Notes under the pieces: model-generated
What the model was told of the DNA's origin: nothing
The model's database searches: none
Seen by the model: only the letters and a program-made list of their open reading frames with translations
In this document: one piece after another, positions 1-64,000 of the stretch
Layout of the letters: every line of letters starts with the position of its first letter
Position numbering within the stretch: the stretch's first letter is position 1
Made by a program: the position numbers and the translations under genes
From: Haloferula sp. BvORR071
Lineage (GTDB): Bacteria > Verrucomicrobiota > Verrucomicrobiia > Verrucomicrobiales > Akkermansiaceae
Reading direction: 5' to 3'
Assembly (NCBI RefSeq): GCF_000739615.1
Contig: NZ_BATP01000023.1
Coordinates: 124,001 to 188,000 of the forward strand
DNA: 64,000 nt

Positions 1-444
1 TCCGACGGGCTCTCCGCAGAAGCCGCGCACCGCCAAGGCCCTCCCCTGCTCCGGGCTCTATTGCCACTGCTTGCCGGATGGCGGCTCGCGCCTCTGATCA
101 TCGCACCCTTCGCCCGCGTCGCGCTGCAAGATGAAATCGGGGAAGCGCTCGGCGCGAGAGCCGCGCTGATCCTGCTTGGCGAGAGACCCGGGCTGGGTTC
201 CGCGGATAGCTTGGGTGCCTACCTGGTTCACTCCCCCCGGGCGGGGAACACCGATGCCGAGCGAAATTGCGTTTCGAACATCCGGCCCGCTGGACTTCCG
301 GCGGAAGCGGCCGCACCACGGATCGCGTGGTTGCTCGGAGAGGCACGGCGGCTAGGCTTCAGCGGGGTGGATTTGAAGGATCACAGCGCCTCCGCCAGCA
401 CCCCCATTCTCGACACGACCAGCCTTGGTGATAGGCTCACATAG
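1..444 (+). CDS. eutC: Ethanolamine ammonia-lyase small subunit, C-terminal part (5' end outside window)
   Basis: This frame is open from the first base and encodes about 147 residues. It shows the EutC C-terminal signature: a '[15 protein letters not shown]' stretch, '[18 protein letters not shown]' and '[16 protein letters not shown]'. EutC pairs with EutB to form the B12-dependent enzyme that converts ethanolamine to acetaldehyde and ammonia. In the family these blocks contact the cobalamin and the large subunit. The start codon and presumably eutB lie upstream of the window. Its TAG stop overlaps the GTG start of the next small gene (TAGTG), so the two may be translationally coupled. No microcompartment gene is visible here. 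The family call is firm; the physiological role is inferred. Confidence 0.93.
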
Positions 445-767
445 TGAGCTTGGGTGGCAAAATCACCGTCGGCCTCGCCTGCATGTGGGCTCTTGGCCAC
501 ATTCTCCTGTGGGCGATGGCCAGCGGCTGGATCCACCTGTCGGAAGGCGTTCTCGCAACTTTAGCGTGTATCCAAATGGCCTTGGCCTTTCCGCTCGGAT
601 TTCTCGGCACCGGACTTGCCTCCATGGATCACGGAATGACCTCCTCCGAAGGGATCCGCTACCTCCTCCTCATGGTGCCGAATCTCTTCCTCCAAGGATA
701 CCTCTTGGCGGGAATCTGGCAGTTCTATCGGCGATTCACAGCACCCCTCCGGCGCGATTTCACGTAA
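444..767 (+). CDS. Small membrane protein of unknown function
   Basis: This 107-residue protein starts at a GTG that overlaps the eutC stop. It has three hydrophobic stretches (about residues 6-28, 35-58 and 72-92) and a basic C-terminus ending 'FYRRFTAPLRRDFT', which suggests three membrane passes with a cytoplasmic tail. No family is recognised. The overlap with eutC suggests co-transcription, but nothing in the protein links it to ethanolamine use. Its last codons contain the first half of a CreB-type recognition sequence, so the downstream promoter region begins inside this gene. Confidence 0.6.
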   Translation: MSLGGKITVGLACMWALGHILLWAMASGWIHLSEGVLATLACIQMALAFPLGFLGTGLASMDHGMTSSEGIRYLLLMVPNLFLQGYLLAGIWQFYRRFTAPLRRDFT

Positions 768-774
768 CCTTCAC
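759..774 (+). promoter_or_regulatory. Perfect cre tag (predicted CreB binding site)
   Basis: The sequence TTCACGTAACCTTCAC is an exact match to the CreB recognition element known from E. coli and its BlrA relatives (TTCAC-N6-TTCAC). It lies 15 bases before the 790 start codon and about 315 bases before creB, so it may drive an autoregulated creBC operon. It is close to the 790 ORF start, so either that transcript is leaderless or nearly so, or transcription starts inside the ORF. Confidence 0.7.
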
Positions 775-789
775 GCTCCCTGCACGCGG

Positions 790-1050
790 ATGGTGTTGAT
801 TCCAAATGTGCCACGTGCCCTTCTCTGGATTCTGATTGCCCCGCTGTGGATTGCTTGCATCGGCGGCTTGGCCTATTGGCATTGGATGGTGGCGCCGGGG
901 CTCGATGCCAGCGAAGGCTGCGGGGTCGCCTTCGGCGGGGCGGCGGTGGGTTGCACGGGTCCCCTCGTGGCGGTGGTTTTCACGACTTTGATTTTTGCCG
1001 CTGACCGGCTACTCAAGCTCCATTCCCGGCCCGGCTTCGTCCCGCTCTAA
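790..1050 (+). CDS. Small hypothetical membrane protein upstream of creB
   Basis: This 86-residue ORF encodes two hydrophobic segments (about residues 9-30 and 48-70) separated by a short loop with two cysteines in a 'GCGVAFGGAAVGCTG' stretch. It ends 40 bases before creB on the same strand and follows a perfect cre tag, so it may be the first gene of the creBC transcript. No family is recognised. The proximity of the cre tag to its ATG leaves some doubt that this start is used; a GTG four residues in is not better placed. Confidence 0.5.
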   Translation: MVLIPNVPRALLWILIAPLWIACIGGLAYWHWMVAPGLDASEGCGVAFGGAAVGCTGPLVAVVFTTLIFAADRLLKLHSRPGFVPL

Positions 1051-1090
1051 CGTCATTCCCCTGTCCACCCTTCTCCTCTACCATCCCGCC

Positions 1091-1801
1091 ATGAACGTCC
1101 TGCTCGTCGAAGACGAACCCGCCATTGCCGATACTCTGGTCTATGCCCTGAAGACCGAGTGCTTTGAAGTCCACCACGCCCTGACCGGCCAGGAAGCCCT
1201 GGATGCCTTCGGCTCCACCCGCTTCGACTTCGCCATCCTCGACATCGGCCTGCCGGACATGACCGGCTTGGACGTGTGCCGCAAGATGCGCGAGACCTCC
1301 AGTGTGCCGATCCTCTTCCTCACCGCCCGCTCGGGAGAAGTGGACCGCATCCTCGGTCTCGAGCTCGGCGGCGATGACTACGTGACGAAGCCCTTCAGCC
1401 CGCGCGAAATCGTGGCCCGCATCCGCGCGATCCTGCGCCGTGCCACGGTGCCCGCCACTGCCGCCGCCACCAATGGCAATGGCAGCTCTGCTCCGGCACC
1501 CGCGGAGGCAGCCGGCCCCCTGCACCACGATCCTTCGGCCATGCGCATCCACTGCCACGGCGCCGAGCTGGACCTCACCGCCCACGAGTACAAGCTGCTG
1601 CTCGTCTTCCTGAAGAATCCGCGCCGCGTGCTGACCCGCGACCAATTGCTCGACCACGCCTGGGCCGATCCCGGTGCCGTCACCGACCGTACCATTGATG
1701 CCCACATCAAGTCGATCCGCGCCAAGCTCCGCGTCGCGAAGCCAGGCGCGGAGGACCACATCCAGACCCGCCGCGGTCTCGGCTACCTCTTCGTGCCCTG
1801 A
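1091..1801 (+). CDS. creB: Response regulator, OmpR/PhoB family, CreB-like
   Basis: The 236-residue protein has an N-terminal receiver domain with the acidic pocket E7/D8, phospho-acceptor D51 in 'ILDIGLPDM' and K100 in 'VTKPFS'. A poorly conserved Ala/Pro-rich linker (about 118-145) follows, then a winged-helix domain containing 'LTAHEYKLLLVFLKNP' and 'DRTIDAHIKSIRAKL'. The ATG at 1091 begins directly with the conserved 'MNVLLVEDE'; upstream in-frame codons read through intergenic sequence and are not used. creC follows on the same strand after about 100 bases. CreB is supported over other OmpR-type regulators by the adjacent CreC-like kinase and by cre tags before the operon and after creC. 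Confidence 0.85.
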   Translation: MNVLLVEDEPAIADTLVYALKTECFEVHHALTGQEALDAFGSTRFDFAILDIGLPDMTGLDVCRKMRETSSVPILFLTARSGEVDRILGLELGGDDYVTKPFSPREIVARIRAILRRATVPATAAATNGNGSSAPAPAEAAGPLHHDPSAMRIHCHGAELDLTAHEYKLLLVFLKNPRRVLTRDQLLDHAWADPGAVTDRTIDAHIKSIRAKLRVAKPGAEDHIQTRRGLGYLFVP

Positions 1802-1903
1802 AGCTTCGAGTGAGAATGCCCGTGAAAAGCCTCAACAGCGCGGAATTCGTCCACTAGCCTCAGGCTGATTGCGGGCAGTTCTCGCCCTTGGAACTTCACG
1901 GAC

Positions 1904-3340
1904 ATGCGTCTCACCCGGGTTACCCTGCTCATCATCGCGCTGATCATCGGCGTCGGCCTCTACCTCTTGCTGCGCCAGCAGCTCCAGGTGGTGGAGCCGC
2001 AGACCTATCAGGCGACGGAGGAGTCGATGGTGGATGCGGCGCAGATCCTCGCCTCCTTCGTCGAGACCGACCTCGAAAAGGGCAGCTTCGACAAGGAGCA
2101 TTTCCAGAAGGCCTTCGAGCGGGCGATCGGCCGCAGGTTCAAGGCAAAGATCCACGGCCACGAGAAAGAACACGTCGGACTCGGCGCCTACCTCACGAAT
2201 GCGCAGGGCAAGGTCCTCTTCGACTCGAACGGCCGCCTGGAAGGCCTGAACCTAGCCGATGCCCGCGACGTGGCTCTCACCTTGCGCGGCGAGTACGGCG
2301 CGCGCAGTAGCCGGACCGACAAGGACAACCCGCTCTCCTCGGTGCTCCATGTCGGCGCGCTGGTGGGACCGCAGGATGCCCCCTTCGGCGTGCTGACCGT
2401 TTACAAGCCGCAGAGCGATGTGCTGCCGATCGTCGATGCCCGCCGCCGCAGTATCTACTGGGGCACCGGCTTGATCGGCGCCGGGATCCTCTTCCTGGTG
2501 ACCGCGGTCTTCATCTGGCAATACCTGCCGGTTGGCCGCCTGACTGAGTACGCCCGCGAGATTGAGCAAGGCAAACGGCCGCCGCTGCCGAAGCTGGGCG
2601 CGGGCAAGGAAGTGAACACCCTCGCTCGCGCGCTCGAATCCATGCGCGAGGCGCTCGAAGGCCGCCGCTATGCCGAGCGCTACGTGCAGACGCTGACTCA
2701 CGAGATGAAGAGCCCGCTGGCCGCCATCCGCGGGGCCGCAGAACTCCTCGGCGAAGAGATGCCGGTAGCCGACCGCCAGCGCTTCCTTGGCAACATCCGT
2801 GCTGAGTCCGGCCGCGCCGAGCGGCTGATGAACCGCTTGCTCGAACTCTCCGCTCTGGAAGGCCGCAGCAGCCTGGATGTGACCGAAGTGGTCGACCTTA
2901 ATCCGATCGTCACCCGCGCCATCGAACAAGGCCAGCCGCCTGCCGAACTTGCCCGGGTCCGCCTGGACGTGGAGATGCCCGGCGATGCGGTGCCAGTGCG
3001 CGGCGAAGCTTTCATCCTGCGCTCGGCGGTGACCAATCTGTTAGAGAATGCCATCGATTTCTCGCCCGCTGGCAGCACCATTGAAGTTGCGTTGCGGCGC
3101 GAGAATGGCACCGCCTTCATCGAGATCGCGGATCGCGGCCCCGGCATTCCGGAGTATGCGACCGACCGGGTCTTCGATCGCTTCTATTCGCTGCGCCATC
3201 ATGCTTCCGGCCGCAAAGGCACCGGCCTCGGCCTCACGCTGGTGAAGGAGACCGCAGAGCTTCACGGCGGTTGGGTGACCTTGGAGCCGCGCGAAGAAGG
3301 CGGCACCCTGGCGCGCCTCGCACTACCGGTCTACACCTGA
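1904..3340 (+). CDS. creC: Sensor histidine kinase, CreC-like
   Basis: This 478-residue kinase starts with a membrane helix (residues 5-24), has a periplasmic sensor region with a 'GLGAYLTNAQGKVLFDSNG' stretch typical of CreC, and a second helix at about 187-207. A HAMP-like linker follows. The dimerisation domain has the phospho-acceptor in 'TLTHEMKSPLAAIRG' (H266), and the ATPase domain shows N box 'NLLENAIDFS', G1 'DRGPGI' and G2 'GTGLGLTLVKE'. It would phosphorylate the CreB-like regulator encoded upstream. In E. coli CreC responds to fermentation state; the signal here is unknown. The gene contains one of the rare TTA codons, in a CTGTTAG context at 3038-3044. Confidence 0.87.
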   Translation: MRLTRVTLLIIALIIGVGLYLLLRQQLQVVEPQTYQATEESMVDAAQILASFVETDLEKGSFDKEHFQKAFERAIGRRFKAKIHGHEKEHVGLGAYLTNAQGKVLFDSNGRLEGLNLADARDVALTLRGEYGARSSRTDKDNPLSSVLHVGALVGPQDAPFGVLTVYKPQSDVLPIVDARRRSIYWGTGLIGAGILFLVTAVFIWQYLPVGRLTEYAREIEQGKRPPLPKLGAGKEVNTLARALESMREALEGRRYAERYVQTLTHEMKSPLAAIRGAAELLGEEMPVADRQRFLGNIRAESGRAERLMNRLLELSALEGRSSLDVTEVVDLNPIVTRAIEQGQPPAELARVRLDVEMPGDAVPVRGEAFILRSAVTNLLENAIDFSPAGSTIEVALRRENGTAFIEIADRGPGIPEYATDRVFDRFYSLRHHASGRKGTGLGLTLVKETAELHGGWVTLEPREEGGTLARLALPVYT

Positions 3341-3342
3341 GC

Positions 3343-3400
3343 TTCATGAAGTTCATGAAGTGAGGACCGCCTTTTCATGGCCGGTTCATCACGGGTTCAC
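3343..3400 (+). promoter_or_regulatory. TTCAY repeat cluster, degenerate cre tags
   Basis: Right after creC there are two direct copies of TTCATGAAG (3343-3351 and 3352-3360). Three TTCAY half-sites follow at exact 11-base steps: TTCAT 3374-3378, TTCAT 3385-3389 and TTCAC 3396-3400. The 6-base spacers match the cre-tag geometry, though only the last half-site is canonical. The cluster ends 11 bases before the start of the next membrane-protein gene, which suggests CreB control of that pair. Confidence 0.55.
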
Positions 3401-3411
3401 TGGGGGCCTCT

Positions 3412-4191
3412 TTGCTCGCGGCAGTGATTCGCCGCCTGCTGCAACCGACTTCCGAGCTGCTCGATGACCCCTCCCCGGGGAACATCGCGCGCACCGCGGG
3501 AATCACTGCCCTGGCCCTCGCCGCATACGGTTTCACCACCGGTTTCTGGCGCTCACCGGTGATGGGCTGCTACGTGGCGCTGAAGATGCCGCTGCTGGTC
3601 GCCTGCACGCTCGGCTGCAATGGAATGCTGAACGGTCTCTTGGGTTTGCTGCTCGGCGGCATCGGCTTCCGCCAGTCCCTGCTCGCACTCCTCAGCGCCT
3701 TCGCCTCCGCAGCCTTGATCCTCGGTTCACTCGCGCCGGTCACCCTGATGCTCGCGTTGAATGCGCCAGCGCCGGATTCACCCGATGCCGGCACCGCGCA
3801 CGCCGGCTATTTGCTCTTTCATGTCTTCTTGATCGCGGTCGCCGGGATCGCGGGAACCCTCACGCTCTACAAGATTCTGCTCCAGCGCTGCAGCTCACCG
3901 GGCATCGCGATCACCACCATGCTGGCGTGGCTCGGTGGGAATGGATTTCTCGGCGCACAGTTCTCCTGGATCCTGCGGCCCTTCTTCGGCACACCGACCA
4001 TTGCGGTCTCCTTCTTGCGCGATGACCCCATGCGCGGGAGCTTTTACGAGGCGGTCTGGCGCTCGCTCAATCGCGCCACTGACGGCAACGCCCTGGCCGC
4101 AGTCTGCGGATTAATCGCAGCCCTCGTACTCATCGCCATTCCCATCATCCTCACCCTGCGTCCCCGAAACCGGATTCCATTACCGCCATGA
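3412..4191 (+). CDS. Polytopic membrane protein, possible CreBC target
   Basis: The 259-residue protein has about six hydrophobic helices (roughly 29-45, 58-80, 85-108, 131-152, 163-180 and 231-250), so it is an integral inner-membrane protein resembling the loose Yip1-like class. The start is uncertain. TTG at 3412 gives the longest product and GTG at 3424 is an alternative; no strong Shine-Dalgarno is seen for either. The 3' end overlaps the next gene by four bases (ATGA), so the two membrane proteins are translationally coupled. The position after creC and behind TTCAY repeats suggests this pair replaces CreD as the local regulon member. No function is claimed. Confidence 0.65.
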   Translation: MLAAVIRRLLQPTSELLDDPSPGNIARTAGITALALAAYGFTTGFWRSPVMGCYVALKMPLLVACTLGCNGMLNGLLGLLLGGIGFRQSLLALLSAFASAALILGSLAPVTLMLALNAPAPDSPDAGTAHAGYLLFHVFLIAVAGIAGTLTLYKILLQRCSSPGIAITTMLAWLGGNGFLGAQFSWILRPFFGTPTIAVSFLRDDPMRGSFYEAVWRSLNRATDGNALAAVCGLIAALVLIAIPIILTLRPRNRIPLPP

Positions 4192-4970
4192 ACAACGATA
4201 CACCGCCCACCCCGCCGCCCTATTCCTTCACCCCTTCGACTCCACCACTACCGCCCGGGCAGTCGCCTGCACCTGTATCGGAAGCACTTCCCGCCCAACT
4301 CGATCTCCGCTCGATCCTCAGTGCCTTGTTGCGCAATCCCGGCGCTCTCATCCAGCGCTTAGCCGATCCAGGCAATGGCGCGATCTACCGCTTCATCGGC
4401 ATCGCCATCGTATCCATGGTGGTCTTCGGCCTGGTGCTCGGCAGCTTCGCCATGCACGAGCAGCTCTGGGCGGCACCGCTGAAGATCACACTCGGACTCC
4501 TCATCGCCGGGTTGATCTGCTTCCCCAGTCTCTACATCTTCTCCTGTCTTGCAGGATCGCGTGCCGAGGCCGGGCAACTCGCGGCCTCACTCGCCGGCAT
4601 GATGGCACTCGCCGGGCTACTGCTGTTAGGTTTCGCGCCGGCGGTCTGGATCTTCACCCAAGCCACGAATGCCTTCGGCTTCATGGGACTGCTCTCGCTG
4701 CTGCCATGGCTCGCCGCGGCAGGCTTCGGCATCCGCTTCCTAAAGACCGCCGTGAACCTCACCGGTGCCACCTCGAAGGGCCCCTTGGTCGTATGGAGCT
4801 GCATCTTCCTGCTGGTCACCCTGCAGATGACCACCTCGCTGCGGCCGATCCTCGGACGCTCGGACAAGCTCCTCACCGACGAGAAGAAGTTCTTCGTCCA
4901 ACACTGGATCGAGGTGGCGGGCGAATCCCTTCCAACGACGCAAGTGCCCACCACAACCACCGCCCGATGA
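4188..4970 (+). CDS. Polytopic membrane protein with Pro-rich N-terminus
   Basis: This 260-residue protein begins with a proline-rich cytoplasmic-looking segment (residues 1-45, 'PPTPPPYSF'), then has about five hydrophobic helices between residues 66 and 215, and ends in a soluble tail of about 40 residues. It overlaps the preceding gene by four bases and the following tiny gene by four bases, so the three form one translational unit. The arrangement of helices resembles Yip1-like proteins, but no diagnostic motif is visible. One TTA codon lies in CTGTTAG at 4623-4629 and another in CGCTTAGCC near 4360. Confidence 0.68.
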   Translation: MNNDTPPTPPPYSFTPSTPPLPPGQSPAPVSEALPAQLDLRSILSALLRNPGALIQRLADPGNGAIYRFIGIAIVSMVVFGLVLGSFAMHEQLWAAPLKITLGLLIAGLICFPSLYIFSCLAGSRAEAGQLAASLAGMMALAGLLLLGFAPAVWIFTQATNAFGFMGLLSLLPWLAAAGFGIRFLKTAVNLTGATSKGPLVVWSCIFLLVTLQMTTSLRPILGRSDKLLTDEKKFFVQHWIEVAGESLPTTQVPTTTTAR

Positions 4971-5098
4971 AAGCACGTCCGCCGAAAAAGCCTGTGTCCC
5001 CCTCCCGTTCCAGCAAGAAGCCGCTGCGCAAGAAACCGGTCACAGCGAAGCGCGAGGACCACCTCTTCGAATCACTGCGCCAGGAGCTGGGCCTCTAG
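4967..5098 (+). CDS. Very small basic protein, translationally coupled
   Basis: A 43-residue ORF starts at an ATG overlapping the preceding stop (ATGA). The first 30 residues are rich in lysine, arginine, proline and serine (repeated 'KKP' triplets); the end 'HLFESLRQELGL' is predicted to form an amphipathic helix. The composition suggests a nucleic-acid or membrane-surface binding peptide, but this is only inference. The four-base overlap and shared strand are the main support that it is expressed. Confidence 0.45.
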   Translation: MKARPPKKPVSPSRSSKKPLRKKPVTAKREDHLFESLRQELGL

Positions 5099-5185
5099 GT
5101 CCAGCCCCGCCGTGGAGAGCGGGATTGCCTTTACTTGGGCGTCCCATCGCGGCTAGGAGTGGAGTGATTATTCTCCTCCCTCTTC

Positions 5186-7243
5186 ATGGCTGCCGATCTA
5201 TCTCCCCGCCTTCTTCTGGCCTTTTCCACCATGTTTTCCCCGGCCTTCGCCGCGGACCCCGATAAACTGGAGGATGTGGTGGTGAGGGCACGAGAGGAAA
5301 GCCAGGCACCGCAGCGCGAGGGCGACTTCGCCATCCCGCTCGCGGGAGGCCGCGGCTTCCAGGAAGTCATCCCCGGAATGCCCAACCTCCAGCAAGGCAC
5401 CCCGAGTTCGACTGCCTTCACCGTGCGCGGCCTCGGGCAGGACAACGTGATCTTCTCGATCGGCACGCAATCGAACACGCTGGTGAACTTCACCAATGGC
5501 GGGCTGCCTGCCTCCGCCGGCACTCTCACCAGCGTCACGCCGCTGATGTGGGACATCGGCGAGATCAGCATGATCCGCGGCCCGGTGCTCTTCGGCCGCG
5601 GCGTGGCGGCGATGGGCGGCGAGTTCCGCCTTGAGCCGCACGTGCCGGAGTTCTTCCACGAAGGCAAGATTACCGGAGAGGTCGGCACCTACGGCTCATG
5701 GCGCGCAGGCATCACCGAGAATATCGTTCTGGTCGAGGACAAGCTGGCGCTGCGCCTCAACGCGGTCGGCGAAGGCACCTACAACGACGTGACCAACCTC
5801 TACGACGGCAACGAGCGTTTCGCCGAAACCCAGCGCTACAGCTACCGCGGCCAATTGCGCTGGCGACCCGCGGGCAACGACCAATCGGTGGTCGACCTGC
5901 GAGTGGATATTGATCGCGGCCGCGGCAACTTCTTCGGCCAAGCCTACGACCTGCCCGGTCATGATCTCTACGACCGAGTGGTGGACGTGAATGACACCGC
6001 TTCCCTGCCCGCCGATCTCTGGGGCGTGGTGCTGCGCGCCCGTACCGATCTCGGCGGCGGCTGGTGGTGGGACGGCGAAGCCACTGCCCAGAACCTGGAC
6101 GGCACGCACTACACCGACTTCGATGCCACTCCGATCCTGGATTGGTTCTACCTCTACACCATCGATGAGCGGCGCTTCACCGCGAACACCCGTTTCGCGA
6201 AAGATAGCGAACGCTACCACTGGGTCAGCGGCCTGTATGCGGAAAGCTCCGAGTACGGCGTGACCTTCGAGGGCACAGGCCTCGGCCCGGTGCCGCAGGG
6301 CCGGCCCTTCCGCGACAAGTTCAACGAAGACGTCCTGATCGCCGCCGCCTTCTTCCACGGTGACCTCGCACTGGGCGCGGACTTCTGGCTGACCGGCGGT
6401 GTCCGCCTCGACTACCAGTCGCGGCAGATGAGCACCGCTGCCCGGCTCGGCGGCGTGACCACCGGTGCCGGCTACATTGAATCCGATTACACCGAGTGGC
6501 TCCCCGAACTCGGCGTGGAGTGGCGGCACAGCGACCTGACAGCCGGGGCCAAGATCTCGCGCTCCTACCGGCCGGGCGCGGCCTCGGTCGCCCCCTCGCT
6601 GGGCGTCGCCAGCCCCTATGGACCCGAGCGCGGTTGGGAGACCAATCTCTTCGTCGAGCAGAAGTGGGAATGCCTGCGCGCCGGCGGCCGGATCTTCTAC
6701 GCCAAGCTCGACAACCAGCAGGTGCCCTACGTCCCGCCCGGCGGCATCCCGGTGGTGGACAGCTTCATCACCAATAGTGCCGAGTCTCAGCGCACCGGCG
6801 CCGAGGTGGAACTCGTTTGGGAAAACGGCGACTTCTCCGCAGGCCTCACCGCCGGCTATCTCTGCGCGAAATACGACGAGCTGATTCTGAATGGGGTCAA
6901 CCGCTCCGGCCAATCTTTCCCGCTCGCACCCGAGTGGACCGTCGGCCTCGGCCTGAGCTGGAGCCCGGCTACCGGCTGGTTCGGCGAGATGGCCCTCAAC
7001 TGGGCGGATACCTGCTACTCCCAGGCCGATTCGCCCAGCGGCACCAAGCTCGAGTCCCGCATGCTGCTCTCCGCCCGCACCGGCTACCGCTGGCAGCAGG
7101 TGGAAGCCTACATCTTCGGCAGCAACCTGCTCGATGAGGAATACGCGATGTCGAAGAGCGACTTCAGCGGCGTCGGCCAGCCGATCTCCGCCAAGCTGGG
7201 CATGCCTACGGTGCTCGGCACGGGAATGACCGTGAAGTGGTGA
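5186..7243 (+). CDS. TonB-dependent outer-membrane receptor
   Basis: The 685-residue protein has an N-terminal signal peptide ending near 'SPAFAA' (about residue 22). The sequence 'LEDVVVRAREES' that follows could be a TonB box. A plug domain with 'QQGTPSSTAFTVRGLGQDNV' and 'ISMIRGPVLFGRGVAAMGG' comes next, then a 22-strand-type barrel rich in alternating aromatic residues. The C-terminal strand ends in 'TVLGTGMTVKW', with an aromatic last residue as expected for BAM-dependent assembly. Ligand specificity cannot be read from sequence; the nearest genes (CreBC targets, xylulokinase) give no firm hint. ExbBD/TonB genes are not in the window. Confidence 0.85.
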   Translation: MAADLSPRLLLAFSTMFSPAFAADPDKLEDVVVRAREESQAPQREGDFAIPLAGGRGFQEVIPGMPNLQQGTPSSTAFTVRGLGQDNVIFSIGTQSNTLVNFTNGGLPASAGTLTSVTPLMWDIGEISMIRGPVLFGRGVAAMGGEFRLEPHVPEFFHEGKITGEVGTYGSWRAGITENIVLVEDKLALRLNAVGEGTYNDVTNLYDGNERFAETQRYSYRGQLRWRPAGNDQSVVDLRVDIDRGRGNFFGQAYDLPGHDLYDRVVDVNDTASLPADLWGVVLRARTDLGGGWWWDGEATAQNLDGTHYTDFDATPILDWFYLYTIDERRFTANTRFAKDSERYHWVSGLYAESSEYGVTFEGTGLGPVPQGRPFRDKFNEDVLIAAAFFHGDLALGADFWLTGGVRLDYQSRQMSTAARLGGVTTGAGYIESDYTEWLPELGVEWRHSDLTAGAKISRSYRPGAASVAPSLGVASPYGPERGWETNLFVEQKWECLRAGGRIFYAKLDNQQVPYVPPGGIPVVDSFITNSAESQRTGAEVELVWENGDFSAGLTAGYLCAKYDELILNGVNRSGQSFPLAPEWTVGLGLSWSPATGWFGEMALNWADTCYSQADSPSGTKLESRMLLSARTGYRWQQVEAYIFGSNLLDEEYAMSKSDFSGVGQPISAKLGMPTVLGTGMTVKW

Positions 7244-7254
7244 GCACTTTCAGC

Positions 7255-7335
7255 GTAGGCGCGTTCGTGAGAGCGCGGACGCCACGAGAACTGCCGATCA
7301 CAGGTGCCGTTCCGCGCTGTCACCAGCGCGCCTAC
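7255..7335. repeat. Intergenic imperfect inverted repeat (GTAGGCGCG arms)
   Basis: GTAGGCGCG at 7255-7263 is the exact reverse complement of CGCGCCTAC at 7327-7335. Homology continues inward for about 25 bases on each arm (outer arm with GTGAGAGCGCGGA versus GTGACAGCGCGGA). The roughly 30-base centre is unpaired. It follows the receptor gene stop, so it could act in transcript 3'-end formation, but it lacks a T tract and looks like a dispersed repeat. Confidence 0.6.
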
Positions 7336-7444
7336 ACGAAAGCCAAGCCCCCGGTGGAACTCTCCACCGCTTTATAGGACGATTCCGCCATCATGCCATT
7401 TTTCCTTCTGGTCTATGGCCGCTTGCCTCTAGTTTCTCAGTCCC

Positions 7445-8992
7445 ATGTTCCTCGGTCTTGATTCTTCGACCCAGTCTCTCTCCGCCATCGTCATTGATCC
7501 CGCCAGCGGCCAGATCGTCCGCGAAGTCTCAGTGAACTTCGGCGCAGCCCTGCCTGCCTACAATTCCCCCAGCGGCTTCATCCCCGGCGGCAAGGATGGC
7601 GAGGTCCATGCCGATCCGCGGATGTGGCTCGATGCACTCGATCTCGCGCTCAAGCAGCTCGCCGATGGCTTCGACCTCTCCAAGATCGAGGCGATCGCCA
7701 GCTCCGGCCAGCAGCACGGCTCGGTCTACCTGGACGCCCGCTTCGAGCAGCGCCTGGCCGACCTCGATTCCGCGAAATCGCTCAAGGAGCAAGTTGCCCC
7801 GGCACTCACCCGCGCCACCGCGCCGATCTGGATGGACACCTCCACCGGCGCCGAATGCGCGGAGATCGCCGCTGCCGCAGGTGGCAATGCCGAGGTCTGC
7901 CGCATTTCCGGCTCGATCGCGATCGAGCGCTTCACCGGCCCGCAGATCCGCCGCTTCTACAAGCAGGACCCCACCGCCTACGAGCGCACCTCGGTGATCC
8001 ACTTGGTCAGCTCCTTCATCGGCTCCGTCCTCGCGGGCAAGAATATCGAGATCGATCATGGCGATGGCGCGGGCATGAACCTGCTCAACCTGCACAGCCT
8101 CGATTGGGATGATACCCTGCTCGATGCCACGGCTCCCGGCCTGCGCGGCAAGCTGCCGCCCGCCGCTACCTCCACGACCATCGCTGGCTTTATCTCGCCC
8201 TACTTCGCGCAGAAGTACGGCTTCTCTAGTGATTGCCAAATCGTGCTCTCCACCGGTGACAATCCCTCCTCGCTGGTCGGCATGGGTGCCACCACGCCGG
8301 GCACCATGGTGATCTCGCTCGGCACCTCGGATACCTTCTTCGCCGCGATGGAGAAATCCGTGACCGATCCGCAGGGCTTCGGCCACGTCTTCGGCAATCC
8401 CGCCGGCGGCTTCATGTCGCTGATCTGCTTCCGCAACGGCTCGCTCGCCCGCGAAGCCTTGCGCGATGTACTCGGCCTCGACTGGTCGGCCTTCGACCGC
8501 AGCGGCCTGGCCGCCACCCCGGCTGGCAACGATGGCAACCTGATGCTGCCCTTCTTCGGCCCCGAGATCACCCCGCGCCGCGACTTCAGCGCCCCCATCC
8601 GCAAGGGCAGCACCGAGTTCGAAGCTGGCGGCAATCCGCCCGCCCAAGTCCGCGCGGTGCTGGAAGGACAGTTCCTCAACATGCGCCTGCACAGCCAGTG
8701 GATCGGCGAGAAGGCCAAGCTGATCCGCCTCACCGGCGGCGCCTCGCAGAACGACGGCATCGCCCAACTGGTCGCCAACATCTTCCAAGCCCCCGTCGAA
8801 CGTTTCGCCATCGCGAATGGCGCCGGCCTCGGTGCCGCCCTCCGCGCCGCCCATGCGCTCGGCCACGACCTCACCGCCTTGCAGGCCAGCTTCTGCAAGC
8901 CGGCCGCCGGCTCCCGCCTGGAGCCGGATGCCTCCCTCGCGGGCACCTACGATCAGGCGTTGGCCGGCTACAAGGCCCTGCTTTCCGCATAG
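7445..8992 (+). CDS. xylB: Xylulokinase (FGGY family)
   Basis: The 515-residue length fits FGGY carbohydrate kinases. The N-terminal ATPase motif is 'FLGLDSSTQSLSAIV', the substrate region has 'ASSGQQHGSVYLD' (the GQMHG-like xylulokinase motif with Gln in place of Met) and 'APIWMDTST'. The catalytic region includes 'GDGAGMNLLNL', and the C-terminal nucleotide-binding part has 'STGDNPSSLVGMGA' and 'RLTGGASQNDGIAQL'. The enzyme phosphorylates D-xylulose to xylulose 5-phosphate for the pentose phosphate pathway. No xylose isomerase or transporter lies nearby. Substrate could differ within FGGY, but the set of motifs favours xylulokinase. Confidence 0.88.
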   Translation: MFLGLDSSTQSLSAIVIDPASGQIVREVSVNFGAALPAYNSPSGFIPGGKDGEVHADPRMWLDALDLALKQLADGFDLSKIEAIASSGQQHGSVYLDARFEQRLADLDSAKSLKEQVAPALTRATAPIWMDTSTGAECAEIAAAAGGNAEVCRISGSIAIERFTGPQIRRFYKQDPTAYERTSVIHLVSSFIGSVLAGKNIEIDHGDGAGMNLLNLHSLDWDDTLLDATAPGLRGKLPPAATSTTIAGFISPYFAQKYGFSSDCQIVLSTGDNPSSLVGMGATTPGTMVISLGTSDTFFAAMEKSVTDPQGFGHVFGNPAGGFMSLICFRNGSLAREALRDVLGLDWSAFDRSGLAATPAGNDGNLMLPFFGPEITPRRDFSAPIRKGSTEFEAGGNPPAQVRAVLEGQFLNMRLHSQWIGEKAKLIRLTGGASQNDGIAQLVANIFQAPVERFAIANGAGLGAALRAAHALGHDLTALQASFCKPAAGSRLEPDASLAGTYDQALAGYKALLSA

Positions 8993-9024
8993 ACGGGCGG
9001 CCCTTCCGCGCGGAGGATCGGGGC

Positions 9025-9729
9025 GTGAAGATGCCCGTCGTGATCGCCCTGTGCCTTGGCTTCGCCATCGCTGGATTCTTCGGTGGCCGCTTGTCCGGCA
9101 AGGACGGCGGCACCGCAACAGCCGGCGAAACCACTACCACCGGCGCGGGATCGACGAAGTCCTCGCGCCCGGATCCCGACGATCGTCCGGAGAAGACCGG
9201 CGCGGGCAAGTCCGACCGCCGCAGCATCTCCTCCAACTCCAACAGCACCCTCGCCGGGTCACTCGGTGAGTTTATCAAAAGCTGGTCTGATCAGAATATC
9301 GTCCTCGCGGATGGCGAGGAGCGCGAGGTGCTGGCCGCGGACCTAGGCCAGCTCTCCCGCCTGATGGCATCCATCGGCCGAGCGGATGCCGCCGATGTTG
9401 CGGAACTCAGGGAGTTGCTCAACCCCACCGACGAAACCTCCGAGGAGACGGACATGCTCAAGCACCTGATGCTCCTGCCGGTGCTCGGCCGCGAAGTTGA
9501 ACTCCGCGGCAGCGCCGCCCTCGATGAGATGCTCGATAAGAACAAGGAGACGGAAGACGACATCTTCAGCGAGGCCATGCCACTTATGCTCTACACCTTG
9601 GCCAAGCAGAACCCAGCCGAGGCCGAGAAATGGCTGAAGACCTTCAAGGCCCGCTCCGACGCCGACGATTTCACCCTCGATGCCGACGAGCTGAAGGCGA
9701 TCATCGAGAAGAGCAAGAAGGCCCCCTGA
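9025..9729 (+). CDS. Membrane-anchored or exported protein of unknown function
   Basis: A GTG at 9025 is preceded by GGAGG eight bases upstream; the alternative ATG at 9031 is too far from that site. The product is 234 residues. It has an N-terminal hydrophobic helix (about 4-22), a Thr/Ser/Lys-rich low-complexity linker (25-80), and an acidic helical domain to the end. 'QNPAEAEKWLKTFKA' near the C-terminus resembles the 'DPxAAxxW' repeats found in the sigma-factor sensor region and companion protein at 28.7-31.8 kb, so this may be a short member of the same extracytoplasmic helical class. It begins 32 bases after xylB, but a functional link is not evident. Confidence 0.65.
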   Translation: MKMPVVIALCLGFAIAGFFGGRLSGKDGGTATAGETTTTGAGSTKSSRPDPDDRPEKTGAGKSDRRSISSNSNSTLAGSLGEFIKSWSDQNIVLADGEEREVLAADLGQLSRLMASIGRADAADVAELRELLNPTDETSEETDMLKHLMLLPVLGREVELRGSAALDEMLDKNKETEDDIFSEAMPLMLYTLAKQNPAEAEKWLKTFKARSDADDFTLDADELKAIIEKSKKAP

Positions 9730-9741
9730 GCCTGCTCTCGT

Positions 9742-9766
9742 AGTGGAATGGCTGCGCCATTCCACT
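9742..9766. terminator. Hairpin between convergent genes
   Basis: AGTGGAATGGC (9742-9752) pairs perfectly with GCCATTCCACT (9756-9766) around a 3-base loop. It sits exactly between the 9025 gene and folP, which converge here. There is no T tract on either strand, so it may work as a 3'-end stabiliser or belong to a dispersed hairpin family rather than be a classical terminator. Confidence 0.5.
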
Positions 9767-9768
9767 CC

Positions 9769-10653
9769 CTACCCCAACGCCGCCAGCATCTTCACCGCCT
9801 GCCACGCGGCGCGCACATCATGCACCCGCAGGATACCAGCGCCCCGCCTAACCGCCGCGGCAATACAGGCCACCGTCCCCGCATCGCGCTCCTTCGGCTC
9901 GGCAATCCCCAGGACCTCGCCAATCACTGTCTTCCGACTCACCGGAACTAACAGCGGCACCTCAAAACGCTGCAAGCGCTCCATCTCCCGAAACACCCGC
10001 AGATTGTCATCGCGCTGCTTCGCGAAATCGATTCCCGGATCCAGCACCAGCGCCTCCTTCGGGAGACCAGCCGCCGTGGCCATCGCGACCTTCTCCTCGA
10101 AGAAAGCCTCCATCGCCCCCATCACATCCCCCCACTGCTGGTGAAAGTGCGGCACCTTCGGCTCTCCCACCGAATGCATGATCAGGAGCGAGGCCCCGAC
10201 CTCCGCACACAGCCGCGCATTACGCTCATCCGGCAGCCCGCCCATGTCGTTCAAGAACTCCACCCCGAGCGGCAGCACCTTCTCCACCACCTCCGGTCGC
10301 CAAGTATTCGCCGCCAGCACCGGCGGCCACACCTGTGCCTCATCGCGCGGCACTGCACCTGTTAGAGCCTCCGGCCAGGCCTCGAGGAATGCCCGGAAAC
10401 GCCGGACCTCCTCCTCCACCGCAATCGCCGCCCGGTTTGTGCGCGCACTCTCCGCGCCGACATCGATGATGTCCGCGCCTTCCTCCGACTGACGCCGCGC
10501 CTGCTCCAGCGCGGCGCTGATATCCAGCGTCCCATCACCCGAGAAGGAATCGTCATTCACATTCACGATCCCCATCACCAGCGGGCGGCGGGGAAACAGG
10601 ATCTCACGGCCCGGCAGGCACCATCTCACGCCGCATTCCAGCCCGGACCTCAC
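9769..10653 (-). CDS. folP: Dihydropteroate synthase, divergent
   Basis: The 294-residue protein matches the pterin-binding TIM barrel of dihydropteroate synthase. Motifs in order are 'LVMGIVNVNDDSFSGDG' (family form MGILNVTPDSFSDGG), 'GADIIDVGAESAR', 'EFLNDMGG', 'LLIMHSVGEP', 'LDPGIDFAKQRDDNL' (usual DPGIGFGK), 'VSRKTVIGEVLG' and a final 'RVHDV'. It would condense dihydropterin pyrophosphate with p-aminobenzoate for folate synthesis in the cytoplasm. The replaced residues in the first and third motifs make it divergent, so a related methyl- or pterin-binding role is possible. The start is GTG at 10653. It is divergent from the radical SAM gene. Confidence 0.78.
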   Translation of the reverse strand: MRSGLECGVRWCLPGREILFPRRPLVMGIVNVNDDSFSGDGTLDISAALEQARRQSEEGADIIDVGAESARTNRAAIAVEEEVRRFRAFLEAWPEALTGAVPRDEAQVWPPVLAANTWRPEVVEKVLPLGVEFLNDMGGLPDERNARLCAEVGASLLIMHSVGEPKVPHFHQQWGDVMGAMEAFFEEKVAMATAAGLPKEALVLDPGIDFAKQRDDNLRVFREMERLQRFEVPLLVPVSRKTVIGEVLGIAEPKERDAGTVACIAAAVRRGAGILRVHDVRAAWQAVKMLAALG

Positions 10654-10734
10654 GGAGTTCCAACCGGAAATTCACCGCCTTTCCCCCGCCGGTTCACGGG
10701 CAGATCATCTACCGCCCCCGGAATCGGCATCGCC

Positions 10735-12183
10735 ATGAGAGTGAAGATGATCCTGCCCTCGCTCACCGAGGCGAAGAGCCCGCTCTTCCGCCCGATCAAG
10801 TATTCGCTCTTCCCGCCGCTGGGTCTCGCGACCCTCGCCGCCTACCTCGGCCCGGATGATGAGATCGACCTCCAGGACGAACACGTCGAGCACCTCCGCC
10901 TCGACGACGATCCCGAGCTGGTGGTGATCCAAGTCTACATCACCAATGCCTCGCGGGCCTACCGCTACGCCGACCACTACCGCGCCCGCGGTGCCCATGT
11001 CTGCCTCGGCGGCCTGCACGTGACCTCGCTGCCGGACGAAGCCGCCGCCCATGCGGACACCCTCTTCCTAGGCCCCGGCGAAGACACCTGGCCGGAATTC
11101 CTGAAGGACTTCAAGGCCGGCAAGGCCCGCCAACGCTACGTCGCCCCCGCCAAGCGCAGCATCCACGGCATCCCGCCGATCCGCCGCGACCTGATCAAAC
11201 GCCACCTCTATCTGGTGCCGAACTCGATCGTGGTCTCCCGCGGCTGCCCGCACCGCTGCGACTTCTGCTACAAGGAGGCCTTCTTCGAGGGCGGCAATTC
11301 CTACTACGTCCAGAAGGTCGATGAGGCTCTCGCCGAGATCGAGCGCCTCCCCGGTCGCCATCTCTACTTCCTCGATGACCACCTCCTCGGCGACCCGCGC
11401 TTCGCCACCATGCTCTTCGAGGGCATGAAGGGCATGGGCCGCCTCTGGCAGAGCGCCGCCACGGTCAATTCCGTGCTCAAACCCAAGCTGTTGGAGAAAG
11501 CCGCCGACGCCGGCCTGCGCTCGCTCTTCGTCGGCTTCGAGAATCTCGACACCAATAACCTGCGCGATCACCAGAAAGTCCAGAACCTCGGCCGCGACTA
11601 CGCCGCCTGCATCCGCCGCCTCCACGAGCAGGACGTGATGGTGAACGGATCTTTCGTCTTCGGCATGGATGCGGACGAACCGGACGTGTTCAGCAAGACC
11701 GTCGACTGGGCCGTCACCCACGGCATCGAGACCGCGACCTTCCACGTGATGACGCCCTACCCCTCCACCGGCCTCTTCCACCGGATCGAGCAGGAAAAGC
11801 GCCTGCTCCACCGCGATTGGGACCTCTACGACACCCGCCATGCGGTCTTCCGCCCGGCGCGGATGAGCACCACCCAACTGGAAGAAGGCTACCAGCGCGC
11901 CTACCGCGATTTCTACACATGGCGGAACCTTTTCGCCGGGGCCTCGGCGCACGAAAATTTGACCGGTAAACTCCGTCACTTCGCCTACGCCGCCGGCTGG
12001 AAAAAGTGCGAGCCCTTGTGGCATCTCTTGATACGCGGGCGACAGGTAGCCCGCGGCCTACCCTTTCTGGAAGCAGTGCTGGACGGTCTCGGGAAGGTCG
12101 GGGACACCCGCCGGGAGCATCTCCCGGAGCCCACACCAGCCACCACCGATGCCACACTTCACGCGGAAACATACACACCTTGA
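10735..12183 (+). CDS. B12-binding-domain radical SAM protein
   Basis: The 482-residue protein has an N-terminal Rossmann-like cobalamin-binding-type domain (about 1-135, with 'FPPLGLATLAAYL' and 'GAHVCLGGLHVTSLPDEAAAHADTLFLGPGEDTWP' features of the family). A radical SAM barrel follows, with the cluster motif CxxxCxxC in 'SRGCPHRCDFCYKEAFF' near residue 175. 'FLDDHLLGDPRFA' and 'GFENLDTNNL' match later strands of the class (hopanoid- and bacteriochlorophyll-modifying enzymes). The classical DxHxxG cobalamin motif is not evident, so B12 binding is uncertain. The substrate is unknown. It stands alone, followed by sugar genes, with an 81-base divergent spacer to folP. Confidence 0.85.
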   Translation: MRVKMILPSLTEAKSPLFRPIKYSLFPPLGLATLAAYLGPDDEIDLQDEHVEHLRLDDDPELVVIQVYITNASRAYRYADHYRARGAHVCLGGLHVTSLPDEAAAHADTLFLGPGEDTWPEFLKDFKAGKARQRYVAPAKRSIHGIPPIRRDLIKRHLYLVPNSIVVSRGCPHRCDFCYKEAFFEGGNSYYVQKVDEALAEIERLPGRHLYFLDDHLLGDPRFATMLFEGMKGMGRLWQSAATVNSVLKPKLLEKAADAGLRSLFVGFENLDTNNLRDHQKVQNLGRDYAACIRRLHEQDVMVNGSFVFGMDADEPDVFSKTVDWAVTHGIETATFHVMTPYPSTGLFHRIEQEKRLLHRDWDLYDTRHAVFRPARMSTTQLEEGYQRAYRDFYTWRNLFAGASAHENLTGKLRHFAYAAGWKKCEPLWHLLIRGRQVARGLPFLEAVLDGLGKVGDTRREHLPEPTPATTDATLHAETYTP

Positions 12184-12234
12184 CCTGATTCATCATAGCC
12201 CCTTGCCGGGTTTTCATTAGTGTGGTCGCCAATC

Positions 12235-13122
12235 ATGAGCGTCACTTTTGGAGCAAGCACCTGGTTGTGGACTTCCCCTTTCACCTCGGAGCAAGGCGAT
12301 TTGCTGCGCAGCATCGCCCGGCTCGGTTTCGATGCGGTCGAGCTGCCGATTGAAGACCCGGACCTCGTGGATCCGCAAAAAATCCGCCCGATCCTCGAGG
12401 AGACCGGCCTGACCCCCTACCTCTGCGGAGCCTTCGGCCCCGGCCGCGACCTGACGAATCCCGACTCCGCCGTCCGAGCGAATACCCGTGCCTACCTTTC
12501 CCGCCTCATGGACCTCGCCGAGGCCCTTGAGATCCCCTTCATCGCCGGCCCCATGTATGCCCAGGTCGGCAAGGCCCGCCAGCTCTCCCCGGACGACCGC
12601 AAGCGCGAGTGGGATCTGGCCGCCAGCGAATTGCGCACCGTCGCCACGGAGGCCGACAGCCGCGGCCTGAAGCTGGCGATCGAGGCCATCAACCGCTTCG
12701 AGAGTGACTTGGTCAACACCACCGCCGACACCCTGCGCCTGATCCGCTCGATCGGGCACCCGGCGGCAAAAGCCATGATCGACACCTTCCACATGACCAT
12801 TGAGGAAGCCGACATTGGCGACGCGATCCGCCAGGCCGGCGACGATCTCATCCATGTCCAGGTCAGCGAAAACCACCGTGGCGTGACCGGCACCGGGCTC
12901 ACCCCCTGGCAGGATTTCCACGACGCGCTCCGTGATATCAAATACTCCGGCGCCATCGTCATCGAGTCCTTCACTCCGGACAATCGCGACCTCGCCGGCG
13001 CGGTCTGCATCTGGAAGCGCTTCACCGCCACCCAGGATGAGTTCGCATCCCGTGGCCTTGCCTTCATGCGCGAACTCTTCGGCAGCCCCGCCAAATTGCC
13101 CGCCCTCGCCGCTTCCGCTTGA
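12235..13122 (+). CDS. Sugar epimerase/isomerase, TIM-barrel AP endonuclease 2 family
   Basis: The 295-residue product begins at ATG 12235 ('MSVTFGASTWLWTSPFT'); a GTG five codons earlier is less likely. The motif order fits D-tagatose/D-psicose 3-epimerases: 'IEAINRFESDLVNT' with the first metal Glu, 'AMIDTFHMTIEE' with the Asp and His, 'HVQVSENHRGVTGTG' with the second His, and 'IVIESFTPDN' with the last Glu. Such enzymes interconvert ketohexoses at C3 using a divalent metal. The gene is followed after 60 bases by a Gfo/Idh oxidoreductase on the same strand, a frequent pairing in sugar or inositol catabolism. The exact sugar is not known. Confidence 0.82.
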   Translation: MSVTFGASTWLWTSPFTSEQGDLLRSIARLGFDAVELPIEDPDLVDPQKIRPILEETGLTPYLCGAFGPGRDLTNPDSAVRANTRAYLSRLMDLAEALEIPFIAGPMYAQVGKARQLSPDDRKREWDLAASELRTVATEADSRGLKLAIEAINRFESDLVNTTADTLRLIRSIGHPAAKAMIDTFHMTIEEADIGDAIRQAGDDLIHVQVSENHRGVTGTGLTPWQDFHDALRDIKYSGAIVIESFTPDNRDLAGAVCIWKRFTATQDEFASRGLAFMRELFGSPAKLPALAASA

Positions 13123-13182
13123 TCGCGTCGGACCGATCGTCCTTATTTCATATCTTACATCCCGCCTCCCAGTCCTTTACCC

Positions 13183-14307
13183 ATGAGTGATATCAACGTT
13201 GCCATCGTCGGCCTCGGTTTCGGTGCCGAGTTCATCCCCATCTATCAGCGCCTGAAGGGCGTGAACATGTATGCCATCTGCCAGCGCACCCAATCGAAGC
13301 TGGATGAAGTGGGCGACAAGTACGGGATCGCCAAACGCTACACTTCCTACGAGGACCTGCTCGCCGATCCGGATGTCCACGCGGTGCACATCAACTCGCC
13401 TATCCCCGACCACGGCCAGCAATCGATCAAGGCTCTGAAGGCTGGCAAGCACGTCGCCTGCACCGTGCCGATGGCCACCAGCCTCGACGAGTGCAAGCAG
13501 ATCATCGACCTCTGCAAGGAGACCGGCCTGAAGTACATGATGATGGAGACCGTGGTCTACGCCCGCGAGTTCCTCTTCATGAAGGAGCTCTACGAGAAGG
13601 GCGAACTCGGCAAGGTCCAGTTCCTCCGCGCCACCCACCAGCAGGACATGGAAGGTTGGCCCGGTTACTGGCCCGGCCTGCCGCCGATGTACTACGCCAC
13701 CCACTGCGTCGGCCCGATCCTCGGCCTCATGGGCAGCCAGGCGGAATACGTTTCCTGCTTCGGCTCCGGCACCATCGCTGAAGAAATGCATGCCTGCTAC
13801 GGCTCGCCCTTCGCGATCGAGACCTGCCACATCAAGATGAAGGACAGCGATCTCTCCGCCCAGGTAGTCCGCTCGCTCTTCGATGTCGCCCGCCAGTACC
13901 GCGAATCCTTCGAAGTCTACGGCACCAAGAAGTCCGTCGAGTGGCCGCTGATCGAGCACGACCCGCTCGTCATCCACACTGCCAAGAAGCCCGAGCCGGA
14001 GATTCCGGAAGAAGTGCAGTGCCCCGACTTCGCCCACTACCTTCCGGAAGAAATCCAGCTCTTCACCAAGGGCGGCGTCTACGGCGGCGACAGCGGCGAG
14101 GACCACCTCTCCTTCACCCAAGGTGCCGGCCACGGCGGCAGCCACCCGCACCTGGTGTGGCAGTTCGTGAAGATGCTCCAGACCGGCCAGGACTCCTATC
14201 CGAACGCCGTCCAGAGCGCGAACATCACCTGCACCGGCATCCTCGCCCACGAATCCGCCCTCAAGGGCGGCGAGATCGTGCGCCTGCCGGAGTGGACCCT
14301 GTCCTGA
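13183..14307 (+). CDS. Gfo/Idh/MocA family oxidoreductase
   Basis: The 374-residue protein opens with the NAD(P)-binding fingerprint 'VAIVGLGFGAEFIPIYQ' (GxGxxG variant). It continues with 'YTSYEDLLADPDVHAVHINSPIPDHGQQSIKALKAGKHVACTVPMA', the Gfo/Idh block that usually contains an EKP; here it reads TVPMA, so the catalytic Lys of EKP is absent. The C-terminal half has 'TVVYAREFLFMKELYEKGELGKVQF' and an HxxH-like 'ATHCVGPI'. It probably oxidises or reduces a sugar or polyol together with the epimerase encoded just upstream. A good rho-independent terminator follows, closing the two-gene unit. Confidence 0.85.
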   Translation: MSDINVAIVGLGFGAEFIPIYQRLKGVNMYAICQRTQSKLDEVGDKYGIAKRYTSYEDLLADPDVHAVHINSPIPDHGQQSIKALKAGKHVACTVPMATSLDECKQIIDLCKETGLKYMMMETVVYAREFLFMKELYEKGELGKVQFLRATHQQDMEGWPGYWPGLPPMYYATHCVGPILGLMGSQAEYVSCFGSGTIAEEMHACYGSPFAIETCHIKMKDSDLSAQVVRSLFDVARQYRESFEVYGTKKSVEWPLIEHDPLVIHTAKKPEPEIPEEVQCPDFAHYLPEEIQLFTKGGVYGGDSGEDHLSFTQGAGHGGSHPHLVWQFVKMLQTGQDSYPNAVQSANITCTGILAHESALKGGEIVRLPEWTLS

Positions 14308-14345
14308 GGCAATCGATTTCCGGGTTACACAGTTAGATCCGCATC

Positions 14346-14385
14346 AAAAGAAAGGCACTCCGCGAGGGGGTGCCTTTTCTTTTTC
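14346..14385 (+). terminator. Rho-independent terminator after the oxidoreductase gene
   Basis: AAAGGCAC (14351-14358) pairs with GTGCCTTT (14370-14377) around an 11-base loop, and the stem extends outward with A/T pairs. A run of TTCTTTTT follows on the plus strand. It lies 43 bases after the 14307 stop. Confidence 0.85.
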
Positions 14386-14477
14386 ACCGGCTGCGCCCCT
14401 CCCCGCAACTCCCAGGCCATTCCTTTCACCCTCTTTCCATTTGTCGCACCGGTCCTCCTGTCTATCGTGGCTAGACC

Positions 14478-15227
14478 ATGAGTGCACCGAACTACGACCG
14501 CCGATCCTTCGTGAAGCTGACCGCCGCCGCTGGAGCCGTCGCCGCAGCCGCCCCCTCCGTCATGGCGCAAGCCGGAGCCGCCGCTGACGCCGCCTTCTCG
14601 CTGCCGAAACTCCCCTACGCCTTCGACGCGCTCGAGCCCCACATCGACGCGAAGACCATGGAGATCCACCACGACAAGCACCATCAGGCCTACGTCGACA
14701 ACCTCAACAAGGCCATCGCCGCGAACGCCGCACTCAAGGGCCAGACCCTCGAAGGCATCGTCGGCAACCTCGCGCTGATCAAGGACGAGGCCGCCCGCAC
14801 CGCCCTCCGCAACAACGGCGGCGGCCACTGGAACCACAGCTTCTTCTGGGAAATCATGGCCCCCGCTGGCAAGGGCGGCGAAGCCAGCGCCGACCTCACC
14901 GCCGCGATCAAGGCCTCCTTCGAGTCGCTCGATGGCCTCAAGAAAGCCTTCAACGAAGCCGCCACCAAGCGCTTCGGTTCCGGCTGGGCCTGGCTCATCG
15001 TCCAGGACAAGAAGCTCAAAGTCGTCAGCACCCCGAACCAGGACAACCCGCTGATGAAGGAAATCATCCCCGACGCCGACTTCGGCAAGCCGATCCTCGG
15101 CCTCGATGTCTGGGAGCACGCCTACTACCTCCACTACCAGAACAAGCGCCCCGACTACATCGCCGCCTTCTGGAACCTCGTGAACTGGAAGGAAGTCGAC
15201 AAGCGCTTCAAGGCCGCCACTGCCTGA
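14478..15227 (+). CDS. Superoxide dismutase (Mn/Fe), Tat-exported
   Basis: The 249-residue protein carries an N-terminal twin-arginine signal ('[19 protein letters not shown]', cleavage near residue 35), so it is predicted to act in the periplasm. The mature part is a full Fe/Mn superoxide dismutase. Metal ligands are the His of '[16 protein letters not shown]', the His of '[13 protein letters not shown]' and the Asp and His of '[14 protein letters not shown]'. 'TPNQDNPL' and 'GGHxNH' favour the Mn type, but metal identity cannot be fixed from sequence. It converts superoxide to peroxide and oxygen. The gene is flanked by terminators on both sides and so is probably monocistronic. Confidence 0.92.
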
Positions 15228-15268
15228 GAAGCAAAATCTAGTCACGGGGACGCCCCTCCCACCTTCGG

Positions 15269-15304
15269 ATAGGTCCTATATGTCCTATAGGACCTATTTC
15301 TTTT
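15269..15304 (+). terminator. Strong hairpin terminator after the dismutase gene
   Basis: ATAGGTCCTATA (15269-15280) is followed by a 5-base loop and the perfect complement TATAGGACCTAT (15286-15297), then TTTCTTTT. It lies 42 bases after the superoxide dismutase stop. The 12-bp A/T-rich palindrome stands out in this GC-rich window. Confidence 0.85.
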
Positions 15305-15384
15305 CCCGGTGAGTCCGCGTTTTCACCGTTCCGTGAACTTTTTTGTCCGTTTCCGCCCGTAGCCGGACAAACGATTCCATAACG

Positions 15385-17091
15385 ATGTCCGGGCCCACCG
15401 ATGCCGAACTCCTCTCCGACTGGCTGGATCGCCAGCGGGAGCCGGCCTTTCACGCCCTGGTGGACCGCTACGCCGGCCTCGTCCACATGGCCGCCCGCCG
15501 CACCACCGCCGGGGATGACTCCCTCGCCGCGGAGGCCTCACAGCTCGCCTTCATCACCCTCGCCCGCAAGGCCCGCTCCCTGACCGGGCGATCCTCCTTG
15601 GCCGGCTGGCTCCACGCCACCGCCGTCCTCCAGGCCCGCAACCTCCTCCGCCAGCGGGCCCGCGAGATCCGTAAACTTCAAATCCTGCGCACGCATATGG
15701 AACACGAATCGCAGGCCTCCCCTGCCGCGGACTGGCAGCGCGTCCAGCCGGTGCTGGATGAAGCCCTCGCCGCCCTCTCCACCAAGGATCGCGAGACCCT
15801 CCTGCTGCGTTTCTACCGCTCACTCAGCGTCCGCGAAATCGGGGCCGCCCTCGGCATCGCCACCGATGCCGCCCAGAAGCGCCTCGACCGCGCGACCGAG
15901 AAGCTCCGCGGCCAGCTTGCCCGCCGCGGCTGCCAGGTCGGCGGCTCCCTCGGCGTCGTCCTGCTCACCGGTTTCACCGCGGATGCCAAGGGCGCCGCGA
16001 TCCCCTCCAGTTCCATGCTCGCCTCAAATGCCCTCACAGCAGCGGGCGCGGGCAGCACCGCCACTCTCACCACCATCGGAATCATTGCCATGACCAAGAA
16101 AGCCGCCATCACCGCCGGAGTCGTCGTTCTGCTCGCCGGAGCGGGCACCGCCGTATTCCTCAATCAAAACAAGGAACAAGCCGCCCCGAGCGGCCCCGCG
16201 GCCCCGACCAAGTCCGCCTCCACCCATCCCACCACCACCTCCGGCCTGGCTCCGACGGAATCCACCGCCAAGAGCGAGCGCCCCAAGGGCCGCGAAGCCG
16301 CCGATGACTCGGCGCTGGTCACAAAGTACGGCGAATCTCGTACCAACCTCTCCAAGCACGTCGCCACCCAGCTCATCGGCGTGCTCGAAGACGCCGTCGC
16401 CATGGGCGAACTCGCCATGTCCGACCAGAATGCAGCCATGTTCGGCGGCCGCCGCGGCGGCATGCGCGGTGCCATCGGCGGCGACCTCAGCGACAAGCTC
16501 GCCATGACCGACGAGCAGCAGGAGAAGGCCGGCGAGATCTTCAAGGAGTATCAAAAGCGCGAACTCGCCAAGACCAAGGAGTCCGTCGAGTCCATGAAGA
16601 AGGACCCCACCGCGCTCATGACCCTCATGCTCGCCAGCGACGCCCAGTCCAACGGCAAGATGACCGCCGACGAGTTCAAGGAAGTCCAGGCCTCCATCTC
16701 CGACGATCTCAAGGGCACCATCAATCCACTCGACCGCAAGAACTTCCAAGGCGGCCAGCCGATGAAGGACGCCACCTTCCGCAGCGAGATGGCAGCCATC
16801 CTCGAACCCGACCAGGCCGAAACCTTCAAGTCTGCCGCTGCCGAGCAGGAGGCCAAGAAGGCCGATGACCGCAGCATGAACAACCTGCCCTCCATGAAGC
16901 TGGAGGAAATGGACACCACCGTCAGCTCCGCCAAGAAAATGACCTCCGGCATGAAGAGCATGATGGAAGGCATGGGCGGCCTCGGCCCCTTGATGGAAAT
17001 GGAAAAGAAAAAGCGCGAAGCCGAAGAAGCCGCCAAGGCCGCTGCCGAAGGCACCGCACCGGCAGTCCCCGCCACTCCCGCCGGGCAGTAA
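15385..17091 (+). CDS. ECF-type sigma factor fused to a membrane helix and CpxP-like domain
   Basis: The 568-residue protein starts at ATG 15385. Sigma region 2 spans about 18-95 ('FHALVDRYAGLVHMAARR', 'ASQLAFITLARKA', 'SLAGWLHATAVLQARNLLRQ') and region 4 about 125-180 ('LSTKDRETLLLRFYRSLSVREIGAALG'). A membrane helix follows at about 235-253 ('AAITAGVVVLLAGAGTAVFL'). The remaining 310 residues are probably extracytoplasmic: a Ser/Thr/Pro linker, then helices with 'MTDEQQEKAGEIFKEY' resembling the LTxxQ motif of CpxP/Spy proteins. At 419-430 a 12-residue loop 'DAQSNGKMTADE' resembles an EF-hand. A Met-rich, Lys/Glu-rich tail ends it. One polypeptide thus combines promoter recognition and a possible envelope sensor; how sigma is released is unknown. 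It is flanked by terminators. Confidence 0.85.
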   Translation: MSGPTDAELLSDWLDRQREPAFHALVDRYAGLVHMAARRTTAGDDSLAAEASQLAFITLARKARSLTGRSSLAGWLHATAVLQARNLLRQRAREIRKLQILRTHMEHESQASPAADWQRVQPVLDEALAALSTKDRETLLLRFYRSLSVREIGAALGIATDAAQKRLDRATEKLRGQLARRGCQVGGSLGVVLLTGFTADAKGAAIPSSSMLASNALTAAGAGSTATLTTIGIIAMTKKAAITAGVVVLLAGAGTAVFLNQNKEQAAPSGPAAPTKSASTHPTTTSGLAPTESTAKSERPKGREAADDSALVTKYGESRTNLSKHVATQLIGVLEDAVAMGELAMSDQNAAMFGGRRGGMRGAIGGDLSDKLAMTDEQQEKAGEIFKEYQKRELAKTKESVESMKKDPTALMTLMLASDAQSNGKMTADEFKEVQASISDDLKGTINPLDRKNFQGGQPMKDATFRSEMAAILEPDQAETFKSAAAEQEAKKADDRSMNNLPSMKLEEMDTTVSSAKKMTSGMKSMMEGMGGLGPLMEMEKKKREAEEAAKAAAEGTAPAVPATPAGQ

Positions 17092-17126
17092 ACCGCCCGA
17101 TAGATTCACCTCCCTAACTCTCCCCG

Positions 17127-17176
17127 CCGCCCCCGGCTCCGTCTCCTCCCAGGCGGATTCCGGGGGCGGTTGTTTT
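17127..17176 (+). terminator. Terminator after the sigma-factor gene
   Basis: CCGCCCCCGG (17127-17136) pairs perfectly with CCGGGGGCGG (17160-17169) across a 23-base loop and is followed by TTGTTTT. It lies 36 bases after the sigma-factor stop. Confidence 0.7.
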
Positions 17177-17203
17177 ATGACCCTAGTAGCAAGAGCCTCG
17201 GCA

Positions 17204-17230
17204 AGGACCGCAGCAGGAGCATGCGGTCCT
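17204..17230. repeat. Short inverted repeat between sigma factor and queD
   Basis: AGGACCGCA (17204-17212) and TGCGGTCCT (17222-17230) are perfect complements around a 9-base loop. Further pairing is partial, and AGGGCCAAAGGCCC follows downstream. It lies between converging genes and has no T tract; it may be part of a dispersed repeat. Confidence 0.5.
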
Positions 17231-17310
17231 CGGTTTCTTCAGGGCCAAAGGCCCGGCCTAACCGTGGACGCTCCGTTGAATCAAAAACGCCTCCCTTTTG
17301 GACCGATTAA

Positions 17311-17676
17311 TCAAAACTCCCCCTTAAACGAGCACCGCGCCGTCGGCGTCTCGAAAATCACGATCTCCGCCAGCCCCGGCAGATCCGCTTCCAGCTTCCG
17401 CCAGAACCACGCCGCCATGCGCTCGATCGTCGGGCTCTCCAGCCCCGGAATGTCGTTCAGATACCCGTGGTCGAGCTGCTCCAGCAGCGGCCGCATCGCA
17501 TCGGAGATCTTCTTGTGGTCGTAGATCCAGCCGATCGATTCATCCACCTCGCCCTCCACCGAGATCTCGATCTTGAAGCTGTGGCCGTGCATCTGCCGGC
17601 ACTTGTGCCCCTCCGGCAGGCTCGGCAGGGTGTGGGCGGCTTCGAAGCGGAACTCTTTGGTCAGGCGGGCGCGCAT
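17311..17676 (-). CDS. queD: 6-carboxy-5,6,7,8-tetrahydropterin synthase (QueD)
   Basis: The 121-residue length fits the QueD/PTPS family. It has the zinc ligands in 'FEAAHTL' and 'HGHSFKIEI', the catalytic Cys in 'HKCRQMHGH' (CxxxHGH as in QueD), 'YDHKKISDAMRPLLEQLDHGYLND' with the catalytic Asp-His, and 'SPTIERMAAWFW' plus 'VIFETPTARC' with the pterin-anchoring Glu. It converts dihydroneopterin triphosphate to carboxytetrahydropterin, the second step to queuosine. It is convergent with the sigma-factor gene and appears monocistronic. QueC/E/F are not in the window. Confidence 0.92.
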   Translation of the reverse strand: MRARLTKEFRFEAAHTLPSLPEGHKCRQMHGHSFKIEISVEGEVDESIGWIYDHKKISDAMRPLLEQLDHGYLNDIPGLESPTIERMAAWFWRKLEADLPGLAEIVIFETPTARCSFKGEF

Positions 17677-17748
17677 TGTTGAAGGGTTCTAGCCGGGAAT
17701 CCCGCGGGCAGCAATCGGGGAAGTGCCGGGCAATTCATACAGAGCCAG

Positions 17749-17900
17749 ACACCGCAGAGGCTCAAAGGCCGCAGAGGGATCGCGGAGGAAAGGCAGGAAT
17801 CCACTCCCTCTTTCTCAACTCTGCGATCCCTCTGCGACCTCCGCTCCTCTGCGGTGAATCGAAGCCAAGCTTCTGCGTGTTCCGTGTATTTCATGGTTTG
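17749..17900. repeat. Dispersed intergenic repeat with long inverted arms (CCGCAGAGG type)
   Basis: The left arm at about 17749-17788 (starting ACACCGCAGAGGCTC) and the right arm at about 17819-17859 (ending CTCCTCTGCGGTGA) are imperfect reverse complements over roughly 40 bases, with the core CGCAGAGGGATCGC / GCGATCCCTCTGCG exact. A downstream block reads TTCTGCGTGTTCCGTGTATT. Sequences of this kind recur in intergenic DNA of unrelated bacteria. It fills most of the spacer between queD and the glycosyltransferase gene. Confidence 0.75.
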
Positions 17901-17988
17901 ATTTCCCCGTCGCGCAATTTGCCACCTCCGGCCCATCCCCACATTCCGGGTTGGACCACCCCTCCCCCAGCCGCCACAATCAGCCCCG

Positions 17989-18771
17989 ATGCGCGAGTCA
18001 AACCCGGTGGTCCTCATTCCCAGCTACAACACCGGGGGAATCCTGCCAGGCACCGTCGCCGCCGCCCTCGCTCAAGGCCTGCCCGTCCGCGTCGTCATCG
18101 ACGGCTCCACCGACGGCTCCCCGGACCTGCTCGATCCGCTCCTCACCAATCCCCTTCTCAAGCTCACCAAGCTCAGCCCGAATGCCGGCAAGGGCTCCGC
18201 CGTCCTCCAAGGCACCAAGAACGCCCTCGCCGAAGGCTTCACCCACGTCCTCTGCATGGATGCCGACGGCCAGCACCCGGCCGAGATGATCCCGCAGTAC
18301 TTCGAGATCTCCCGCCGCCACCCCGAGGCCGCCGTCTTCGGCCGCCCGGTCTTCGATGCCTCCGCCCCCGCCCTCCGCGTCAATGGCCGCAAGGTCTCCA
18401 ACTTCTGGGCCAACCTCGAAACCCTCGGCTGGGGCATTGATGACTCGCTCTTCGGCATGCGCCTCTACCCCGCCGCCGAGCTCGTGGAAGTCTTCGAAAG
18501 CACCGCCTTCGCCCGCCGCTTCGACTTCGATCCCGAGGTCGCCGTCCGCCTCGCCTGGCGCGGCGTGCCGATCGTGAACCTGCCCACCCCGGTGCGCTAC
18601 CTCAGCCGCGAGGAAGGCGGCGTCTCGCAATTCCGCTATCTGCGTGATAACACTCTGCTCACCTGGATGCACACCCGCCTCTTTTTGGGCTTCCTCGCGC
18701 GCCTGCCATGGCTTGTGCTGCGCGGCGGAAATCCGCTGATTTCCCACAGCCCGCCGTCGTCCACCCCGTGA
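17989..18771 (+). CDS. Glycosyltransferase, family 2
   Basis: The 260-residue protein has the GT-A fold landmarks: 'VVLIPSYNTGGILPGTVAAAL' at the N-terminus, 'VVIDGSTDGSPDLLD', 'SPNAGKGSAVLQGTKNALAEG', the metal-binding 'CMDADGQHPAEMIPQYF' (DxDxQHP), and later 'FDFDPEVAVRLAWRGVPIVNLPTPVRYLSREEGGVSQFRY'. These match GT2 enzymes that transfer sugars to lipids or extend envelope glycans. A C-terminal hydrophobic stretch (about 230-250) may attach it to the membrane. It overlaps the following methyltransferase gene by four bases (GTGA). Acceptor and donor are not known. Confidence 0.87.
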   Translation: MRESNPVVLIPSYNTGGILPGTVAAALAQGLPVRVVIDGSTDGSPDLLDPLLTNPLLKLTKLSPNAGKGSAVLQGTKNALAEGFTHVLCMDADGQHPAEMIPQYFEISRRHPEAAVFGRPVFDASAPALRVNGRKVSNFWANLETLGWGIDDSLFGMRLYPAAELVEVFESTAFARRFDFDPEVAVRLAWRGVPIVNLPTPVRYLSREEGGVSQFRYLRDNTLLTWMHTRLFLGFLARLPWLVLRGGNPLISHSPPSSTP

Positions 18772-19418
18772 CTGCCCAAATCGCCAAAAAACTCTCGGCA
18801 CCCTTCCCCGGCATCTGGGCCCGCTCCTACGTGTCTTCGAAGGTGAAGACCGATCCGCTCTACGGCGCGGTCTATGAGGAACTCCGCGAGACCGGCCTGC
18901 CCCTCCTCGACCTCGGCTGCGGCATGGGTCTGCTCGCCTTCTACCTCCGCGAGAAGGGCCTCAACTTCCCGATCCACGGACTTGACTACGACGCCCGCAA
19001 GGTCGAGGCCGCCCGCCGCGTCACCGGCCTCCTCGGCCACCGCAGCCTCAGCTTCGATACCCACGACGCCCGCGGCGGCCTGCCCGAGCACGTCGGCAAC
19101 GTCAGCATCCTCGATATCCTCCAGTTCTTCACCCCGCCCGAGCAGGAGACTCTCCTGAACCTCGCCGCGGATCGCGTCCTCCCCGGCGGCAAGCTGGTCA
19201 TCCGCTCCGGCCTCCGCGACGACTCCTGGCGCTTCAAGGTCACCGTCGCCGGCGACCTCCTCGCAAAGGCCAGCTTCTGGATGAAGGCCGCCCCGACGCA
19301 CTACCCCGCCGCCGCCGACTTCGAGCGCATCCTCTCCCCCCACGGCGAAGTCCGCATCGTCCCTCTCTGGGGCGGCACCCCTTTCAATAACCACCTCATC
19401 GTCCTCGAGGTCGGCTGA
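18768..19418 (+). CDS. Class I SAM-dependent methyltransferase
   Basis: A GTG at 18768 overlaps the glycosyltransferase stop and gives 216 residues. Motif I is 'LPLLDLGCGMGLLAFYL', motif II 'IHGLDYDARKVEAARRV', and 'VSILDILQFFTPPEQETLLNLAADRVLPGGKLVIRSG' covers motifs III-IV. It belongs to the class I Rossmann-type methyltransferases acting on small molecules or lipids. Coupling with the GT2 gene suggests both modify the same envelope lipid or glycolipid, a pair that also occurs in aryl-polyene-type clusters. The polyketide genes of such clusters are not present here. The substrate is unknown. Confidence 0.83.
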   Translation: MTAQIAKKLSAPFPGIWARSYVSSKVKTDPLYGAVYEELRETGLPLLDLGCGMGLLAFYLREKGLNFPIHGLDYDARKVEAARRVTGLLGHRSLSFDTHDARGGLPEHVGNVSILDILQFFTPPEQETLLNLAADRVLPGGKLVIRSGLRDDSWRFKVTVAGDLLAKASFWMKAAPTHYPAAADFERILSPHGEVRIVPLWGGTPFNNHLIVLEVG

Positions 19419-19667
19419 GGGGCACTGCCCCTCCCAAGGAGCCCAAGCAGCTCGCCATCAGCGGTATGTAGTCCCGCCTTTAGGCGGACGAAGTAGTTCT
19501 GGCGGCGGAGTCTACCTGAAGACCCTCCGGAGAATGCGGCAGTTCAAGTAGCTTCTCTCATTCGGAGAATCTTCTATTTCTCCGGTCCCCCCTGTCACAT
19601 CCCACCTTCCCCATTCGTCGGAATGACGAACCGGTGCCGCACCTACGTAAATTCCCCTTGCCTCCCG
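19419..19667. other. Intergenic spacer with two hairpins and no gene
   Basis: GAGGGGC-ACT-GCCCCTC (19417-19433) begins at the methyltransferase stop and could end its transcript, though no T tract follows. CCGCCT-TT-AGGCGG (19474-19487) is a second perfect hairpin of a type seen again at 21502. The rest has no credible reading frame. Confidence 0.6.
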
Positions 19668-19704
19668 ACCGTCTGGACGGTTTGCTCCCGACCGTCTGGA
19701 CGGT
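19668..19704. promoter_or_regulatory. Two tandem palindromic operators for the TetR regulator
   Basis: ACCGTCTGGACGGT is a perfect 6-2-6 palindrome present at 19668-19681 and again at 19691-19704, each inside an identical 20-base direct repeat 23 bases apart. They lie 29 to 65 bases before the tetR ATG. This form is typical of TetR-family operators and predicts autorepression of the tetR-RND operon. Confidence 0.82.
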
Positions 19705-19732
19705 ATCTCCGTCTTTTCCCTTCTTTGACCCA

Positions 19733-20347
19733 ATGGGAATCTCTCGCACCAATTCCGTCCGCGACGCCCTCCTCGACGCCGCCGAAACCGTCGCCGCCAA
19801 GGACGGCATCTCCCGCCTCACCTTCGATGCCGTCGCCGCGGAGGCCGGTGTCAGCAAGGGCGGCCTGCTCCACCATTTCACGAACAAGGACCAGCTCATC
19901 GAAGCCATGGTCCGTCGCACCGCCGAGGGCTGGCGCAAGCACTTCACCGACTCCTACAACGCCGTCGCGCCCGGCCCCGGCCGCATGGTTCGCGGACTCC
20001 TCCAGGGCTGCTTCACCGATGCCGAGCAGTGGACGGAGGACCTGCGCCGCAGTTATTCCTCCGTCTTCGCCGCGCTGGCCCAGAACCCCGCCTTGGTCGA
20101 GCCGATGCGCGAGGCCTACAACGAACTCTACACCCTCGTGGAGGCGGACGGCCTGCCGGACGGACTCGGCGAGACCCTGACCACCGCCATCGATGGCATG
20201 TGGTTCTACTGGGTCATGCGCCTCCGCCCCGTCGACCAGAACGCCTTGGACCGCATGCGCAAGACCCTGGAGGGCATCCTGCATCAAGCGATGCAAGCCA
20301 CCAAGCAAAGCAGCTCTGAAACGACTACTCCTCAAGAACAACCATGA
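19733..20347 (+). CDS. TetR family transcriptional repressor
   Basis: The 204-residue protein starts at ATG 19733, downstream of the two operators; longer frames would run through them. The N-terminal helix-turn-helix is 'LTFDAVAAEAGVSKGGLLHHFTNKDQLIEAMV' (residues about 30-60), a textbook TetR pattern. The C-terminal helical domain would bind an inducer. It overlaps the RND adaptor gene by four bases (ATGA), so repressor and pump form one operon. The likely role is derepression of the pump when a toxic or lipid-like ligand is present. The ligand is unknown. Confidence 0.9.
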   Translation: MGISRTNSVRDALLDAAETVAAKDGISRLTFDAVAAEAGVSKGGLLHHFTNKDQLIEAMVRRTAEGWRKHFTDSYNAVAPGPGRMVRGLLQGCFTDAEQWTEDLRRSYSSVFAALAQNPALVEPMREAYNELYTLVEADGLPDGLGETLTTAIDGMWFYWVMRLRPVDQNALDRMRKTLEGILHQAMQATKQSSSETTTPQEQP

Positions 20348-21441
20348 GAGCTTTTCAATGGATCGGATCATTCGTCCTGATCGGCGGCGTCGTTGCGGCC
20401 GGCACCGGACTGGCCGCGTGGAAGAAAGGTGAGATCGGGAAATCGGCGGCGGCCGCCGCCGGCATGCCGGAGCCGATGGAAGCCGCCGTGGTGGAGACCG
20501 CCACCGAGATGGAGCATCGCAAGTCCACCACCGCCATCGGCACCGTGCTGGCGATGCGTTCCGTGACCCTCCGCAACGAACTCGCCGGCACCGTCGCGAA
20601 GGCGGACCTGACGCCCGGCAAGATCGTCGAGACCGGCACCATCCTCGTCGCCCAGGATGTCTCGGTGGAAGAAGCCGAGCTCAAGGCCCAGCAAGCCCAG
20701 GCCGAGCTGACCCGCACCACCCTCGAGCGAACCGAGCGCCTGACCAGCAGCAGCGCCACTTCCAAAAAGGATCTCGACCAAGCCATCTCGGAGCGGGAAG
20801 TGATCCTCGCCCAGATGGAGCGCACCAAGGCGATGATCGCCCGCAAGGTGATCCGTGCGCCCTTCCGCGCCAAGGTCGGCATGGCAGATCTTCACCCCGG
20901 CCAGTATCTGGAAGAAGGCACCGTCCTCACCACGCTGCAGGGCGTCGATGAAGCGGTGCACGTCGACTTCACCGTGACCCAGGCCGTGAGCACCGGCTTG
21001 AAGGAAGGTGATACCGTCGAGGTCGTCGTCGCAAACAAGGACAGCATTCCCGCCACCATTGAAGCCATTGATGCCCGCGTGGACTCCAACACCCGCAGCG
21101 CCGTCATCCGCGCCAAGGTCGCCGACGCCAGCAAAGTCCCGCCCCCTGGCGCCTCCGTTCAGGTGAAGGTCCCCGTCGGTCCACCGCAGAAGTTCGTCGC
21201 CCTTCCCGTCAGCGCCCTTCGCCGCGGCCCCGAAGGCGACCACGTCTTCACCATCAATCCGGACAAGGAAGGCAAGCCACGCGCCCACCTGCAGATCATC
21301 CAGGTCGCCACCGTGCTAGGCGATATCGTCCTGATCGAAAAAGGCCTCAAGCCCGGCGACCAAGTCGCCTCCAGCGGCTCCTTCAAACTCCGCGAAGGCG
21401 TCCTAGTCGGCGCCGCCCCACCCAAGCCCGCGGAACAATAA
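20344..21441 (+). CDS. RND efflux periplasmic adaptor (HlyD/MexA-like)
   Basis: The 365-residue protein has an N-terminal membrane anchor (residues 7-26). The biotinyl-lipoyl halves ('NELAGTVAKADLTPGKIVETGTILVAQD' and 'VIRAPFRAKVGMADLHPGQYLEEGTVLTTL') flank a short alpha hairpin, and beta-barrel and membrane-proximal domains follow ('FVALPVSALRRGPEGDHVFTI'). It would link the inner-membrane RND pump encoded downstream to an outer-membrane channel; no TolC gene is adjacent, so a shared channel is likely. The gene overlaps tetR by four bases and is presumably repressed by it. Confidence 0.9.
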   Translation: MRAFQWIGSFVLIGGVVAAGTGLAAWKKGEIGKSAAAAAGMPEPMEAAVVETATEMEHRKSTTAIGTVLAMRSVTLRNELAGTVAKADLTPGKIVETGTILVAQDVSVEEAELKAQQAQAELTRTTLERTERLTSSSATSKKDLDQAISEREVILAQMERTKAMIARKVIRAPFRAKVGMADLHPGQYLEEGTVLTTLQGVDEAVHVDFTVTQAVSTGLKEGDTVEVVVANKDSIPATIEAIDARVDSNTRSAVIRAKVADASKVPPPGASVQVKVPVGPPQKFVALPVSALRRGPEGDHVFTINPDKEGKPRAHLQIIQVATVLGDIVLIEKGLKPGDQVASSGSFKLREGVLVGAAPPKPAEQ

Positions 21442-21501
21442 GGCCTCGCCACGAATGCCACTCAGTTAAGGCAGATTCCGTGGAACGCCAGCACTGGGTG
21501 C

Positions 21502-21606
21502 GCCGGCTTTAGCCGGCCCGAGTGATCGGCCAGCCAAGGACACGCCCGTGGCTTCCTCACTGATCACTCCCCGCCCTTCCACTGCTCACTGATCACTGCT
21601 CACTCG
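21502..21606. repeat. Hairpin and short direct repeats between adaptor and pump genes
   Basis: GCCGGCT-TT-AGCCGGC (21502-21517) is a perfect 7-bp hairpin. Downstream TCACTGATCACT occurs twice (21557-21568 and 21586-21597), with related ACTGCTCACT units at 21581-21590 and 21597-21605. The region lies inside an otherwise continuous operon and may modulate expression between adaptor and pump. Confidence 0.6.
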
Positions 21607-21614
21607 GCACTTCA

Positions 21615-24600
21615 ATGACCCGCTCCTCTTTCACCGATATCTTCATCAAGCACCCGGTGCTCGCCGTGGTGGTGAACCTCGTCATCGTCCTCATGGGCTG
21701 GCGCGCCATCGGTTCGCTGCCCATCCAGCAGTACCCGAAGCTCGAGAGCTCCTCGATCATCATCACCACGCTCTACTACGGAGCCAGTGCCGAGACCGCG
21801 CGCGGCTTCCTCACCACCCCGATCGAGCGCGTGGTGTCACAGATCGGCGGTGTCGATCACGTGGAATCCACCAGCCGCGCCGGCGTCAGCACGGTGACCG
21901 TGCACCTGAAGCTCAACCACAACACCACTGCGGCACTCGCTGAAGTAACAGCCCGCCTGCAACAGGTGCGCTCCGAGCTGCCACCGGAGGCAGAGCCACC
22001 GATGGTCGAAATCCAGCGCGCCGACCGGCCCTACGCGACCTTCTATCTCAGCTTCAATTCCAAGGAGCGTGGTGTCCCCGCGGTCACCGACTGGCTGACC
22101 CGCACGCTCCAGCCACAGTTCGCCACTGTGCCCGGCGTGCAACGCGTGACCATCGAAGGCGGCCGCCAGATCGCCATGCGCGTGTGGATCGATCCCGATC
22201 GCCTCGCCGCGCTCAACCTCACGCCCGGCGATGTCCATGAAGCACTCCGCCGCAACAACTACCTCGCCGCCGTCGGCCGAACCAAGGGCAAGCTGGTCGA
22301 GATCAACCTGCTCGCGAATACCGACCTGCGCTCGAAGGACGAGTTCGACAAGCTGATCGTCTCCGAACGCAACGGCGGAATCGTCCGCCTCAGCGACGTC
22401 GCAACCGTCGAACTCGGTTCCGAAGAGCCGGACTACATCGCGAAGTACAGCCAGAAGGAAGGTGTCTATCTCGGCGTCTGGCCGCTGGTCGGCTCGAACG
22501 AAATCGACGTCCAGAAGAAGCTGACGGAGGAGATGGACCGCATCCGCCCCACCTTGCCTCCGGACATTGAGATGAGCTTGGTCTGGGACGGCACCATGTT
22601 CATGCGCGAGGCACTCAAGGAGATCAGCAAGACCTTGATGGAGACGATTGGAATCGTCGGCCTCGCGGTCTTCATCTTCATGGGCTCCTTCCGCACCGCG
22701 TTGGTGCCGCTGATCGCCATGCCCATCTCGCTGATCGGCGCGGCGGGCATCATGCTGGCCTGCGGCTTCAGCCTAAACTTGCTGACCATCCTCGCCATCG
22801 TGCTCTCGGTGGGTCTGGTGGTGGATGATGCGATCGTGGTGGTGGAGAACGTCGAACGCCACGTCCACGAAGGAAAATCACGGATCCAAGCCGCCTTGAT
22901 CGGGGCACGCGAACTCACCGGCCCGATCATCGCGATGACCATCACGCTCGGCGCGGTCTATGCGCCCATCGGCTTCCAAGGTGGCCTCACCGGCTCGCTC
23001 TTCTTGGAGTTCGCGATCACCCTGGCCGCAGCAGTGCTGGTCTCCGGCTTTGTCGCCCTGACCCTCTCGCCGGTGATGAGCTCGCGCTTCGTCCACGCCC
23101 GTGGCAAGGAAGGCCGCCTCACCCGCTGGGTGAATCATGGCTTCGAGAAGGTGAAGCGCGTCTATGCCGTGATGCTCGACGGTGCCCTTCAGATCCGCTG
23201 GGTGATCCTCGCCGTCGCGGTGCTGATCATGCTCGCGGCGATCCCCTTCTACATGTTCTCCGAGCGCGAAATGGCACCCGTGGAAGATCAGAGCCACATC
23301 AGCCTCTTCCTCGACACCCCGCCGGACGCCACCATCGACGCCGCGAACAAGGAATCGCTCGAGCTGGTCAAGACCGTGACCGAATTCCCCGAGGCGGAGT
23401 ACATGTGGTCCCTCACCGCTGGCTGGGGCGGCTTCGGCGGCATGGTCGCGAAAGACTGGAAGCATCGCAGCCGCACCACCGAGGAGATGTATGGCGAACT
23501 CTTCGGCAGGGTCTCGCAGATCCCCGGCCTGCGGATCTTCCCGCGCCTCGATCCACCGCTGCCGACGCCCGGCCAATACGACGTCGAGCTGGTCCTGCAA
23601 ACCGATCAGCCGGTCGAGCAGATGATCCAGAGCGCGAATGAGATCATCGGCGCGGGCTTCATGAGCGGCAAATTCCTCTACGTCGATACCGACCTCAAGA
23701 TCGACCGCCCGGAAGCACGTGTGATGATCGACCGCGAACGCCTCGCCGACCTCGGCATGGACCTCGCCGGTGTCGGTCAGGAACTCGGCACCCTCCTCGG
23801 CGGTGCCTACGTGAACCGCTTCAATTACTTCGACCGCAGCTACAAGGTCATCCCGCAGCTCGGCGACAGCGACCGTGCCTCGGTGGGTCCCTTGCTCGAC
23901 CTCAAGATCCGCACCCCGGATGGCCAGATGGTTCCGGTCTCCACCTTCACCAGCGTCGAGGCCCATGCCGCGCCGCGCACCCTCAACCGCTTCCAGCAGC
24001 GCAACTCCGTGCGGATCTTCGGCGGCGTACAACCCGGCGTCACCAAGGAAGCCGGACTCAAGGTCCTCGAAGATGCCGCCAAGGCCACCACCGGTCCAGG
24101 CGTCACGCTCGACTACGCCGGCGAGTCCCGCCAAATCCGCAAGGAAGGCTCCGCCCTGGTCGTCACCCTCGGCTTCGCCGTGATCCTGATCTACCTCGTG
24201 CTTGCCGCGCAGTTCCGCAGCTTCCGCGATCCCCTGATCATCCTGTTAGGCTCGGTGCCGCTGGCGATCTCCGGTGCACTGGTCTTCACCTTCCTCGATT
24301 TCACCACCATCAACATCTACTCGCAGGTCGGGCTGATCACCCTGGTGGGCCTGATCGCGAAGAACGGGATCCTGATCGTCCAGTTCGCCAACGAACTCCA
24401 GGAGCGTGGCCTCGAAAAGATGGCCGCCCTCCGCGAAGCCGCCCAGACCCGCCTGCGCCCCATCCTCATGACCACCGCGGCCACCGTCTTCGGCCACGCC
24501 CCGCTGATCTTCGTCACCGGCCCCGGCGCCCAGGCCCGCAACAGCATCGGCATCGTCCTCGTCGCCGGCATGATCGTCGGCACCCTCTTCACCCTCTTCG

Positions 24601-24701
24601 TCGTGCCCGCCTTCTACTCCATCATCGCCGCGAAGCACCGCAAGGCAGAGCCGATCGAGGAACCCGAGGAAGTCACCGAACTCGTCGCGAGTCCTGCCTG
24701 A
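21615..24701 (+). CDS. RND multidrug efflux permease, HAE1/AcrB family
   Basis: The 1028-residue length and twofold layout fit AcrB-type pumps: TM1 'HPVLAVVVNLVIVLMGW', porter domain, 'LVVDDAIVVVENVERH' in TM4 with the proton-relay Asp pair, the second porter domain from about 560, and C-terminal 'LVGLIAKNGILIVQFANELQERG'. It would export hydrophobic compounds using the proton gradient together with the adaptor encoded 170 bases upstream. The presence of DD in TM4 and the MexF/MexK-like start 'SSFTDIFIKHPVLA' favour HAE1 over metal exporters. One TTA codon occurs in CTGTTAG at 24243. Regulation is by the TetR gene at the operon start. Confidence 0.92.
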   Translation: MTRSSFTDIFIKHPVLAVVVNLVIVLMGWRAIGSLPIQQYPKLESSSIIITTLYYGASAETARGFLTTPIERVVSQIGGVDHVESTSRAGVSTVTVHLKLNHNTTAALAEVTARLQQVRSELPPEAEPPMVEIQRADRPYATFYLSFNSKERGVPAVTDWLTRTLQPQFATVPGVQRVTIEGGRQIAMRVWIDPDRLAALNLTPGDVHEALRRNNYLAAVGRTKGKLVEINLLANTDLRSKDEFDKLIVSERNGGIVRLSDVATVELGSEEPDYIAKYSQKEGVYLGVWPLVGSNEIDVQKKLTEEMDRIRPTLPPDIEMSLVWDGTMFMREALKEISKTLMETIGIVGLAVFIFMGSFRTALVPLIAMPISLIGAAGIMLACGFSLNLLTILAIVLSVGLVVDDAIVVVENVERHVHEGKSRIQAALIGARELTGPIIAMTITLGAVYAPIGFQGGLTGSLFLEFAITLAAAVLVSGFVALTLSPVMSSRFVHARGKEGRLTRWVNHGFEKVKRVYAVMLDGALQIRWVILAVAVLIMLAAIPFYMFSEREMAPVEDQSHISLFLDTPPDATIDAANKESLELVKTVTEFPEAEYMWSLTAGWGGFGGMVAKDWKHRSRTTEEMYGELFGRVSQIPGLRIFPRLDPPLPTPGQYDVELVLQTDQPVEQMIQSANEIIGAGFMSGKFLYVDTDLKIDRPEARVMIDRERLADLGMDLAGVGQELGTLLGGAYVNRFNYFDRSYKVIPQLGDSDRASVGPLLDLKIRTPDGQMVPVSTFTSVEAHAAPRTLNRFQQRNSVRIFGGVQPGVTKEAGLKVLEDAAKATTGPGVTLDYAGESRQIRKEGSALVVTLGFAVILIYLVLAAQFRSFRDPLIILLGSVPLAISGALVFTFLDFTTINIYSQVGLITLVGLIAKNGILIVQFANELQERGLEKMAALREAAQTRLRPILMTTAATVFGHAPLIFVTGPGAQARNSIGIVLVAGMIVGTLFTLFVVPAFYSIIAAKHRKAEPIEEPEEVTELVASPA

Positions 24702-24741
24702 GGCCTCCCTCAGATCATCCCCGATAACAGCCGCAGGCCCT

Positions 24742-24936
24742 CGGACTGCTGGGGTCATCCACAGCTTTTGAGTGCATCTGGCGGCGCTTTGAGGGTGTGG
24801 GTTGAATCAGCCTTCCCGGCACTGTGCTGCCGTTCTCGCGGGCACGAAGCCACAGGAAGATCGCTTCGTTCTGCTAGAACAGGTAGGCTCCACCCTGCAT
24901 TCGAAAGCTGCGGATCACCGCTGCAGTCCAAAGCGG
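24742..24936. repeat. Inverted-repeat intergenic element with about 40-base arms
   Basis: The arm at 24742-24780 (CGGACTGCTGGGGTCATCC...) and that at about 24891-24936 (...GGATCACCGCTGCAGTCC) are imperfect reverse complements, sharing GGACTGC, GTSATCC, CAGCTTT and GAATGCA/GAGTGCA blocks. About 110 bases between them contain no credible gene. It fills the spacer between the RND pump gene and the convergent polysaccharide deacetylase gene. Confidence 0.65.
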
Positions 24937-24989
24937 CTAACGCCGCAACCATCAGGCGGCACGCCTCATCTAACAAGATTACACAAACC

Positions 24990-26180
24990 TCACTCCTCCT
25001 TCCCCAACTCCTCCAACACCCCGTCCAATACACCCACCCCCGTCTTCGTCCCCTCGTGCAGCAGCAGGATATCCCCATCCCGCACACCCTGCGTCAGACA
25101 TTGCACAATCCCTGCAACATCACTCCGCACCGTATCGAAAGCCCGCCGGTTCCAAGCCACCACCTCCATCCCCAGATCCTTGCACACCGGATGCGTGAAC
25201 CAATTCCGGTGCCCCACCGGCGCACGGAACCAGCGCGGCTTCACCCCGGTGACTTCTTCAATCACCCGGCTGCACTCGGTGATCTCACGCCGGGTCCGCA
25301 CCGCCCCGGCCGCCCAGAAGCTCCCGGCAGGATGAGTCATCGTGTGATTCGCGATCTCATGCCCGCGCCGCACGATCTCCCGCGCGAGCTCCGGGTAAGC
25401 CTTCACGTTCTTGCCAATCACGAAGAACACCGCCTTCGCACCGCGCGCATCGAGCAGATCGAGAATCGCAGGCGTGTCTTCCGGATGCGGGCCATCATCG
25501 ATCGTGATCAGAGCGCCCTCACCTTCCACCCGCGACACCATCGGCCCGAACAAGCGGGCGTTCGGCAAGAAGGTCCCGCAGCACCAGATGATCCCAATCG
25601 GCGCGAGCCCTAACAGAAGTCCCGGCATCCCGTAACGCAGCAGCAGGACGAAGGCTGGCACGTGCGCCGCCAGTGCCAGGAAAAAGCGGAAGCGCCCGTT
25701 GAGGAAGGGCGGCATCGACATGAATACTTTCCAGGTCAGCGCCGCGTTGCAGAGGAAGTTCAGCAGGAAGAAAAGCACCCACAGCCCCGCCGCCCAAGTC
25801 ACCCCGCTGCCGCCGGAGAAGACCAGCAGCCACACACTCCAGAGGGTCAGCACGAATTCCCAGCGCGCCCACTGGATTCCCGGATTCTTCCCGCCGAGAC
25901 CGAAGGCGATGAGGTGAAGAAGGGCAAAAAGGCCCGGCAAAAGCCCTGCTACTGCCCCCCAAAAGCCACCTACCCGCCACAGGAAATCGAAGAGGAAGGC
26001 CCCCAGCACCAGCGGCACGAAGCGCGACAAAAACTTCCACTCCCCGCGGTGCAGCCCCTGCCCCTCCGCCATCCGCCGGACATCCCCCGCCGGCTGCGGA
26101 CGGTGATGCCCGAAGATCCGAAAGAAGGGCGTAACTGCCCGATTGTCAGGCCGATATTCCGCAGTCCGGGGCCAGCTCAT
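24990..26180 (-). CDS. Polysaccharide deacetylase (NodB domain) with membrane N-terminus
   Basis: The chosen ATG at 26180 overlaps the acyltransferase stop (ATGA) and gives 396 residues. The first 190 residues hold five or six hydrophobic helices. The rest is a NodB deacetylase domain: 'GALITIDDGPHPEDTPAILDLLDARGAKAVFFVIG' with the metal Asp, 'RRGHEIANHTMTHPAG' with the two His ligands, 'PRWFRAPVGH' and 'DGDILLLHEGT'. Such enzymes remove acetyl groups from amino sugars of peptidoglycan, chitin-like or other glycans. Here the catalytic domain is fused to a membrane module and coupled to an LpxL-like acyltransferase, suggesting action on a lipid-linked glycan. Confidence 0.87.
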   Translation of the reverse strand: MSWPRTAEYRPDNRAVTPFFRIFGHHRPQPAGDVRRMAEGQGLHRGEWKFLSRFVPLVLGAFLFDFLWRVGGFWGAVAGLLPGLFALLHLIAFGLGGKNPGIQWARWEFVLTLWSVWLLVFSGGSGVTWAAGLWVLFFLLNFLCNAALTWKVFMSMPPFLNGRFRFFLALAAHVPAFVLLLRYGMPGLLLGLAPIGIIWCCGTFLPNARLFGPMVSRVEGEGALITIDDGPHPEDTPAILDLLDARGAKAVFFVIGKNVKAYPELAREIVRRGHEIANHTMTHPAGSFWAAGAVRTRREITECSRVIEEVTGVKPRWFRAPVGHRNWFTHPVCKDLGMEVVAWNRRAFDTVRSDVAGIVQCLTQGVRDGDILLLHEGTKTGVGVLDGVLEELGKEE

Positions 26181-27121
26181 GCGCGCCCCCTTTCCTCGCG
26201 GCGCAGCACTGGTTCGAACACAAACCACTGGTCCCAGTGGCCCTTCACCACTTCTAGAATCGCCCCCGCCCACACCGGCGTCGCCGGATCTTCCGCCCTG
26301 CCGCGCACGCGCTCAGGCAGTTGCAGCGGTGGCTTCACCAGTATCCGGTAACGCCGCCAGCCATCCCGGATGATGAAGAGCGGGAAACTGGCCGCACCGG
26401 TGATCCTAGCCAAATAGAGCGGGCCTCGCGGCAGCCGCATCATCAGTCCCGGCTCGACCTCCGCTTCCATCGGCGAGACCTCGAAGATCACGCGGTCCCC
26501 TTGGACCGCGACGATGTCGCCATCGCCAAGGAAGCGGGCCAGCTCCACGCCGAGCATGTCGCCACCGGTATTGAAGCAGGTGCGGAACCACGGATTGAGC
26601 CGCTCCTTCTCGCGCTGCTCGGCCTCGCGGATTGCTTGCATCTCCGGCACACGCTCGGGCGCACGGACCGCATGAACCACACGGCCGAACTTGTCCGAGA
26701 ACAGCGGCGCGGCCATATCGTAGTTCCCCATGTGTGCGGTGAGGATCAGGCTGCCCGCCGGGCGCGTCCGCAGGTCCTCGAAATGCTCAAGCCCATCGAT
26801 CACCCAATCGACATCGCCGCTGCCGGTCTCGGCGCGCATGGCCTCGACGTAGGTATAGGCGAAATTGAGGAAGACCCGGTAGGCCCCGACCCAGGCACGC
26901 AGGCCTGACCAGTCCGGAAAAAGCGCCTGCAGGTTGCCCGCGACGGCGCGGCGTTGCTTGGCGGCGAGCAGGAAGAACAGGAAGGTCCAGGGCGGCACCA
27001 GCACAGGCTCCAGGAACCACGGCGCTACCTTCAGCCCGCGCATCAGGCAGCGCGTCGGCAAATCGCCGAAGATGCCGAGTCGCCGCCACCGGCTTGCTTG
27101 CTTAGTTTCCTCATCCGCCAA
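26177..27121 (-). CDS. Lipid A biosynthesis-type (LpxL/HtrB) acyltransferase
   Basis: The 314-residue protein has the family architecture: an N-terminal hydrophobic region (about 20-57), 'AGSLILTAHMGNYDMAAPLF' with the catalytic HxxxxD-like motif (HMGNYD), and 'GDIVAVQGDRVIFEVSP' preceding 'LPRGPLYLARITGAASFPLFIIRDG'. Such enzymes add secondary acyl chains to lipid A or related glycolipids at the inner membrane. The start used is TTG at 27121 because no ATG fits the N-terminus. The gene overlaps the deacetylase start by four bases, so both are one operon. The acceptor may be lipid A or the product of the nearby GT2/methyltransferase genes. Confidence 0.86.
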   Translation of the reverse strand: MADEETKQASRWRRLGIFGDLPTRCLMRGLKVAPWFLEPVLVPPWTFLFFLLAAKQRRAVAGNLQALFPDWSGLRAWVGAYRVFLNFAYTYVEAMRAETGSGDVDWVIDGLEHFEDLRTRPAGSLILTAHMGNYDMAAPLFSDKFGRVVHAVRAPERVPEMQAIREAEQREKERLNPWFRTCFNTGGDMLGVELARFLGDGDIVAVQGDRVIFEVSPMEAEVEPGLMMRLPRGPLYLARITGAASFPLFIIRDGWRRYRILVKPPLQLPERVRGRAEDPATPVWAGAILEVVKGHWDQWFVFEPVLRREERGRA

Positions 27122-27238
27122 GGCGCGGGGAGCAAAGCGGCTGAGCGTCAGGGGGGCAAGCTTGCGACGTCTTGAATCTCAGTATCCAGCCTCCGCACCT
27201 TGACAGATTACCGCAGTTCCGGGCGTCTAAAGCCACTC

Positions 27239-28675
27239 ATGCGCCTGTTCCTTGCCGCAATTTCCCTCCTGCTGGCCTTCCCCGCCGGGGCCCGGCCCGC
27301 CTTGGAAAAGCCGAATGTGATCGTGATCCTGCTGGATGATGCCGGTTATGGCGACTTTGCGCATACCGGGAATCCGGTGATCCAGACCCCGAACCTGAGC
27401 CGGATGGTCCGGGACGGCGCGAATTTCCCGCAGTTCTATTCCGGGGCCGGGGCCTGCACCGCCTCCCGCTACGCCATGCTGACTGGCCGCAACCACCTGC
27501 GCTCCGGCTTGCCCGCATGGGCGATCGGGCCCGACGTGAAACGCTACATCCACCCGCGCGAGCTGACGATCGCGGAGGGACTGAAGGCGCAGGGCTACGC
27601 CACCGGCATGTTCGGCAAGTGGCACCTCGGCACACCGAACGACAAGAACGGCATGGCAGTGGAAGCGCTGCCGCTGGCGAATGGCTTCGACCGCTGGATC
27701 GGCACGAATGTCTCCAACGACTACGAGACCGGCTCCAACCTCATGCAGGGCCCTTCCGACAAGAACACTCCGGTGACGGGCTACGAGATGATCGAGAGCG
27801 ACATCGACCAGAACGTGCCGCTCCAGGAGGGCCTGACCAAGCGCTATGCGGATGCGGCGATCGGCTTCATCCGTGAGAAGAAGGATGTGCCCTTCTTCAT
27901 CTACATGACGCCGAACATGCCGCACCTACCAGTGCATGCCTCGGCGGAGTTCAAGGGCACTTCGAAGCGCGGGCTGTATGGCGATGCGATCCAGGAGATC
28001 GACGCGAATCTCGGGCGAATCCGCGCAGCACTGGTGGATGCGGGGATCGAGAAGAACACGCTGATTATCTTCACCTCTGACAATGGGCCGTGGATCCAGT
28101 TCCAGAATACCGCGAAGCATCCGCGCTACGATGAGGCGCGCTTGTTGATCGGCTCGGCACAACCTTTCCGCGACGGCAAGGCATCGACTTGGGAAGGCGG
28201 CCAACGGGTGGTGGGCGCGTGGTGCTGGCCGGGGACGATTCCCGCGGAGACAGTAGTCGCTGAACCTGCTTCCAGTCTGGATGTCCTGCCGACGGTATTC
28301 TCGCTTACGGGAGCGAAGCTGCCGGAGGACCGGACCATCGACGGGCGGAACATCCGTCCGTTGTTAGGCGTGGAGCAGTGGCAGGGAGCGGTCCCTGACT
28401 TCCGCTTCATCTATGCAGACAGCACGGAGGTGAATGCCGCGCGCTTCGGGCCGTGGAAGATTCACACGAAGATCATCTCGCAGACGGGAAACATGTATGG
28501 CTTCACGGCGTCGCCGGAGAAGCCGCTGCTGTTCCAAGTGGAGCAGGATTTCTCGGAGCGGATCGATCGCGCGGCAGAGCAGCAAGAGAAGGTGAAGGAA
28601 GGCTTGGCGGTGATCCAGGCTTTCAAGGACTCGGTGGCGAAGGAGCGGAGTTTTTGGGATCAGGAGGGGAAATGA
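27239..28675 (+). CDS. Secreted sulfatase (arylsulfatase family)
   Basis: ATG 27239 gives 478 residues beginning with a signal peptide ('LFLAAISLLLAFPAGA'). The core shows 'NVIVILLDDAGYGDFA' with metal-binding Asp residues, the formylglycine site in 'GACTASRYAMLTGR' (C-x-A-S-R variant with Ala in the Pro/Ala position), 'GMFGKWHLG' and 'TLIIFTSDNGPW'. The Cys would be oxidised to formylglycine by a maturase. Substrates of this class are sulfate esters, often of algal or host polysaccharides, which fits sulfatase-rich Verrucomicrobiota. It has no sulfatase neighbour or SusCD pair here. Confidence 0.92.
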   Translation: MRLFLAAISLLLAFPAGARPALEKPNVIVILLDDAGYGDFAHTGNPVIQTPNLSRMVRDGANFPQFYSGAGACTASRYAMLTGRNHLRSGLPAWAIGPDVKRYIHPRELTIAEGLKAQGYATGMFGKWHLGTPNDKNGMAVEALPLANGFDRWIGTNVSNDYETGSNLMQGPSDKNTPVTGYEMIESDIDQNVPLQEGLTKRYADAAIGFIREKKDVPFFIYMTPNMPHLPVHASAEFKGTSKRGLYGDAIQEIDANLGRIRAALVDAGIEKNTLIIFTSDNGPWIQFQNTAKHPRYDEARLLIGSAQPFRDGKASTWEGGQRVVGAWCWPGTIPAETVVAEPASSLDVLPTVFSLTGAKLPEDRTIDGRNIRPLLGVEQWQGAVPDFRFIYADSTEVNAARFGPWKIHTKIISQTGNMYGFTASPEKPLLFQVEQDFSERIDRAAEQQEKVKEGLAVIQAFKDSVAKERSFWDQEGK

Positions 28676-28700
28676 CGAATACAGTGTCAGGTAGCAGCGG

Positions 28701-29906
28701 CTACTTGCCTTCGAACTCCTTGCGGACTTGTTCGGGGACTTCGTTTTCCGCGAGCCATTTGCGGGCAGCGGCGGGGTCGGCCTGAAACCAGAGTGCGAGG
28801 GCGCATTGGTAGCGGTTCACTTTCAGCGGGCCGTCCTGGAGGCGTGGGATTTCTGCGAGGATCAGAGGTGAGTCCTTCGCGTCGCCGCCGAGCAATAGAT
28901 CCGACAAGAAGCCATTGGAGATCTTCTCGGGCCAGCGGCGGGTGAGGGCCAAGGCCTCCGCCAAACGGCCCTTCATGTACAGCCCATTGGCGATTGCGTA
29001 TAGGGCTGCCTCGTGCATGGGGCCGGGCTCCATGTCCTCAAAGGCCTTGAGGGCCGCGGCTTCATCGGCCTTGAACCAATCCTGATAGATCGGCCCATAG
29101 TTCCGGGGGCCGATGTCATCGGGAAAGCGACGCGCGAAGGCCAGTTTGGCATCCGCGCCTTCCAGATTGGTGAGGACCAGGTGCATCACCTGTTCGCGCC
29201 GGACTCCTTCGAAAGAGTCAGCCCAGGCATAGAAGGTATCTGCGGGGATCTTGGAGAACCTGGGGTGGGCTTGCTCTACCAGCATGCGCCCGGACCGCTC
29301 TGGCACAGCCATCAATATCTCACGAATACGCGGCAGATCCCCAGCCAGCGCTTCCATGGCCCGCGCAAACCCGAGCACCCTGGGAGTAGAGCCGAGGTCG
29401 TCCTTTGATTTGAGGAAAGCAATGGCTGCGTCGGGATCCTTGTGGAGCCAGGCGGGGAGCACGTAGCTCTCCATCTTGTTAGCAGTCGCCCACGCCATCG
29501 CGGCTTGCGGATCCGACTCGGTCCATGCGGAGATGATCAAGAGATACCAGGCGCTGCCCGAGCTGGCACCGATCTTCTTCATGGTATCGAGGGCCAGGGC
29601 CCAATCGTCACCTTTGAAGGCGGCAACCAAGTCCAGGACGGCACGGGCGCCATCGGCCTCATTGGAAGTCGCGAAAATGGCACGGAGCCGCTGCTCCAAA
29701 ACCTGAGGGTCAGAAGGCTTGGTTGCGGAGCGCCCGGCCTTGGTGTTCCGCGAGTCTTCCGGTGCCTTGGGAAGCGTAGCGGCTTGGTCCTTCGGACTGC
29801 TGATACCTGTATCCTGCCGGTCGATGGTATAGCGCGCACCCACGCACAAGGCGGAGCCGACGAGGAGCAGAGACACGGTGAGGGCGGTGGCGGTTTCCGG
29901 CTTCAT
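28701..29906 (-). CDS. Anchored helical-repeat protein, companion of the adjacent sigma factor
   Basis: The 401-residue protein has an N-terminal signal anchor (residues 7-25), a Lys/Pro/Ser linker and then helical repeats. Repeats contain 'SAWTESDPQAAMAWATANK', 'AWLHKDPDAAIAFLKSK', 'DWFKADEAAALKAFEDM' and finally 'LWFQADPAAARKWLAENEVPEQVRKEF'. The same repeat pattern and C-terminal signature ('ADARKWMEAHELPAEVRDALKG') appear in the sensor half of the sigma factor encoded 3 bases upstream on the same strand. The two proteins may therefore interact outside the cytoplasm, or this one may compete for the same ligand. No enzyme motif is seen. The family is not one I can name. Confidence 0.75.
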   Translation of the reverse strand: MKPETATALTVSLLLVGSALCVGARYTIDRQDTGISSPKDQAATLPKAPEDSRNTKAGRSATKPSDPQVLEQRLRAIFATSNEADGARAVLDLVAAFKGDDWALALDTMKKIGASSGSAWYLLIISAWTESDPQAAMAWATANKMESYVLPAWLHKDPDAAIAFLKSKDDLGSTPRVLGFARAMEALAGDLPRIREILMAVPERSGRMLVEQAHPRFSKIPADTFYAWADSFEGVRREQVMHLVLTNLEGADAKLAFARRFPDDIGPRNYGPIYQDWFKADEAAALKAFEDMEPGPMHEAALYAIANGLYMKGRLAEALALTRRWPEKISNGFLSDLLLGGDAKDSPLILAEIPRLQDGPLKVNRYQCALALWFQADPAAARKWLAENEVPEQVRKEFEGK

Positions 29907-29909
29907 CAG

Positions 29910-31835
29910 TCAGTATTTGAGTGGTTCAACTGGCCCCTTCAGGGCATCGCGCACTTCGGCGGGGAGTTCGTGAGCCTCCATCCATTTGCGGGCATCGGCT
30001 TCGCGGCGCTGGAGCCACCACTTGAGCCGGTTGACTAGAACCTCATTGCGTAGGGTGGCATCCTTGATCGGGAGCATCTGTTCGATCCCGAGGGCCACGT
30101 CTTCGATCGCGCATTCCTGGCCCATTTCCGCTAGCACCATGTCGGTCGCGGCTCCCGGATAGCGATGCAGCAGGGCGAAGATTTCCGGGGGATTGGAGTT
30201 AACCGCAGCTACGCAGTATCCCGCCACCGCCTGATCCTGGAGGCTACCCGCAGGGACCTTGTCGATCGCGGCCAAGGCGTCCTCGGGGTGAAATCCCTGC
30301 CAACTCCGGAAGATGTTTACCATGGGTAACAGCTTCTGCGCACCTTCATCCGCGATGTATAACTCCAAGGCGTGCTCACCTCTGCCGCTATTCGCCAAGG
30401 ACTCGAAACTCCATGCCAGAAGCGCGCTGTATTGCCCCCCGCGCTCTTGTCCCACCGCATCTAACAGAGCCTCGATCCTTCCGGCGCCACTGCCCGACAA
30501 TTGGGAAGCCAACTGCTTGGTCGCCTCGATGCGGTCTTTCTCCTCCGGAATCGACTCAAGGCCCTTGACCGCAGCCGGGAAATCCCTGGATGCGGTGCCG
30601 GCAAGCACCGCGATCAGAGCTTCCCGTGCTTTCACATCTGGTCCAGTAGCTGCGGGGATATGGTGGACGACCCAATCAAGGGCTGCAGCAGGGTCCGCTT
30701 CCCCCCAAGGTTCCAGCACCCGGACCAAGGCAGCTTCGGCCGAACTTCCCTTGGCCCAAGCGACGGCGGCAAGAGGATTGGCCTTGGTCCAAGCTCCGAT
30801 GAAGATCCCGAACTCGGCACCATAAAGCGAGGCCTTCAACTGTTCCAGTTGGGCCGCGGTCTCGGCAAATTGATCGCTGCCAAGTTCATCGATGAAAGCG
30901 AGCATGGCACGGGGGCGCTCCACGGCACTGGGAATCGCAAGAATCAGGCGAAGACGCTCGAGCCGTTCCGCTGCGGAGAGCGGCGAGCCTCTTCCTGTCC
31001 GCGCGCGGGAGTTTGCGCTTGAGCCTGCCTCCCCTGCCCCTGAGCGGGGCGGCTCCGCCACGGCATTCTCCGGTGAACTACTACGCAAGGCGTAGCTGGC
31101 GGATGCCATGAAAATGATGGCGGCCGCAGCGATGGCGGTTTTCTGAGCGGTGGTCATGGCGAGATGGACGTTAAAGCTGCTGGCAGCCAGAGGTGCCGCG
31201 CCTTTGGCCGCGGCGGAGACGGCGAGCACGTAGGACCCGGGAACGGGAGTGGCGGCATGCGCGGGGAGGATGGTGGCGAGTGCAGCGGCGGTGGTGGAGA
31301 TGCCTTTCTTGGCAAGGAGGGCGCGCAGCTTCTCCAGGGCCCGCGCAGCGCGCTTCTTGGTCGCCGCCTCGCTGAGGCCGAGTTGCCGGGCCACAGCGGC
31401 GTGCGGCTCGTTCCGATAGTAGCGAAGCAGAAGCAAATCGCGGTCCGCCGCGGGCAGGCGGTTGACCAGGTTGTCGATGACCGGAGCCAACTCCGACCAG
31501 ACTGGAGACGGGCTGGTGTCCATGAGGGCGGGATCAAGGGAGATGAGTTCGCGCTTCTTGCGGCGTTCCTCACTGCGGACGAGATCAATCGCGAGGTGGT
31601 GGGTCACGCGGTGGAGCCAAGCAGCGAGGGAGAGATCCTTGGGTATCAAGGCGGCGCGCTGGGCAAGCCGCAGGAAGGAATTCTGCGCGACGTCGCGGGC
31701 CAATTCCTCGTTGCCAGTGACCCGCCGGGCGACGCCATGGACCACCGCCAGATGCCGCTCCACCAATTGGCGGAAGGCAGCGTCATCGTGCCGCGTGATG
31801 AAGCGATCGAGCAGTTCCCGGTCGGATGGTTCCAT
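29910..31835 (-). CDS. ECF-type sigma factor fused to a membrane helix and helical-repeat sensor
   Basis: The 641-residue protein has sigma region 2 ('FRQLVERHLAVVHGVARRVTGNEELARDVAQNSFLRLAQRA', about 21-62), then 'LSLAAWLHRVTHHLAIDLVRSEERRKKRE', and region 4 ('LPAADRDLLLLRYYRNEPHAAVARQLGLSEAATKKRAARALEKLR', 127-170). A single helix at about 232-250 anchors it, leaving about 390 residues outside, made of helical repeats with 'AWTKANPLAAVAWAKG' and 'WGEADPAAALDWVVHH'. It ends in the same signature as the downstream protein. This is a second, differently equipped membrane-anchored sigma factor in this window. Regulated proteolysis could free it, but no protease or anti-sigma gene is adjacent. 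Confidence 0.87.
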   Translation of the reverse strand: MEPSDRELLDRFITRHDDAAFRQLVERHLAVVHGVARRVTGNEELARDVAQNSFLRLAQRAALIPKDLSLAAWLHRVTHHLAIDLVRSEERRKKRELISLDPALMDTSPSPVWSELAPVIDNLVNRLPAADRDLLLLRYYRNEPHAAVARQLGLSEAATKKRAARALEKLRALLAKKGISTTAAALATILPAHAATPVPGSYVLAVSAAAKGAAPLAASSFNVHLAMTTAQKTAIAAAAIIFMASASYALRSSSPENAVAEPPRSGAGEAGSSANSRARTGRGSPLSAAERLERLRLILAIPSAVERPRAMLAFIDELGSDQFAETAAQLEQLKASLYGAEFGIFIGAWTKANPLAAVAWAKGSSAEAALVRVLEPWGEADPAAALDWVVHHIPAATGPDVKAREALIAVLAGTASRDFPAAVKGLESIPEEKDRIEATKQLASQLSGSGAGRIEALLDAVGQERGGQYSALLAWSFESLANSGRGEHALELYIADEGAQKLLPMVNIFRSWQGFHPEDALAAIDKVPAGSLQDQAVAGYCVAAVNSNPPEIFALLHRYPGAATDMVLAEMGQECAIEDVALGIEQMLPIKDATLRNEVLVNRLKWWLQRREADARKWMEAHELPAEVRDALKGPVEPLKY

Positions 31836-31995
31836 GATCCAAGCGATATCCGTCGCCAGCGGAAAGTTGGAGACAGGAAATTGGCAAAGTTTCAGGCGGG
31901 AGAGATTCGACCAAGATGGATCGGATGGATAGGATCAGGGTGGAAATCGATGAGAACTTGCCGCTGGGGCTCATGGTGAGATAGGCGATGCGGGA

Positions 31996-32499
31996 ATGAG
32001 CACGATCTTGATCCGCCCCATTCGCGAGAGCGATGTCCCGGGCTTCCATGCCGCGGTCCATGCGGTGTGCCGGGAGAAGCGCTACCTGGCGACTGTAGTT
32101 TCACCGCCGATTGAGAAGACCGCGCTATTCGTATCGGGCAATGTGAAGAACGGGCATCCGCAGTTCGTGGCGGATGATGCGGGGATCATCGTCGGCTGGT
32201 GCGATGCGATTCCGGGGAGCGATGGCAGGGCGCACATCGGTCGCCTCGGGATGGGAGTGTTGAAGGAGCACCGGGGACAAGGCTTGGGGAAGCGCTTGTT
32301 GGAGGCGACGATTGATGAGGCGCAGAGGATTGGTTTGGAGAAGATCGAACTGTCAGTTTATCTGTCGAATGAGCCAGCGATCGCTCTATACCGGAGCTTT
32401 GGGTTTGTGGAGGAGGGGCTGAAGAAGCGCGGGAGGCTGGTGGAGGGGATTTATGATGATGTGGTGCTGATGGGGTTGTTTTTGAGGGAGGGGACTTAG
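31996..32499 (+). CDS. GNAT family N-acetyltransferase
   Basis: The 167-residue protein opens with 'ILIRPIRESDVPGFHAAVHAVCREKRYLA' and has the acetyl-CoA loop 'MGVLKEHRGQGLGKRLLEATIDEAQRIGLEKIELSVYLSNEPAIALYRSFGFVEEG', the GNAT motif A and B pattern with HRGQGLG as the pyrophosphate loop. It resembles the RimJ/phosphinothricin-type acetyltransferases. It is divergent from the sigma-factor gene with a 160-base spacer. The acceptor could be a protein N-terminus or a small amine. Codon use in the last 150 bases is less GC-biased than the neighbours. Confidence 0.85.
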   Translation: MSTILIRPIRESDVPGFHAAVHAVCREKRYLATVVSPPIEKTALFVSGNVKNGHPQFVADDAGIIVGWCDAIPGSDGRAHIGRLGMGVLKEHRGQGLGKRLLEATIDEAQRIGLEKIELSVYLSNEPAIALYRSFGFVEEGLKKRGRLVEGIYDDVVLMGLFLREGT

Positions 32500-32644
32500 G
32501 CCTGAAGCAAGCGGCTTGGGGAGTTCCCCGGACGCAACCTGAAAAGTTCCGCTACTTTTGCGGAGGAAGACGCAGATTCGCGTCACGCTTTCTTGCACTG
32601 GTCGGGGCTACGGGCTTAATTTTCAGGGAAACCCGGGAAAAATC

Positions 32645-34141
32645 ATGTCTGAAAACCCTCCCCGCCGCCCGCGGATCCTCGTCGTCACTCCTGAGATCAC
32701 CTATCTGCCGGAAGGAATGGGCAACTTGGCCCAGCGCATGTGCGCGAAGGCCGGTGGTCTGGCCGATGTTTCCGCCTCGCTCGTGAAGGCCCTCTATGAC
32801 CAAGGCGCCGATGTGCATGTCGCGCTGCCGAACTACCGCCGGATGTTCCACCTGGACGTGGCGAGCGTGTTTGACAACGAGTTCCAGAAGGTCAGCCGGG
32901 CCCTGCCGGAGCAGCGCATCCACCTGGCCCAAGACCGGGTCTTCTACCACCGTTCCAGTGTGTATGGCGCGGAGAATCACCTGATCGCCCTGGCCTTCCA
33001 GCGTGAGGTGATCAACCACACCATCCCGCAGGTGCGGCCGGACCTGATCCACTGCAATGACTGGATGACCGGCCTGATCCCTGCCGTGGCGAAGCGGCAC
33101 GGGATCGCCTCACTCTTCACGGTCCACAACATCCACTCCGAGCACCTGACGCTGGCGCAGATCGAGGACCGGGGGATTGATGCGGCGGACTTCTGGCAGC
33201 ACCTGTTCTTCCGCCGCGCGCCCTATTCCTATGAGGAAAGCCGCAGCGGAAATCCGGTGGATCTGTTGACGAGCGGGATCTTCGCGGCGGATCACGTGAA
33301 TACGGTGAGTCCGACCTTCCTGGAGGAAATCGTCGGCGGTGGGCATTCCTTCATTCCGGATGCGATCCGCAACGAGCTGCGCGGCAAGAAGCATTCGGAC
33401 TGCGCGACGGGCATCCTGAATGCGCCGGATCCTGTCTTTGATCCCGCGAGCGATCCCTACTTGAGCCACCACTTCGGCCCGAAGGATCACATTGAGGGCA
33501 AGCGCAAGAACAAGCTGGAGCTGCAGGAACGCCTGGGTCTTGCGGGCGATCCGGATGTGCCGCTGTTCTACTGGCCGTCGCGCCTGGACCCGGTGCAGAA
33601 GGGCTGCCAATTGCTCACGGAGATCCTCTACGATCTGGTCTCGAAGAACAAGATTCAGATCGCGGTGGTGGCCAGCGGCAATTTCCAGAAGCACTTCCTG
33701 AACATCGTCAAAGGCCACAACCTCTGGGACCGGGTGGCGGTGCGGGACTTCGACGAGAAGCTATCCCACATTGCCTACGCGGGCAGCGATTTCATCTTCA
33801 TGCCCTCGTCCTTCGAGCCCTGCGGCCTGCCGCAGATGATCGCGCCGAAGTATGGCAGCCTGACGGTGGCCCACGATACCGGCGGCCTGCACGATACGGT
33901 GGAGCCGCTGGATGTGGCGGGAAACAAGGGCAACGGCTTCCTGTTCCGCCACTTCAATGCCGACGGCCTGCGCTGGGCGATCGGCGAGGCGCTGAAATTT
34001 CACGCCCTGCCAGCGGAAGACCGGGCCAAGCAACTGGCGCGGGTGATGGCGGAATCGTCAGCAAGATTCAATCACGAGACGACCGCGGCGGACTATATCA
34101 AGCGCTACGAGCAGATGCTCAACACCACGGTCACCGCCTGA
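32645..34141 (+). CDS. glgA: Glycogen (starch) synthase, GT5
   Basis: ATG 32645 gives 498 residues starting 'MSENPPRRPRILVVTPEITYLPEGMG'. The N-terminal ADP-glucose site is 'KAGGLADVSASLVKAL' (family KxGGL). 'DLIHCNDWMTGLIPA' is typical of GT5, and the C-terminal half has 'FYWPSRLDPVQKGCQLL' and 'SSFEPCGLPQMIAPKYGSLTVAHDTGGLHDTV' (E-x7-E). It elongates alpha-1,4-glucan from ADP-glucose in the cytoplasm. Other glg genes are absent nearby. A Tat-exported phosphoesterase gene follows after 11 bases and may be co-transcribed. Confidence 0.92.
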   Translation: MSENPPRRPRILVVTPEITYLPEGMGNLAQRMCAKAGGLADVSASLVKALYDQGADVHVALPNYRRMFHLDVASVFDNEFQKVSRALPEQRIHLAQDRVFYHRSSVYGAENHLIALAFQREVINHTIPQVRPDLIHCNDWMTGLIPAVAKRHGIASLFTVHNIHSEHLTLAQIEDRGIDAADFWQHLFFRRAPYSYEESRSGNPVDLLTSGIFAADHVNTVSPTFLEEIVGGGHSFIPDAIRNELRGKKHSDCATGILNAPDPVFDPASDPYLSHHFGPKDHIEGKRKNKLELQERLGLAGDPDVPLFYWPSRLDPVQKGCQLLTEILYDLVSKNKIQIAVVASGNFQKHFLNIVKGHNLWDRVAVRDFDEKLSHIAYAGSDFIFMPSSFEPCGLPQMIAPKYGSLTVAHDTGGLHDTVEPLDVAGNKGNGFLFRHFNADGLRWAIGEALKFHALPAEDRAKQLARVMAESSARFNHETTAADYIKRYEQMLNTTVTA

Positions 34142-34152
34142 GACGAAACAAA

Positions 34153-35070
34153 ATGAAGCGCCGCACATTCCTGGGAAGCACCGCCGCTGCTGCCGGCATC
34201 CTGCCACGCCTCGCCGCTGCGGCTGAAGGCGGCGATTCCGAGCCGATCCTGCGCTTCGGCTTGATCACGGATGCGCAGTACGCGGATTGCGAGGCGGAGG
34301 GCGAGCGGCACTACCGCTCGACGCCGGAGAAGCTGAAGCGCGCGGTGGAAGCACTGCACGGGGAGAAGCTACCCTTCACCCTGCACCTCGGGGATTTCAT
34401 CGACCGAGAATTCAAGTCCTTCGACGTGATGCTGCCGCTACTGAACGGCCTGGAGCATCCGGTATATCACTTGCTGGGAAACCACGACTACTCGGTGGCG
34501 GACACGGAGAAGGCGCGGATCGTTTCCACGCTAGGGATGTCGCACGACTACTATACTTTCCGTAGCAAGGGGATCCGCTTCATCATGACGGACACGAATG
34601 ACCTTTCGGTCTATCGCAATCCCTCGGACTCCCCGGAAACGGCCAAGGCCAAGGATGTCCTCAAAGGCCTCGAGGCGGCGAATGCACCGGGGGCGAAGCC
34701 GTGGAACGGCGGCATGTCCAATGTGCAACTGGCTTGGCTGGAGCGGGAGCTTTCGGCCGCTGATGCGGCGAAGGAAAAGGTGATCGTGTGCGGGCACCAT
34801 CCGCTGATCCCGGCGGGCATGCACCAGGTGTGGAATCACGCTGAGATCATCGCGATGCTGGAACGGCATCCCTGCGTGATGGCGTGGTTCAACGGCCACA
34901 ACCACGCGGGTGCCTTTGAGGAACGGAACGGGATCCCCTACGTGACCTTCCGCTCGATGCTGCATTTCCCGGAGAACAATGCTTACTCGGTCGTGGAGGT
35001 GCACTCCGATCGCATCCTGATCAAGGGCTTCGGGCGCGAGGTTTCGCGGGAGCTGAAGCTGCGGGCTTGA
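34153..35070 (+). CDS. Tat-exported metallophosphoesterase, ADPRibase-Mn-like
   Basis: The 305-residue protein starts with a twin-arginine-type signal ('MKRRTFLGSTAAAAGILPRLAAAAEG'). The calcineurin-like motifs follow in order: 'FGLITDAQYADC', 'TLHLGDFIDREFKSF', 'YHLLGNHDYSV', 'VIVCGHHPLIP' and 'AWFNGHNHAGAFEERNGIPYVTF'. 'DAQY' in place of the usual DxH and the length match Mn-dependent ADP-ribose/CDP-alcohol diphosphatases. It is located 11 bases after glgA, whose substrate ADP-glucose is chemically related, but the export signal argues against a direct role in glycogen synthesis. Confidence 0.83.
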   Translation: MKRRTFLGSTAAAAGILPRLAAAAEGGDSEPILRFGLITDAQYADCEAEGERHYRSTPEKLKRAVEALHGEKLPFTLHLGDFIDREFKSFDVMLPLLNGLEHPVYHLLGNHDYSVADTEKARIVSTLGMSHDYYTFRSKGIRFIMTDTNDLSVYRNPSDSPETAKAKDVLKGLEAANAPGAKPWNGGMSNVQLAWLERELSAADAAKEKVIVCGHHPLIPAGMHQVWNHAEIIAMLERHPCVMAWFNGHNHAGAFEERNGIPYVTFRSMLHFPENNAYSVVEVHSDRILIKGFGREVSRELKLRA

Positions 35071-35154
35071 GCCGATTCCTTATCGACCGCTACAGATTCC
35101 GCCGCTGACGCGTGGTGGAATCGCCTCGGCGCGGACTTCGGCAATCGTGGTGGC

Positions 35155-36012
35155 ATGAAAGCCCTCGCGGTCTTGTTTGTGTGCCTTTCCTCTCTCGCGC
35201 TAGCCGAGATCCAATCGCCGGTACCGGAAAAGCTGCGGCAGGACTTCAAGCTGGATCCCTTTTACGCCAAGTGCGTGATGGTTGGGGACTTCCCGATCGT
35301 GGCCTCAGCGAAGGTCAATGATGCTGCGCTCACCGAAGCTGAGGTGATCGTGAAATCGATGCTCGCGGGACGTGAGGACATCCTCACCGCAATGGCGAAG
35401 AACAAGGTCCGCCTCACCGTGATGGCCACTTCCGAGCGGACCTGCGATGCACCGGAGCACTCGGACCTGACGCCAAAGGAATACTGGAACCGGCGGGCAC
35501 GCGGACTGGGTGCGACTACCGCAAGGCCCTCGGTGAGCTGCGGGGAAGAGAATCTGCTCAACTGTCCCGGCGATCCGTATTCTACGGAAAACATCATGGT
35601 GCATGAGTTCGGCCACGCGATCCACCAAATGGGCGTGAACAGCATCGACAAGACTTTCGACCGGCGGCTGAAGGAGACCTACGAGGCGGCGATGAAGGCG
35701 GGAAAATGGAAGAACGGCTACGCTGCCGAGAACTACTACGAGTATTGGGCGGAGGCGGTGCAGTCGTGGTTCGGGACAAATCGCGAGAATGACTCAATCC
35801 ACAATCATGTGAATACCCGTGCGGAGCTGCTGGAATACGATCCCGGCGTGGCCAAGCTCTGCGCGGAGGTGTTCCCCAATAACGACTGGACCTACCGTCG
35901 CGCCGATGATCCAGCCCGCAAGGACGAGCCCCACTTGAAGGGGCTCGATCGGAGCAAGCTGCCGAAGTTCGAGTGGAGCGAGGCGGAGAAGAAGGCGGAT
36001 AAGAAGGACTAA
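35155..36012 (+). CDS. Secreted zinc metallopeptidase-like protein
   Basis: The 285-residue protein has a signal peptide ('ALAVLFVCLSSLALA', cleavage near residue 17). The zinc-binding motif is HExxH in 'NIMVHEFGHAIHQMG' (about residues 146-160), and a later Glu in 'YYEYWAEAVQSWFG' is a candidate third ligand, the arrangement of anthrax-lethal-factor-like and related gluzincins. Four Cys residues in the middle could form disulfides. Its target is unknown. The stop overlaps the convergent stop of the next gene by two bases, so no terminator can lie between them. The start has no strong ribosome site. Confidence 0.8.
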   Translation: MKALAVLFVCLSSLALAEIQSPVPEKLRQDFKLDPFYAKCVMVGDFPIVASAKVNDAALTEAEVIVKSMLAGREDILTAMAKNKVRLTVMATSERTCDAPEHSDLTPKEYWNRRARGLGATTARPSVSCGEENLLNCPGDPYSTENIMVHEFGHAIHQMGVNSIDKTFDRRLKETYEAAMKAGKWKNGYAAENYYEYWAEAVQSWFGTNRENDSIHNHVNTRAELLEYDPGVAKLCAEVFPNNDWTYRRADDPARKDEPHLKGLDRSKLPKFEWSEAEKKADKKD

Positions 36013-37730
36013 GCCGGGCAGGGCACCGCGCTGGCGACAGCCTCCAGGATCGAGATCATCCGGCGTTGGGTCGGAGCATCCTTCACGGCGACGCGAATGG
36101 CGAACTCGCCAAGCGCCGAACCCATCTTTCCGGCATCGCGGAGGAAGAGGTTTTGCACTCGTGCCTGCTTCACGATTTCGGCGGCGGTGGGACCGTCCTC
36201 GGGGAGATGGGCGAGGACGAAATTCGCGCAGCCGGGCACGACATCCCAGCCAAAGCCCCGCAGGGCCTTCTCCAGCTGCTTCCGCAGAGCATGGGTCTCG
36301 GCGATACGGGAAGCATAGTAGCCGGGATCCTGGAGCGCCCGTACCGCAGCCACTTGGGCAGGCAGGCTGACGACCCAGGGAGGGGTGAAGGCGCGGAGTT
36401 CCTCAAGGTGATGCGGACCGGCACACAGGTAGGCGACCCGGGCGCCGCTGAGGGCATAGACCTTCGACATCGACTTGCAGACGATGAGTGAATCGTAGCG
36501 CGATACCAGTGGCTCGACGCTTTCGCCGGTGTAGTCGATGTAGGTTTCGTCGATCCATACCCTCGTCCGCGCTGTTGCGGACTTGAGCAGGGACTCGATC
36601 TCGCCGCAGGTGAGTCCGCGGCCGGTGGGGCTGTTCGGGTTCACGATGACGACTAAGTCCGGGCCACGGGAGATGAGTTCCCGCAGGCGATCCAGATTCA
36701 CGGCGTAGCCATCGGAGCGGCGCAATGGCAGGCGCTCCACGTGGCAGCCGATGACCTTTTCCAGGACATGGGCATACTCGCCATAGGTCGGATCCAGCAA
36801 AACGGCATGCGAGTCGCGGTTCAGCCAACGAGGAAAGGCGCGGAAGATCAGGTCAGAGGATCCGGCACCCGGCAGGATGCAGGACTCAGGAACACCACCG
36901 GCCGCCGAGATCGCGGCGATCAAACCCTCGCAGCCGGTGGGCGGCGAGGTCCGCAGGAGCCAAGGCAGATGCGAGGAAAGGCTTTCCAGCACGCCGGGAG
37001 CTGGAGGAAACCATGCATCGAGGACATCCGCATTGATCACCGTGCGCGATTTATCCAGCGAGTCGAAGCCGCTGCCAACCGCGTCAAAGAAGGCACCGCC
37101 ATGGAAACATGCCGCGGGCTTGCGCAGCGGCACTTGCAGTTCCCAGCGTATGGAGCGCTCGACCCGTCGCAGCAGATCTTCCCTTCGATCGAGACCGTCG
37201 CGGACCACCGACACCGGCGCCTGCATCAGATCGTAGGTGACCGCACCCGAGCGCACCGACATGCCTGCTTCCGCAAGACCCACGCGGCGATACATGTCCA
37301 CCACCTCACGGCGCCCGATCGCAACGATGCGGGTGCCGCCACGCGACTCGATCCAGCGGAAAGCCGCGATCATCAGCGCCACAGCAGCATCCGAGGCGCG
37401 ATAGTCCGGCAGCACGGTGAGAAGGCGGATCTCGTAGGTGCCGCCATCCGGAGTGAAGGGCAGCTCCTCGCGCCGGAAGTATTTGTCGATCGAGTAGCCG
37501 TGCGGCCCCGGCGGCGTGATGCTTACGAAGCCTGCGAGCATGCCGCCACAAGTCGCGGCGATGTAACGGTTCGAGGTATCAAGCGCATCCGTCAGACGGC
37601 CCACGTCATTCGCCGGATGTTGGCCGATCTCCAGCGCATAGACCGCATGCCGGGCCCGGTAGATCGCTTCGCGCAGATCGCCCGGGGCCTCGGCAAGCGT
37701 GATCGGCAGGTGACATGCGCGGTTCGACAT
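36009..37730 (-). CDS. GNAT/acyl-synthase-like domain fused to a HisC-type aminotransferase
   Basis: The 573-residue protein has two parts. Residues 1-170 resemble the GNAT-fold acyl-amino-acid or autoinducer synthases ('AIYRARHAVYALEIGQH', 'YIAATCGGMLAGFVSITPP', 'GGTYEIRLLTVLPDYR'). Residues about 215-570 form a fold-type I aminotransferase of the histidinol-phosphate class: 'LPGAGSSDLIFRAFPRWL', 'VVIVNPNSPTGRGL', 'VWIDETYIDYTGESV', the PLP lysine in 'VCKSMSKVYALSGARVAYL', and 'FAIRVAV' near the end. The fusion implies amination followed or preceded by N- or O-acylation of the same small molecule. It lies 66 bases after lysS on the same strand. The product is unknown. Confidence 0.85.
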   Translation of the reverse strand: MSNRACHLPITLAEAPGDLREAIYRARHAVYALEIGQHPANDVGRLTDALDTSNRYIAATCGGMLAGFVSITPPGPHGYSIDKYFRREELPFTPDGGTYEIRLLTVLPDYRASDAAVALMIAAFRWIESRGGTRIVAIGRREVVDMYRRVGLAEAGMSVRSGAVTYDLMQAPVSVVRDGLDRREDLLRRVERSIRWELQVPLRKPAACFHGGAFFDAVGSGFDSLDKSRTVINADVLDAWFPPAPGVLESLSSHLPWLLRTSPPTGCEGLIAAISAAGGVPESCILPGAGSSDLIFRAFPRWLNRDSHAVLLDPTYGEYAHVLEKVIGCHVERLPLRRSDGYAVNLDRLRELISRGPDLVVIVNPNSPTGRGLTCGEIESLLKSATARTRVWIDETYIDYTGESVEPLVSRYDSLIVCKSMSKVYALSGARVAYLCAGPHHLEELRAFTPPWVVSLPAQVAAVRALQDPGYYASRIAETHALRKQLEKALRGFGWDVVPGCANFVLAHLPEDGPTAAEIVKQARVQNLFLRDAGKMGSALGEFAIRVAVKDAPTQRRMISILEAVASAVPCPA

Positions 37731-37796
37731 CTTGCCACGCTGCCGGAAATCCGGCTCCGCGGGGCATCGATAATCACGCGTGCATCATCGGCGGAA

Positions 37797-39266
37797 TCAA
37801 TCCTTCCGCTTCAGCAGCGGGAAGAGGAGCACGTCGCGGATCGTCGGCGCACCGGTGAGCATCATGATCAGGCGGTCGATGCCGATACCGATACCACCGG
37901 CCGGCGGCATGCCGTGCTCGAGGGTCTCGATGAACTCGTAGTCGACCTTCTGCGTTTCCTCACCGGACTGGTGCTCCAAGCGTTCGCGCTGGACGTCGGG
38001 ATCGTTGAGCTCCGAGTAACCGGGCGAGATCTCCTGGCCGTTGATGACGAGCTCGTAGACCTCCACGGTCTTGCCGCCGGGGCTGAGTTTGGCAAGCGGC
38101 ACCAGTTGGCTCGAAACACGCTGAACGAAGCAGGGATCGAAGCTCTTCTCCTCCACCAGCTTTTCGAAGACCTGCTGGATCACCTCGTGGTCTTCCATCT
38201 CCTTCGAGATCTGCACACCGAGCTGTTCGCAACGCTCGCGGCGCTGCTGCGGGGTGATGTCGAAGAAGTCGGCACCGGCGGCCTCGGCGACGAGATCGTT
38301 GTAGTCGGCACGCTTCCAAGGACGCTCGAGGTTGATGGTGCGGACCACGTTGCCTTCCTCGTCCTTGTGCTCGATCTTCAGGCCGCCGCAGAACTTCTCC
38401 GCGAGGCCGCAGATCAGCGACTCGACGAGATCCGCCATGATCTCGAAGTCACCGAAGGCCTGATAGGCCTCCAGCATGGTGAACTCCGGATTGTGGCGAC
38501 GCGAAATGCCTTCGTTGCGGAAGTTGCGGTTGAGCTCGAAAATCTTGGTGAAGCCACCGACCAGCAGGCGCTTCAGGAAAAGCTCCGGCGCGATGCGCAG
38601 CGTGAGCGGCATGCCCAGCGCATTGTGGTGCGTCTCGAAGGGACGGGCCGCGGCACCACCAGGGATGTCCTGCAGCATCGGCGTCTCGACTTCAAGGTAG
38701 CCGCGCTCGTGGAAGAAGTTGCGGATCTCCGCGAGCATGCGGCTGCGGGTCACGAAGATCGCGGCGCTTTCCTCATTCGACATCAGGTCGAGGTGGCGCT
38801 TGCGGTACTTGATCTCGCGGTCGGCCACACCGTGCCACTTGTCGGGCATCGGGCGCAGGGACTTCGAGAGAACGGTGAACTTGGCGACCTTCACAGAGGG
38901 TTCGCCAGTGCGGGTCAGGAAGGTCTCGCCCTCGATGCCGAGCCAATCGCCGCGGTCGAGGCACTCGAAGATCTCACGGTCGTGGTCGGAAAGCTCCTTC
39001 ACGGAGATGTAGCCTTGGATCGAGCCGAGGATATCGCCGATGTGGAAGAAGCAGGACTTGCCCATGTTGCGCAGGCCGGTGATGCGGCCGGCGACCTTCA
39101 CCTGCTGGCCTTCGGCGAAATTCGCGCGCAGATCGGCCGGCGTGTGTGTCGTTTCGAAGGCGGCACCGAAGGGGTCCACGCCCAGTGCGCGCAATTTACC
39201 GAGTTTCTCACGGCGCACAGCGATGAGTTCAGCTTCGGTCGATTGGGGCTGCGTGGTTTCGGACAT
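37797..39266 (-). CDS. lysS: Lysyl-tRNA synthetase, class II
   Basis: The 489-residue protein has the N-terminal OB fold ('VKVAGRITGLRNMGKSCFFHIGDILGSIQGYI') and class II motifs: motif 1 'FFHERGYLEVETPMLQ', motif 2 'FELNRNFRNEGISRRHNPEFTMLEAYQAF' and motif 3 'GIGIGIDRLIMMLTG'. 'AARPFETHHNAL' and the length are typical of bacterial LysS. It charges tRNA-Lys in the cytoplasm. The GNAT-aminotransferase gene follows after 66 bases and may share its transcript. The BlaR1-like gene ends 105 bases upstream on the same strand. Confidence 0.95.
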   Translation of the reverse strand: MSETTQPQSTEAELIAVRREKLGKLRALGVDPFGAAFETTHTPADLRANFAEGQQVKVAGRITGLRNMGKSCFFHIGDILGSIQGYISVKELSDHDREIFECLDRGDWLGIEGETFLTRTGEPSVKVAKFTVLSKSLRPMPDKWHGVADREIKYRKRHLDLMSNEESAAIFVTRSRMLAEIRNFFHERGYLEVETPMLQDIPGGAAARPFETHHNALGMPLTLRIAPELFLKRLLVGGFTKIFELNRNFRNEGISRRHNPEFTMLEAYQAFGDFEIMADLVESLICGLAEKFCGGLKIEHKDEEGNVVRTINLERPWKRADYNDLVAEAAGADFFDITPQQRRERCEQLGVQISKEMEDHEVIQQVFEKLVEEKSFDPCFVQRVSSQLVPLAKLSPGGKTVEVYELVINGQEISPGYSELNDPDVQRERLEHQSGEETQKVDYEFIETLEHGMPPAGGIGIGIDRLIMMLTGAPTIRDVLLFPLLKRKD

Positions 39267-39371
39267 GGCGGCGCAGGGAGTAGAGCGCCGCGCGCCAAGA
39301 GTCCAGAGCCCAGATGCAAGAGATTGAAAAAGAATGGGCCGCGAGAAGCCAGAAGAGGCCCATTTCCCGAG

Positions 39372-41696
39372 TTACCACTCGTGGCGGCGGCGCTCGTAGT
39401 CGAGATCCAGGCTCTTGAGCTGCTCCGGACCTCTGTAGACGGGGGGCTGATAGGAGTCCGAGGGAAGAGGTTTGGCACCCCGTGCCCGGCGTTCCTGCAT
39501 CTGCTCCTCCTGAGCGCGGCGCCACTGTTCTTCACGTTTCCGCATGAATTCGAAGGCGGCCCGGCGAGCAGGTTCATCCAAGCGATTGAGCTCTGTCATC
39601 ATTGCGACGACCTCGGGGTCCTTGTCGGAGTTGCGGTAGATCCCTCTCTCGAATTGATCCCGCTTCCACTCCGCGCCCAAGTCACCCGGCTTCTCGGTCA
39701 AAATCTTCCGCTGGAGATCCCGGTGATGGACCAGTTCGGCATTACCCGGGCACCGCTCTCTCGCAAGGACGATCCGGGTAAGCAGCTCTTTCCTCTCAGG
39801 TGAGTCTACCCATGGCAGCGGAGTGCCATCGTCGTAGGCCTTTACCGTTTCCATTTTCACTTCCACCTGCTTGAAGGTGGGCTCATCGAGTTGCAGCATC
39901 GGGAAGTACTTGGCCTCCCTCGCAGCGGGAAGATCCCATGGATCGACGGCATTGAGCCCGAGAATCAAGCTGACATGGACACCCGGCTCCACTTCCCCCA
40001 TCGGGAATGCCATCGCTTGTCCGGATGCCAGCGTCGCTTGTTCCTCGACCTCCACCATCTCCTCCGCGGGATGGCCGGGGAATACATACGAAGGAGCGGG
40101 ATGATGACCGGCGACGAAGGAATAGGCCGCATGGAGAGACAGCTCGAACGTGTCGCCCACGGGCCGGTAGCTGTGGCTCGCCATCCACCCGTTGAAGTGC
40201 TTGACCGGACAGTCCTCATCCCACGGTGCAACCAAGGCCCCATGGGAGGAGAAATAGTAATCGCTCAGGTTGGTCCACAGCGTCCGCTGGAGCGGGCCGA
40301 TGCAGAGTGGCCCGGGCACCAGCGTGAGCTTCTGCGGGCTTCCCGCGGCCTGGGCGCGTGCAAGCTGTTCCTTGTAGCGCCGGATGTGATTCGCGAGCGA
40401 AGCGGCGTCGAAGAGTTGGCCATGCTCTGCAAAGGCTGTGGGTGAGACCACGACTCCCGCCGATACCACCATCGTCTTTTCCGGATGCAAGATCTGCTCG
40501 ATTTCAGAGGGAGCATCAGTTGCGATTGGGGCTTCGATTGGAGAAACGGCAGCGACCGGTGGCATGAAGCCAAAGCGCGTGGCGAGCAGCAGCGCCAGCA
40601 GGCAGAAGCCCGAACTGAGGATCCTTTGCAGATTCGAAGCCTTCTTCAAGGGCCCGGCAGGAGCATCCAGCAGGCTGCCGATCCGCCGGCCCAGGCGCCG
40701 CTTCGATGCCGCTGCCATCGCAACCACACACACGTAGCGCTGGCCTGCCAGCGAGACCAGGAAGTGACCGTAGGCGGCGCGCTCCTCGGCTGTGGCTGCC
40801 GCAGCGCTGTCGCATACTTGCTCGCGTGCATTTGTCCACACGCGGTGAAGCAAGTGAACGATCGGATTCCACCAGAAGATCGTCCGGATGATCTGGGTGG
40901 CGAAGGCCCAGCGCGTGTCGTGTCCATCGCGGTGCGATATTTCGTGGCGGAGAGCCCAAGCCAGTTCCGTCTGCCGGGCGGGCTTGAGAAGGAAGCGTGG
41001 AATGATGATCCGCGGATGCCAGATCCCAGCCAGCGCCGGACCGACGTCTCCAGAGCCAAGGCGAAAGCCATCGCGCGGCCCGCACTCCGGACACGCAGCC
41101 AAGATCGCAGCCCACTCATCATCATCCGGCTGCTCCATCGAGCGATGCCATCTCGCAATCCGGAGCGCGCCGAACACCAACATGGCGAGTCCCACCAGCG
41201 CGCCGCTTCCCCATAGCATCAACAGCGTGCGTCCGGGATTGAATCGATCAATCACAGCGGTCGTATTCGGATCATCTCCGCCTACGGAAAGTTTCGGCCC
41301 TGGCCTGAGAACTTGGACACGAGGGGAATCCGTCAAGATATCGAGAAGTGTGTCGCCGGACTTGGGCCGATCAACCGCGGGCACCTTCTGACGATCCACC
41401 GACACGAAAGACTGAGGCCCCGGCATGAGAGTCAAGTCACGAGGAGCCGATGGGTCCTCGAGGAAAACAGCCGCCTCCTGAGCCGGAGCCGGGCCAGTGG
41501 AAGTCGGAGTCATCCCAGACGGCTTCGGCTTCATCGGCAGCACAATCCAAGACAACAAAGCCGTCGCCAGCAGGGACAGCAGCGAGAAGCCCGCCCGCCA
41601 CCGCGCTTGGCGAATGCACAGGGTCACGAGGAAGCAGCACAGCGAAATGACTCCCGCCTGAAGAGCCACGCTGAGGAAGTAAGTCTCCAGCTTCAC
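39372..41696 (-). CDS. M56 family membrane metallopeptidase, BlaR1-like sensor
   Basis: The 774-residue protein has four membrane helices (about 10-27, 34-53, a third near 160-180 and a fourth after about 355). The zinc protease motif is 'ELAWALRHEISHRDGHD' (HExxH) followed by 'IIRTIFWWNPIVHLLHRVW', as in BlaR1/MecR1. The large C-terminal region has no penicillin-binding SxxK-SxN-KTG set, so the signal is probably not a beta-lactam. A basic coiled-coil tail ('EEQWRRAQEEQMQERR') ends it. The GTG start overlaps the BlaI-like gene stop by four bases. It would cleave or relieve that repressor when a signal is sensed outside the cell. Confidence 0.87.
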   Translation of the reverse strand: MKLETYFLSVALQAGVISLCCFLVTLCIRQARWRAGFSLLSLLATALLSWIVLPMKPKPSGMTPTSTGPAPAQEAAVFLEDPSAPRDLTLMPGPQSFVSVDRQKVPAVDRPKSGDTLLDILTDSPRVQVLRPGPKLSVGGDDPNTTAVIDRFNPGRTLLMLWGSGALVGLAMLVFGALRIARWHRSMEQPDDDEWAAILAACPECGPRDGFRLGSGDVGPALAGIWHPRIIIPRFLLKPARQTELAWALRHEISHRDGHDTRWAFATQIIRTIFWWNPIVHLLHRVWTNAREQVCDSAAAATAEERAAYGHFLVSLAGQRYVCVVAMAAASKRRLGRRIGSLLDAPAGPLKKASNLQRILSSGFCLLALLLATRFGFMPPVAAVSPIEAPIATDAPSEIEQILHPEKTMVVSAGVVVSPTAFAEHGQLFDAASLANHIRRYKEQLARAQAAGSPQKLTLVPGPLCIGPLQRTLWTNLSDYYFSSHGALVAPWDEDCPVKHFNGWMASHSYRPVGDTFELSLHAAYSFVAGHHPAPSYVFPGHPAEEMVEVEEQATLASGQAMAFPMGEVEPGVHVSLILGLNAVDPWDLPAAREAKYFPMLQLDEPTFKQVEVKMETVKAYDDGTPLPWVDSPERKELLTRIVLARERCPGNAELVHHRDLQRKILTEKPGDLGAEWKRDQFERGIYRNSDKDPEVVAMMTELNRLDEPARRAAFEFMRKREEQWRRAQEEQMQERRARGAKPLPSDSYQPPVYRGPEQLKSLDLDYERRRHEW

Positions 41697-42085
41697 GGCT
41701 TCCCTCCTTTCCCGTGCTTCTCGATCATCTCGCGCAGCTCGCGGATTTCCTCGTCGCTGAGTCCACCCTCCTCCACCAGGCAGCGCACCAGCGAGAGGCC
41801 GGAGCCACCGAAGAGCCGCTGCGTTAGCTCCGACAGGATCTTGCCGCGGCCGCGCTTCTCCGGCACCGCGGCGCGGTAGAGCCGGGCGCGCTCGCTTTCA
41901 TCCGCCTTCAGCCAGCCCTTCGCGTGCAGGCGGGTGAGCTGGGTCTGCAGGGTGTTGCGGCTGATCGGCTCGCTGCGATCGGCATTCACCAGATCCAGCA
42001 GCGCCGCGACCGAGACCGGCTGGCGTTGCCAGATCAGGTCCATCAGCGCCTGCTCGGCGGGAGAAAGGGGCGGCAGGGATTTCAT
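41693..42085 (-). CDS. BlaI/MecI/CopY family transcriptional repressor
   Basis: The ATG at 42085 gives 130 residues starting 'MKSLPPLSPAEQALMDLIWQ'; longer frames would run into the operator. The winged helix has 'ISRNTLQTQLTRLHAKGWLKADESERARLYRAAV', the BlaI recognition-helix pattern. A C-terminal dimerisation helix set follows, 'LSDEEIRELREMIEKHGKG'. It overlaps the BlaR1-like gene by four bases. Two perfect palindromes lie just upstream, between this gene and the divergent GH43 gene, which predicts that it represses both directions until the partner protease inactivates it. Confidence 0.9.
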   Translation of the reverse strand: MKSLPPLSPAEQALMDLIWQRQPVSVAALLDLVNADRSEPISRNTLQTQLTRLHAKGWLKADESERARLYRAAVPEKRGRGKILSELTQRLFGGSGLSLVRCLVEEGGLSDEEIRELREMIEKHGKGGKP

Positions 42086-42099
42086 GCTTGCGACATACA

Positions 42100-42151
42100 T
42101 GACGACAGATGTCGTCAGTTGTCGAGGTGAATTTGACGACATCTGTCGTCA
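42100..42151. promoter_or_regulatory. Twin BlaI-type palindromic operators
   Basis: TGACGACA-GA-TGTCGTCA (42100-42117) and TGACGACA-TC-TGTCGTCA (42134-42151) are perfect 8-2-8 palindromes 34 bases apart centre to centre. The ACAnnTGT core matches the MecI/BlaI operator form (TACAnnTGTA), with C/G in place of T/A. They lie 15 bases before the blaI start and 63 bases before the GH43 start, so they probably control both. Confidence 0.88.
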
Positions 42152-42214
42152 TTGAGCACCCGTGCTTCCGTGACAGCACTGAAACTTTGTGGGCCCCCGG
42201 GCGTTTCCAAGAAA

Positions 42215-43177
42215 ATGATCCGCTTCCTGCCACTCGCCATTGCCCTGCTGCTCCCGGCCATGGCCTGCCACGCCCAGCGCCTGCCGGAGGGGGACTACCC
42301 GCGCATCCACGATCCCTCAACGCTGGTCGAGGAGAAGGGCGATGCCTGGTGCCTTTCGACCGGCCAGGGCATCCAGCTCATGAAGCGCGAGCCCGACGGT
42401 CGCTGGAAGAAGATGGCCTCACTCTTCACTGAATTCCCGGCATGGCACAAGACGGAGGTCCCAGCGAACAAGGGCCACCTCTGGGCACCGGACATCATCC
42501 GCCGCAAGGACCGCTGGTTCGTTTACTACTCCGTCTCGAGCTTCGGCTCGAATGAATCCGCCATCGGCTTGGCAAGCAGCAAGGCGCTCGACCCAGCATC
42601 GAAGGACTACGGCTGGAAGGACGAGGGCATGGTGCTGCGCTCGCGCAAGGGCGACCGCTTCAATGCCATCGACCCCGCGGTGATCGCGGACGGCAAGAAG
42701 CTGTGGATGAGCTACGGCTCCTTCTGGGACGGCATCTTCCTGTTAGAGCTCGATCCGGAAAGCGGGCTGCGCAAGGACAAGGCCGAGCCCATCCGCCTCG
42801 CGATGTATCCCGAGATCGAGGCTCCCTTCATTCACAAGCACGGCGACTACTACTACCTCTTCGTGAACTGGGGCAAATGCTGTCGTGGCGTGGACAGCAC
42901 CTACGAGATCCGCGTCGGCCGCAGCAAGGACATCACCGGCCCCTACAAGGACAAGGATGGTGCGGACATGAAGGCCGGCGGCGGCTCTGCCTTCCTCGCC
43001 AGCGATGGCCGTTTCATCGGTCCCGGTCATGCCTCAATCTTCGTGGCGAAGGGCAAGGAGATGCTCGTCCACCACTTCTACGACAAGGACCGTCGCGGCC
43101 GTTCCGACCTGCGAATGCTGCCGATGGAGTGGAAGGACGGCTGGCCGATGGTGGAGAAAGACGCCGGAGCGAAATAG
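42215..43177 (+). CDS. Secreted GH43 glycoside hydrolase, arabinan endo-1,5-alpha-L-arabinosidase-like
   Basis: ATG 42215 gives 320 residues with a signal peptide ('IRFLPLAIALLLPAMACHAQ'). The five-bladed propeller active site is visible: base Asp in 'YPRIHDPSTL', pKa-modulating Asp in 'FNAIDPAVIADGKKLWMSYGSFWDGIF' and acid Glu in 'YPEIEAPFIHKHGDYYYLFVNWG'. 'LWAPDIIRRKDRWFVYYSVS' is typical of GH43 arabinanases. It would hydrolyse arabinan side chains of pectin. It is divergent from the blaI-blaR1-like pair and is preceded by the two operators, an unusual regulatory partner for a polysaccharide-degrading gene. Confidence 0.9.
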   Translation: MIRFLPLAIALLLPAMACHAQRLPEGDYPRIHDPSTLVEEKGDAWCLSTGQGIQLMKREPDGRWKKMASLFTEFPAWHKTEVPANKGHLWAPDIIRRKDRWFVYYSVSSFGSNESAIGLASSKALDPASKDYGWKDEGMVLRSRKGDRFNAIDPAVIADGKKLWMSYGSFWDGIFLLELDPESGLRKDKAEPIRLAMYPEIEAPFIHKHGDYYYLFVNWGKCCRGVDSTYEIRVGRSKDITGPYKDKDGADMKAGGGSAFLASDGRFIGPGHASIFVAKGKEMLVHHFYDKDRRGRSDLRMLPMEWKDGWPMVEKDAGAK

Positions 43178-43293
43178 CAGGAGCCCACCAGGGATCCTGC
43201 CCAGCGAGTGAACTGAGTATCGGAGTTTGCCCAAGCGAGTATGAGCGGCCGCACTGAAAACCCGGCAAGCTCAGGCCCAATTGGCAAACCTCC

Positions 43294-44739
43294 ATGGACC
43301 TTCCGCCCCAAGCGCCCGCTGATCCGCCGCAGCCATCAGCCCCGCGACGGCCTCCGGTCCAACTTCCCCAGACGGTAAAGCAGTCTAGCCGAGGGCCTGC
43401 CGCGCAAAAGCAAGCGTTCGTCCAGCGCCCCCAGGTACCCACTCGGACAACCAGGGCATCCAAGAACACGCAGACCCAATTGCCGGCCCAGCGGGTCTCC
43501 CCGCCTGCTTCGGCAGACCAAGCGCAGCCCCAAGCCGCCCTCGCGCCCCCCGGCAAGCAGTCGATCTGGCGGAAGATCGGCGGCGGCTCGCTTTCCGTTT
43601 CGATCATCTTCCATGTCCTGCTGCTGGTGCTCGGCGCGTTCTGGATCCTACGCATCATTCCACAGCCGGAAAAGACGGTGGACTTCATGCCAAACGGCGG
43701 CGGCGGCGGATCCTCCGCAGCCCCGGCGACGAACGTGAAACGGCAGCAGGCACTGATGCCGAGGCCGAATCTCGCCAAGGTGGTCGCCGCGGGCGCGACC
43801 AGCGCCTTCACCATGCCGGAGATGGACCCCAGCAGTTCGATCGCCTCCATCGAATCCACGACCACCAGCGGGCTGTCATCCGGCGGGCTCGGCGGCAAGG
43901 GTGCCGGCGGAGGCCGCGGCGACGGACAAGGCAAGGGCTTCGGCAATGGCTTGGGTCCCGGCACCGCGGGCGGCGGCATGGGCAACCTGTTTGGCATGCC
44001 AGACGACCGGGAGCGGATGTCCGGCTACATCTACGATCTGACCCAGTTGAAGGACGGCAAGCCATCGCCCTACAAGGAGCTGTTCCGTGAGACCAACTGC
44101 GAATGGCAGGACCCGCTGGTATCCGAGCTCTTCAAAGGCAAGCTGCAGGACTCCACGCTGGAGAAATACTACCGCGGCCCGGAGAAGCTCGGTGTGCACC
44201 AGATCCTGATTCCTTGCAGCAAGGACATCACCGCGCCAAAGGCCTTCGGGGCGGAAGGCAAGATGAATGGCGGTGCTTGGGTGATCGTCTACCGTGGCAG
44301 GGTCTGCGCCCCGGAGTCCGGCGAGATCCGCTTCTGCGGCACGGCCGACAACTACCTCGGGGTGCGCTTCAACAACAAGAACGTGCTCTACTACGCCTCG
44401 GGCGCATTCTCCAAAATCCAGCTGTCCCCGACGGAAGCCATCCCAGGCCTGCGCATGCCGATCGCGAAGGGCGACTGGATGCGCGTGGACAAGGGCCGCT
44501 GGTACGACATGAACATCGTCATCGGCGATGCCGGCGGGGTGTTCTCCGCCGTGCTCTACTACGAGCGCAAGGGTGACGCCCAGAAAACCAAGGTCCTCTT
44601 CCGCACGCAGAACATCCCCTGGGATGAGGTGCTGGCGTTGGATGGCAAGTTCTACTCAGCCTACCTCGATCTGCCGAAGGACCTCGATCCCAACAGTCCG
44701 GTCTGGCAGTGCAAGCCGGCAGTCTCCTCCGCCTTCTGA
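43294..44739 (+). CDS. Membrane protein with Pro-rich N-terminus and PA14-like C-terminal domain
   Basis: The 481-residue protein starts with about 90 residues rich in Pro, Gln and Ala, then one membrane helix (about 97-120, 'SVSIIFHVLLLVLGAFWIL'). A Gly-rich linker follows (about 130-235), then a domain whose 'GGAWVIVYRGRVCAPESGEIRFCGTADNYLGVRFNNKNVLY' matches the PA14 carbohydrate-binding fold seen in verrucomicrobial proteins. The Pro-rich part lies before the helix, opposite to TonB. A short ORF in another frame (43241-43378) overlaps its start and reads Arg/Pro-rich; whether the true N-terminus lies there through a frameshift cannot be decided here. Confidence 0.72.
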   Translation: MDLPPQAPADPPQPSAPRRPPVQLPQTVKQSSRGPAAQKQAFVQRPQVPTRTTRASKNTQTQLPAQRVSPPASADQAQPQAALAPPGKQSIWRKIGGGSLSVSIIFHVLLLVLGAFWILRIIPQPEKTVDFMPNGGGGGSSAAPATNVKRQQALMPRPNLAKVVAAGATSAFTMPEMDPSSSIASIESTTTSGLSSGGLGGKGAGGGRGDGQGKGFGNGLGPGTAGGGMGNLFGMPDDRERMSGYIYDLTQLKDGKPSPYKELFRETNCEWQDPLVSELFKGKLQDSTLEKYYRGPEKLGVHQILIPCSKDITAPKAFGAEGKMNGGAWVIVYRGRVCAPESGEIRFCGTADNYLGVRFNNKNVLYYASGAFSKIQLSPTEAIPGLRMPIAKGDWMRVDKGRWYDMNIVIGDAGGVFSAVLYYERKGDAQKTKVLFRTQNIPWDEVLALDGKFYSAYLDLPKDLDPNSPVWQCKPAVSSAF

Positions 44740-44751
44740 GCGGCGCCCCCC

Positions 44752-45354
44752 TTAGAAGCGCCAGCCCAAGCCCAGTGTGAAGCCCAGCGCATCGATCCCC
44801 GGATTCGGGTCGGTCATGCCGCCGTTCGAGTGATGGATGAAGTACGCCCCGCCTAGTAAGGAGAGGTCTGGCGCGATCTCCCGGCGCAGGCCGAGCTGGG
44901 AAAACCAGTTCAGCGTGAAATCCTGCCCCAGCCCTTGCGCCCCGCCCGACGAATCCGTCCAGCCGAAGCCACCGCCGAGCGAAAAGAAAATCGAGGTCTT
45001 CTCATCCGGAAACCAGTACTCGATCGAAGGCGCTCCATTGATCCCGAAGTAGTAGTCTTCCGGGCCCGCCGTGATCGCCTCCGCCAGCAGCGAGAAGCGG
45101 CTCCGCACGATCAGCCGCGAGCCATCGTCACCCGCGAACCAATTCAGCACCGTGGGGCTGCGGAAGGTGAGCTGCGTCGGCACGATCTCATAATCGATCT
45201 CCGTGTTGTTGCCGATGTTCCAGAGATAGCCGGACTCGACCGTCATTTCCCACAGGTCCGCCGGGTGGCCGCCTTTCGGCGCCGGAGTATCGGTGAATGA
45301 ACCGGCGAAACCGAGCGAGGCGGAACAAAGCAACAAGGCAAAGGTCGTTTTCAT
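44752..45354 (-). CDS. Acyloxyacyl hydrolase, PagL-like lipid A 3-O-deacylase
   Basis: The 200-residue protein has a signal peptide ('TTFALLLCSASLGFAG') and a small beta-barrel pattern ending in 'GFTLGLGWRF' with an aromatic C-terminus. The PagL catalytic site appears as 'YFIHHSNGGMTDPNPGIDAL': H174 and S176 in the HxSN motif followed by the NPG turn. PagL removes the 3-O acyl chain of lipid A in the outer membrane. It is the last gene of a minus-strand group with the YbjN-like and PH-like membrane protein genes. Confidence 0.8.
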   Translation of the reverse strand: MKTTFALLLCSASLGFAGSFTDTPAPKGGHPADLWEMTVESGYLWNIGNNTEIDYEIVPTQLTFRSPTVLNWFAGDDGSRLIVRSRFSLLAEAITAGPEDYYFGINGAPSIEYWFPDEKTSIFFSLGGGFGWTDSSGGAQGLGQDFTLNWFSQLGLRREIAPDLSLLGGAYFIHHSNGGMTDPNPGIDALGFTLGLGWRF

Positions 45355-45372
45355 GGGAGAGAATCTATCAGA

Positions 45373-45888
45373 TCAGGGCAGGTCGTCATCATCACCCGGC
45401 ACCGGCGGGATGAAGTCCTCGCGCTGGAGCAAGCGCTTCAGGTCCAGATCATCCAGCAGATCCCCCGGCGTCCGCACCACCGTGGTGGCATAGGGCGTGA
45501 TCCGGTCCATCTCCGCCACCGTGCAGTGCACCATGGAGGACACGATGTCTGCGTCGTAGCGCTCCCTGTCGAAGAGATTGGTAATACGGAAGACCAGCCG
45601 CTGGCGGTCCAGATCATACTCGAAGCCGCCGAGGTTCAGCGTCTTGTTCGCCCGCGCCAGCAGTTCCAGTATATAGGGCTGGTGCTCCTCATCCACCGGC
45701 AGCGGCATCTCGCCCATGATCGCCAGCGCGTTCATCGGCGGGTAGGCCTGCACGATCATCTCGATCCGCGTGTGGTGTGCGGAGAAGACGGCGCGCAGCA
45801 CGTCCTTCCCTTCCACCAACTCGCAATGCCAGCCTTGCTGCCCGAAGGCTTCTTCAACGGTGAGGATCTGTCGGGATGGCGGGCGCAT
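45373..45888 (-). CDS. YbjN domain-containing protein
   Basis: The 171-residue protein fits the YbjN fold (PF10722-like, 'sensory transduction regulator'): 'LTVEEAFGQQGWHCELVEGKDVLRAVFSAHHTRIEMIVQAYPPMNALAIMGEMPLPVDEEHQPYILELLARANKTLNLGGFEYDLDRQRLVFRITNLF'-like strand-helix order with the conserved 'LLARANKTLNLGGFEYD' core. The Asp-rich tail is disordered. These proteins bind partner proteins and, in E. coli, affect motility and stress; the role here is unknown. It starts 10 bases after the preceding membrane protein gene, so the two are co-transcribed. Confidence 0.82.
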   Translation of the reverse strand: MRPPSRQILTVEEAFGQQGWHCELVEGKDVLRAVFSAHHTRIEMIVQAYPPMNALAIMGEMPLPVDEEHQPYILELLARANKTLNLGGFEYDLDRQRLVFRITNLFDRERYDADIVSSMVHCTVAEMDRITPYATTVVRTPGDLLDDLDLKRLLQREDFIPPVPGDDDDLP

Positions 45889-45897
45889 GGCAGTGAT

Positions 45898-46365
45898 TCA
45901 GGAAGCAGGAAAGCGGCCGCGGATCGCGGCTGCGAGGAGTTCGCGGCGGTCCTTCGCGAGGGGCAAGAGCGAAAGATGAATCCCCGAATTCTTTTCCACA
46001 TTGAAATGCAGGGTCAGCCGCTCCTCGTCCACCTCCGCCCCGGCAATTTGCGCCCACGGAATCACCTGCATATTCGCCGCCGGCCGGAAGAGCGGGAAAA
46101 TCTCCACCCCGATCGGGCTCAGCAGGATGTAGGCATGCCGCGCGCAGTGCCAGGCCATCCGCATCAGCCCGAAGGAAAGCGCCAGCGGCAGCAGCCCCCA
46201 CGCCGGGTGCGGCAGCACCGGATGATCCGCCCGGTAGGGCGCGAGAAGGAAAAACACCAGCGCCGCCATGAAGCACACCGCTGCCAGGATCATGAAGGGC
46301 AAGGCCTGCCCCGCGCGGGTAAAGCGCAGTTCCTTATGCGGCTCGGCGACGGGCATGGCGGCCAT
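45898..46365 (-). CDS. Membrane protein with PH-like C-terminal domain
   Basis: ATG 46365 gives 155 residues; ATG 46356 is also possible. Longer frames would extend into the divergent His-rich gene. Two hydrophobic helices (about 23-45 and 55-75) precede a beta-rich domain, 'AYILLSPIGVEIFPLFRPAANMQVIPWAQIAGAEV', which resembles bacterial PH-like domains found on YdbS/DUF2244-type proteins. A function is not evident. The YbjN-like gene follows 10 bases downstream. Confidence 0.6.
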   Translation of the reverse strand: MAAMPVAEPHKELRFTRAGQALPFMILAAVCFMAALVFFLLAPYRADHPVLPHPAWGLLPLALSFGLMRMAWHCARHAYILLSPIGVEIFPLFRPAANMQVIPWAQIAGAEVDEERLTLHFNVEKNSGIHLSLLPLAKDRRELLAAAIRGRFPAS

Positions 46366-46462
46366 GTTCAGCGGTGGATCCGTCCATGGAAAGCGGGATT
46401 TGCGACGCCCCTGCCCTACCTTTGGACTTGCAGAACGGGATATTGCGGGTTTCCTCAGCATC

Positions 46463-46822
46463 GTGCGCGCATGGCTCACATGGCTGATGGTCTTCGGCGT
46501 ATACGCCGGAATCTTCGGTCGTGTACTCGCGGTGGACCACGTCCACGCCGAGCCTCAGGGCAATGAATGCTGCGGCGGCCACCACCACGATGGCGGTGGC
46601 TCGGACAAGAGTCAGGACAAGGACCAGCACGGTCCCGATTGCCCTCCCGGCCCGCACGACCACCATACCCATGCCTGCTGCCACCCGGCACCGCTGGCGG
46701 GTATGGACATCCAGCTCCCGGGCCTCCTGTCGCCCGATGGATCGCGGCTGGATCTGACTTGGCACCGGTCACAGATACCGGACGAGCCGGTCTTTGCCTT
46801 GGATAAGCCCCCTCTGATCTGA
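46463..46822 (+). CDS. Exported His/Cys-rich metal-binding protein
   Basis: A GTG at 46463 begins 119 residues with a membrane or signal helix ('AWLTWLMVFGVYAGIFGRVLA', 3-23). The middle (about 33-71) is dense in His, Cys and Asp: 'CCGGHHHDGGG', 'PHDHHTHACCHP'. This composition is typical of periplasmic metal-scavenging proteins that bind copper, zinc or nickel. It is the first gene of the metal-export region, 154 bases before the TolC-like gene. The family is not one I can name. The start is uncertain because the minus-strand membrane protein gene starts only about 100 bases away. Confidence 0.68.
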   Translation: MRAWLTWLMVFGVYAGIFGRVLAVDHVHAEPQGNECCGGHHHDGGGSDKSQDKDQHGPDCPPGPHDHHTHACCHPAPLAGMDIQLPGLLSPDGSRLDLTWHRSQIPDEPVFALDKPPLI

Positions 46823-46976
46823 GCGTCGCCCATTCGATGCTCCGGCCGGCTCCTTGTACGCCCGCCGTCTATCCGTTAGGCCTGCCCTGAATCGAGCGCC
46901 TGCGGATTCGTTCCAAGGTTTGTTTTCCAAGTGATTCATCCGTCCCGTGTCCAGTGGACGGCACTTTTTATCCTTC

Positions 46977-48212
46977 ATGCATTCTCTGTTTACCCGTGCT
47001 GCGGCGGCATCATTCTGCCTGCTCGCGGCCGCTCCCCCCCTCAAGGCGGAGCCCGGCGTCGTCGTCTCGCTCGCCAGTATCGGCGACCGGATCCGCGCCC
47101 AGAATCCGGACCTCGCCGCCGCGCGGCTGAGGATCCGGGAAGCCCTCGGCCGCAAGCTCCAGTCCGGCCGTCTTGCCAACCCCAACCTCGAGGTCGACAT
47201 CAGCCACGACCAGCGCTTCCGCGAGCGCTCGATGGAGATCGGCTTCTCGCAGAAGTTCCCGGTCACCAACCGGCTGCGCCTCGAAAAGGAAGTCTCCGCC
47301 ACCGAGGTGAAGGTCGCCGAAGCCGAAGTCCGCGAGGTCGAGCGCCAACTCATCGCCCAAGCCCGCGAAGGCGTCGTCAACGTCCTCTCCGTCCGCAAAC
47401 GCCGGGAGCTGCTCAAGGAACAGTCCGCATTGTCGAAGGACTTCGCCGACTTCCTCTCCGCCGCCGCCGCCAAGGGCGAGGGCTCACCCCTCGATGCCGG
47501 CCAGGCCAAGCTCGAAGCCGCCAGCCAGACCCTCGAAATCCGCACCCTCGATGCCGAGGAGACCGCCGCCGTCGGCACCCTCAAGCCGCTCTTAGGCATC
47601 CGCCCCGATGAGCCACTGCACGTCGGCGGCACCCTGCCGGATGCCGTAGTTCCCGGGACCGCCGTCGATCCCTCGAAGCGCCCGGACTTCCAAGCCGCGG
47701 TGTTAGGCGCAAAGGCCGCCGGCCAGGGCGTCGCCGTCGAGCAATCGAAGCGCTATGAGGACATGGAAGCCGGCGTCTTCTTCGGTGCGGAGAAAACGGA
47801 GGACGCTCCCAATGGCTTCGACAAGGAAGGCATCCTCGGCCTGAAGCTCACCATTCCCCTGCCCCTCTGGAACAAGAACGAGGGCGCGATCGAGGAGGCC
47901 AAGGCCAAGCAGGAGCGGATGGAGAAGGAAGCCAGCGCACTGGCCCGCGGCATCCGCCTCGAAGCCGAGGCCGCCAAGGCCGAGATGGAACAATGGTCGA
48001 AGCTCCTCGCCGAGACCGGAGACACCTTGCTGCCCCTCGCCGAGGAGCAGTCCAAGGCCGCGGAGGACGCCTACCGCAAGGGCCAGGGCGAAATCCAGAC
48101 CGTGTTCCGCACGCGCGAGAAGCGCGTCCAACTGCTGGCCGCGCGCGTCGATGCGCTGCGCCAGTTCCACCTCGCCCGCGTGCGCTACGAAAGCGCCCTG
48201 GCCAAGCCCTGA
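46977..48212 (+). CDS. TolC-family outer-membrane channel (CzcC/CusC-like)
   Basis: ATG 46977 gives 411 residues starting with a signal peptide ('HSLFTRAAAASFCLLAAAPPLKAE'). The two TolC repeats are seen: 'RIRAQNPDLAAARLRIREALGRKLQSGRLANPNLEVDI' in the first and 'GILGLKLTIPLPLWNKNEGAIEEAKAKQERMEKEA' in the second, with long coiled-coil helices. It would form the outer-membrane tunnel for the CzcBA-type pump encoded downstream (18-base gap to the adaptor, 2-base gap to the pump). TTA codons occur as CTTTAGGC-type and GTGTTAG near 47590 and 47700. Confidence 0.9.
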   Translation: MHSLFTRAAAASFCLLAAAPPLKAEPGVVVSLASIGDRIRAQNPDLAAARLRIREALGRKLQSGRLANPNLEVDISHDQRFRERSMEIGFSQKFPVTNRLRLEKEVSATEVKVAEAEVREVERQLIAQAREGVVNVLSVRKRRELLKEQSALSKDFADFLSAAAAKGEGSPLDAGQAKLEAASQTLEIRTLDAEETAAVGTLKPLLGIRPDEPLHVGGTLPDAVVPGTAVDPSKRPDFQAAVLGAKAAGQGVAVEQSKRYEDMEAGVFFGAEKTEDAPNGFDKEGILGLKLTIPLPLWNKNEGAIEEAKAKQERMEKEASALARGIRLEAEAAKAEMEQWSKLLAETGDTLLPLAEEQSKAAEDAYRKGQGEIQTVFRTREKRVQLLAARVDALRQFHLARVRYESALAKP

Positions 48213-48230
48213 GACCACTCCTGTTAGAAC

Positions 48231-49376
48231 ATGAAGTATTTCCCATTTGTCTGTGCGGTCCTGTTCGCGAGCAGCCTGCTCGCCACCGCAAACGAGGACG
48301 CCAACACGGTCGTCCTCGATGAAACCGGCGTGAAGAACCTCCGCATCGAGACCGTCGTCGCGGAGGAATCCGACTTCGAGGAGTCGGTCTTCGCCCTTGG
48401 TCGCATCGAATCCCTGCCGAACAAAGCCGCCGCGGTCAGCAGCCGCATTCCCGGCCGCATCGTCGATCTCACCGTTTCTCCCGGCGACAAGATCAGCGCC
48501 GGCCAAACGGTCGCGAAGGTCGAAAGCCGCCAGCCCGGCGATCCACCGCCAACCATTGAACTGAAGGCCCCGATCAGTGGCCTGGTCATGAGCTCCGACG
48601 CCCGCCTCGGCGATCCCGTCGAGCCGGACAAGGCCCTGTTAGAGATCATTGATCTCGGCGAAGTCCAAGCCATCGCCCAAGTCCCCGAGCACCAGGCGGC
48701 CAAGCTCAAGCCCGGCACCAAGGCCCACATCAAGGTGAGCGCCCTGCCCGAAGGCAACTTCGAGGGCGAGCTCCTGCGCTTCGGCAACTCTGCCGATCGC
48801 GAGAGCGGCACCATCGATGCGATCTTCAAGCTCGCGAACACCACCGGTGCCATGCGCCCGGGAATGCGCGCCGAGTTCTCGATCGTCGTCTCCAAGCGCG
48901 AGAACGTCATCAGCGTGCCGCGCGCCGCACTACAGGGCGATGCGATCAACCGCTTCGTCTACGTGAAGCACTTCGACCTGCCGAACGCTTTCATCAAGAC
49001 CCCGGTCCAGATCGGCCAGATGAATGACCGCATGGTGGAAATCACCAGCGGGCTGCTTCCCGCAGACGATGTGGTCACGCGCGGCGCTTACTCGCTGTCC
49101 TTCGCGGGCGGCGGCAGCGTCTCGCTCAAGGAAGCGCTCGATGCCGCCCACGGCCACGAGCACAACGCCGACGGCTCCGAACTGACCGCAGAGCAGAAGA
49201 AGGCCAAGGACGCCGCCAAGGGTGACGGTGGCCATGACCACGAGCACGGGGAGGAAGAACACGGCAGCGGCAACGCCACCTTGTGGAAGATCATCAGCGG
49301 CGTCCTGGCGCTGATGCTGGTGGTCTCCGCCTTCGTGAACCGCAAGGGCAACCCGAACCGGGAGGAAGCCGTCTAG
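48231..49376 (+). CDS. Metal efflux RND adaptor (CzcB/CusB-like) with His-rich tail and C-terminal helix
   Basis: The 381-residue adaptor has a signal peptide ('YFPFVCAVLFASSLLATA'). The lipoyl-type halves are 'AVSSRIPGRIVDLTVSPGDKISAGQTVAKVES' and 'IELKAPISGLVMSSDARLGDPVEPDKALLEI', and the barrel part has 'GAMRPGMRAEFSIVV'. The last 75 residues are unusual: a His/Glu/Asp-rich stretch ('GHDHEHGEEEHGSG') followed by a membrane helix (about 350-368) and a charged tail. CzcB proteins are anchored only at the N-terminus. The C-terminal helix could hold the His-rich stretch at the inner membrane next to the pump. CTGTTAG lies 10 bases before its ATG. Confidence 0.88.
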   Translation: MKYFPFVCAVLFASSLLATANEDANTVVLDETGVKNLRIETVVAEESDFEESVFALGRIESLPNKAAAVSSRIPGRIVDLTVSPGDKISAGQTVAKVESRQPGDPPPTIELKAPISGLVMSSDARLGDPVEPDKALLEIIDLGEVQAIAQVPEHQAAKLKPGTKAHIKVSALPEGNFEGELLRFGNSADRESGTIDAIFKLANTTGAMRPGMRAEFSIVVSKRENVISVPRAALQGDAINRFVYVKHFDLPNAFIKTPVQIGQMNDRMVEITSGLLPADDVVTRGAYSLSFAGGGSVSLKEALDAAHGHEHNADGSELTAEQKKAKDAAKGDGGHDHEHGEEEHGSGNATLWKIISGVLALMLVVSAFVNRKGNPNREEAV

Positions 49377-49378
49377 AG

Positions 49379-52300
49379 ATGCTGAACAAGCTGATCCACT
49401 GGTCCCTTGCCAACCGAGCCATCGTCGTCGGGATCTCGATCCTGCTGCTGGTGCTAGGCTTCCAGACCGTGAAGGAACTGCCGGTCGAGGTGCTGCCTGA
49501 CCTCACCAAGCCCACGGTGGTAATCCTCACCGAGTCCCCCGGACTCGCGCCGGAGGAAGTCGAAACCCGCGTCACCCAGCCGATCGAAAGCGCCCTCATG
49601 GGCGTCGGCGGTCTCACCCGGGTGCGATCGAATACCGATGTCGCGCTGTCCTTGGTCTTCGCCGAGTTCTCCTGGGGCACGGACATCTACCGGGCCCGCA
49701 CCTTGGTGCAGGAGCGCCTGCAAAGCGTCTCCGAGCAGTTGCCCGCAGGCACGCAGCCCTTCATGACACCGGTCGCTTCCCTGATGGGTGAAATCCTGTT
49801 AGTCGGCGTCCGCTCAACCCTGAAGGAAGGCGATCCCGGCTACCTGCCTCCGCGCGAGATCCGCTCGCTTGCCGATTGGACCATCCGGCGCCGCCTGCAA
49901 AGCGTGCAGGGCATCGCCGAGATCCTGAACATGGGTGGCGGCGTGAAGCGCATGGAGATCCAGCCGGATCCCTACCGCATGCAGGCCGCCGGCGTCTCGC
50001 TGGAGGAATTGCGCCAGGCCGCGGCAGAAGCGGCCAGCACCACCACCGGCGGCTTCATCGATTCCGGCTCCACCGAGATCATGGTCCGCAACCTGGCCAT
50101 GACCGTGCAGGTCGAGGACATCGCCGGCACCGTGATCAAGAAGGTCCAGGATCGACCGATCTCCATCGCCGATGTGGCCAAGGTCGAGTGGGGCACCGAG
50201 CCGATGCGCGGCGATGCCTCGCTCAACGGCACCCCCGGCGTGATCATGTCGATCACCAAGGCACCGGGCTTCGACACCGTGAAGCTCACCGGTGAGATCA
50301 CCAAGGCCCTCGATGAACTCAAGGCCACGCTGCCTCAGGGCGTCGAGACCGTGGTGCTCTTCCAGCAGAAGGACTTCATCGATCACGCCATCGACAACCT
50401 CATCGAGGCAATCCGCGAGGGCGCGATCATGGTGATGATCGTGATCTTCCTCTTCCTGCTGAACTTCCGCACCACTTTCATCACCCTGATGGCGATGCCC
50501 CTGAGCTTCGCGATCACGCTGATCACCTTCAAGTGGCTGCACATCTCCGTGAATTCGATGACCCTCGGCGGCCTCGCCGTGGCCATCGGCATGGTGGTGG
50601 ACGATGCGATCGTGGACGTGGAGAACGTCTACCGCCGCCTCTTGGAGAATGCCGCACTGGAGAAGCCGCACCCGAAGATCCAGGTGATCGCACGCGCCTC
50701 GGGCGAAGTCCGGAACTCGATCCTCTACGCCACACTGTTGATCATCCTGGTGTTCCTGCCGCTGCTCGGCCTGAGCGGGGTAGAGGGCAAGCTCTTCGCG
50801 CCGATCGCGATTGCGACCATCATCTCGATGATCGCCTCCTTCATCGTCTCGCTGGCGGCCATTCCGGTGCTCTGCTCCTTCCTGCTGAATCCAAAGCACG
50901 GCAAGGAACACAAGGACGGCATGCTCACCCGCGGCATGAAGTGGCTGCTGGAGCACACCCTGCTCCGTTTCGGCCTGAACCAGCCCTTCCTCTTGTTAGG
51001 CGGGGTGCTGGCACTGGTCGTCGTTTCCTTCAGTCTCTATCCGCAGATGGGCAAGGACTTCCTTCCCGCCTTCAAGGAAGAGACCGCACTGGTCTCCACC
51101 ACCTCGGCGCCGGGCACTTCGCTCGCAGAGATGAACCGCATCTGCGATGCCGTGGAGCAGCAACTCCTCAGCATTCCCGAGGTCCAGAAAGTCGGTCGGC
51201 GCCTCGGACGCGCCGAGCGCGGCGACCACGTGGTACCGGTGTCAACCGCCGAGTTCGACGTCGATTTCCGCAAGGAAGGCGGCGGACGCAGCCGCAAGGA
51301 TGTGCTCGCTGACATCCGCGCCAAGATCAAGACCGTACCCGGCACCTTCAGCGTGCTCACCGGCCCGCTCGCGGACCGCATCGGCCACATGCTCAGCGGT
51401 GTCTCGGCACCGGTGGCGGTGAAGATCTTTGGGCCGGACCTCGACAAGCTGCGCGAGATCGGCACCCAGGTGCAGGCGGTCGCAAAGACCATCCCCGGCT
51501 TCGAGGATGCCAAGCTCGACCAGCAGTCCTCGATTCCCCAGATCCGGATCGAGGCGGACCGCGATCGCGCCCGCGCCTATGGCATCGCCCCGGGCCACTT
51601 GAATGAGCAGGTCTCCACCCTGGTCGGCGGCGAGGAAGTCGCCGAACTCCGTGAAGGCCAGCGCAGCGTCGGCCTCGTCGTGCGCCTGCCCGGCGACTGG
51701 CGGGATTCGCCGGACAAGCTCGCCGAGCTGCCGGTGGAAACCGGCAGCGGCCAACGCGTGCCGCTCTCGCTGGTGGCCGATGTCCGTGAGGCCAAGGGGC
51801 CGAACAACATCAGCCGCGAGAACAACCAGCGCCGCTTCGCCGTGGCGATCAAGCCGACCGCGCGCGACGTGGGCGCACTGGTGACCAAGCTGCAGGCCGA
51901 GGTCGCTGAGAAGATCAAGCTGCCGGAAGGCTACTTCGTCAGCTACGAGGGCGAGTTCCAGGCACAGAAGGAAGCCTCGCAGCGGATCATGATCCTCAGC
52001 GGCGTGGTCTTCCTGATCATCGCCTTCCTGCTCTACGGCTACTTCCGCACTCCCTTCTTCGCCATCCAGGTGCTCTGCGATATCCCGCTGGCCCTCGTCG
52101 GCGGGCTGATCTTCACCTGGATCATGCTGAACAACATCAGCATTGCCACTCTGGTCGGCTTCATCGCGGTGGCGGGCGTGGCGGCACGGAATAGCATCAT
52201 GCTGATCTCCCACTACCTGCACCTCATGCAGCACGAGGGAGCCGCCTTCAGCAAGGCGATGGTCATCCGCGGCACCAAAGAGCGACTCGTTCCCGTGCTG

Positions 52301-52516
52301 ATGACCGCGCTCTCCGCCGGCATCGGCCTGATCCCGCTGGTGCTCGCTGCCGATCAACCGGGCAAGGAGATCCTCCACCCCGTGGCAGTGGTCATCACCG
52401 GCGGCCTGATCACCAGCACCCTGCTCGGCCTGGGGGTGACTCCGGCCGTCTTCTACGCCTTCGGCCGCAAGGCCGCTGCCAAGTCCATCGAACTCGAAGC
52501 ACCCGCTTCGCATTGA
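49379..52516 (+). CDS. RND heavy-metal efflux permease, CzcA/CusA family
   Basis: ATG 49379 lies 2 bases after the adaptor stop and gives 1045 residues. Features are 'SLANRAIVVGISILLLVLGFQTVKELPVEVLPDLTKPTVVI', the CzcA porter start; 'GMVVDDAIVDVENVYRRLLEN' in TM4; 'VGRRLGRAERGDHVVPVSTAEFDV' in the second half; and 'LVGFIAVAGVAARNSIMLISHY' near the C-terminus. It would pump divalent or monovalent metal ions from periplasm or cytoplasm with the adaptor and channel encoded upstream. Metal choice (Cu/Ag versus Zn/Co/Cd) is not fixed by the visible motifs; the His-rich accessory proteins fit several. TTA codons sit at 49796 and 50993 in YTGTTAG. Confidence 0.92.
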   Translation: MLNKLIHWSLANRAIVVGISILLLVLGFQTVKELPVEVLPDLTKPTVVILTESPGLAPEEVETRVTQPIESALMGVGGLTRVRSNTDVALSLVFAEFSWGTDIYRARTLVQERLQSVSEQLPAGTQPFMTPVASLMGEILLVGVRSTLKEGDPGYLPPREIRSLADWTIRRRLQSVQGIAEILNMGGGVKRMEIQPDPYRMQAAGVSLEELRQAAAEAASTTTGGFIDSGSTEIMVRNLAMTVQVEDIAGTVIKKVQDRPISIADVAKVEWGTEPMRGDASLNGTPGVIMSITKAPGFDTVKLTGEITKALDELKATLPQGVETVVLFQQKDFIDHAIDNLIEAIREGAIMVMIVIFLFLLNFRTTFITLMAMPLSFAITLITFKWLHISVNSMTLGGLAVAIGMVVDDAIVDVENVYRRLLENAALEKPHPKIQVIARASGEVRNSILYATLLIILVFLPLLGLSGVEGKLFAPIAIATIISMIASFIVSLAAIPVLCSFLLNPKHGKEHKDGMLTRGMKWLLEHTLLRFGLNQPFLLLGGVLALVVVSFSLYPQMGKDFLPAFKEETALVSTTSAPGTSLAEMNRICDAVEQQLLSIPEVQKVGRRLGRAERGDHVVPVSTAEFDVDFRKEGGGRSRKDVLADIRAKIKTVPGTFSVLTGPLADRIGHMLSGVSAPVAVKIFGPDLDKLREIGTQVQAVAKTIPGFEDAKLDQQSSIPQIRIEADRDRARAYGIAPGHLNEQVSTLVGGEEVAELREGQRSVGLVVRLPGDWRDSPDKLAELPVETGSGQRVPLSLVADVREAKGPNNISRENNQRRFAVAIKPTARDVGALVTKLQAEVAEKIKLPEGYFVSYEGEFQAQKEASQRIMILSGVVFLIIAFLLYGYFRTPFFAIQVLCDIPLALVGGLIFTWIMLNNISIATLVGFIAVAGVAARNSIMLISHYLHLMQHEGAAFSKAMVIRGTKERLVPVLMTALSAGIGLIPLVLAADQPGKEILHPVAVVITGGLITSTLLGLGVTPAVFYAFGRKAAAKSIELEAPASH

Positions 52517-52599
52517 ATGAACGAATGAATGAAAGTCACGGACTCACGTCCCAATCTCAACTGAATCGAACGAACAACCGACAACCCCAAGCAACGATC

Positions 52600-53124
52600 A
52601 TGAAATCCAACATCAGCCTGCTGTTCGCCGTCCTCGGCCTCGCCTTCTCTCCCGCTCTTCGTGCCGCCGATGAGCACGAGCACAAGGACGGCGACAAGAA
52701 GGAGGCCCATGAGCACGGCAAGAAGCAGCCCGGCCCGAACGGCGGCCGCATCGTCACCTCCACCGAGCCGCACTTCGAGTTCTTTGTCATGCCCGATGGC
52801 AAGGTGAAGATCACCTTCCTCGGTGAGGACGGCAAGGCCACCGCTCTCAAGGAGCAAAGCGTCACCCTCACCGGCGGCGACCGCGCCAAGCCCACCAAAC
52901 TGGCCTTTGCCAAGGACGGCGACTCCCTTGTCTCCGACAAGGCGCTCCCCGAAGGCAAGGAAGTCCCCGTCGTCCTCCAGGTGAAGGTCACTCCTGACGC
53001 CAAGACCGTGAGCGAGAAGTTCAACGTCAACCTCGCCGACTGCCCGACCTGCAAGTTCAAGGAATACGCCTGCATCTGCGAGCACGGCGGCGACGACCAC
53101 GAAGGTCACGATCACAAGCATTGA
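52600..53124 (+). CDS. Exported His-rich metal-binding protein
   Basis: ATG 52600 gives 174 residues beginning with a signal peptide ('ISLLFAVLGLAFSPALRA', cleavage near 24). The mature N-terminus is 'DEHEHKDGDKKEAHEHGKKQ'. A beta-rich middle ('NGGRIVTSTEPHFEFFVMPDGKVKITFL') resembles the periplasmic domains found with CzcCBA pumps. The end has Cys and His ligands 'CPTCKFKEYACICEHGGDDHEGHDHKH'. It follows the pump gene by 83 bases on the same strand and is probably its periplasmic metal donor. The family is a known companion type in Verrucomicrobiota, but I cannot name it. Confidence 0.8.
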   Translation: MKSNISLLFAVLGLAFSPALRAADEHEHKDGDKKEAHEHGKKQPGPNGGRIVTSTEPHFEFFVMPDGKVKITFLGEDGKATALKEQSVTLTGGDRAKPTKLAFAKDGDSLVSDKALPEGKEVPVVLQVKVTPDAKTVSEKFNVNLADCPTCKFKEYACICEHGGDDHEGHDHKH

Positions 53125-53150
53125 TCGAACGGCAACGCCGTTCCGGAACA

Positions 53151-53260
53151 AAGCCCAGGGTTGGCCGGCGTCCTTCGTAGCCCCAGAGGGCGAAGAAGGG
53201 CGCAGGCCTACCCTGGGTACCCGCCGAACCTATCACTCGACCCCGAAGGGGTCGCAGCGC
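53151..53260. repeat. Dispersed intergenic repeat (AAGCCCAGGGT ... ACCCTGGG type)
   Basis: CCCAGGGT (53154-53161) is complementary to ACCCTGGG (53210-53217), and GACCCC-GAA-GGGGTC (53239-53253) is a perfect 6-bp hairpin. The same modules, an AAGCCC start, a 3-base-loop hairpin and GAAGGG, recur at 55211-55289. The element fills the spacer between the His-rich protein gene and the convergent hydrolase gene. Confidence 0.65.
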
Positions 53261-53268
53261 GCCCCACA

Positions 53269-54558
53269 TCACTTCCCGTCCCCTTGGAGCGCCGCCTCGA
53301 AAAACTCCCCCAACTCCCGCGAGATCCTCTCATGCACCTCCTTCGCCGGCCGCTTCCCCGTCTTGGACAACCTCGGCCAAGGTGAACGGAAAATCGCATC
53401 GCTGAAGCCCAGGTGGGAAACCCCATTCATCACCACCCGCTTCCGCGCCGGCCCCACCATCGCCGCTTGCAAGCGCGCCTCGGCCTGCCGGACCAAAGTC
53501 TCCTCCGCCGATTCTCCAGGCACAGCGGCTAAGCCAAGCCACGGCGGCAACTCCGAATCAAAGAACAGAAAAGGCCCGCGCGGATCCTCCCCCGGAAAGC
53601 AAAGGCCGTCTTCATTCGCCCCTGCCCGAAACAAGGGATTCGTCGCACACAGCCTCAGCGCATACGAGCCGCCGAAGGAAAAGCCGAAGATCCCCATCCG
53701 CTGGAAGTCCAGACGTCCTGTTAGACGGGTGACGGTATCGCCATCGCCGTTCAAGGCCCGCACCGTCCGCTCCAGGTTGCGATCGCGCGCCGCGAAGCAC
53801 TTCTCCCCGAGCGCCAGGAACTCGTCCACCTTCGCTTGGGTGCTGAAGTCAGGTGATCCGGGCAGCTCCGAGGTGACGACACTGCCATCCACATAGCGGA
53901 CCCGCGAAGCTTGGCCGGGATGATCCACCGCGATCACCACGAAGCCGCGGCTCGCCAGGTCGGAAACCTGCGCCACATTCTCCGCGCGGTGCCCGGTCCA
54001 TGAGTGCTCGTAGAAGATCACCGGAAAGCGCTGCGGCGTGGCCAGCAGCGGCGCATCCACCCCGATCGGCACCATGGCCTTCGCCAGATGATGGAAGGGG
54101 AATTTCGGTGCCAGCCCCTGATCCGCCAGCCAACGCGAAAACTTGCCCTTGGCTTCGGTCGGATACCAGGCCTGCGCCACCAGCCGCGGCTCAACGCCCT
54201 CCGCCGGGATCTCGAACCTGCAGGTGCCCACCTGATGCGGTCCCTGCCACTCGGGCAACACCGGCTGCGGCAAGGCCCAGCCCAAGACCAGCGTGGCCGC
54301 CGCTCCGCCCAATGCCATGGCAGCACCCAAAATCCGCCGGATTTTGCTTCGGCTTCCCAGAACAAACGCCGCCAGCCCTCCGACCGCGACCGGCAGCAGC
54401 CACTCCTTCGCATCGCCCATCCCGTAGGCCAGTGCGACCGCCCCAAGCCCGAGCCCCGCGGCTAAGCTACTACCACGTCGCGACGGCAGGACCGGAGCAA
54501 CGACCACAAGCCCACAGGCGAGCCAGTCGGACCATGAGCTTCCGTTCATCGTGAGCAT
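53269..54558 (-). CDS. Alpha/beta hydrolase, PAF-acetylhydrolase-like, with membrane N-terminus
   Basis: The 429-residue protein has about three hydrophobic helices in its first 100 residues. The catalytic domain follows: 'FPVIFYEHSWTGHRAENVAQVSDLASRGFVVIAVDHPGQASRVRYVDG', the nucleophile elbow in 'MGIFGFSFGGSYALRLC' (GxSxG), and 'VMNGVSHLGFSD' with a candidate His. This pattern is that of the platelet-activating-factor acetylhydrolase group and related dienelactone-hydrolase folds. It would act on phospholipid-like esters at the membrane. It is convergent with the metal region and divergent from the Cys-rich protein gene at 54678, and its link to metals is not evident. Confidence 0.82.
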   Translation of the reverse strand: MLTMNGSSWSDWLACGLVVVAPVLPSRRGSSLAAGLGLGAVALAYGMGDAKEWLLPVAVGGLAAFVLGSRSKIRRILGAAMALGGAAATLVLGWALPQPVLPEWQGPHQVGTCRFEIPAEGVEPRLVAQAWYPTEAKGKFSRWLADQGLAPKFPFHHLAKAMVPIGVDAPLLATPQRFPVIFYEHSWTGHRAENVAQVSDLASRGFVVIAVDHPGQASRVRYVDGSVVTSELPGSPDFSTQAKVDEFLALGEKCFAARDRNLERTVRALNGDGDTVTRLTGRLDFQRMGIFGFSFGGSYALRLCATNPLFRAGANEDGLCFPGEDPRGPFLFFDSELPPWLGLAAVPGESAEETLVRQAEARLQAAMVGPARKRVVMNGVSHLGFSDAIFRSPWPRLSKTGKRPAKEVHERISRELGEFFEAALQGDGK

Positions 54559-54677
54559 TTGGGAGGAGACCAGGCAGCATTTCGCGATCCGGCCTCCCGA
54601 CTTTCAGCACACCCGCAGCGGATACCAAGGGAATATCGCCTTGACCCACGGCATCCCACGGGCGACCCCTATTTGCG

Positions 54678-55034
54678 ATGCGACGGCTAATAGCAGCTTT
54701 TCTGCTGGCCTGCCTCGGGATGCTGATCCCGCTGGCAGCCTCGCCGGTGCGCATCTGTCTCGTGGAAACCAAGGCGGCCGCTTCCTGTTGCGCCAAGTGC
54801 AAGCAGAAGCACACGCCGGAGTGCTGCCTCGATGTCGAGCGCTTGCCGAAGGCCCAACCGCCAGCCACTCCCGTCGGGCTCCCGCCGGCAGCGGCAATCG
54901 ACCTGCCGCCAGTGGTTTTCGAATTGCCGCCGGTGAACCTCGTTCCGCTCGCGGCCTTCGATTGGTTCGAGCCGATCCGCGGACCGGATACACCCTGTTG
55001 CCTACGGGCGCGATTGGGAGTCTGGAGACTGTGA
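54678..55034 (+). CDS. Secreted Cys-rich protein
   Basis: The 118-residue protein has a signal peptide ('LIAAFLLACLGMLIPLAA'). Cys residues cluster as 'RICLVETKAAASCCAKCKQKHTPECCLDV' (six Cys), then a Pro-rich stretch ('PPAAAIDLPPVVFELPPVNLVP') and a terminal 'CCLRA'. The spacing suggests metal binding or disulfides in the periplasm. It precedes the ABC-exporter operon by about 310 bases of repeat DNA and is the second secreted thiol- or His-rich protein of the region. No family is recognised. Confidence 0.62.
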   Translation: MRRLIAAFLLACLGMLIPLAASPVRICLVETKAAASCCAKCKQKHTPECCLDVERLPKAQPPATPVGLPPAAAIDLPPVVFELPPVNLVPLAAFDWFEPIRGPDTPCCLRARLGVWRL

Positions 55035-55347
55035 AGCGCCGGCCTTGAGCCGACGTCGGACTGCGTCTTTGCCGCTGTCCTATGCGCGCCCCTTTGCGGG
55101 CATCCAGTGATCTCCAGTTCCCTAACAATACTTCCGTCGATTCTCCTCGTTTCGTCCCGGAGACACGGCCCATTCGCCGCCCCAAAGGCTCGGCCACTGT
55201 CGAAGGTCTTCGTCCCCAAGGGACGGCTCATAAAAGCCCGGCACGCAGTGCCGGCTAGGCCACCCAAAAGCATCGCGTCCTGAAGGGACGCCTCATGCAG
55301 GGAAATGCCAAATCCACCGAATCGCCGCGCCCATCCCCACAGTCGCT
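55035..55347. repeat. Intergenic repeat cluster, no gene seen
   Basis: The 313-base spacer carries CGTCCC-CAA-GGGACG (55211-55225), CCGGCAC-GCA-GTGCCGG (55238-55254) and CGTCCTGAAGGGACG (55275-55289). Its AAGCCCGG and GAAGGGACG modules match the 53.15 kb element. The first 150 bases show no repeat or reading frame worth calling. No promoter could be assigned with confidence for the exporter operon. Confidence 0.6.
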
Positions 55348-56715
55348 ATGACTCCCTCTCTCGATACGCTCACCCGCCGTGAGCCCGAACACGCCGCCCC
55401 GCGGCGCGTCCCCGCGTGGTTGCTGCCTTTCGGCCTGCTCGCCGCCTTCGCAGCCCTATTCTTCGCTCTCTTCCGCGACCGCCTCTTGCCCGCTCCTGCG
55501 GTCACCACCGCCATCGTCCTCACCACCTCCGCCAAGCAAGGCGACGTCACACCAGCCGCCGCCGAGGGCAGTATGCTGTTCCAAGCCAGCGGCTGGATCG
55601 AACCCGATCCCCTGCCGGTGAAGGCCACCGCATTGATCGATGGCGTGGTCGACCAGGTCCAGGTCCTCGAAGGTCAAGCGGTCCAGAAAGGCCAGCCGCT
55701 CGCCACCTTGATTGATGCCGATGCCAAGCTCGCCCTCGCTGCCGCGGAGCGCACTCATGCCGCCCTAGGTTCCGCCTGTATCGCCCACCAGGCTTCCGTC
55801 GAGACACTCAGGAAAAAGCTCCAAGGCGCCGCCACCCGCATCGCTGCCGCCAAGGCTTCAGAGGATGAAGCCGAGGACCGCTATTCCCGGCTCAAGGATC
55901 TCAAGACCGCGGTTTCCGAATCGGACATCGTGTCCGCCCGGCTCCGCTATGAGCGCGATCGCTCCCTGCACCTCGCCGCCCAGGCCGAGGCCGCGGAGCT
56001 CGAAGCCGAGATTACCCGCGTGACTCTCGAAACCGACTCGAAGCGCGATGAGATCCTCACCGCCGCCGTCGCTGTCGATCAGGCAAAGCTCGCTCTCGAA
56101 CGCACCCGTATCCTTGCCCCGATCTCCGGCCGCATCCTGCGTTTGGCCGCTGCGCCCGGCCAAAAGAAGATGCTTCTGATGGACGATCCCGACAGCTCGA
56201 CCATCGCGATCCTCTACGATCCCGCCCACCTCCAGGTGCGGGTCGATGTGCCTCTGGCAGATGCCGCCAAGCTCAGCGTCGGCCAGCAGGCCAAGGTCCG
56301 TTGCAGCCTGCTGCCGGACAAATCCTTCGCCGGCGAGGTCACCCGCATCACCGGCGAGGCCGACCTGCAACGCAACACCCTGCAGGTGAAAGTCCGGATC
56401 GAGCAACCCACGGAACAGCTCCGTCCGGAAATGCTCTGCCGCGTCGAGTTCCTCGGCAGCGCCTCCTCTAACAGCTCGGCAAGCACCGGCTCACTCGCCG
56501 CCTGGGCCCCCGCCGCCGCCATCGATGGTGGTAATGTCTGGGTCTGCGATCCCGAATCGAAACGCGTCGCCAAACGCGCGGTGCAAGCCAGCAGCGAAAC
56601 CCGCGACGGCATGATCCGCATCACCGAAGGCCTCCGCCCCGGCGAACACGTCATCCTTTCCCCGCAAGGCCTCCACGAAGGCCAGCGCGTCAAACCCCAA
56701 CTCTCCAAGCCATGA
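55348..56715 (+). CDS. ABC exporter periplasmic adaptor (MacA/HlyD-like)
   Basis: The 455-residue protein has a basic N-terminus, one membrane helix (about 24-43), a lipoyl domain ('VKATALIDGVVDQVQVLEGQAVQKGQPLATLIDADAKLAL'), a long coiled coil (about 128-240), a second lipoyl half ('RTRILAPISGRILRLAAAPGQKK') and a beta-barrel end. It would join the inner-membrane ABC exporter encoded by the next three genes to an outer-membrane channel. It overlaps the ATPase gene by four bases (ATGA). A CTAACAG string lies at 56468 in the gene. Confidence 0.88.
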   Translation: MTPSLDTLTRREPEHAAPRRVPAWLLPFGLLAAFAALFFALFRDRLLPAPAVTTAIVLTTSAKQGDVTPAAAEGSMLFQASGWIEPDPLPVKATALIDGVVDQVQVLEGQAVQKGQPLATLIDADAKLALAAAERTHAALGSACIAHQASVETLRKKLQGAATRIAAAKASEDEAEDRYSRLKDLKTAVSESDIVSARLRYERDRSLHLAAQAEAAELEAEITRVTLETDSKRDEILTAAVAVDQAKLALERTRILAPISGRILRLAAAPGQKKMLLMDDPDSSTIAILYDPAHLQVRVDVPLADAAKLSVGQQAKVRCSLLPDKSFAGEVTRITGEADLQRNTLQVKVRIEQPTEQLRPEMLCRVEFLGSASSNSSASTGSLAAWAPAAAIDGGNVWVCDPESKRVAKRAVQASSETRDGMIRITEGLRPGEHVILSPQGLHEGQRVKPQLSKP

Positions 56716-57392
56716 GCCTACCGATGATTGAATGCCGCGGGGTTTCGAAGAGCTACCACAAGGGCAGTACCGTGGTCACCCCGCTGGAGAAGCTCGACCT
56801 GCAGGTGGCCAAGGGCGAGTTCCTCGCGCTCATGGGGCCCTCCGGCTCAGGCAAGACCACCTTGCTCAACCTGCTCTCCGGCATCGACTCGCCCAGCGAG
56901 GGCGCACTGCTGATCGATGGCAAGGACATCGCTAAGCTCGGCCGTCGCGACCTCACCAAGTGGCGCGCCAGCCACGTCGGCTACATCTTCCAGCTCTACC
57001 ACCTCGTACCGGTGCTCACTGCCTTCGAGAATGTCGAGCTGCCGCTGCTGCTGTCCCCGATGGCGAAGAAGGAACGCCACCAGCGCGTGGAATCCGCCCT
57101 CGCCCTCGTCGGCCTCGCCGACCGTATGCATCACAATCCTTCCGAACTCTCTGGCGGCCAAGAGCAGCGCGTCGCCATCGCCCGCGCCTTGGTCGCAAAC
57201 CCCTCGCTGTTGGTCGCGGACGAACCCACCGGCGACCTCGACCGCGAATCGGCCACCCGCATCCTTGATCTTCTCCGCCAGCTCTCCCGCGATCACGGCA
57301 AGACCATCGTGATGGTCACCCACGATCCCCGTGCCGCGGAAGCCGCCGATCGCACCCTGCATCTGGAGAAAGGCCAGCTCATGCTGTCATGA
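56712..57392 (+). CDS. ABC transporter ATPase, LolD/MacB-type
   Basis: The 226-residue ATPase has Walker A '[16 protein letters not shown]', the Q loop region '[25 protein letters not shown]' typical of LolD/MacB, the signature '[16 protein letters not shown]', Walker B '[13 protein letters not shown]' and the H loop '[17 protein letters not shown]'. It would energise the two permeases encoded directly after it, with which it overlaps (4 bases) or nearly abuts. The signature has LSGGQEQ as in the Lol group. Confidence 0.93.
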
Positions 57393-58537
57393 ACGCCATC
57401 GTCAATCTACTACGCCTCTCGTGGGTTCAGCTCACGCGGCACAAAGTCCGCTCGCTGCTCACAGTCCTCGGCGTGGCAGCGGGCATGTTCCTCTTCACCG
57501 CGGTCGAAACGCTCCAGCACGCGCTCGCCAAGGCCACCGAGGAAACCGCCGCCGATACCACCTTGGTGGTCTATCGCCAGAATCGCTTCTGCCCCTCCGC
57601 CAGCAAGCTGCCCGAGCACTATGCCGATGAGATCCGCCGCATGCCCGGTGTGCGCGAGGTCATCCCCGTGCAGATCGTGGTCAACAACTGCGGTGCCTCG
57701 CTTGACGTGATCACCTTCCGCGGCGTCCCGGATGATGAACTCGAAAAGTTTGCGCCCGAGATCAAGGTCACCCAAGGCAGCATGCAGGAATGGAAAGCCC
57801 GCGGCGACGGGGCCCTGCTCGGCGAAGTCTTCGCCCAACGCCGTGGCCTGAAACCCGGCGACCGTTTCAGCGGCGCGGGCGTGACCGTCCACGTGGCAGG
57901 CATCATTTCCTCGCCCTTCCCGCAGGACAACAACGTGGCCTACGTGAAGCTGCCCTTCCTGCAACGCGCCTCGAAGGTCGGCCTCGGCACCGTCACCCAG
58001 TTCAACGTCCGCGTGAATTCCTCCAAGGACCTTGCGCCCGTGGCCAAGGCCATCGACGAGCGCTTCCACTCCGACGCCAATCCCACCGACACCCGCCCGG
58101 AGAAGGCCTTCTTCGCGGAATCCGCCAGCCAGCTCATCCAGATCATCGGCTTCACCCGCTGGCTCGGCATCGGCGCGGTGCTGGCGGTCGGCGCACTGGT
58201 GGCGAATGCCCTGCTCTTGGTCGTCCGCGGCCGCGTGAAGGAAAACGCGGTCCTGCGCACCCTCGGCTATCCCGGCCGCGCCATCGCCTGCCTGGTGGTC
58301 AGCGAGGGCGGCATGCTCGGCCTGATCGGCGGGGCCGCGGGCGTCAGTCTCGCCGCCCTCTTCCTCCACTGGCGCAGCTTCACCATGGGCAATGAAGGCC
58401 AGACCCTCGCGGTCCAGCCGGACGCTACGGTAGTCACCCTCGGCATCGGCTTCGCCTTGGCCCTCGGCATCCTCGCCTCCCTTTGGCCGGCATTTCAGGC
58501 CATAACGCAACCGATCGTGAAAAACCTGCGGAACTAA
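57389..58537 (+). CDS. ABC transporter permease 1 (MacB_PCD/FtsX type)
   Basis: The 382-residue permease has an N-terminal helix with the family start 'RLSWVQLTRHKVRSLLTVLGVAAGMFLFTAVETLQHAL', a periplasmic domain of about 210 residues, and three C-terminal helices (about 255-277, 300-325, 350-372). 'RVKENAVLRTLGYPGRAIACLVVSEGGMLGLIGG' is the coupling-helix region typical of FtsX-fold proteins. It overlaps the ATPase gene by four bases and is followed by a second, distinct permease gene after 5 bases, so a heterodimer is likely. Confidence 0.9.
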   Translation: MNAIVNLLRLSWVQLTRHKVRSLLTVLGVAAGMFLFTAVETLQHALAKATEETAADTTLVVYRQNRFCPSASKLPEHYADEIRRMPGVREVIPVQIVVNNCGASLDVITFRGVPDDELEKFAPEIKVTQGSMQEWKARGDGALLGEVFAQRRGLKPGDRFSGAGVTVHVAGIISSPFPQDNNVAYVKLPFLQRASKVGLGTVTQFNVRVNSSKDLAPVAKAIDERFHSDANPTDTRPEKAFFAESASQLIQIIGFTRWLGIGAVLAVGALVANALLLVVRGRVKENAVLRTLGYPGRAIACLVVSEGGMLGLIGGAAGVSLAALFLHWRSFTMGNEGQTLAVQPDATVVTLGIGFALALGILASLWPAFQAITQPIVKNLRN

Positions 58538-58542
58538 GAGCG

Positions 58543-59694
58543 ATGCTCCCCTTCACCTACGCCGTGCGGAATCTCTTCCGCTCGAAAACCCGCCTCCTCC
58601 AGACCGTCGGCGGCAGCGCCCTCGTCGTCCTGCTGGTGATGGCTGCCGTGGCGATCAATACCGGCATGAAGCGCGTGCTCTCCGCCTCCGGCTCGCCGAA
58701 CAATGTGATCCTCGTCGGCGCGGGCTCGGAGGAGAGCATCCAGCGCAGCGAGGTCAGCGAAGCCGCCGCCGGCATCGCTGGCACCGCGGTCCCCGGCATC
58801 TCGAAAGCCCTCGGCGTGCGCGCCGTCTCGACCGAGATCCACTACATGAACAACATCGACCTGCCGGGCGGTGTGCGGAAGCAGGCCACACTCCGCGGCG
58901 TGACCCCCGAAGCTCTGCGCGTTCACCCGGAGCTCCGCATTACCGAGGGCAATTTCCCCGCTGCCGGACAAGCCATGGTCGGCCGCCTCGCGTGGAAGAA
59001 GCTCGGTGTCCCCGAAGCCGAGCTGAAGCCCGGTGCCCATCTCAACCTCGATGGCCAGGACCTCACCATCTCCGGGATCTTCGCCGCTCCCGGTACCGTG
59101 CTGGAGTCCGAGATCTGGGCCACCCTCGGTGACATCCGCGTGCTCTCGAAACGCGATACCGTCTCCTGCGTAACCCTGCGGCTCGACAACCCCGAGGACT
59201 TCTCCGAGGCCGATCTCTTCGCCAAGCAGCGGCTCGACCTGGAGCTCAGCGCCCTGCGCGAGAGCGACTACTATGCCCGCCTCGCATCCTTCTTCCAGCC
59301 GCTCCGCGCGATGACTTGGATCACCGCCGCGCTGATCGCCGCGGGGGCCCTCTTCGGGGGGATCAATACGCTCTATGCTGCCTTTGCCTCACGGGTCCGT
59401 GAGATGGCGACACTACAGGCGATCGGGTTCAGCCGCGGCTCACTGCTCGCCAGCTTGATCCAAGAGAGCACCCTTGCCTGCCTCATGGGGGCTCTGCTCG
59501 GCTCCGTGCTTGCCCTCCTGTTCCTGGATGGCCGGACAATTCCCTTCTCCATCGGCGCTTTTACCTTGGACATCGGCCCGGATGTGGCCCTCTCTGGCCT
59601 CTTGACCGGGCTTTTTCTGGGCCTTTTAGGCGCAGTTCCACCCGCCATCCGCTGCTTGAAGCCTCCCCTTCCCGCCGCCCTGAGATCCTCCTGA
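58543..59694 (+). CDS. ABC transporter permease 2 (MacB_PCD/FtsX type)
   Basis: ATG 58543 gives 383 residues with the start 'LPFTYAVRNLFRSKTRLLQTVGGSALVVLLVM', a periplasmic domain, and C-terminal helices with 'FASRVREMATLQAIGFSRGSLLASLIQESTLACLMGALLG'. It pairs with the preceding permease as LolC/LolE do. The two sequences share layout but little identity, pointing to an asymmetric exporter. What is exported is unknown; the Cys-rich neighbours suggest a metal- or envelope-related cargo. A Cys-containing lipoprotein gene follows after 19 bases. Confidence 0.9.
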   Translation: MLPFTYAVRNLFRSKTRLLQTVGGSALVVLLVMAAVAINTGMKRVLSASGSPNNVILVGAGSEESIQRSEVSEAAAGIAGTAVPGISKALGVRAVSTEIHYMNNIDLPGGVRKQATLRGVTPEALRVHPELRITEGNFPAAGQAMVGRLAWKKLGVPEAELKPGAHLNLDGQDLTISGIFAAPGTVLESEIWATLGDIRVLSKRDTVSCVTLRLDNPEDFSEADLFAKQRLDLELSALRESDYYARLASFFQPLRAMTWITAALIAAGALFGGINTLYAAFASRVREMATLQAIGFSRGSLLASLIQESTLACLMGALLGSVLALLFLDGRTIPFSIGAFTLDIGPDVALSGLLTGLFLGLLGAVPPAIRCLKPPLPAALRSS

Positions 59695-59713
59695 ACACCC
59701 TCCCCAAACCGCT

Positions 59714-60247
59714 ATGAAAACCATTGTCGCTCTACTCACCGTCATCGCCCTCGCATCCTGCGAGAAGAAGGCTGAAACCGCTGCCGCCGCGAAGGCGTCC
59801 GCCGCGCCTCCAAGCGCCGCTCTCTCCAAAGTGCTCGGTACCGCACCCGCCGCCGCGCCGCAAGCCATTCACAACGTCCGCACCTCCGCCAAGCCAGGGG
59901 ACACCATCACCATTTCCGGCAAGATCATGGGCAATATCTCGCCCTTCGTCGCCGGCCGCGCCGCCTTCGTGCTGGGCGATCCGGAAGTCATCCAAGCCTG
60001 CAACGAGATGCCCGGCGACAAGTGCGAGACGCCTTGGGATGCCTGCTGCGATACGCCGGAGAAGAAGAAGCAAGGCACCGCCACCATCCAGGTTGTGGAT
60101 GCCGAGGGCCGCACGCTCAAGGAACCGCTCGAAGGAGTCGGTGGTCTTGAGAAGCTCGCCAAGGTGACCGTCACCGGCACCGTCGCCGCCGAGTCCAGCG
60201 CTGACTTGCTGCTGGTGAATGCGACGGCAATCCAAGCCGGAAAATAG
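59714..60247 (+). CDS. Lipoprotein with OB-like fold and Cys cluster
   Basis: The 177-residue protein has a lipobox, 'LLTVIALASC', with the lipidated Cys at about position 16 and then Glu-Lys-Lys. A low-complexity Ala-rich linker precedes a domain starting 'GDTITISGKIMGNISPFVAGRAAFVLGD', an OB-fold-like pattern. An insertion holds five Cys ('ACNEMPGDKCETPWDACCDTP'), candidate metal ligands. It is the last gene of the ABC-exporter operon. I infer that it is a periplasmic metal or cargo partner of the exporter. Confidence 0.75.
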   Translation: MKTIVALLTVIALASCEKKAETAAAAKASAAPPSAALSKVLGTAPAAAPQAIHNVRTSAKPGDTITISGKIMGNISPFVAGRAAFVLGDPEVIQACNEMPGDKCETPWDACCDTPEKKKQGTATIQVVDAEGRTLKEPLEGVGGLEKLAKVTVTGTVAAESSADLLLVNATAIQAGK

Positions 60248-60253
60248 CCAGCC

Positions 60254-61420
60254 TCAGGGCAGCCTGTAGCGCAGCATCATTCCAATCGTTACTCCGGATG
60301 GATCCACCTCGTAGTGGGTCGGTCCGGCGCCAACGGTGAAGTCCTTGGCTGCATCCAGCCGTGCGAATCCAGTGACTCCGATGAGATCGGTGAGCCGGTA
60401 ACTTGCATCACCCTGAAGGTACACGCCCGGGCGGAATTTCACGCCATCGTCCTGATCGAGCCAGCGTGCGTAGGCGGTGGTGCCGCCAGCCGTGGTAACG
60501 TCGAGTCTTTCGTCCTGTCGGGCTTCCCAGTCATAGACATTCAGGGAAAAGCCGGCGGACACGGCAAAGTCGAAGTCCCCTTGGCTCAGGGTCAGCGAAG
60601 GCCCCAAGGTGATGTTCAGGGCATTGAGCTCAAGTGACGAGAACACCGTATTTGAGAAGACGGCACTCTCGCTGCCGATCAGGACCGGGGTCATCTCCCT
60701 GGATGAAGGAAGGTTTCCGATCGTTGGGCCCGGGCCGCCGGATGTGCCTTGGTAGGGAGCTTGGGGAACAAGCACGCCACTGACATCGTAGCGGTCGACG
60801 TAGTCGAGGCGGTAGTCTTGCCGCAACTGGGTCATGGAAAAGCCCGAGAACGCGAGGTTCCGGTCGGCGCTCATGTAGTCGAGCCCGGCTGAGAAGCCGA
60901 CCCGGAAGGGGCCCAAGCGATGGGGACTCACCGCATCAAACTGCAAGTGGGGTGCCAGGCCTTCCAGCTCGCTGCTGGGGATGGGGCCCGCCCCGAGGGC
61001 GGAGCGATTCTCACTGTAGATGCTCTGGGCTCCGGTGGCGGCGAAGGCGAGTTGATTGCCCTGCAATTGATCGGCCCGATCATAACCCCAATTCCAAGTG
61101 TAGCCGTCCGCAGGCGTCCCGGCGTCTTGGCGGACATAGCCGTCGTTGTAGGTCCGGTCGCCATAAGTGCCGGGATCTCCGATCGGTGGAGTGACCAGAG
61201 AATCCCCTCCCACCAAGGAAGGGATCGCGAGTCCACCGCTGCGATACCCGCCCAAGACCCGGACATCGCCAAGCTGCCGCCACGCGGGTCCGGCGGAAAT
61301 GGAGAACTCCCAGTCTCCGGCGGCGGAAGTAGTGACGCCCGCCGACTTGGCGTCTCCGGCGGTGGCGGGCTGGGCCGCGACGACCAGCAGGCCCGGCAGC
61401 AGGGTTCGGAGCAGATTCAT
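60254..61420 (-). CDS. Predicted outer-membrane beta-barrel protein
   Basis: The 388-residue protein has a signal peptide ('LLRTLLPGLLVVAAQPATA', cleavage near 21) and a regular alternation of aromatic and polar residues, with strands such as 'DWEFSISAGPAWRQLG' and 'FRVGFSAGLDYMS'. The last strand 'VTIGMMLRYRLP' does not end in Phe. It is likely a barrel of about 14-16 strands. It is convergent with the exporter operon and lies 24 bases after the large surface protein gene on the same strand. Function unknown. Confidence 0.68.
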   Translation of the reverse strand: MNLLRTLLPGLLVVAAQPATAGDAKSAGVTTSAAGDWEFSISAGPAWRQLGDVRVLGGYRSGGLAIPSLVGGDSLVTPPIGDPGTYGDRTYNDGYVRQDAGTPADGYTWNWGYDRADQLQGNQLAFAATGAQSIYSENRSALGAGPIPSSELEGLAPHLQFDAVSPHRLGPFRVGFSAGLDYMSADRNLAFSGFSMTQLRQDYRLDYVDRYDVSGVLVPQAPYQGTSGGPGPTIGNLPSSREMTPVLIGSESAVFSNTVFSSLELNALNITLGPSLTLSQGDFDFAVSAGFSLNVYDWEARQDERLDVTTAGGTTAYARWLDQDDGVKFRPGVYLQGDASYRLTDLIGVTGFARLDAAKDFTVGAGPTHYEVDPSGVTIGMMLRYRLP

Positions 61421-61444
61421 GAATTGGGGATGGAGGAGAGAGGA

Positions 61445-64000
61445 TTAGCGGGGGGCGTCTCCAAGCGTCACAATGCGGTAATAGCGGAGACCGGAGGCAG
61501 AGGGCTTCGATGGCGTTTTCGGAGGACCGCTATCGACCCACTGGGTGCGGTTCGCCGCCGCGGTTACGGGGTCTCCAGCCTGGGTCCAGTCGCTGAGATT
61601 GCCGCTATACTCCACGGCATAGCGGGTACCCGGGACCGATGACCACTCGATCAAGAAAGTGCCATCCGGCAAAGAGGAGCAGTGATCGATCGAAAACCGT
61701 GTCCCGGACAAGGCGGCGGGCGGTGGCGTGGGACGAAGTAGCTCAAGACGGTACTGCGGCACAAACGCGGTGGAGCGGTTGGGAGAATAGTACTCGATGC
61801 CCAGGTCAAGGCGCCCGCCGGCAGCGAGCGGTGCTTCGATCAGGAAATAGGGATAGCCCTCCGGCGTGGTGCCGCTGGCCCCTTGCGGCACAATGCCGGC
61901 AGGAAGCCCCGTGATTACCACACGGAAGGGACCAATGGCGGCAGGATTGTCATTCGTGACCGTGATCCGGTGTACCAGCAATCCGTTCTGCCGATTCAGC
62001 ACTGCGGACGCCTCCCGACCGAGGAAGCTCATGCTCGCGGGGCTGAGGATGGAAGTATCAGCCTTCGCAAGATCGTCATTCGTCAGGATCAGGGGCTGTT
62101 GGACCGCCTGCACCTGTGCCGAACTCTTGAGGATCGAGCTGCCGCCCACAACCTCCGCCGGAACGCTGAAAGGCAAGAGCAGCTCCGCGCTCGCACCGGG
62201 GGCAAGCGTTGCAAGCCGCCATACGCTGCCATCAAACTCTCCGCTGGTCGGAGCTGAAGCCGCACTGGTCACTGCGGGCGGCAAGGTCCGGGTCAAGGCG
62301 ATCTCGATTCCGGTCGCGGTGCTCGGCCCGGCATTCACCAGCGTGTAGCGGTGCCATACCGGTTCGTTGAATCCGGCAAGCACCGGATCGGAAGACTCCG
62401 CAACCGCGAGTTGGAGATCCACCTCCTCGATCACCTGGATCGAGACACGCGTCAGCGCCGAGTGGTTAACGCCATCACTGGCGCGGAAGGTGAATTCATC
62501 CGGTCCATGGTAGGCGGTGGTCGGCTGATAGACGAAGGAGCCATCCGCCCGCAGTTCGAGCGAGCCATGGAGCGCGGTATCCACCAGCTCCGCGGTCAAG
62601 GTTTCGGGCGCATCATCGAGGTCGCTTGCTCCCACCAGGACGCCATTGGCCCGGTTGACTTCAAGCCGCCCGTTTTCGGGAACCTCCCGCAGTGGCCCCG
62701 CGACGGTGACCGGAGAGTAGTCATCATTCAGGATCGTGCCTTCGGCGCGGCCCTTGGTCGCGGCGATCGAATACAGGGGGTCGGCTTGAAGCTCGAAGGC
62801 CAAGGTCTCGTCCTGCTCTTCGAGGCGGTCCTCCAGCGGCAGGGCCGACCATTCGGTAATCGCGCTGCCCGCTGGCAGGATCACCTCCTGCGCAGTGGCC
62901 CCTGTGAGCGTGTATTCCGCGGGCACCGCGGTGCCGGAAGCTGAAAGCAAGACACGGAGCGGCGCATTCACTGGACCCGTGCGCGAGACCCGGAAGCCAA
63001 GCGTGGCAATGCCATCCTCCGGCACTGCGGCGGGACCGGAAAGCTCAAGGGCAAGCTCCGGGACCACCACGCTGCCCTGAACCGAAAAGGAGAAGGGAGT
63101 GCGGTGGGCCACATTCGAAGCAAAGGTCACCTCCCCGCCGTAGCTGCCGGGAACCGGCGAATTCAGCCGCAAGCTCAGGAGGGCGCTGCCACCGGCAGGA
63201 ATGGACGCGGGCAGTGCCTCGGCAAGTTCCACACCGGCAGGCAACAAGGGCTGGGACAAAGTAAGCGGCGCATCACCGGGATTCCGGATCTGCAGAGTCC
63301 GTGCGGCACCGGGAGTTCCGATCGCCGCCGCAGCCAGATCAAGCTTTTCCCCACCGCGGCCATCGAGCAGAGCGCCCCCGGCGCCGGTCCCGTCAGCGAC
63401 TTCCAGCGCGGCCACACCGCTGCGGGAGAAGAGGAAGCCCGGCAGGCTGCGCCCGGTATTCCCCGAGCTGGCATCCGCAGGCATCTTCATGGTCAGGTCC
63501 CGGCTGACCAAGGAGCCTTGGACCTGGATGGCAGGGTCGATCTGCACCCCATTGGTACTAGACTTCACCGAGATGACGAAGGTGGTGAAAACCCCGACGA
63601 CATACTGCGTGCCCGGCTGGAGAGTCACCGGCGTGATCGGGAGGTAGCGATGCCCCCCGGAGAGCAACCCTGAAGTGCCCGGCGGCGTGATCATGGAGCG
63701 GGCAAGCAATTGCCCGGTCTGGCGATTCCAGAGGCCGATCTCCACCGGGTAGAGCGTCCCATCCGGAACGATATCGAGGCAGCCAAGATGGGTGATCTTC
63801 AGGGCCTCCGTGGTGCTGAAGGAGAAGCCCATGGTGTACTGCTCACCGGTCGAGGCTCCGCCATCCGCCTGGGTGGTGGTCACTGCCGGGATGCCGGGAA
63901 CGGGTGCCACCGTCAGCTGGGTCGGCGGGGTCTCGGCGGACCCAAAGGCATTCTTCACCACGGCGGTGTAGAAGCCGGACTGCTCCACCACGAGGTTGGT
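61445..64000 (-). CDS. Large multidomain surface or secreted protein, C-terminal part (5' end outside window)
   Basis: The frame is open from the window edge (852 residues visible). The domains read from the visible N-terminus are the end of an Ig-like domain ('QSGFYTAVVKNAFGSAE'), a DUF4082-like domain (about 40-165) and a choice-of-anchor-type domain (about 210-310). A Calx-beta repeat follows (about 315-425, 'VPEDGIATLGFRVSRTG'), then a cadherin-like/tandem repeat with 'ADGSFVYQPTTAYHGPDEFTFRASDG', and DUF11-type modules. The C-terminal module 'GTRYAVEYSGNLSDWTQAG' is common in verrucomicrobial extracellular proteins. It is likely an adhesin or exported matrix protein. The barrel gene follows 24 bases downstream. 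Confidence 0.85.
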   Translation of the reverse strand, partial: TNLVVEQSGFYTAVVKNAFGSAETPPTQLTVAPVPGIPAVTTTQADGGASTGEQYTMGFSFSTTEALKITHLGCLDIVPDGTLYPVEIGLWNRQTGQLLARSMITPPGTSGLLSGGHRYLPITPVTLQPGTQYVVGVFTTFVISVKSSTNGVQIDPAIQVQGSLVSRDLTMKMPADASSGNTGRSLPGFLFSRSGVAALEVADGTGAGGALLDGRGGEKLDLAAAAIGTPGAARTLQIRNPGDAPLTLSQPLLPAGVELAEALPASIPAGGSALLSLRLNSPVPGSYGGEVTFASNVAHRTPFSFSVQGSVVVPELALELSGPAAVPEDGIATLGFRVSRTGPVNAPLRVLLSASGTAVPAEYTLTGATAQEVILPAGSAITEWSALPLEDRLEEQDETLAFELQADPLYSIAATKGRAEGTILNDDYSPVTVAGPLREVPENGRLEVNRANGVLVGASDLDDAPETLTAELVDTALHGSLELRADGSFVYQPTTAYHGPDEFTFRASDGVNHSALTRVSIQVIEEVDLQLAVAESSDPVLAGFNEPVWHRYTLVNAGPSTATGIEIALTRTLPPAVTSAASAPTSGEFDGSVWRLATLAPGASAELLLPFSVPAEVVGGSSILKSSAQVQAVQQPLILTNDDLAKADTSILSPASMSFLGREASAVLNRQNGLLVHRITVTNDNPAAIGPFRVVITGLPAGIVPQGASGTTPEGYPYFLIEAPLAAGGRLDLGIEYYSPNRSTAFVPQYRLELLRPTPPPAALSGTRFSIDHCSSLPDGTFLIEWSSVPGTRYAVEYSGNLSDWTQAGDPVTAAANRTQWVDSGPPKTPSKPSASGLRYYRIVTLGDAPR

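Follow-up and report, generated by a model that had tools for sequence, protein, structure and literature searches.

Does CreB of a distant phylum read the same DNA element as CreB of E. coli, and if so, in front of which genes? The question is raised by a creBC operon of Haloferula sp. BvORR071 (Verrucomicrobiota), found in a stretch of 64,000 nucleotides (hereafter the window). Judging by titles and the start of abstracts, we found no study of the CreBC system in Verrucomicrobiota.

The creBC locus and its two ladders

All features described here are on the forward (+) strand. The OmpR/PhoB-type response regulator CreB (1091..1801) and the sensor histidine kinase CreC (1904..3340) both pass the NCBI equivalog cut-offs (NF008296, 286.4 bits for a cut-off of 273, and NF008312, 509.3 bits for a cut-off of 356), i.e., they fit the CreB and CreC family models. 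The genome encodes 16 proteins with a CreB-model match at E 1e-30 or below, and CreB alone exceeds the cut-off.

The original prediction placed an exact TTCAC-N6-TTCAC before the operon and three half-sites after creC, and both were found letter for letter. The first, TTCACgtaaccTTCAC at 759-774, extends into a three-step ladder, TTCAC-N6-TTCAC-N6-TGCAC (759..785; repeats at 759, 770 and 781; 14 of 15 letters), whose counterpart in the close relative L218 reads TTCACggaaccTTCACtctcccTGCAT. The second, TTCAT-N6-TTCAT-N6-TTCAC (3374..3400; repeats at 3374, 3385 and 3396; 15 of 15 letters), has an extra in-register TTCAT ahead of it at 3352. Both are predicted CreB sites. With at most one mismatch, the window holds seven matches to TTCACN6TTCAC (one exact, six with one mismatch) for 1.99 expected, a number attained by one in 100 shuffled windows. 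The first ladder is upstream of the operon, as proposed, but not directly so: it ends 305 bases 5' of creB (1091), and a small ORF, hydrophobic by eye, lies between them (808..1050; mechanical start 790, likely start GTG 808). In its 86-aa form, from the mechanical start, this ORF has a tblastn match in L218 (31%), where a GTG stands at the same distance from the ladder as GTG 808 (22 bases). On the 5' side, the first TTCAC (759) overlaps the last codons and the stop of a 107-aa small membrane-protein ORF (444..767), which has no match in NCBIfam or Pfam.

The second ladder precedes two genes encoding polytopic membrane proteins of unassigned family, memA (3424..4191, likely start GTG 3424) and memB (4188..4970, overlapping the memA stop). 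Neither matches NCBIfam or Pfam, and fold searches against the PDB gave no hit at E 0.001 (the lowest E was 2.8 for memA and 0.37 for memB). The Pfam model of CreD (PF06123) gives no match in the host genome at E 0.001, and no creD was found near creBC. The predicted target set differs from that of E. coli, as had been suggested: memA-memB occupy the place of CreD. The layout itself is alike: TTCACcgtcacTTCAC occurs in E. coli where creC ends, ahead of creD, and the host likewise has its site where creC ends, ahead of a gene for a membrane protein. TTCACN6TTCAC is the cre/blr-tag of E. coli, Aeromonas (BlrAB), P. aeruginosa and S. maltophilia; the same element is present in promoters of the host creBC locus. 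The ladders here count three to five repeats, whereas the E. coli-type tag has two, and, unlike in E. coli-type systems, there is a ladder upstream of creB too.

The 11-base step and its association with CreC

The step of 11 bases is specific and conserved at orthologous loci. We obtained 80 of 91 creC relatives, some of whose loci share one genome, and removed identical upstream stretches before counting creB and memA promoters. In the step counts that follow the window is included. Three-step TTCAY ladders (at least 14 of 15 letters) were found 3' of creC in 13 of 79 loci, for none at each other step from 6 to 18. Upstream of creB they were found in 24 of 85 regions at the 11-base step and in none at other steps from 7 to 16, the remaining 61 being without a ladder of 14 or more. 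Upstream of memA the figures are 12 of 18 at the 11-base step, one at step 7, and none at the others (steps 7-16). Of 17 creBC loci from other families, eight have overlapping triples at the 11-base step, 17 in all, for none at other steps from 7 to 16; the other nine loci have no ladder within the stretch scanned. This last set originally had 20 loci, of which three were dropped for want of a usable creB match, and the gene order of one locus is ambiguous. All these counts overstate the evidence, because related sequences are not independent. For the MoxR target, only eight of the 29 loci scored have a ladder that reaches 13 (one of the 30 loci was too short and was left out). Many relatives have no strong ladder at the creB and memA places.

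The ladder stays with memA even where memA is unlinked to creBC, e.g., a perfect ladder is kept in four genomes with such an unlinked memA. We examined 30 memA loci from the 70 genomes with memA: a score of at least 13 was reached by 20 of the 27 loci from CreC-positive genomes, and by none of the three from CreC-negative genomes. In one genome memA adjoins creC but has no ladder (score 10). Of 19 memA-containing loci, a few of which are one genome counted twice, 16 also have memB.

Among 190 genomes of the order, those with CreC have twice the ladder density of those without it, 1.70 per Mb as compared with 0.79 (p 3.5e-15), and two controls lack such a difference. The density of the reversed pattern was 0.17 per Mb in CreC-positive and 0.22 in CreC-negative genomes. 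This control ignores codon phase and was judged too weak alone, so spacing controls were added. For step 14 we used medians and ranks, because tandem repeats swell its counts in some genomes; the medians were 0.656 and 0.645 (p 0.31). The association of ladder density with CreC also holds within genera (permutation p 5e-4). The density in CreC-negative genomes is above the reversed control and not above the step-14 control. Since these genomes hold ladders, not every ladder is CreB's.

Regulators of the OmpR/PhoB family recognise direct repeats with a pitch of 11 bases, and the Pho box consists of such repeats in the -35 place, with GTCAY as the PhoB half-site. The ladders resemble it in pitch and position; they differ by their half-site, TTCAY, and by their link to CreBC. 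They might then be Pho boxes, or sites of another member of the family, with TTCAY read by a relative of PhoB. We regard this as unlikely, even if the 16 matches to the CreB model provide potential readers and CreC-negative genomes retain some ladders. Ladder density tracks CreC within genera, and several lineages carry ladders in the promoter of creB itself and 3' of creC. At the single 3.6-kb pstB-phoU locus examined, no TTCAY or GTCAY triple was better than 11 of 15. The regulators differ as well: in their DNA-binding region, aligned CreBs have in common (D/E)RT(V/I)D(T/A)H(I/V)K(T/S), where the residue after HIK is T or S, against R in one PhoB-like regulator of the host and in E. coli ArcA, and M in the second of the two host regulators compared.

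Promoter layout and start codons

The original prediction had the site end 11-15 bases before a start codon, and concluded that the transcripts are leaderless or the start wrongly called. The distance holds for the first possible starts (ATG 790 and TTG 3412) and not for the conserved ones, GTG 808 and GTG 3424, which lie 22 and 23 bases past the third repeat; a GTG aligns with the latter in nine relatives. Both explanations seem to hold: the conserved starts, 22-24 bases past the ladder, indicate that the earlier ones were called too early, and the spacing of ladder, -10-like hexamer and conserved start fits leaderless or near-leaderless mRNA. In E. coli and S. maltophilia the start is about 60-65 bases past the tag.

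A putative -10 hexamer lies 10 bases past each ladder. The first, TTGATT (796..801), corresponds to TCCAAT in L218 and takes the position of a conserved TGRAAT at +11 to +16 in 24 creB promoters. The second, TTTGCT (3411..3416), has TTTACT, TTTGAT, TTACCT, TTTTCT and CGTGAT as counterparts in relatives. In 23 of 34 creB promoters the start codon is 21-24 bases past the ladder. With its end 6 bases short of the start, the hexamer of these promoters has T1 at 0.68, A5 at 0.62 and T6 at 0.71, and its mean of 2.76 of 6 compares with 0.71-1.97 at offsets 5, 7, 8 and 9. The signal is weaker in memA promoters (best 2.09, at offset 8). This puts the putative -10 some 6-8 bases ahead of the start codon, as in leaderless promoters. 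Scarcity of Shine-Dalgarno sequences (an SD-like core in none of 34 creB and one of 22 memA promoters) was rejected as evidence of leaderlessness, because ordinary genes rarely have such a core either (12 of 233).

Both ladders are probably sites of phosphorylated CreB that serve as activator elements in the -35 place. CreB dimers, or tandem dimers, would bind the TTCAY direct repeats head to tail along the coding strand, the 11-base spacing being about one DNA turn. The last repeat, some 10 bases before the -10 hexamer, would substitute for a -35 element; CreB would in this way recruit RNA polymerase, and transcripts would start at the start codon or within a few bases of it. The 759-785 ladder would drive the small ORF and, by read-through, creBC (autoregulation); the 3374-3400 ladder would drive memA-memB, positioned where E. 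coli has CreD. We infer from sequence that CreB is the binder, that it activates and that the mRNAs are leaderless, as we would any physiological role. The sign of regulation is not readable from sequence, and a bound CreB at the -35 position could instead block the polymerase and repress. Such repression seems quite improbable: with a ladder replacing the -35 element, polymerase would presumably depend on an activator, and the creD genes of E. coli and P. aeruginosa are switched on by activated CreBC (PMC4689548).

Genome-wide sites and the reach of the code

The original prediction survives the check set for it, a comparison of the motif's frequency upstream of genes with controls. TTCAC-N6-TTCAC is enriched outside ORFs relative to control spacings: 71 of 100 exact two-step sites in the host-genome DNA covered, whereas the control steps 8, 10, 13 and 14 have 11 of 45 (p 2e-7). 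Duplicates were removed, overlapping pairs of a ladder were counted singly, and "outside ORFs" was judged by a simple codon-score ORF caller. The sites outside ORFs fall in 67 distinct places, including the two of the window. Of 70 intergenic sites, 21 point away from the next gene. Oriented genome-wide sites show a weak -10 signal: offset 21, the best, has a mean of 1.78 of 6, and most of the others give 1.0-1.6.

That the ladders are chance repeats arising from composition or codon usage, TTC (Phe) with CA after it being common, is barely credible, for although in-codon-phase spacings are frequent too (totals of 218 for N3-N5 and 215 for N7-N9, mostly N4 and N7 by eye among 100 matches listed of each), a step of 11 is out of codon phase, and N6 still has 116 exact sites against roughly 30-50 for each of the out-of-phase spacings N3, N5, N8 and N9 (a by-eye count of the matches listed, scaled), the sites are mostly intergenic, and other steps give next to nothing at orthologous promoters. 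The step controls reject chance for the sites taken together; some individual ones across the genome will still be due to it.

Step specificity, intergenic enrichment, association with CreC and the ladder of unlinked memA together support the proposal that the DNA code of E. coli CreB operates in this distant phylum. A broader reading is plausible, if tentative. The TTCAY code at 11-base pitch may be old and common to CreBC loci in Verrucomicrobiota, in records named Lentisphaerae and Desulfobacterales, and in Gammaproteobacteria, with targets exchanged between CreD, divergent CreD-like proteins and memA-memB. In Verrucomicrobiota the ladder might position the polymerase to make the start codon the first codon transcribed; the promoter would then be leaderless and under the control of an activator, in a genome hardly using Shine-Dalgarno sequences.

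If the predicted sites are right, an experimentally known pair of regulator and site extends to another phylum. Up to about 65 further intergenic places would then form a testable candidate regulon, with a bias towards membrane proteins and exported ones, and with the conserved, uncharacterised pair memA-memB as candidate core target. The fixed distance from ladder to start would make leaderless transcription in the phylum directly testable at a few promoters.

CreBC and the ladders at its borders

The protein encoded at 1091-1801 scores above the NCBI equivalog cut-off for CreB and that encoded at 1904-3340 above the one for CreC, which bears out the identity given to CreB in the original prediction. 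At E 1e-30 or better, the CreB model matches 16 proteins encoded in the genome of Haloferula sp. BvORR071 (7.8 Mb, 66 contigs), and the window's CreB is the only one of them above the cut-off. Named relatives near the window's CreC include those of Luteolibacter marinus (78%) and Haloferula species (64-67%), among others. In the DNA-binding region, where the helix compared is presumably the DNA-contacting one, the host CreB reads DRTIDAHIKSIRAKL, E. coli CreB DRTVDTHIKTLRAKL, and a PhoB-like regulator of the host (L242) SRTLDTHMKRLRQKL.

Two published studies place the tag TTCACN6TTCAC upstream of creD and describe it as required for CreB/BlrA action (PMC4689548, PMC3660660). Among the publications found on CreBC, on CreB or BlrA with the tag, or on CreBC in Verrucomicrobi*, none has a title indicating that it studies this system in the phylum. 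One exact copy of the tag lies in the window, together with six versions that differ at one position, where 1.99 matches are expected. All half-sites named previously were found at their positions. The exact site is indeed present, but it belongs to a three-step ladder of TTCAY-like half-sites spaced by 11 bases (TTCACgtaaccTTCACgctcccTGCAC, 759-785) and not to a two-step element. The second ladder (TTCATggccggTTCATcacgggTTCAC, 3374-3400) follows creC, with a further TTCAT in register at 3352. Immediately ahead of it, positions 3343-3360 (TTCATGAAGTTCATGAAG) contain a 9-base unit twice and include the palindrome TTCATGAA; by eye, this doubled unit was not seen in the other post-creC stretches inspected. 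At 1-444, directly upstream of the whole locus, is the end of an EutC (ethanolamine ammonia-lyase light-chain) gene.

Step specificity and the candidate memA-memB target

We scored ladders as three 5-mers against TTCAY (15 letters), calling strong those with 14 or more matches. Strong step-11 ladders occurred within 150 bases after creC in 13 of 79 loci (window included; none at steps 6-10 and 12-18), within 450 bases upstream of creB in 24 of 85 (none at other steps from 7 to 16), and within 200 bases upstream of memA in 12 of 18 (one at step 7, none elsewhere). Post-creC ladders extend beyond near relatives: four-step versions with one degenerate step were found in L065 (a record named Lentisphaerae), L067 (Desulfoprunum) and L081 (Desulfobacterales). 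Twenty creBC loci were drawn from other families of this order, and creB gave a usable match in 17. Strong ladders were present in eight of these, where step 11 yielded 17 overlapping triples and every other step in the range 7-16 yielded none; the remaining nine lacked one within the stretch scanned. In six of the eight (L280, L281, L283, L285, L286, L288) the distance from ladder to creB is 2.4-2.6 kb, and the ladder stands upstream of a gene with a divergent CreD-like match; in L287 it is directly ahead of creB, and in L294 its position relative to genes is ambiguous. In five genomes of one family, f4 (G037, G093, G096, G107, G045; L280, L281, L285, L286, L288), this distant ladder has four steps, and the protein encoded shortly upstream of creB, downstream of the ladder, matches the C-terminal part of CreD only.

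In the window, the second ladder precedes two membrane-protein genes, memA (3424-4191, + strand) and memB (4188-4970, + strand). Neither product matched NCBIfam or Pfam, and structure predictions for the two (mean pLDDT 78.7 and 73.5) gave no match to a solved fold. CreD was not detected in the host genome, in agreement with the proposal that this pair stands in its place. Across the order, PF06123 was matched at E 0.001 in 59 of 190 genomes (full length in only four of these), and memA is present in 70 of 190. Of 30 memA loci read, ten had a strong step-11 ladder and none had one at other steps from 7 to 16. The gene is distant from creBC in G061, G114, G143 and G123 (300 kb off, or on another contig), and in all four a perfect ladder lies 22-24 bases ahead of its GTG. 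Scores of at least 13 were found at 20 of 27 memA loci from genomes with CreC and at none of three from genomes without it. G106 is a counter-example, with memA after creC and no ladder (score 10).

Ladder density and the candidate regulon

CreC was found at E 1e-80 in 102 of the 190 genomes. Counting three-step ladders with no more than one mismatch, the mean density was 1.70 per Mb in genomes with CreC and 0.79 in those without (Mann-Whitney p 3.5e-15), whereas the reversed pattern gave 0.17 and 0.22, and a codon-phase-matched step-14 control had medians of 0.656 and 0.645 (p 0.31). Permuting labels within genera preserved the association (p 5e-4; six mixed genera, 49 genomes with CreC and 36 without). 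Genomes lacking CreC still carry some ladders, not above the step-14 control. Of all the sequence evidence, this association, though still a correlation, speaks most strongly for CreB, and not another regulator, as the predicted reader of the ladders.

The host genome contains 116 exact TTCAYN6TTCAY sites (19 for the reversed pattern) and 18 three-step ladders that are perfect or have a single mismatch (0 reversed). Spacings N3-N5 sum to 218 and N7-N9 to 215, out-of-phase spacings giving roughly 30-50 each when the 100 listed matches per set are counted by eye and scaled. A genome-wide search of the kind proposed earlier placed the two-step sites mostly outside ORFs, called with a simple codon-score caller made for this analysis: 71 of 100 examined, against 11 of 45 at steps 8, 10, 13 and 14 (Fisher p 2e-7). 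Single TTCAY motifs in the window were outside ORFs in 33 of 302 cases. A next gene could be assigned to 70 of the outside sites; 49 of these are oriented towards it and 21 are not. Genes directly downstream more often encode a hydrophobic N-terminal stretch (29/42 vs 103/246 other genes, p 0.0013). Thirteen of 30 downstream proteins had a Pfam match and 17 had none; the former include an ammonium transporter, two MoxR-type AAA ATPases, a small kinase, a LacI-type regulator and an FAD oxidoreductase. At one MoxR candidate target, the single one checked for conservation, step-11 ladders of at least 13 occur in eight of 29 loci (own included), with at most one at other steps. This MoxR gene (L177 1570-2583; contig C62, about 141873) has its ladder in all five genomes of the host genus read, own included. 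Two adjacent genes on contig C37 (L136 1500 and 2328; about 313683 and 314511), with prepilin-like N-termini by eye and no Pfam match for the first, are each preceded by a ladder promoter, and the two promoters are alike, as though gene and promoter had been duplicated together.

Promoter geometry and start codons

Across the 24 creB promoters that have a strong ladder, positions 11-16 beyond it show T(.88) G(.71) R A(.92) A(.83) T(.96), a sequence resembling a -10 element. With start codons picked by a rule devised for this analysis, 34 creB promoters scoring at least 13 had ladder-to-start distances of 21-24 bases (23), 33-35 bases, one repeat further (8), or 40-50 bases (3); 22 memA promoters had 22-24 (12), 27-30 (8) or more (2). 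The short distances in the window had been attributed to leaderless transcripts or a wrongly called start. Its likely starts GTG 808, of a small ORF ahead of creB, and GTG 3424 lie 22 and 23 bases past their ladders, consistent with the pattern, and both have counterparts in relatives; the geometry would fit leaderless or nearly leaderless mRNA. Transcription usually initiates 6-8 bases after the -10; at that distance, the start codon would be at or near the first mRNA base. The missing Shine-Dalgarno sequence adds no evidence for this, because the whole genome shows none (12/233 starts). Elsewhere in the genome the distance from a candidate site to the called start is often 40-60 bases; the leaderless geometry is therefore not general across the candidate regulon.

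The start context of the host genome is itself unusual. In the window and fetched loci, 12 of 233 starts carry a Shine-Dalgarno-like core at -14 to -5, about as often as at other positions, and base -1 is C in 0.58 and T in 0.05 of these starts. One study counts Akkermansia species among organisms in which this sequence is scarce (PMC10783764).

The proposal that a distant phylum shares the CreB DNA code with different targets holds by sequence, CreB binding itself being predicted. This would be a known regulator-site pair valid in another phylum, the novelty lying in its other targets, longer ladders and tight ladder-to-start spacing.
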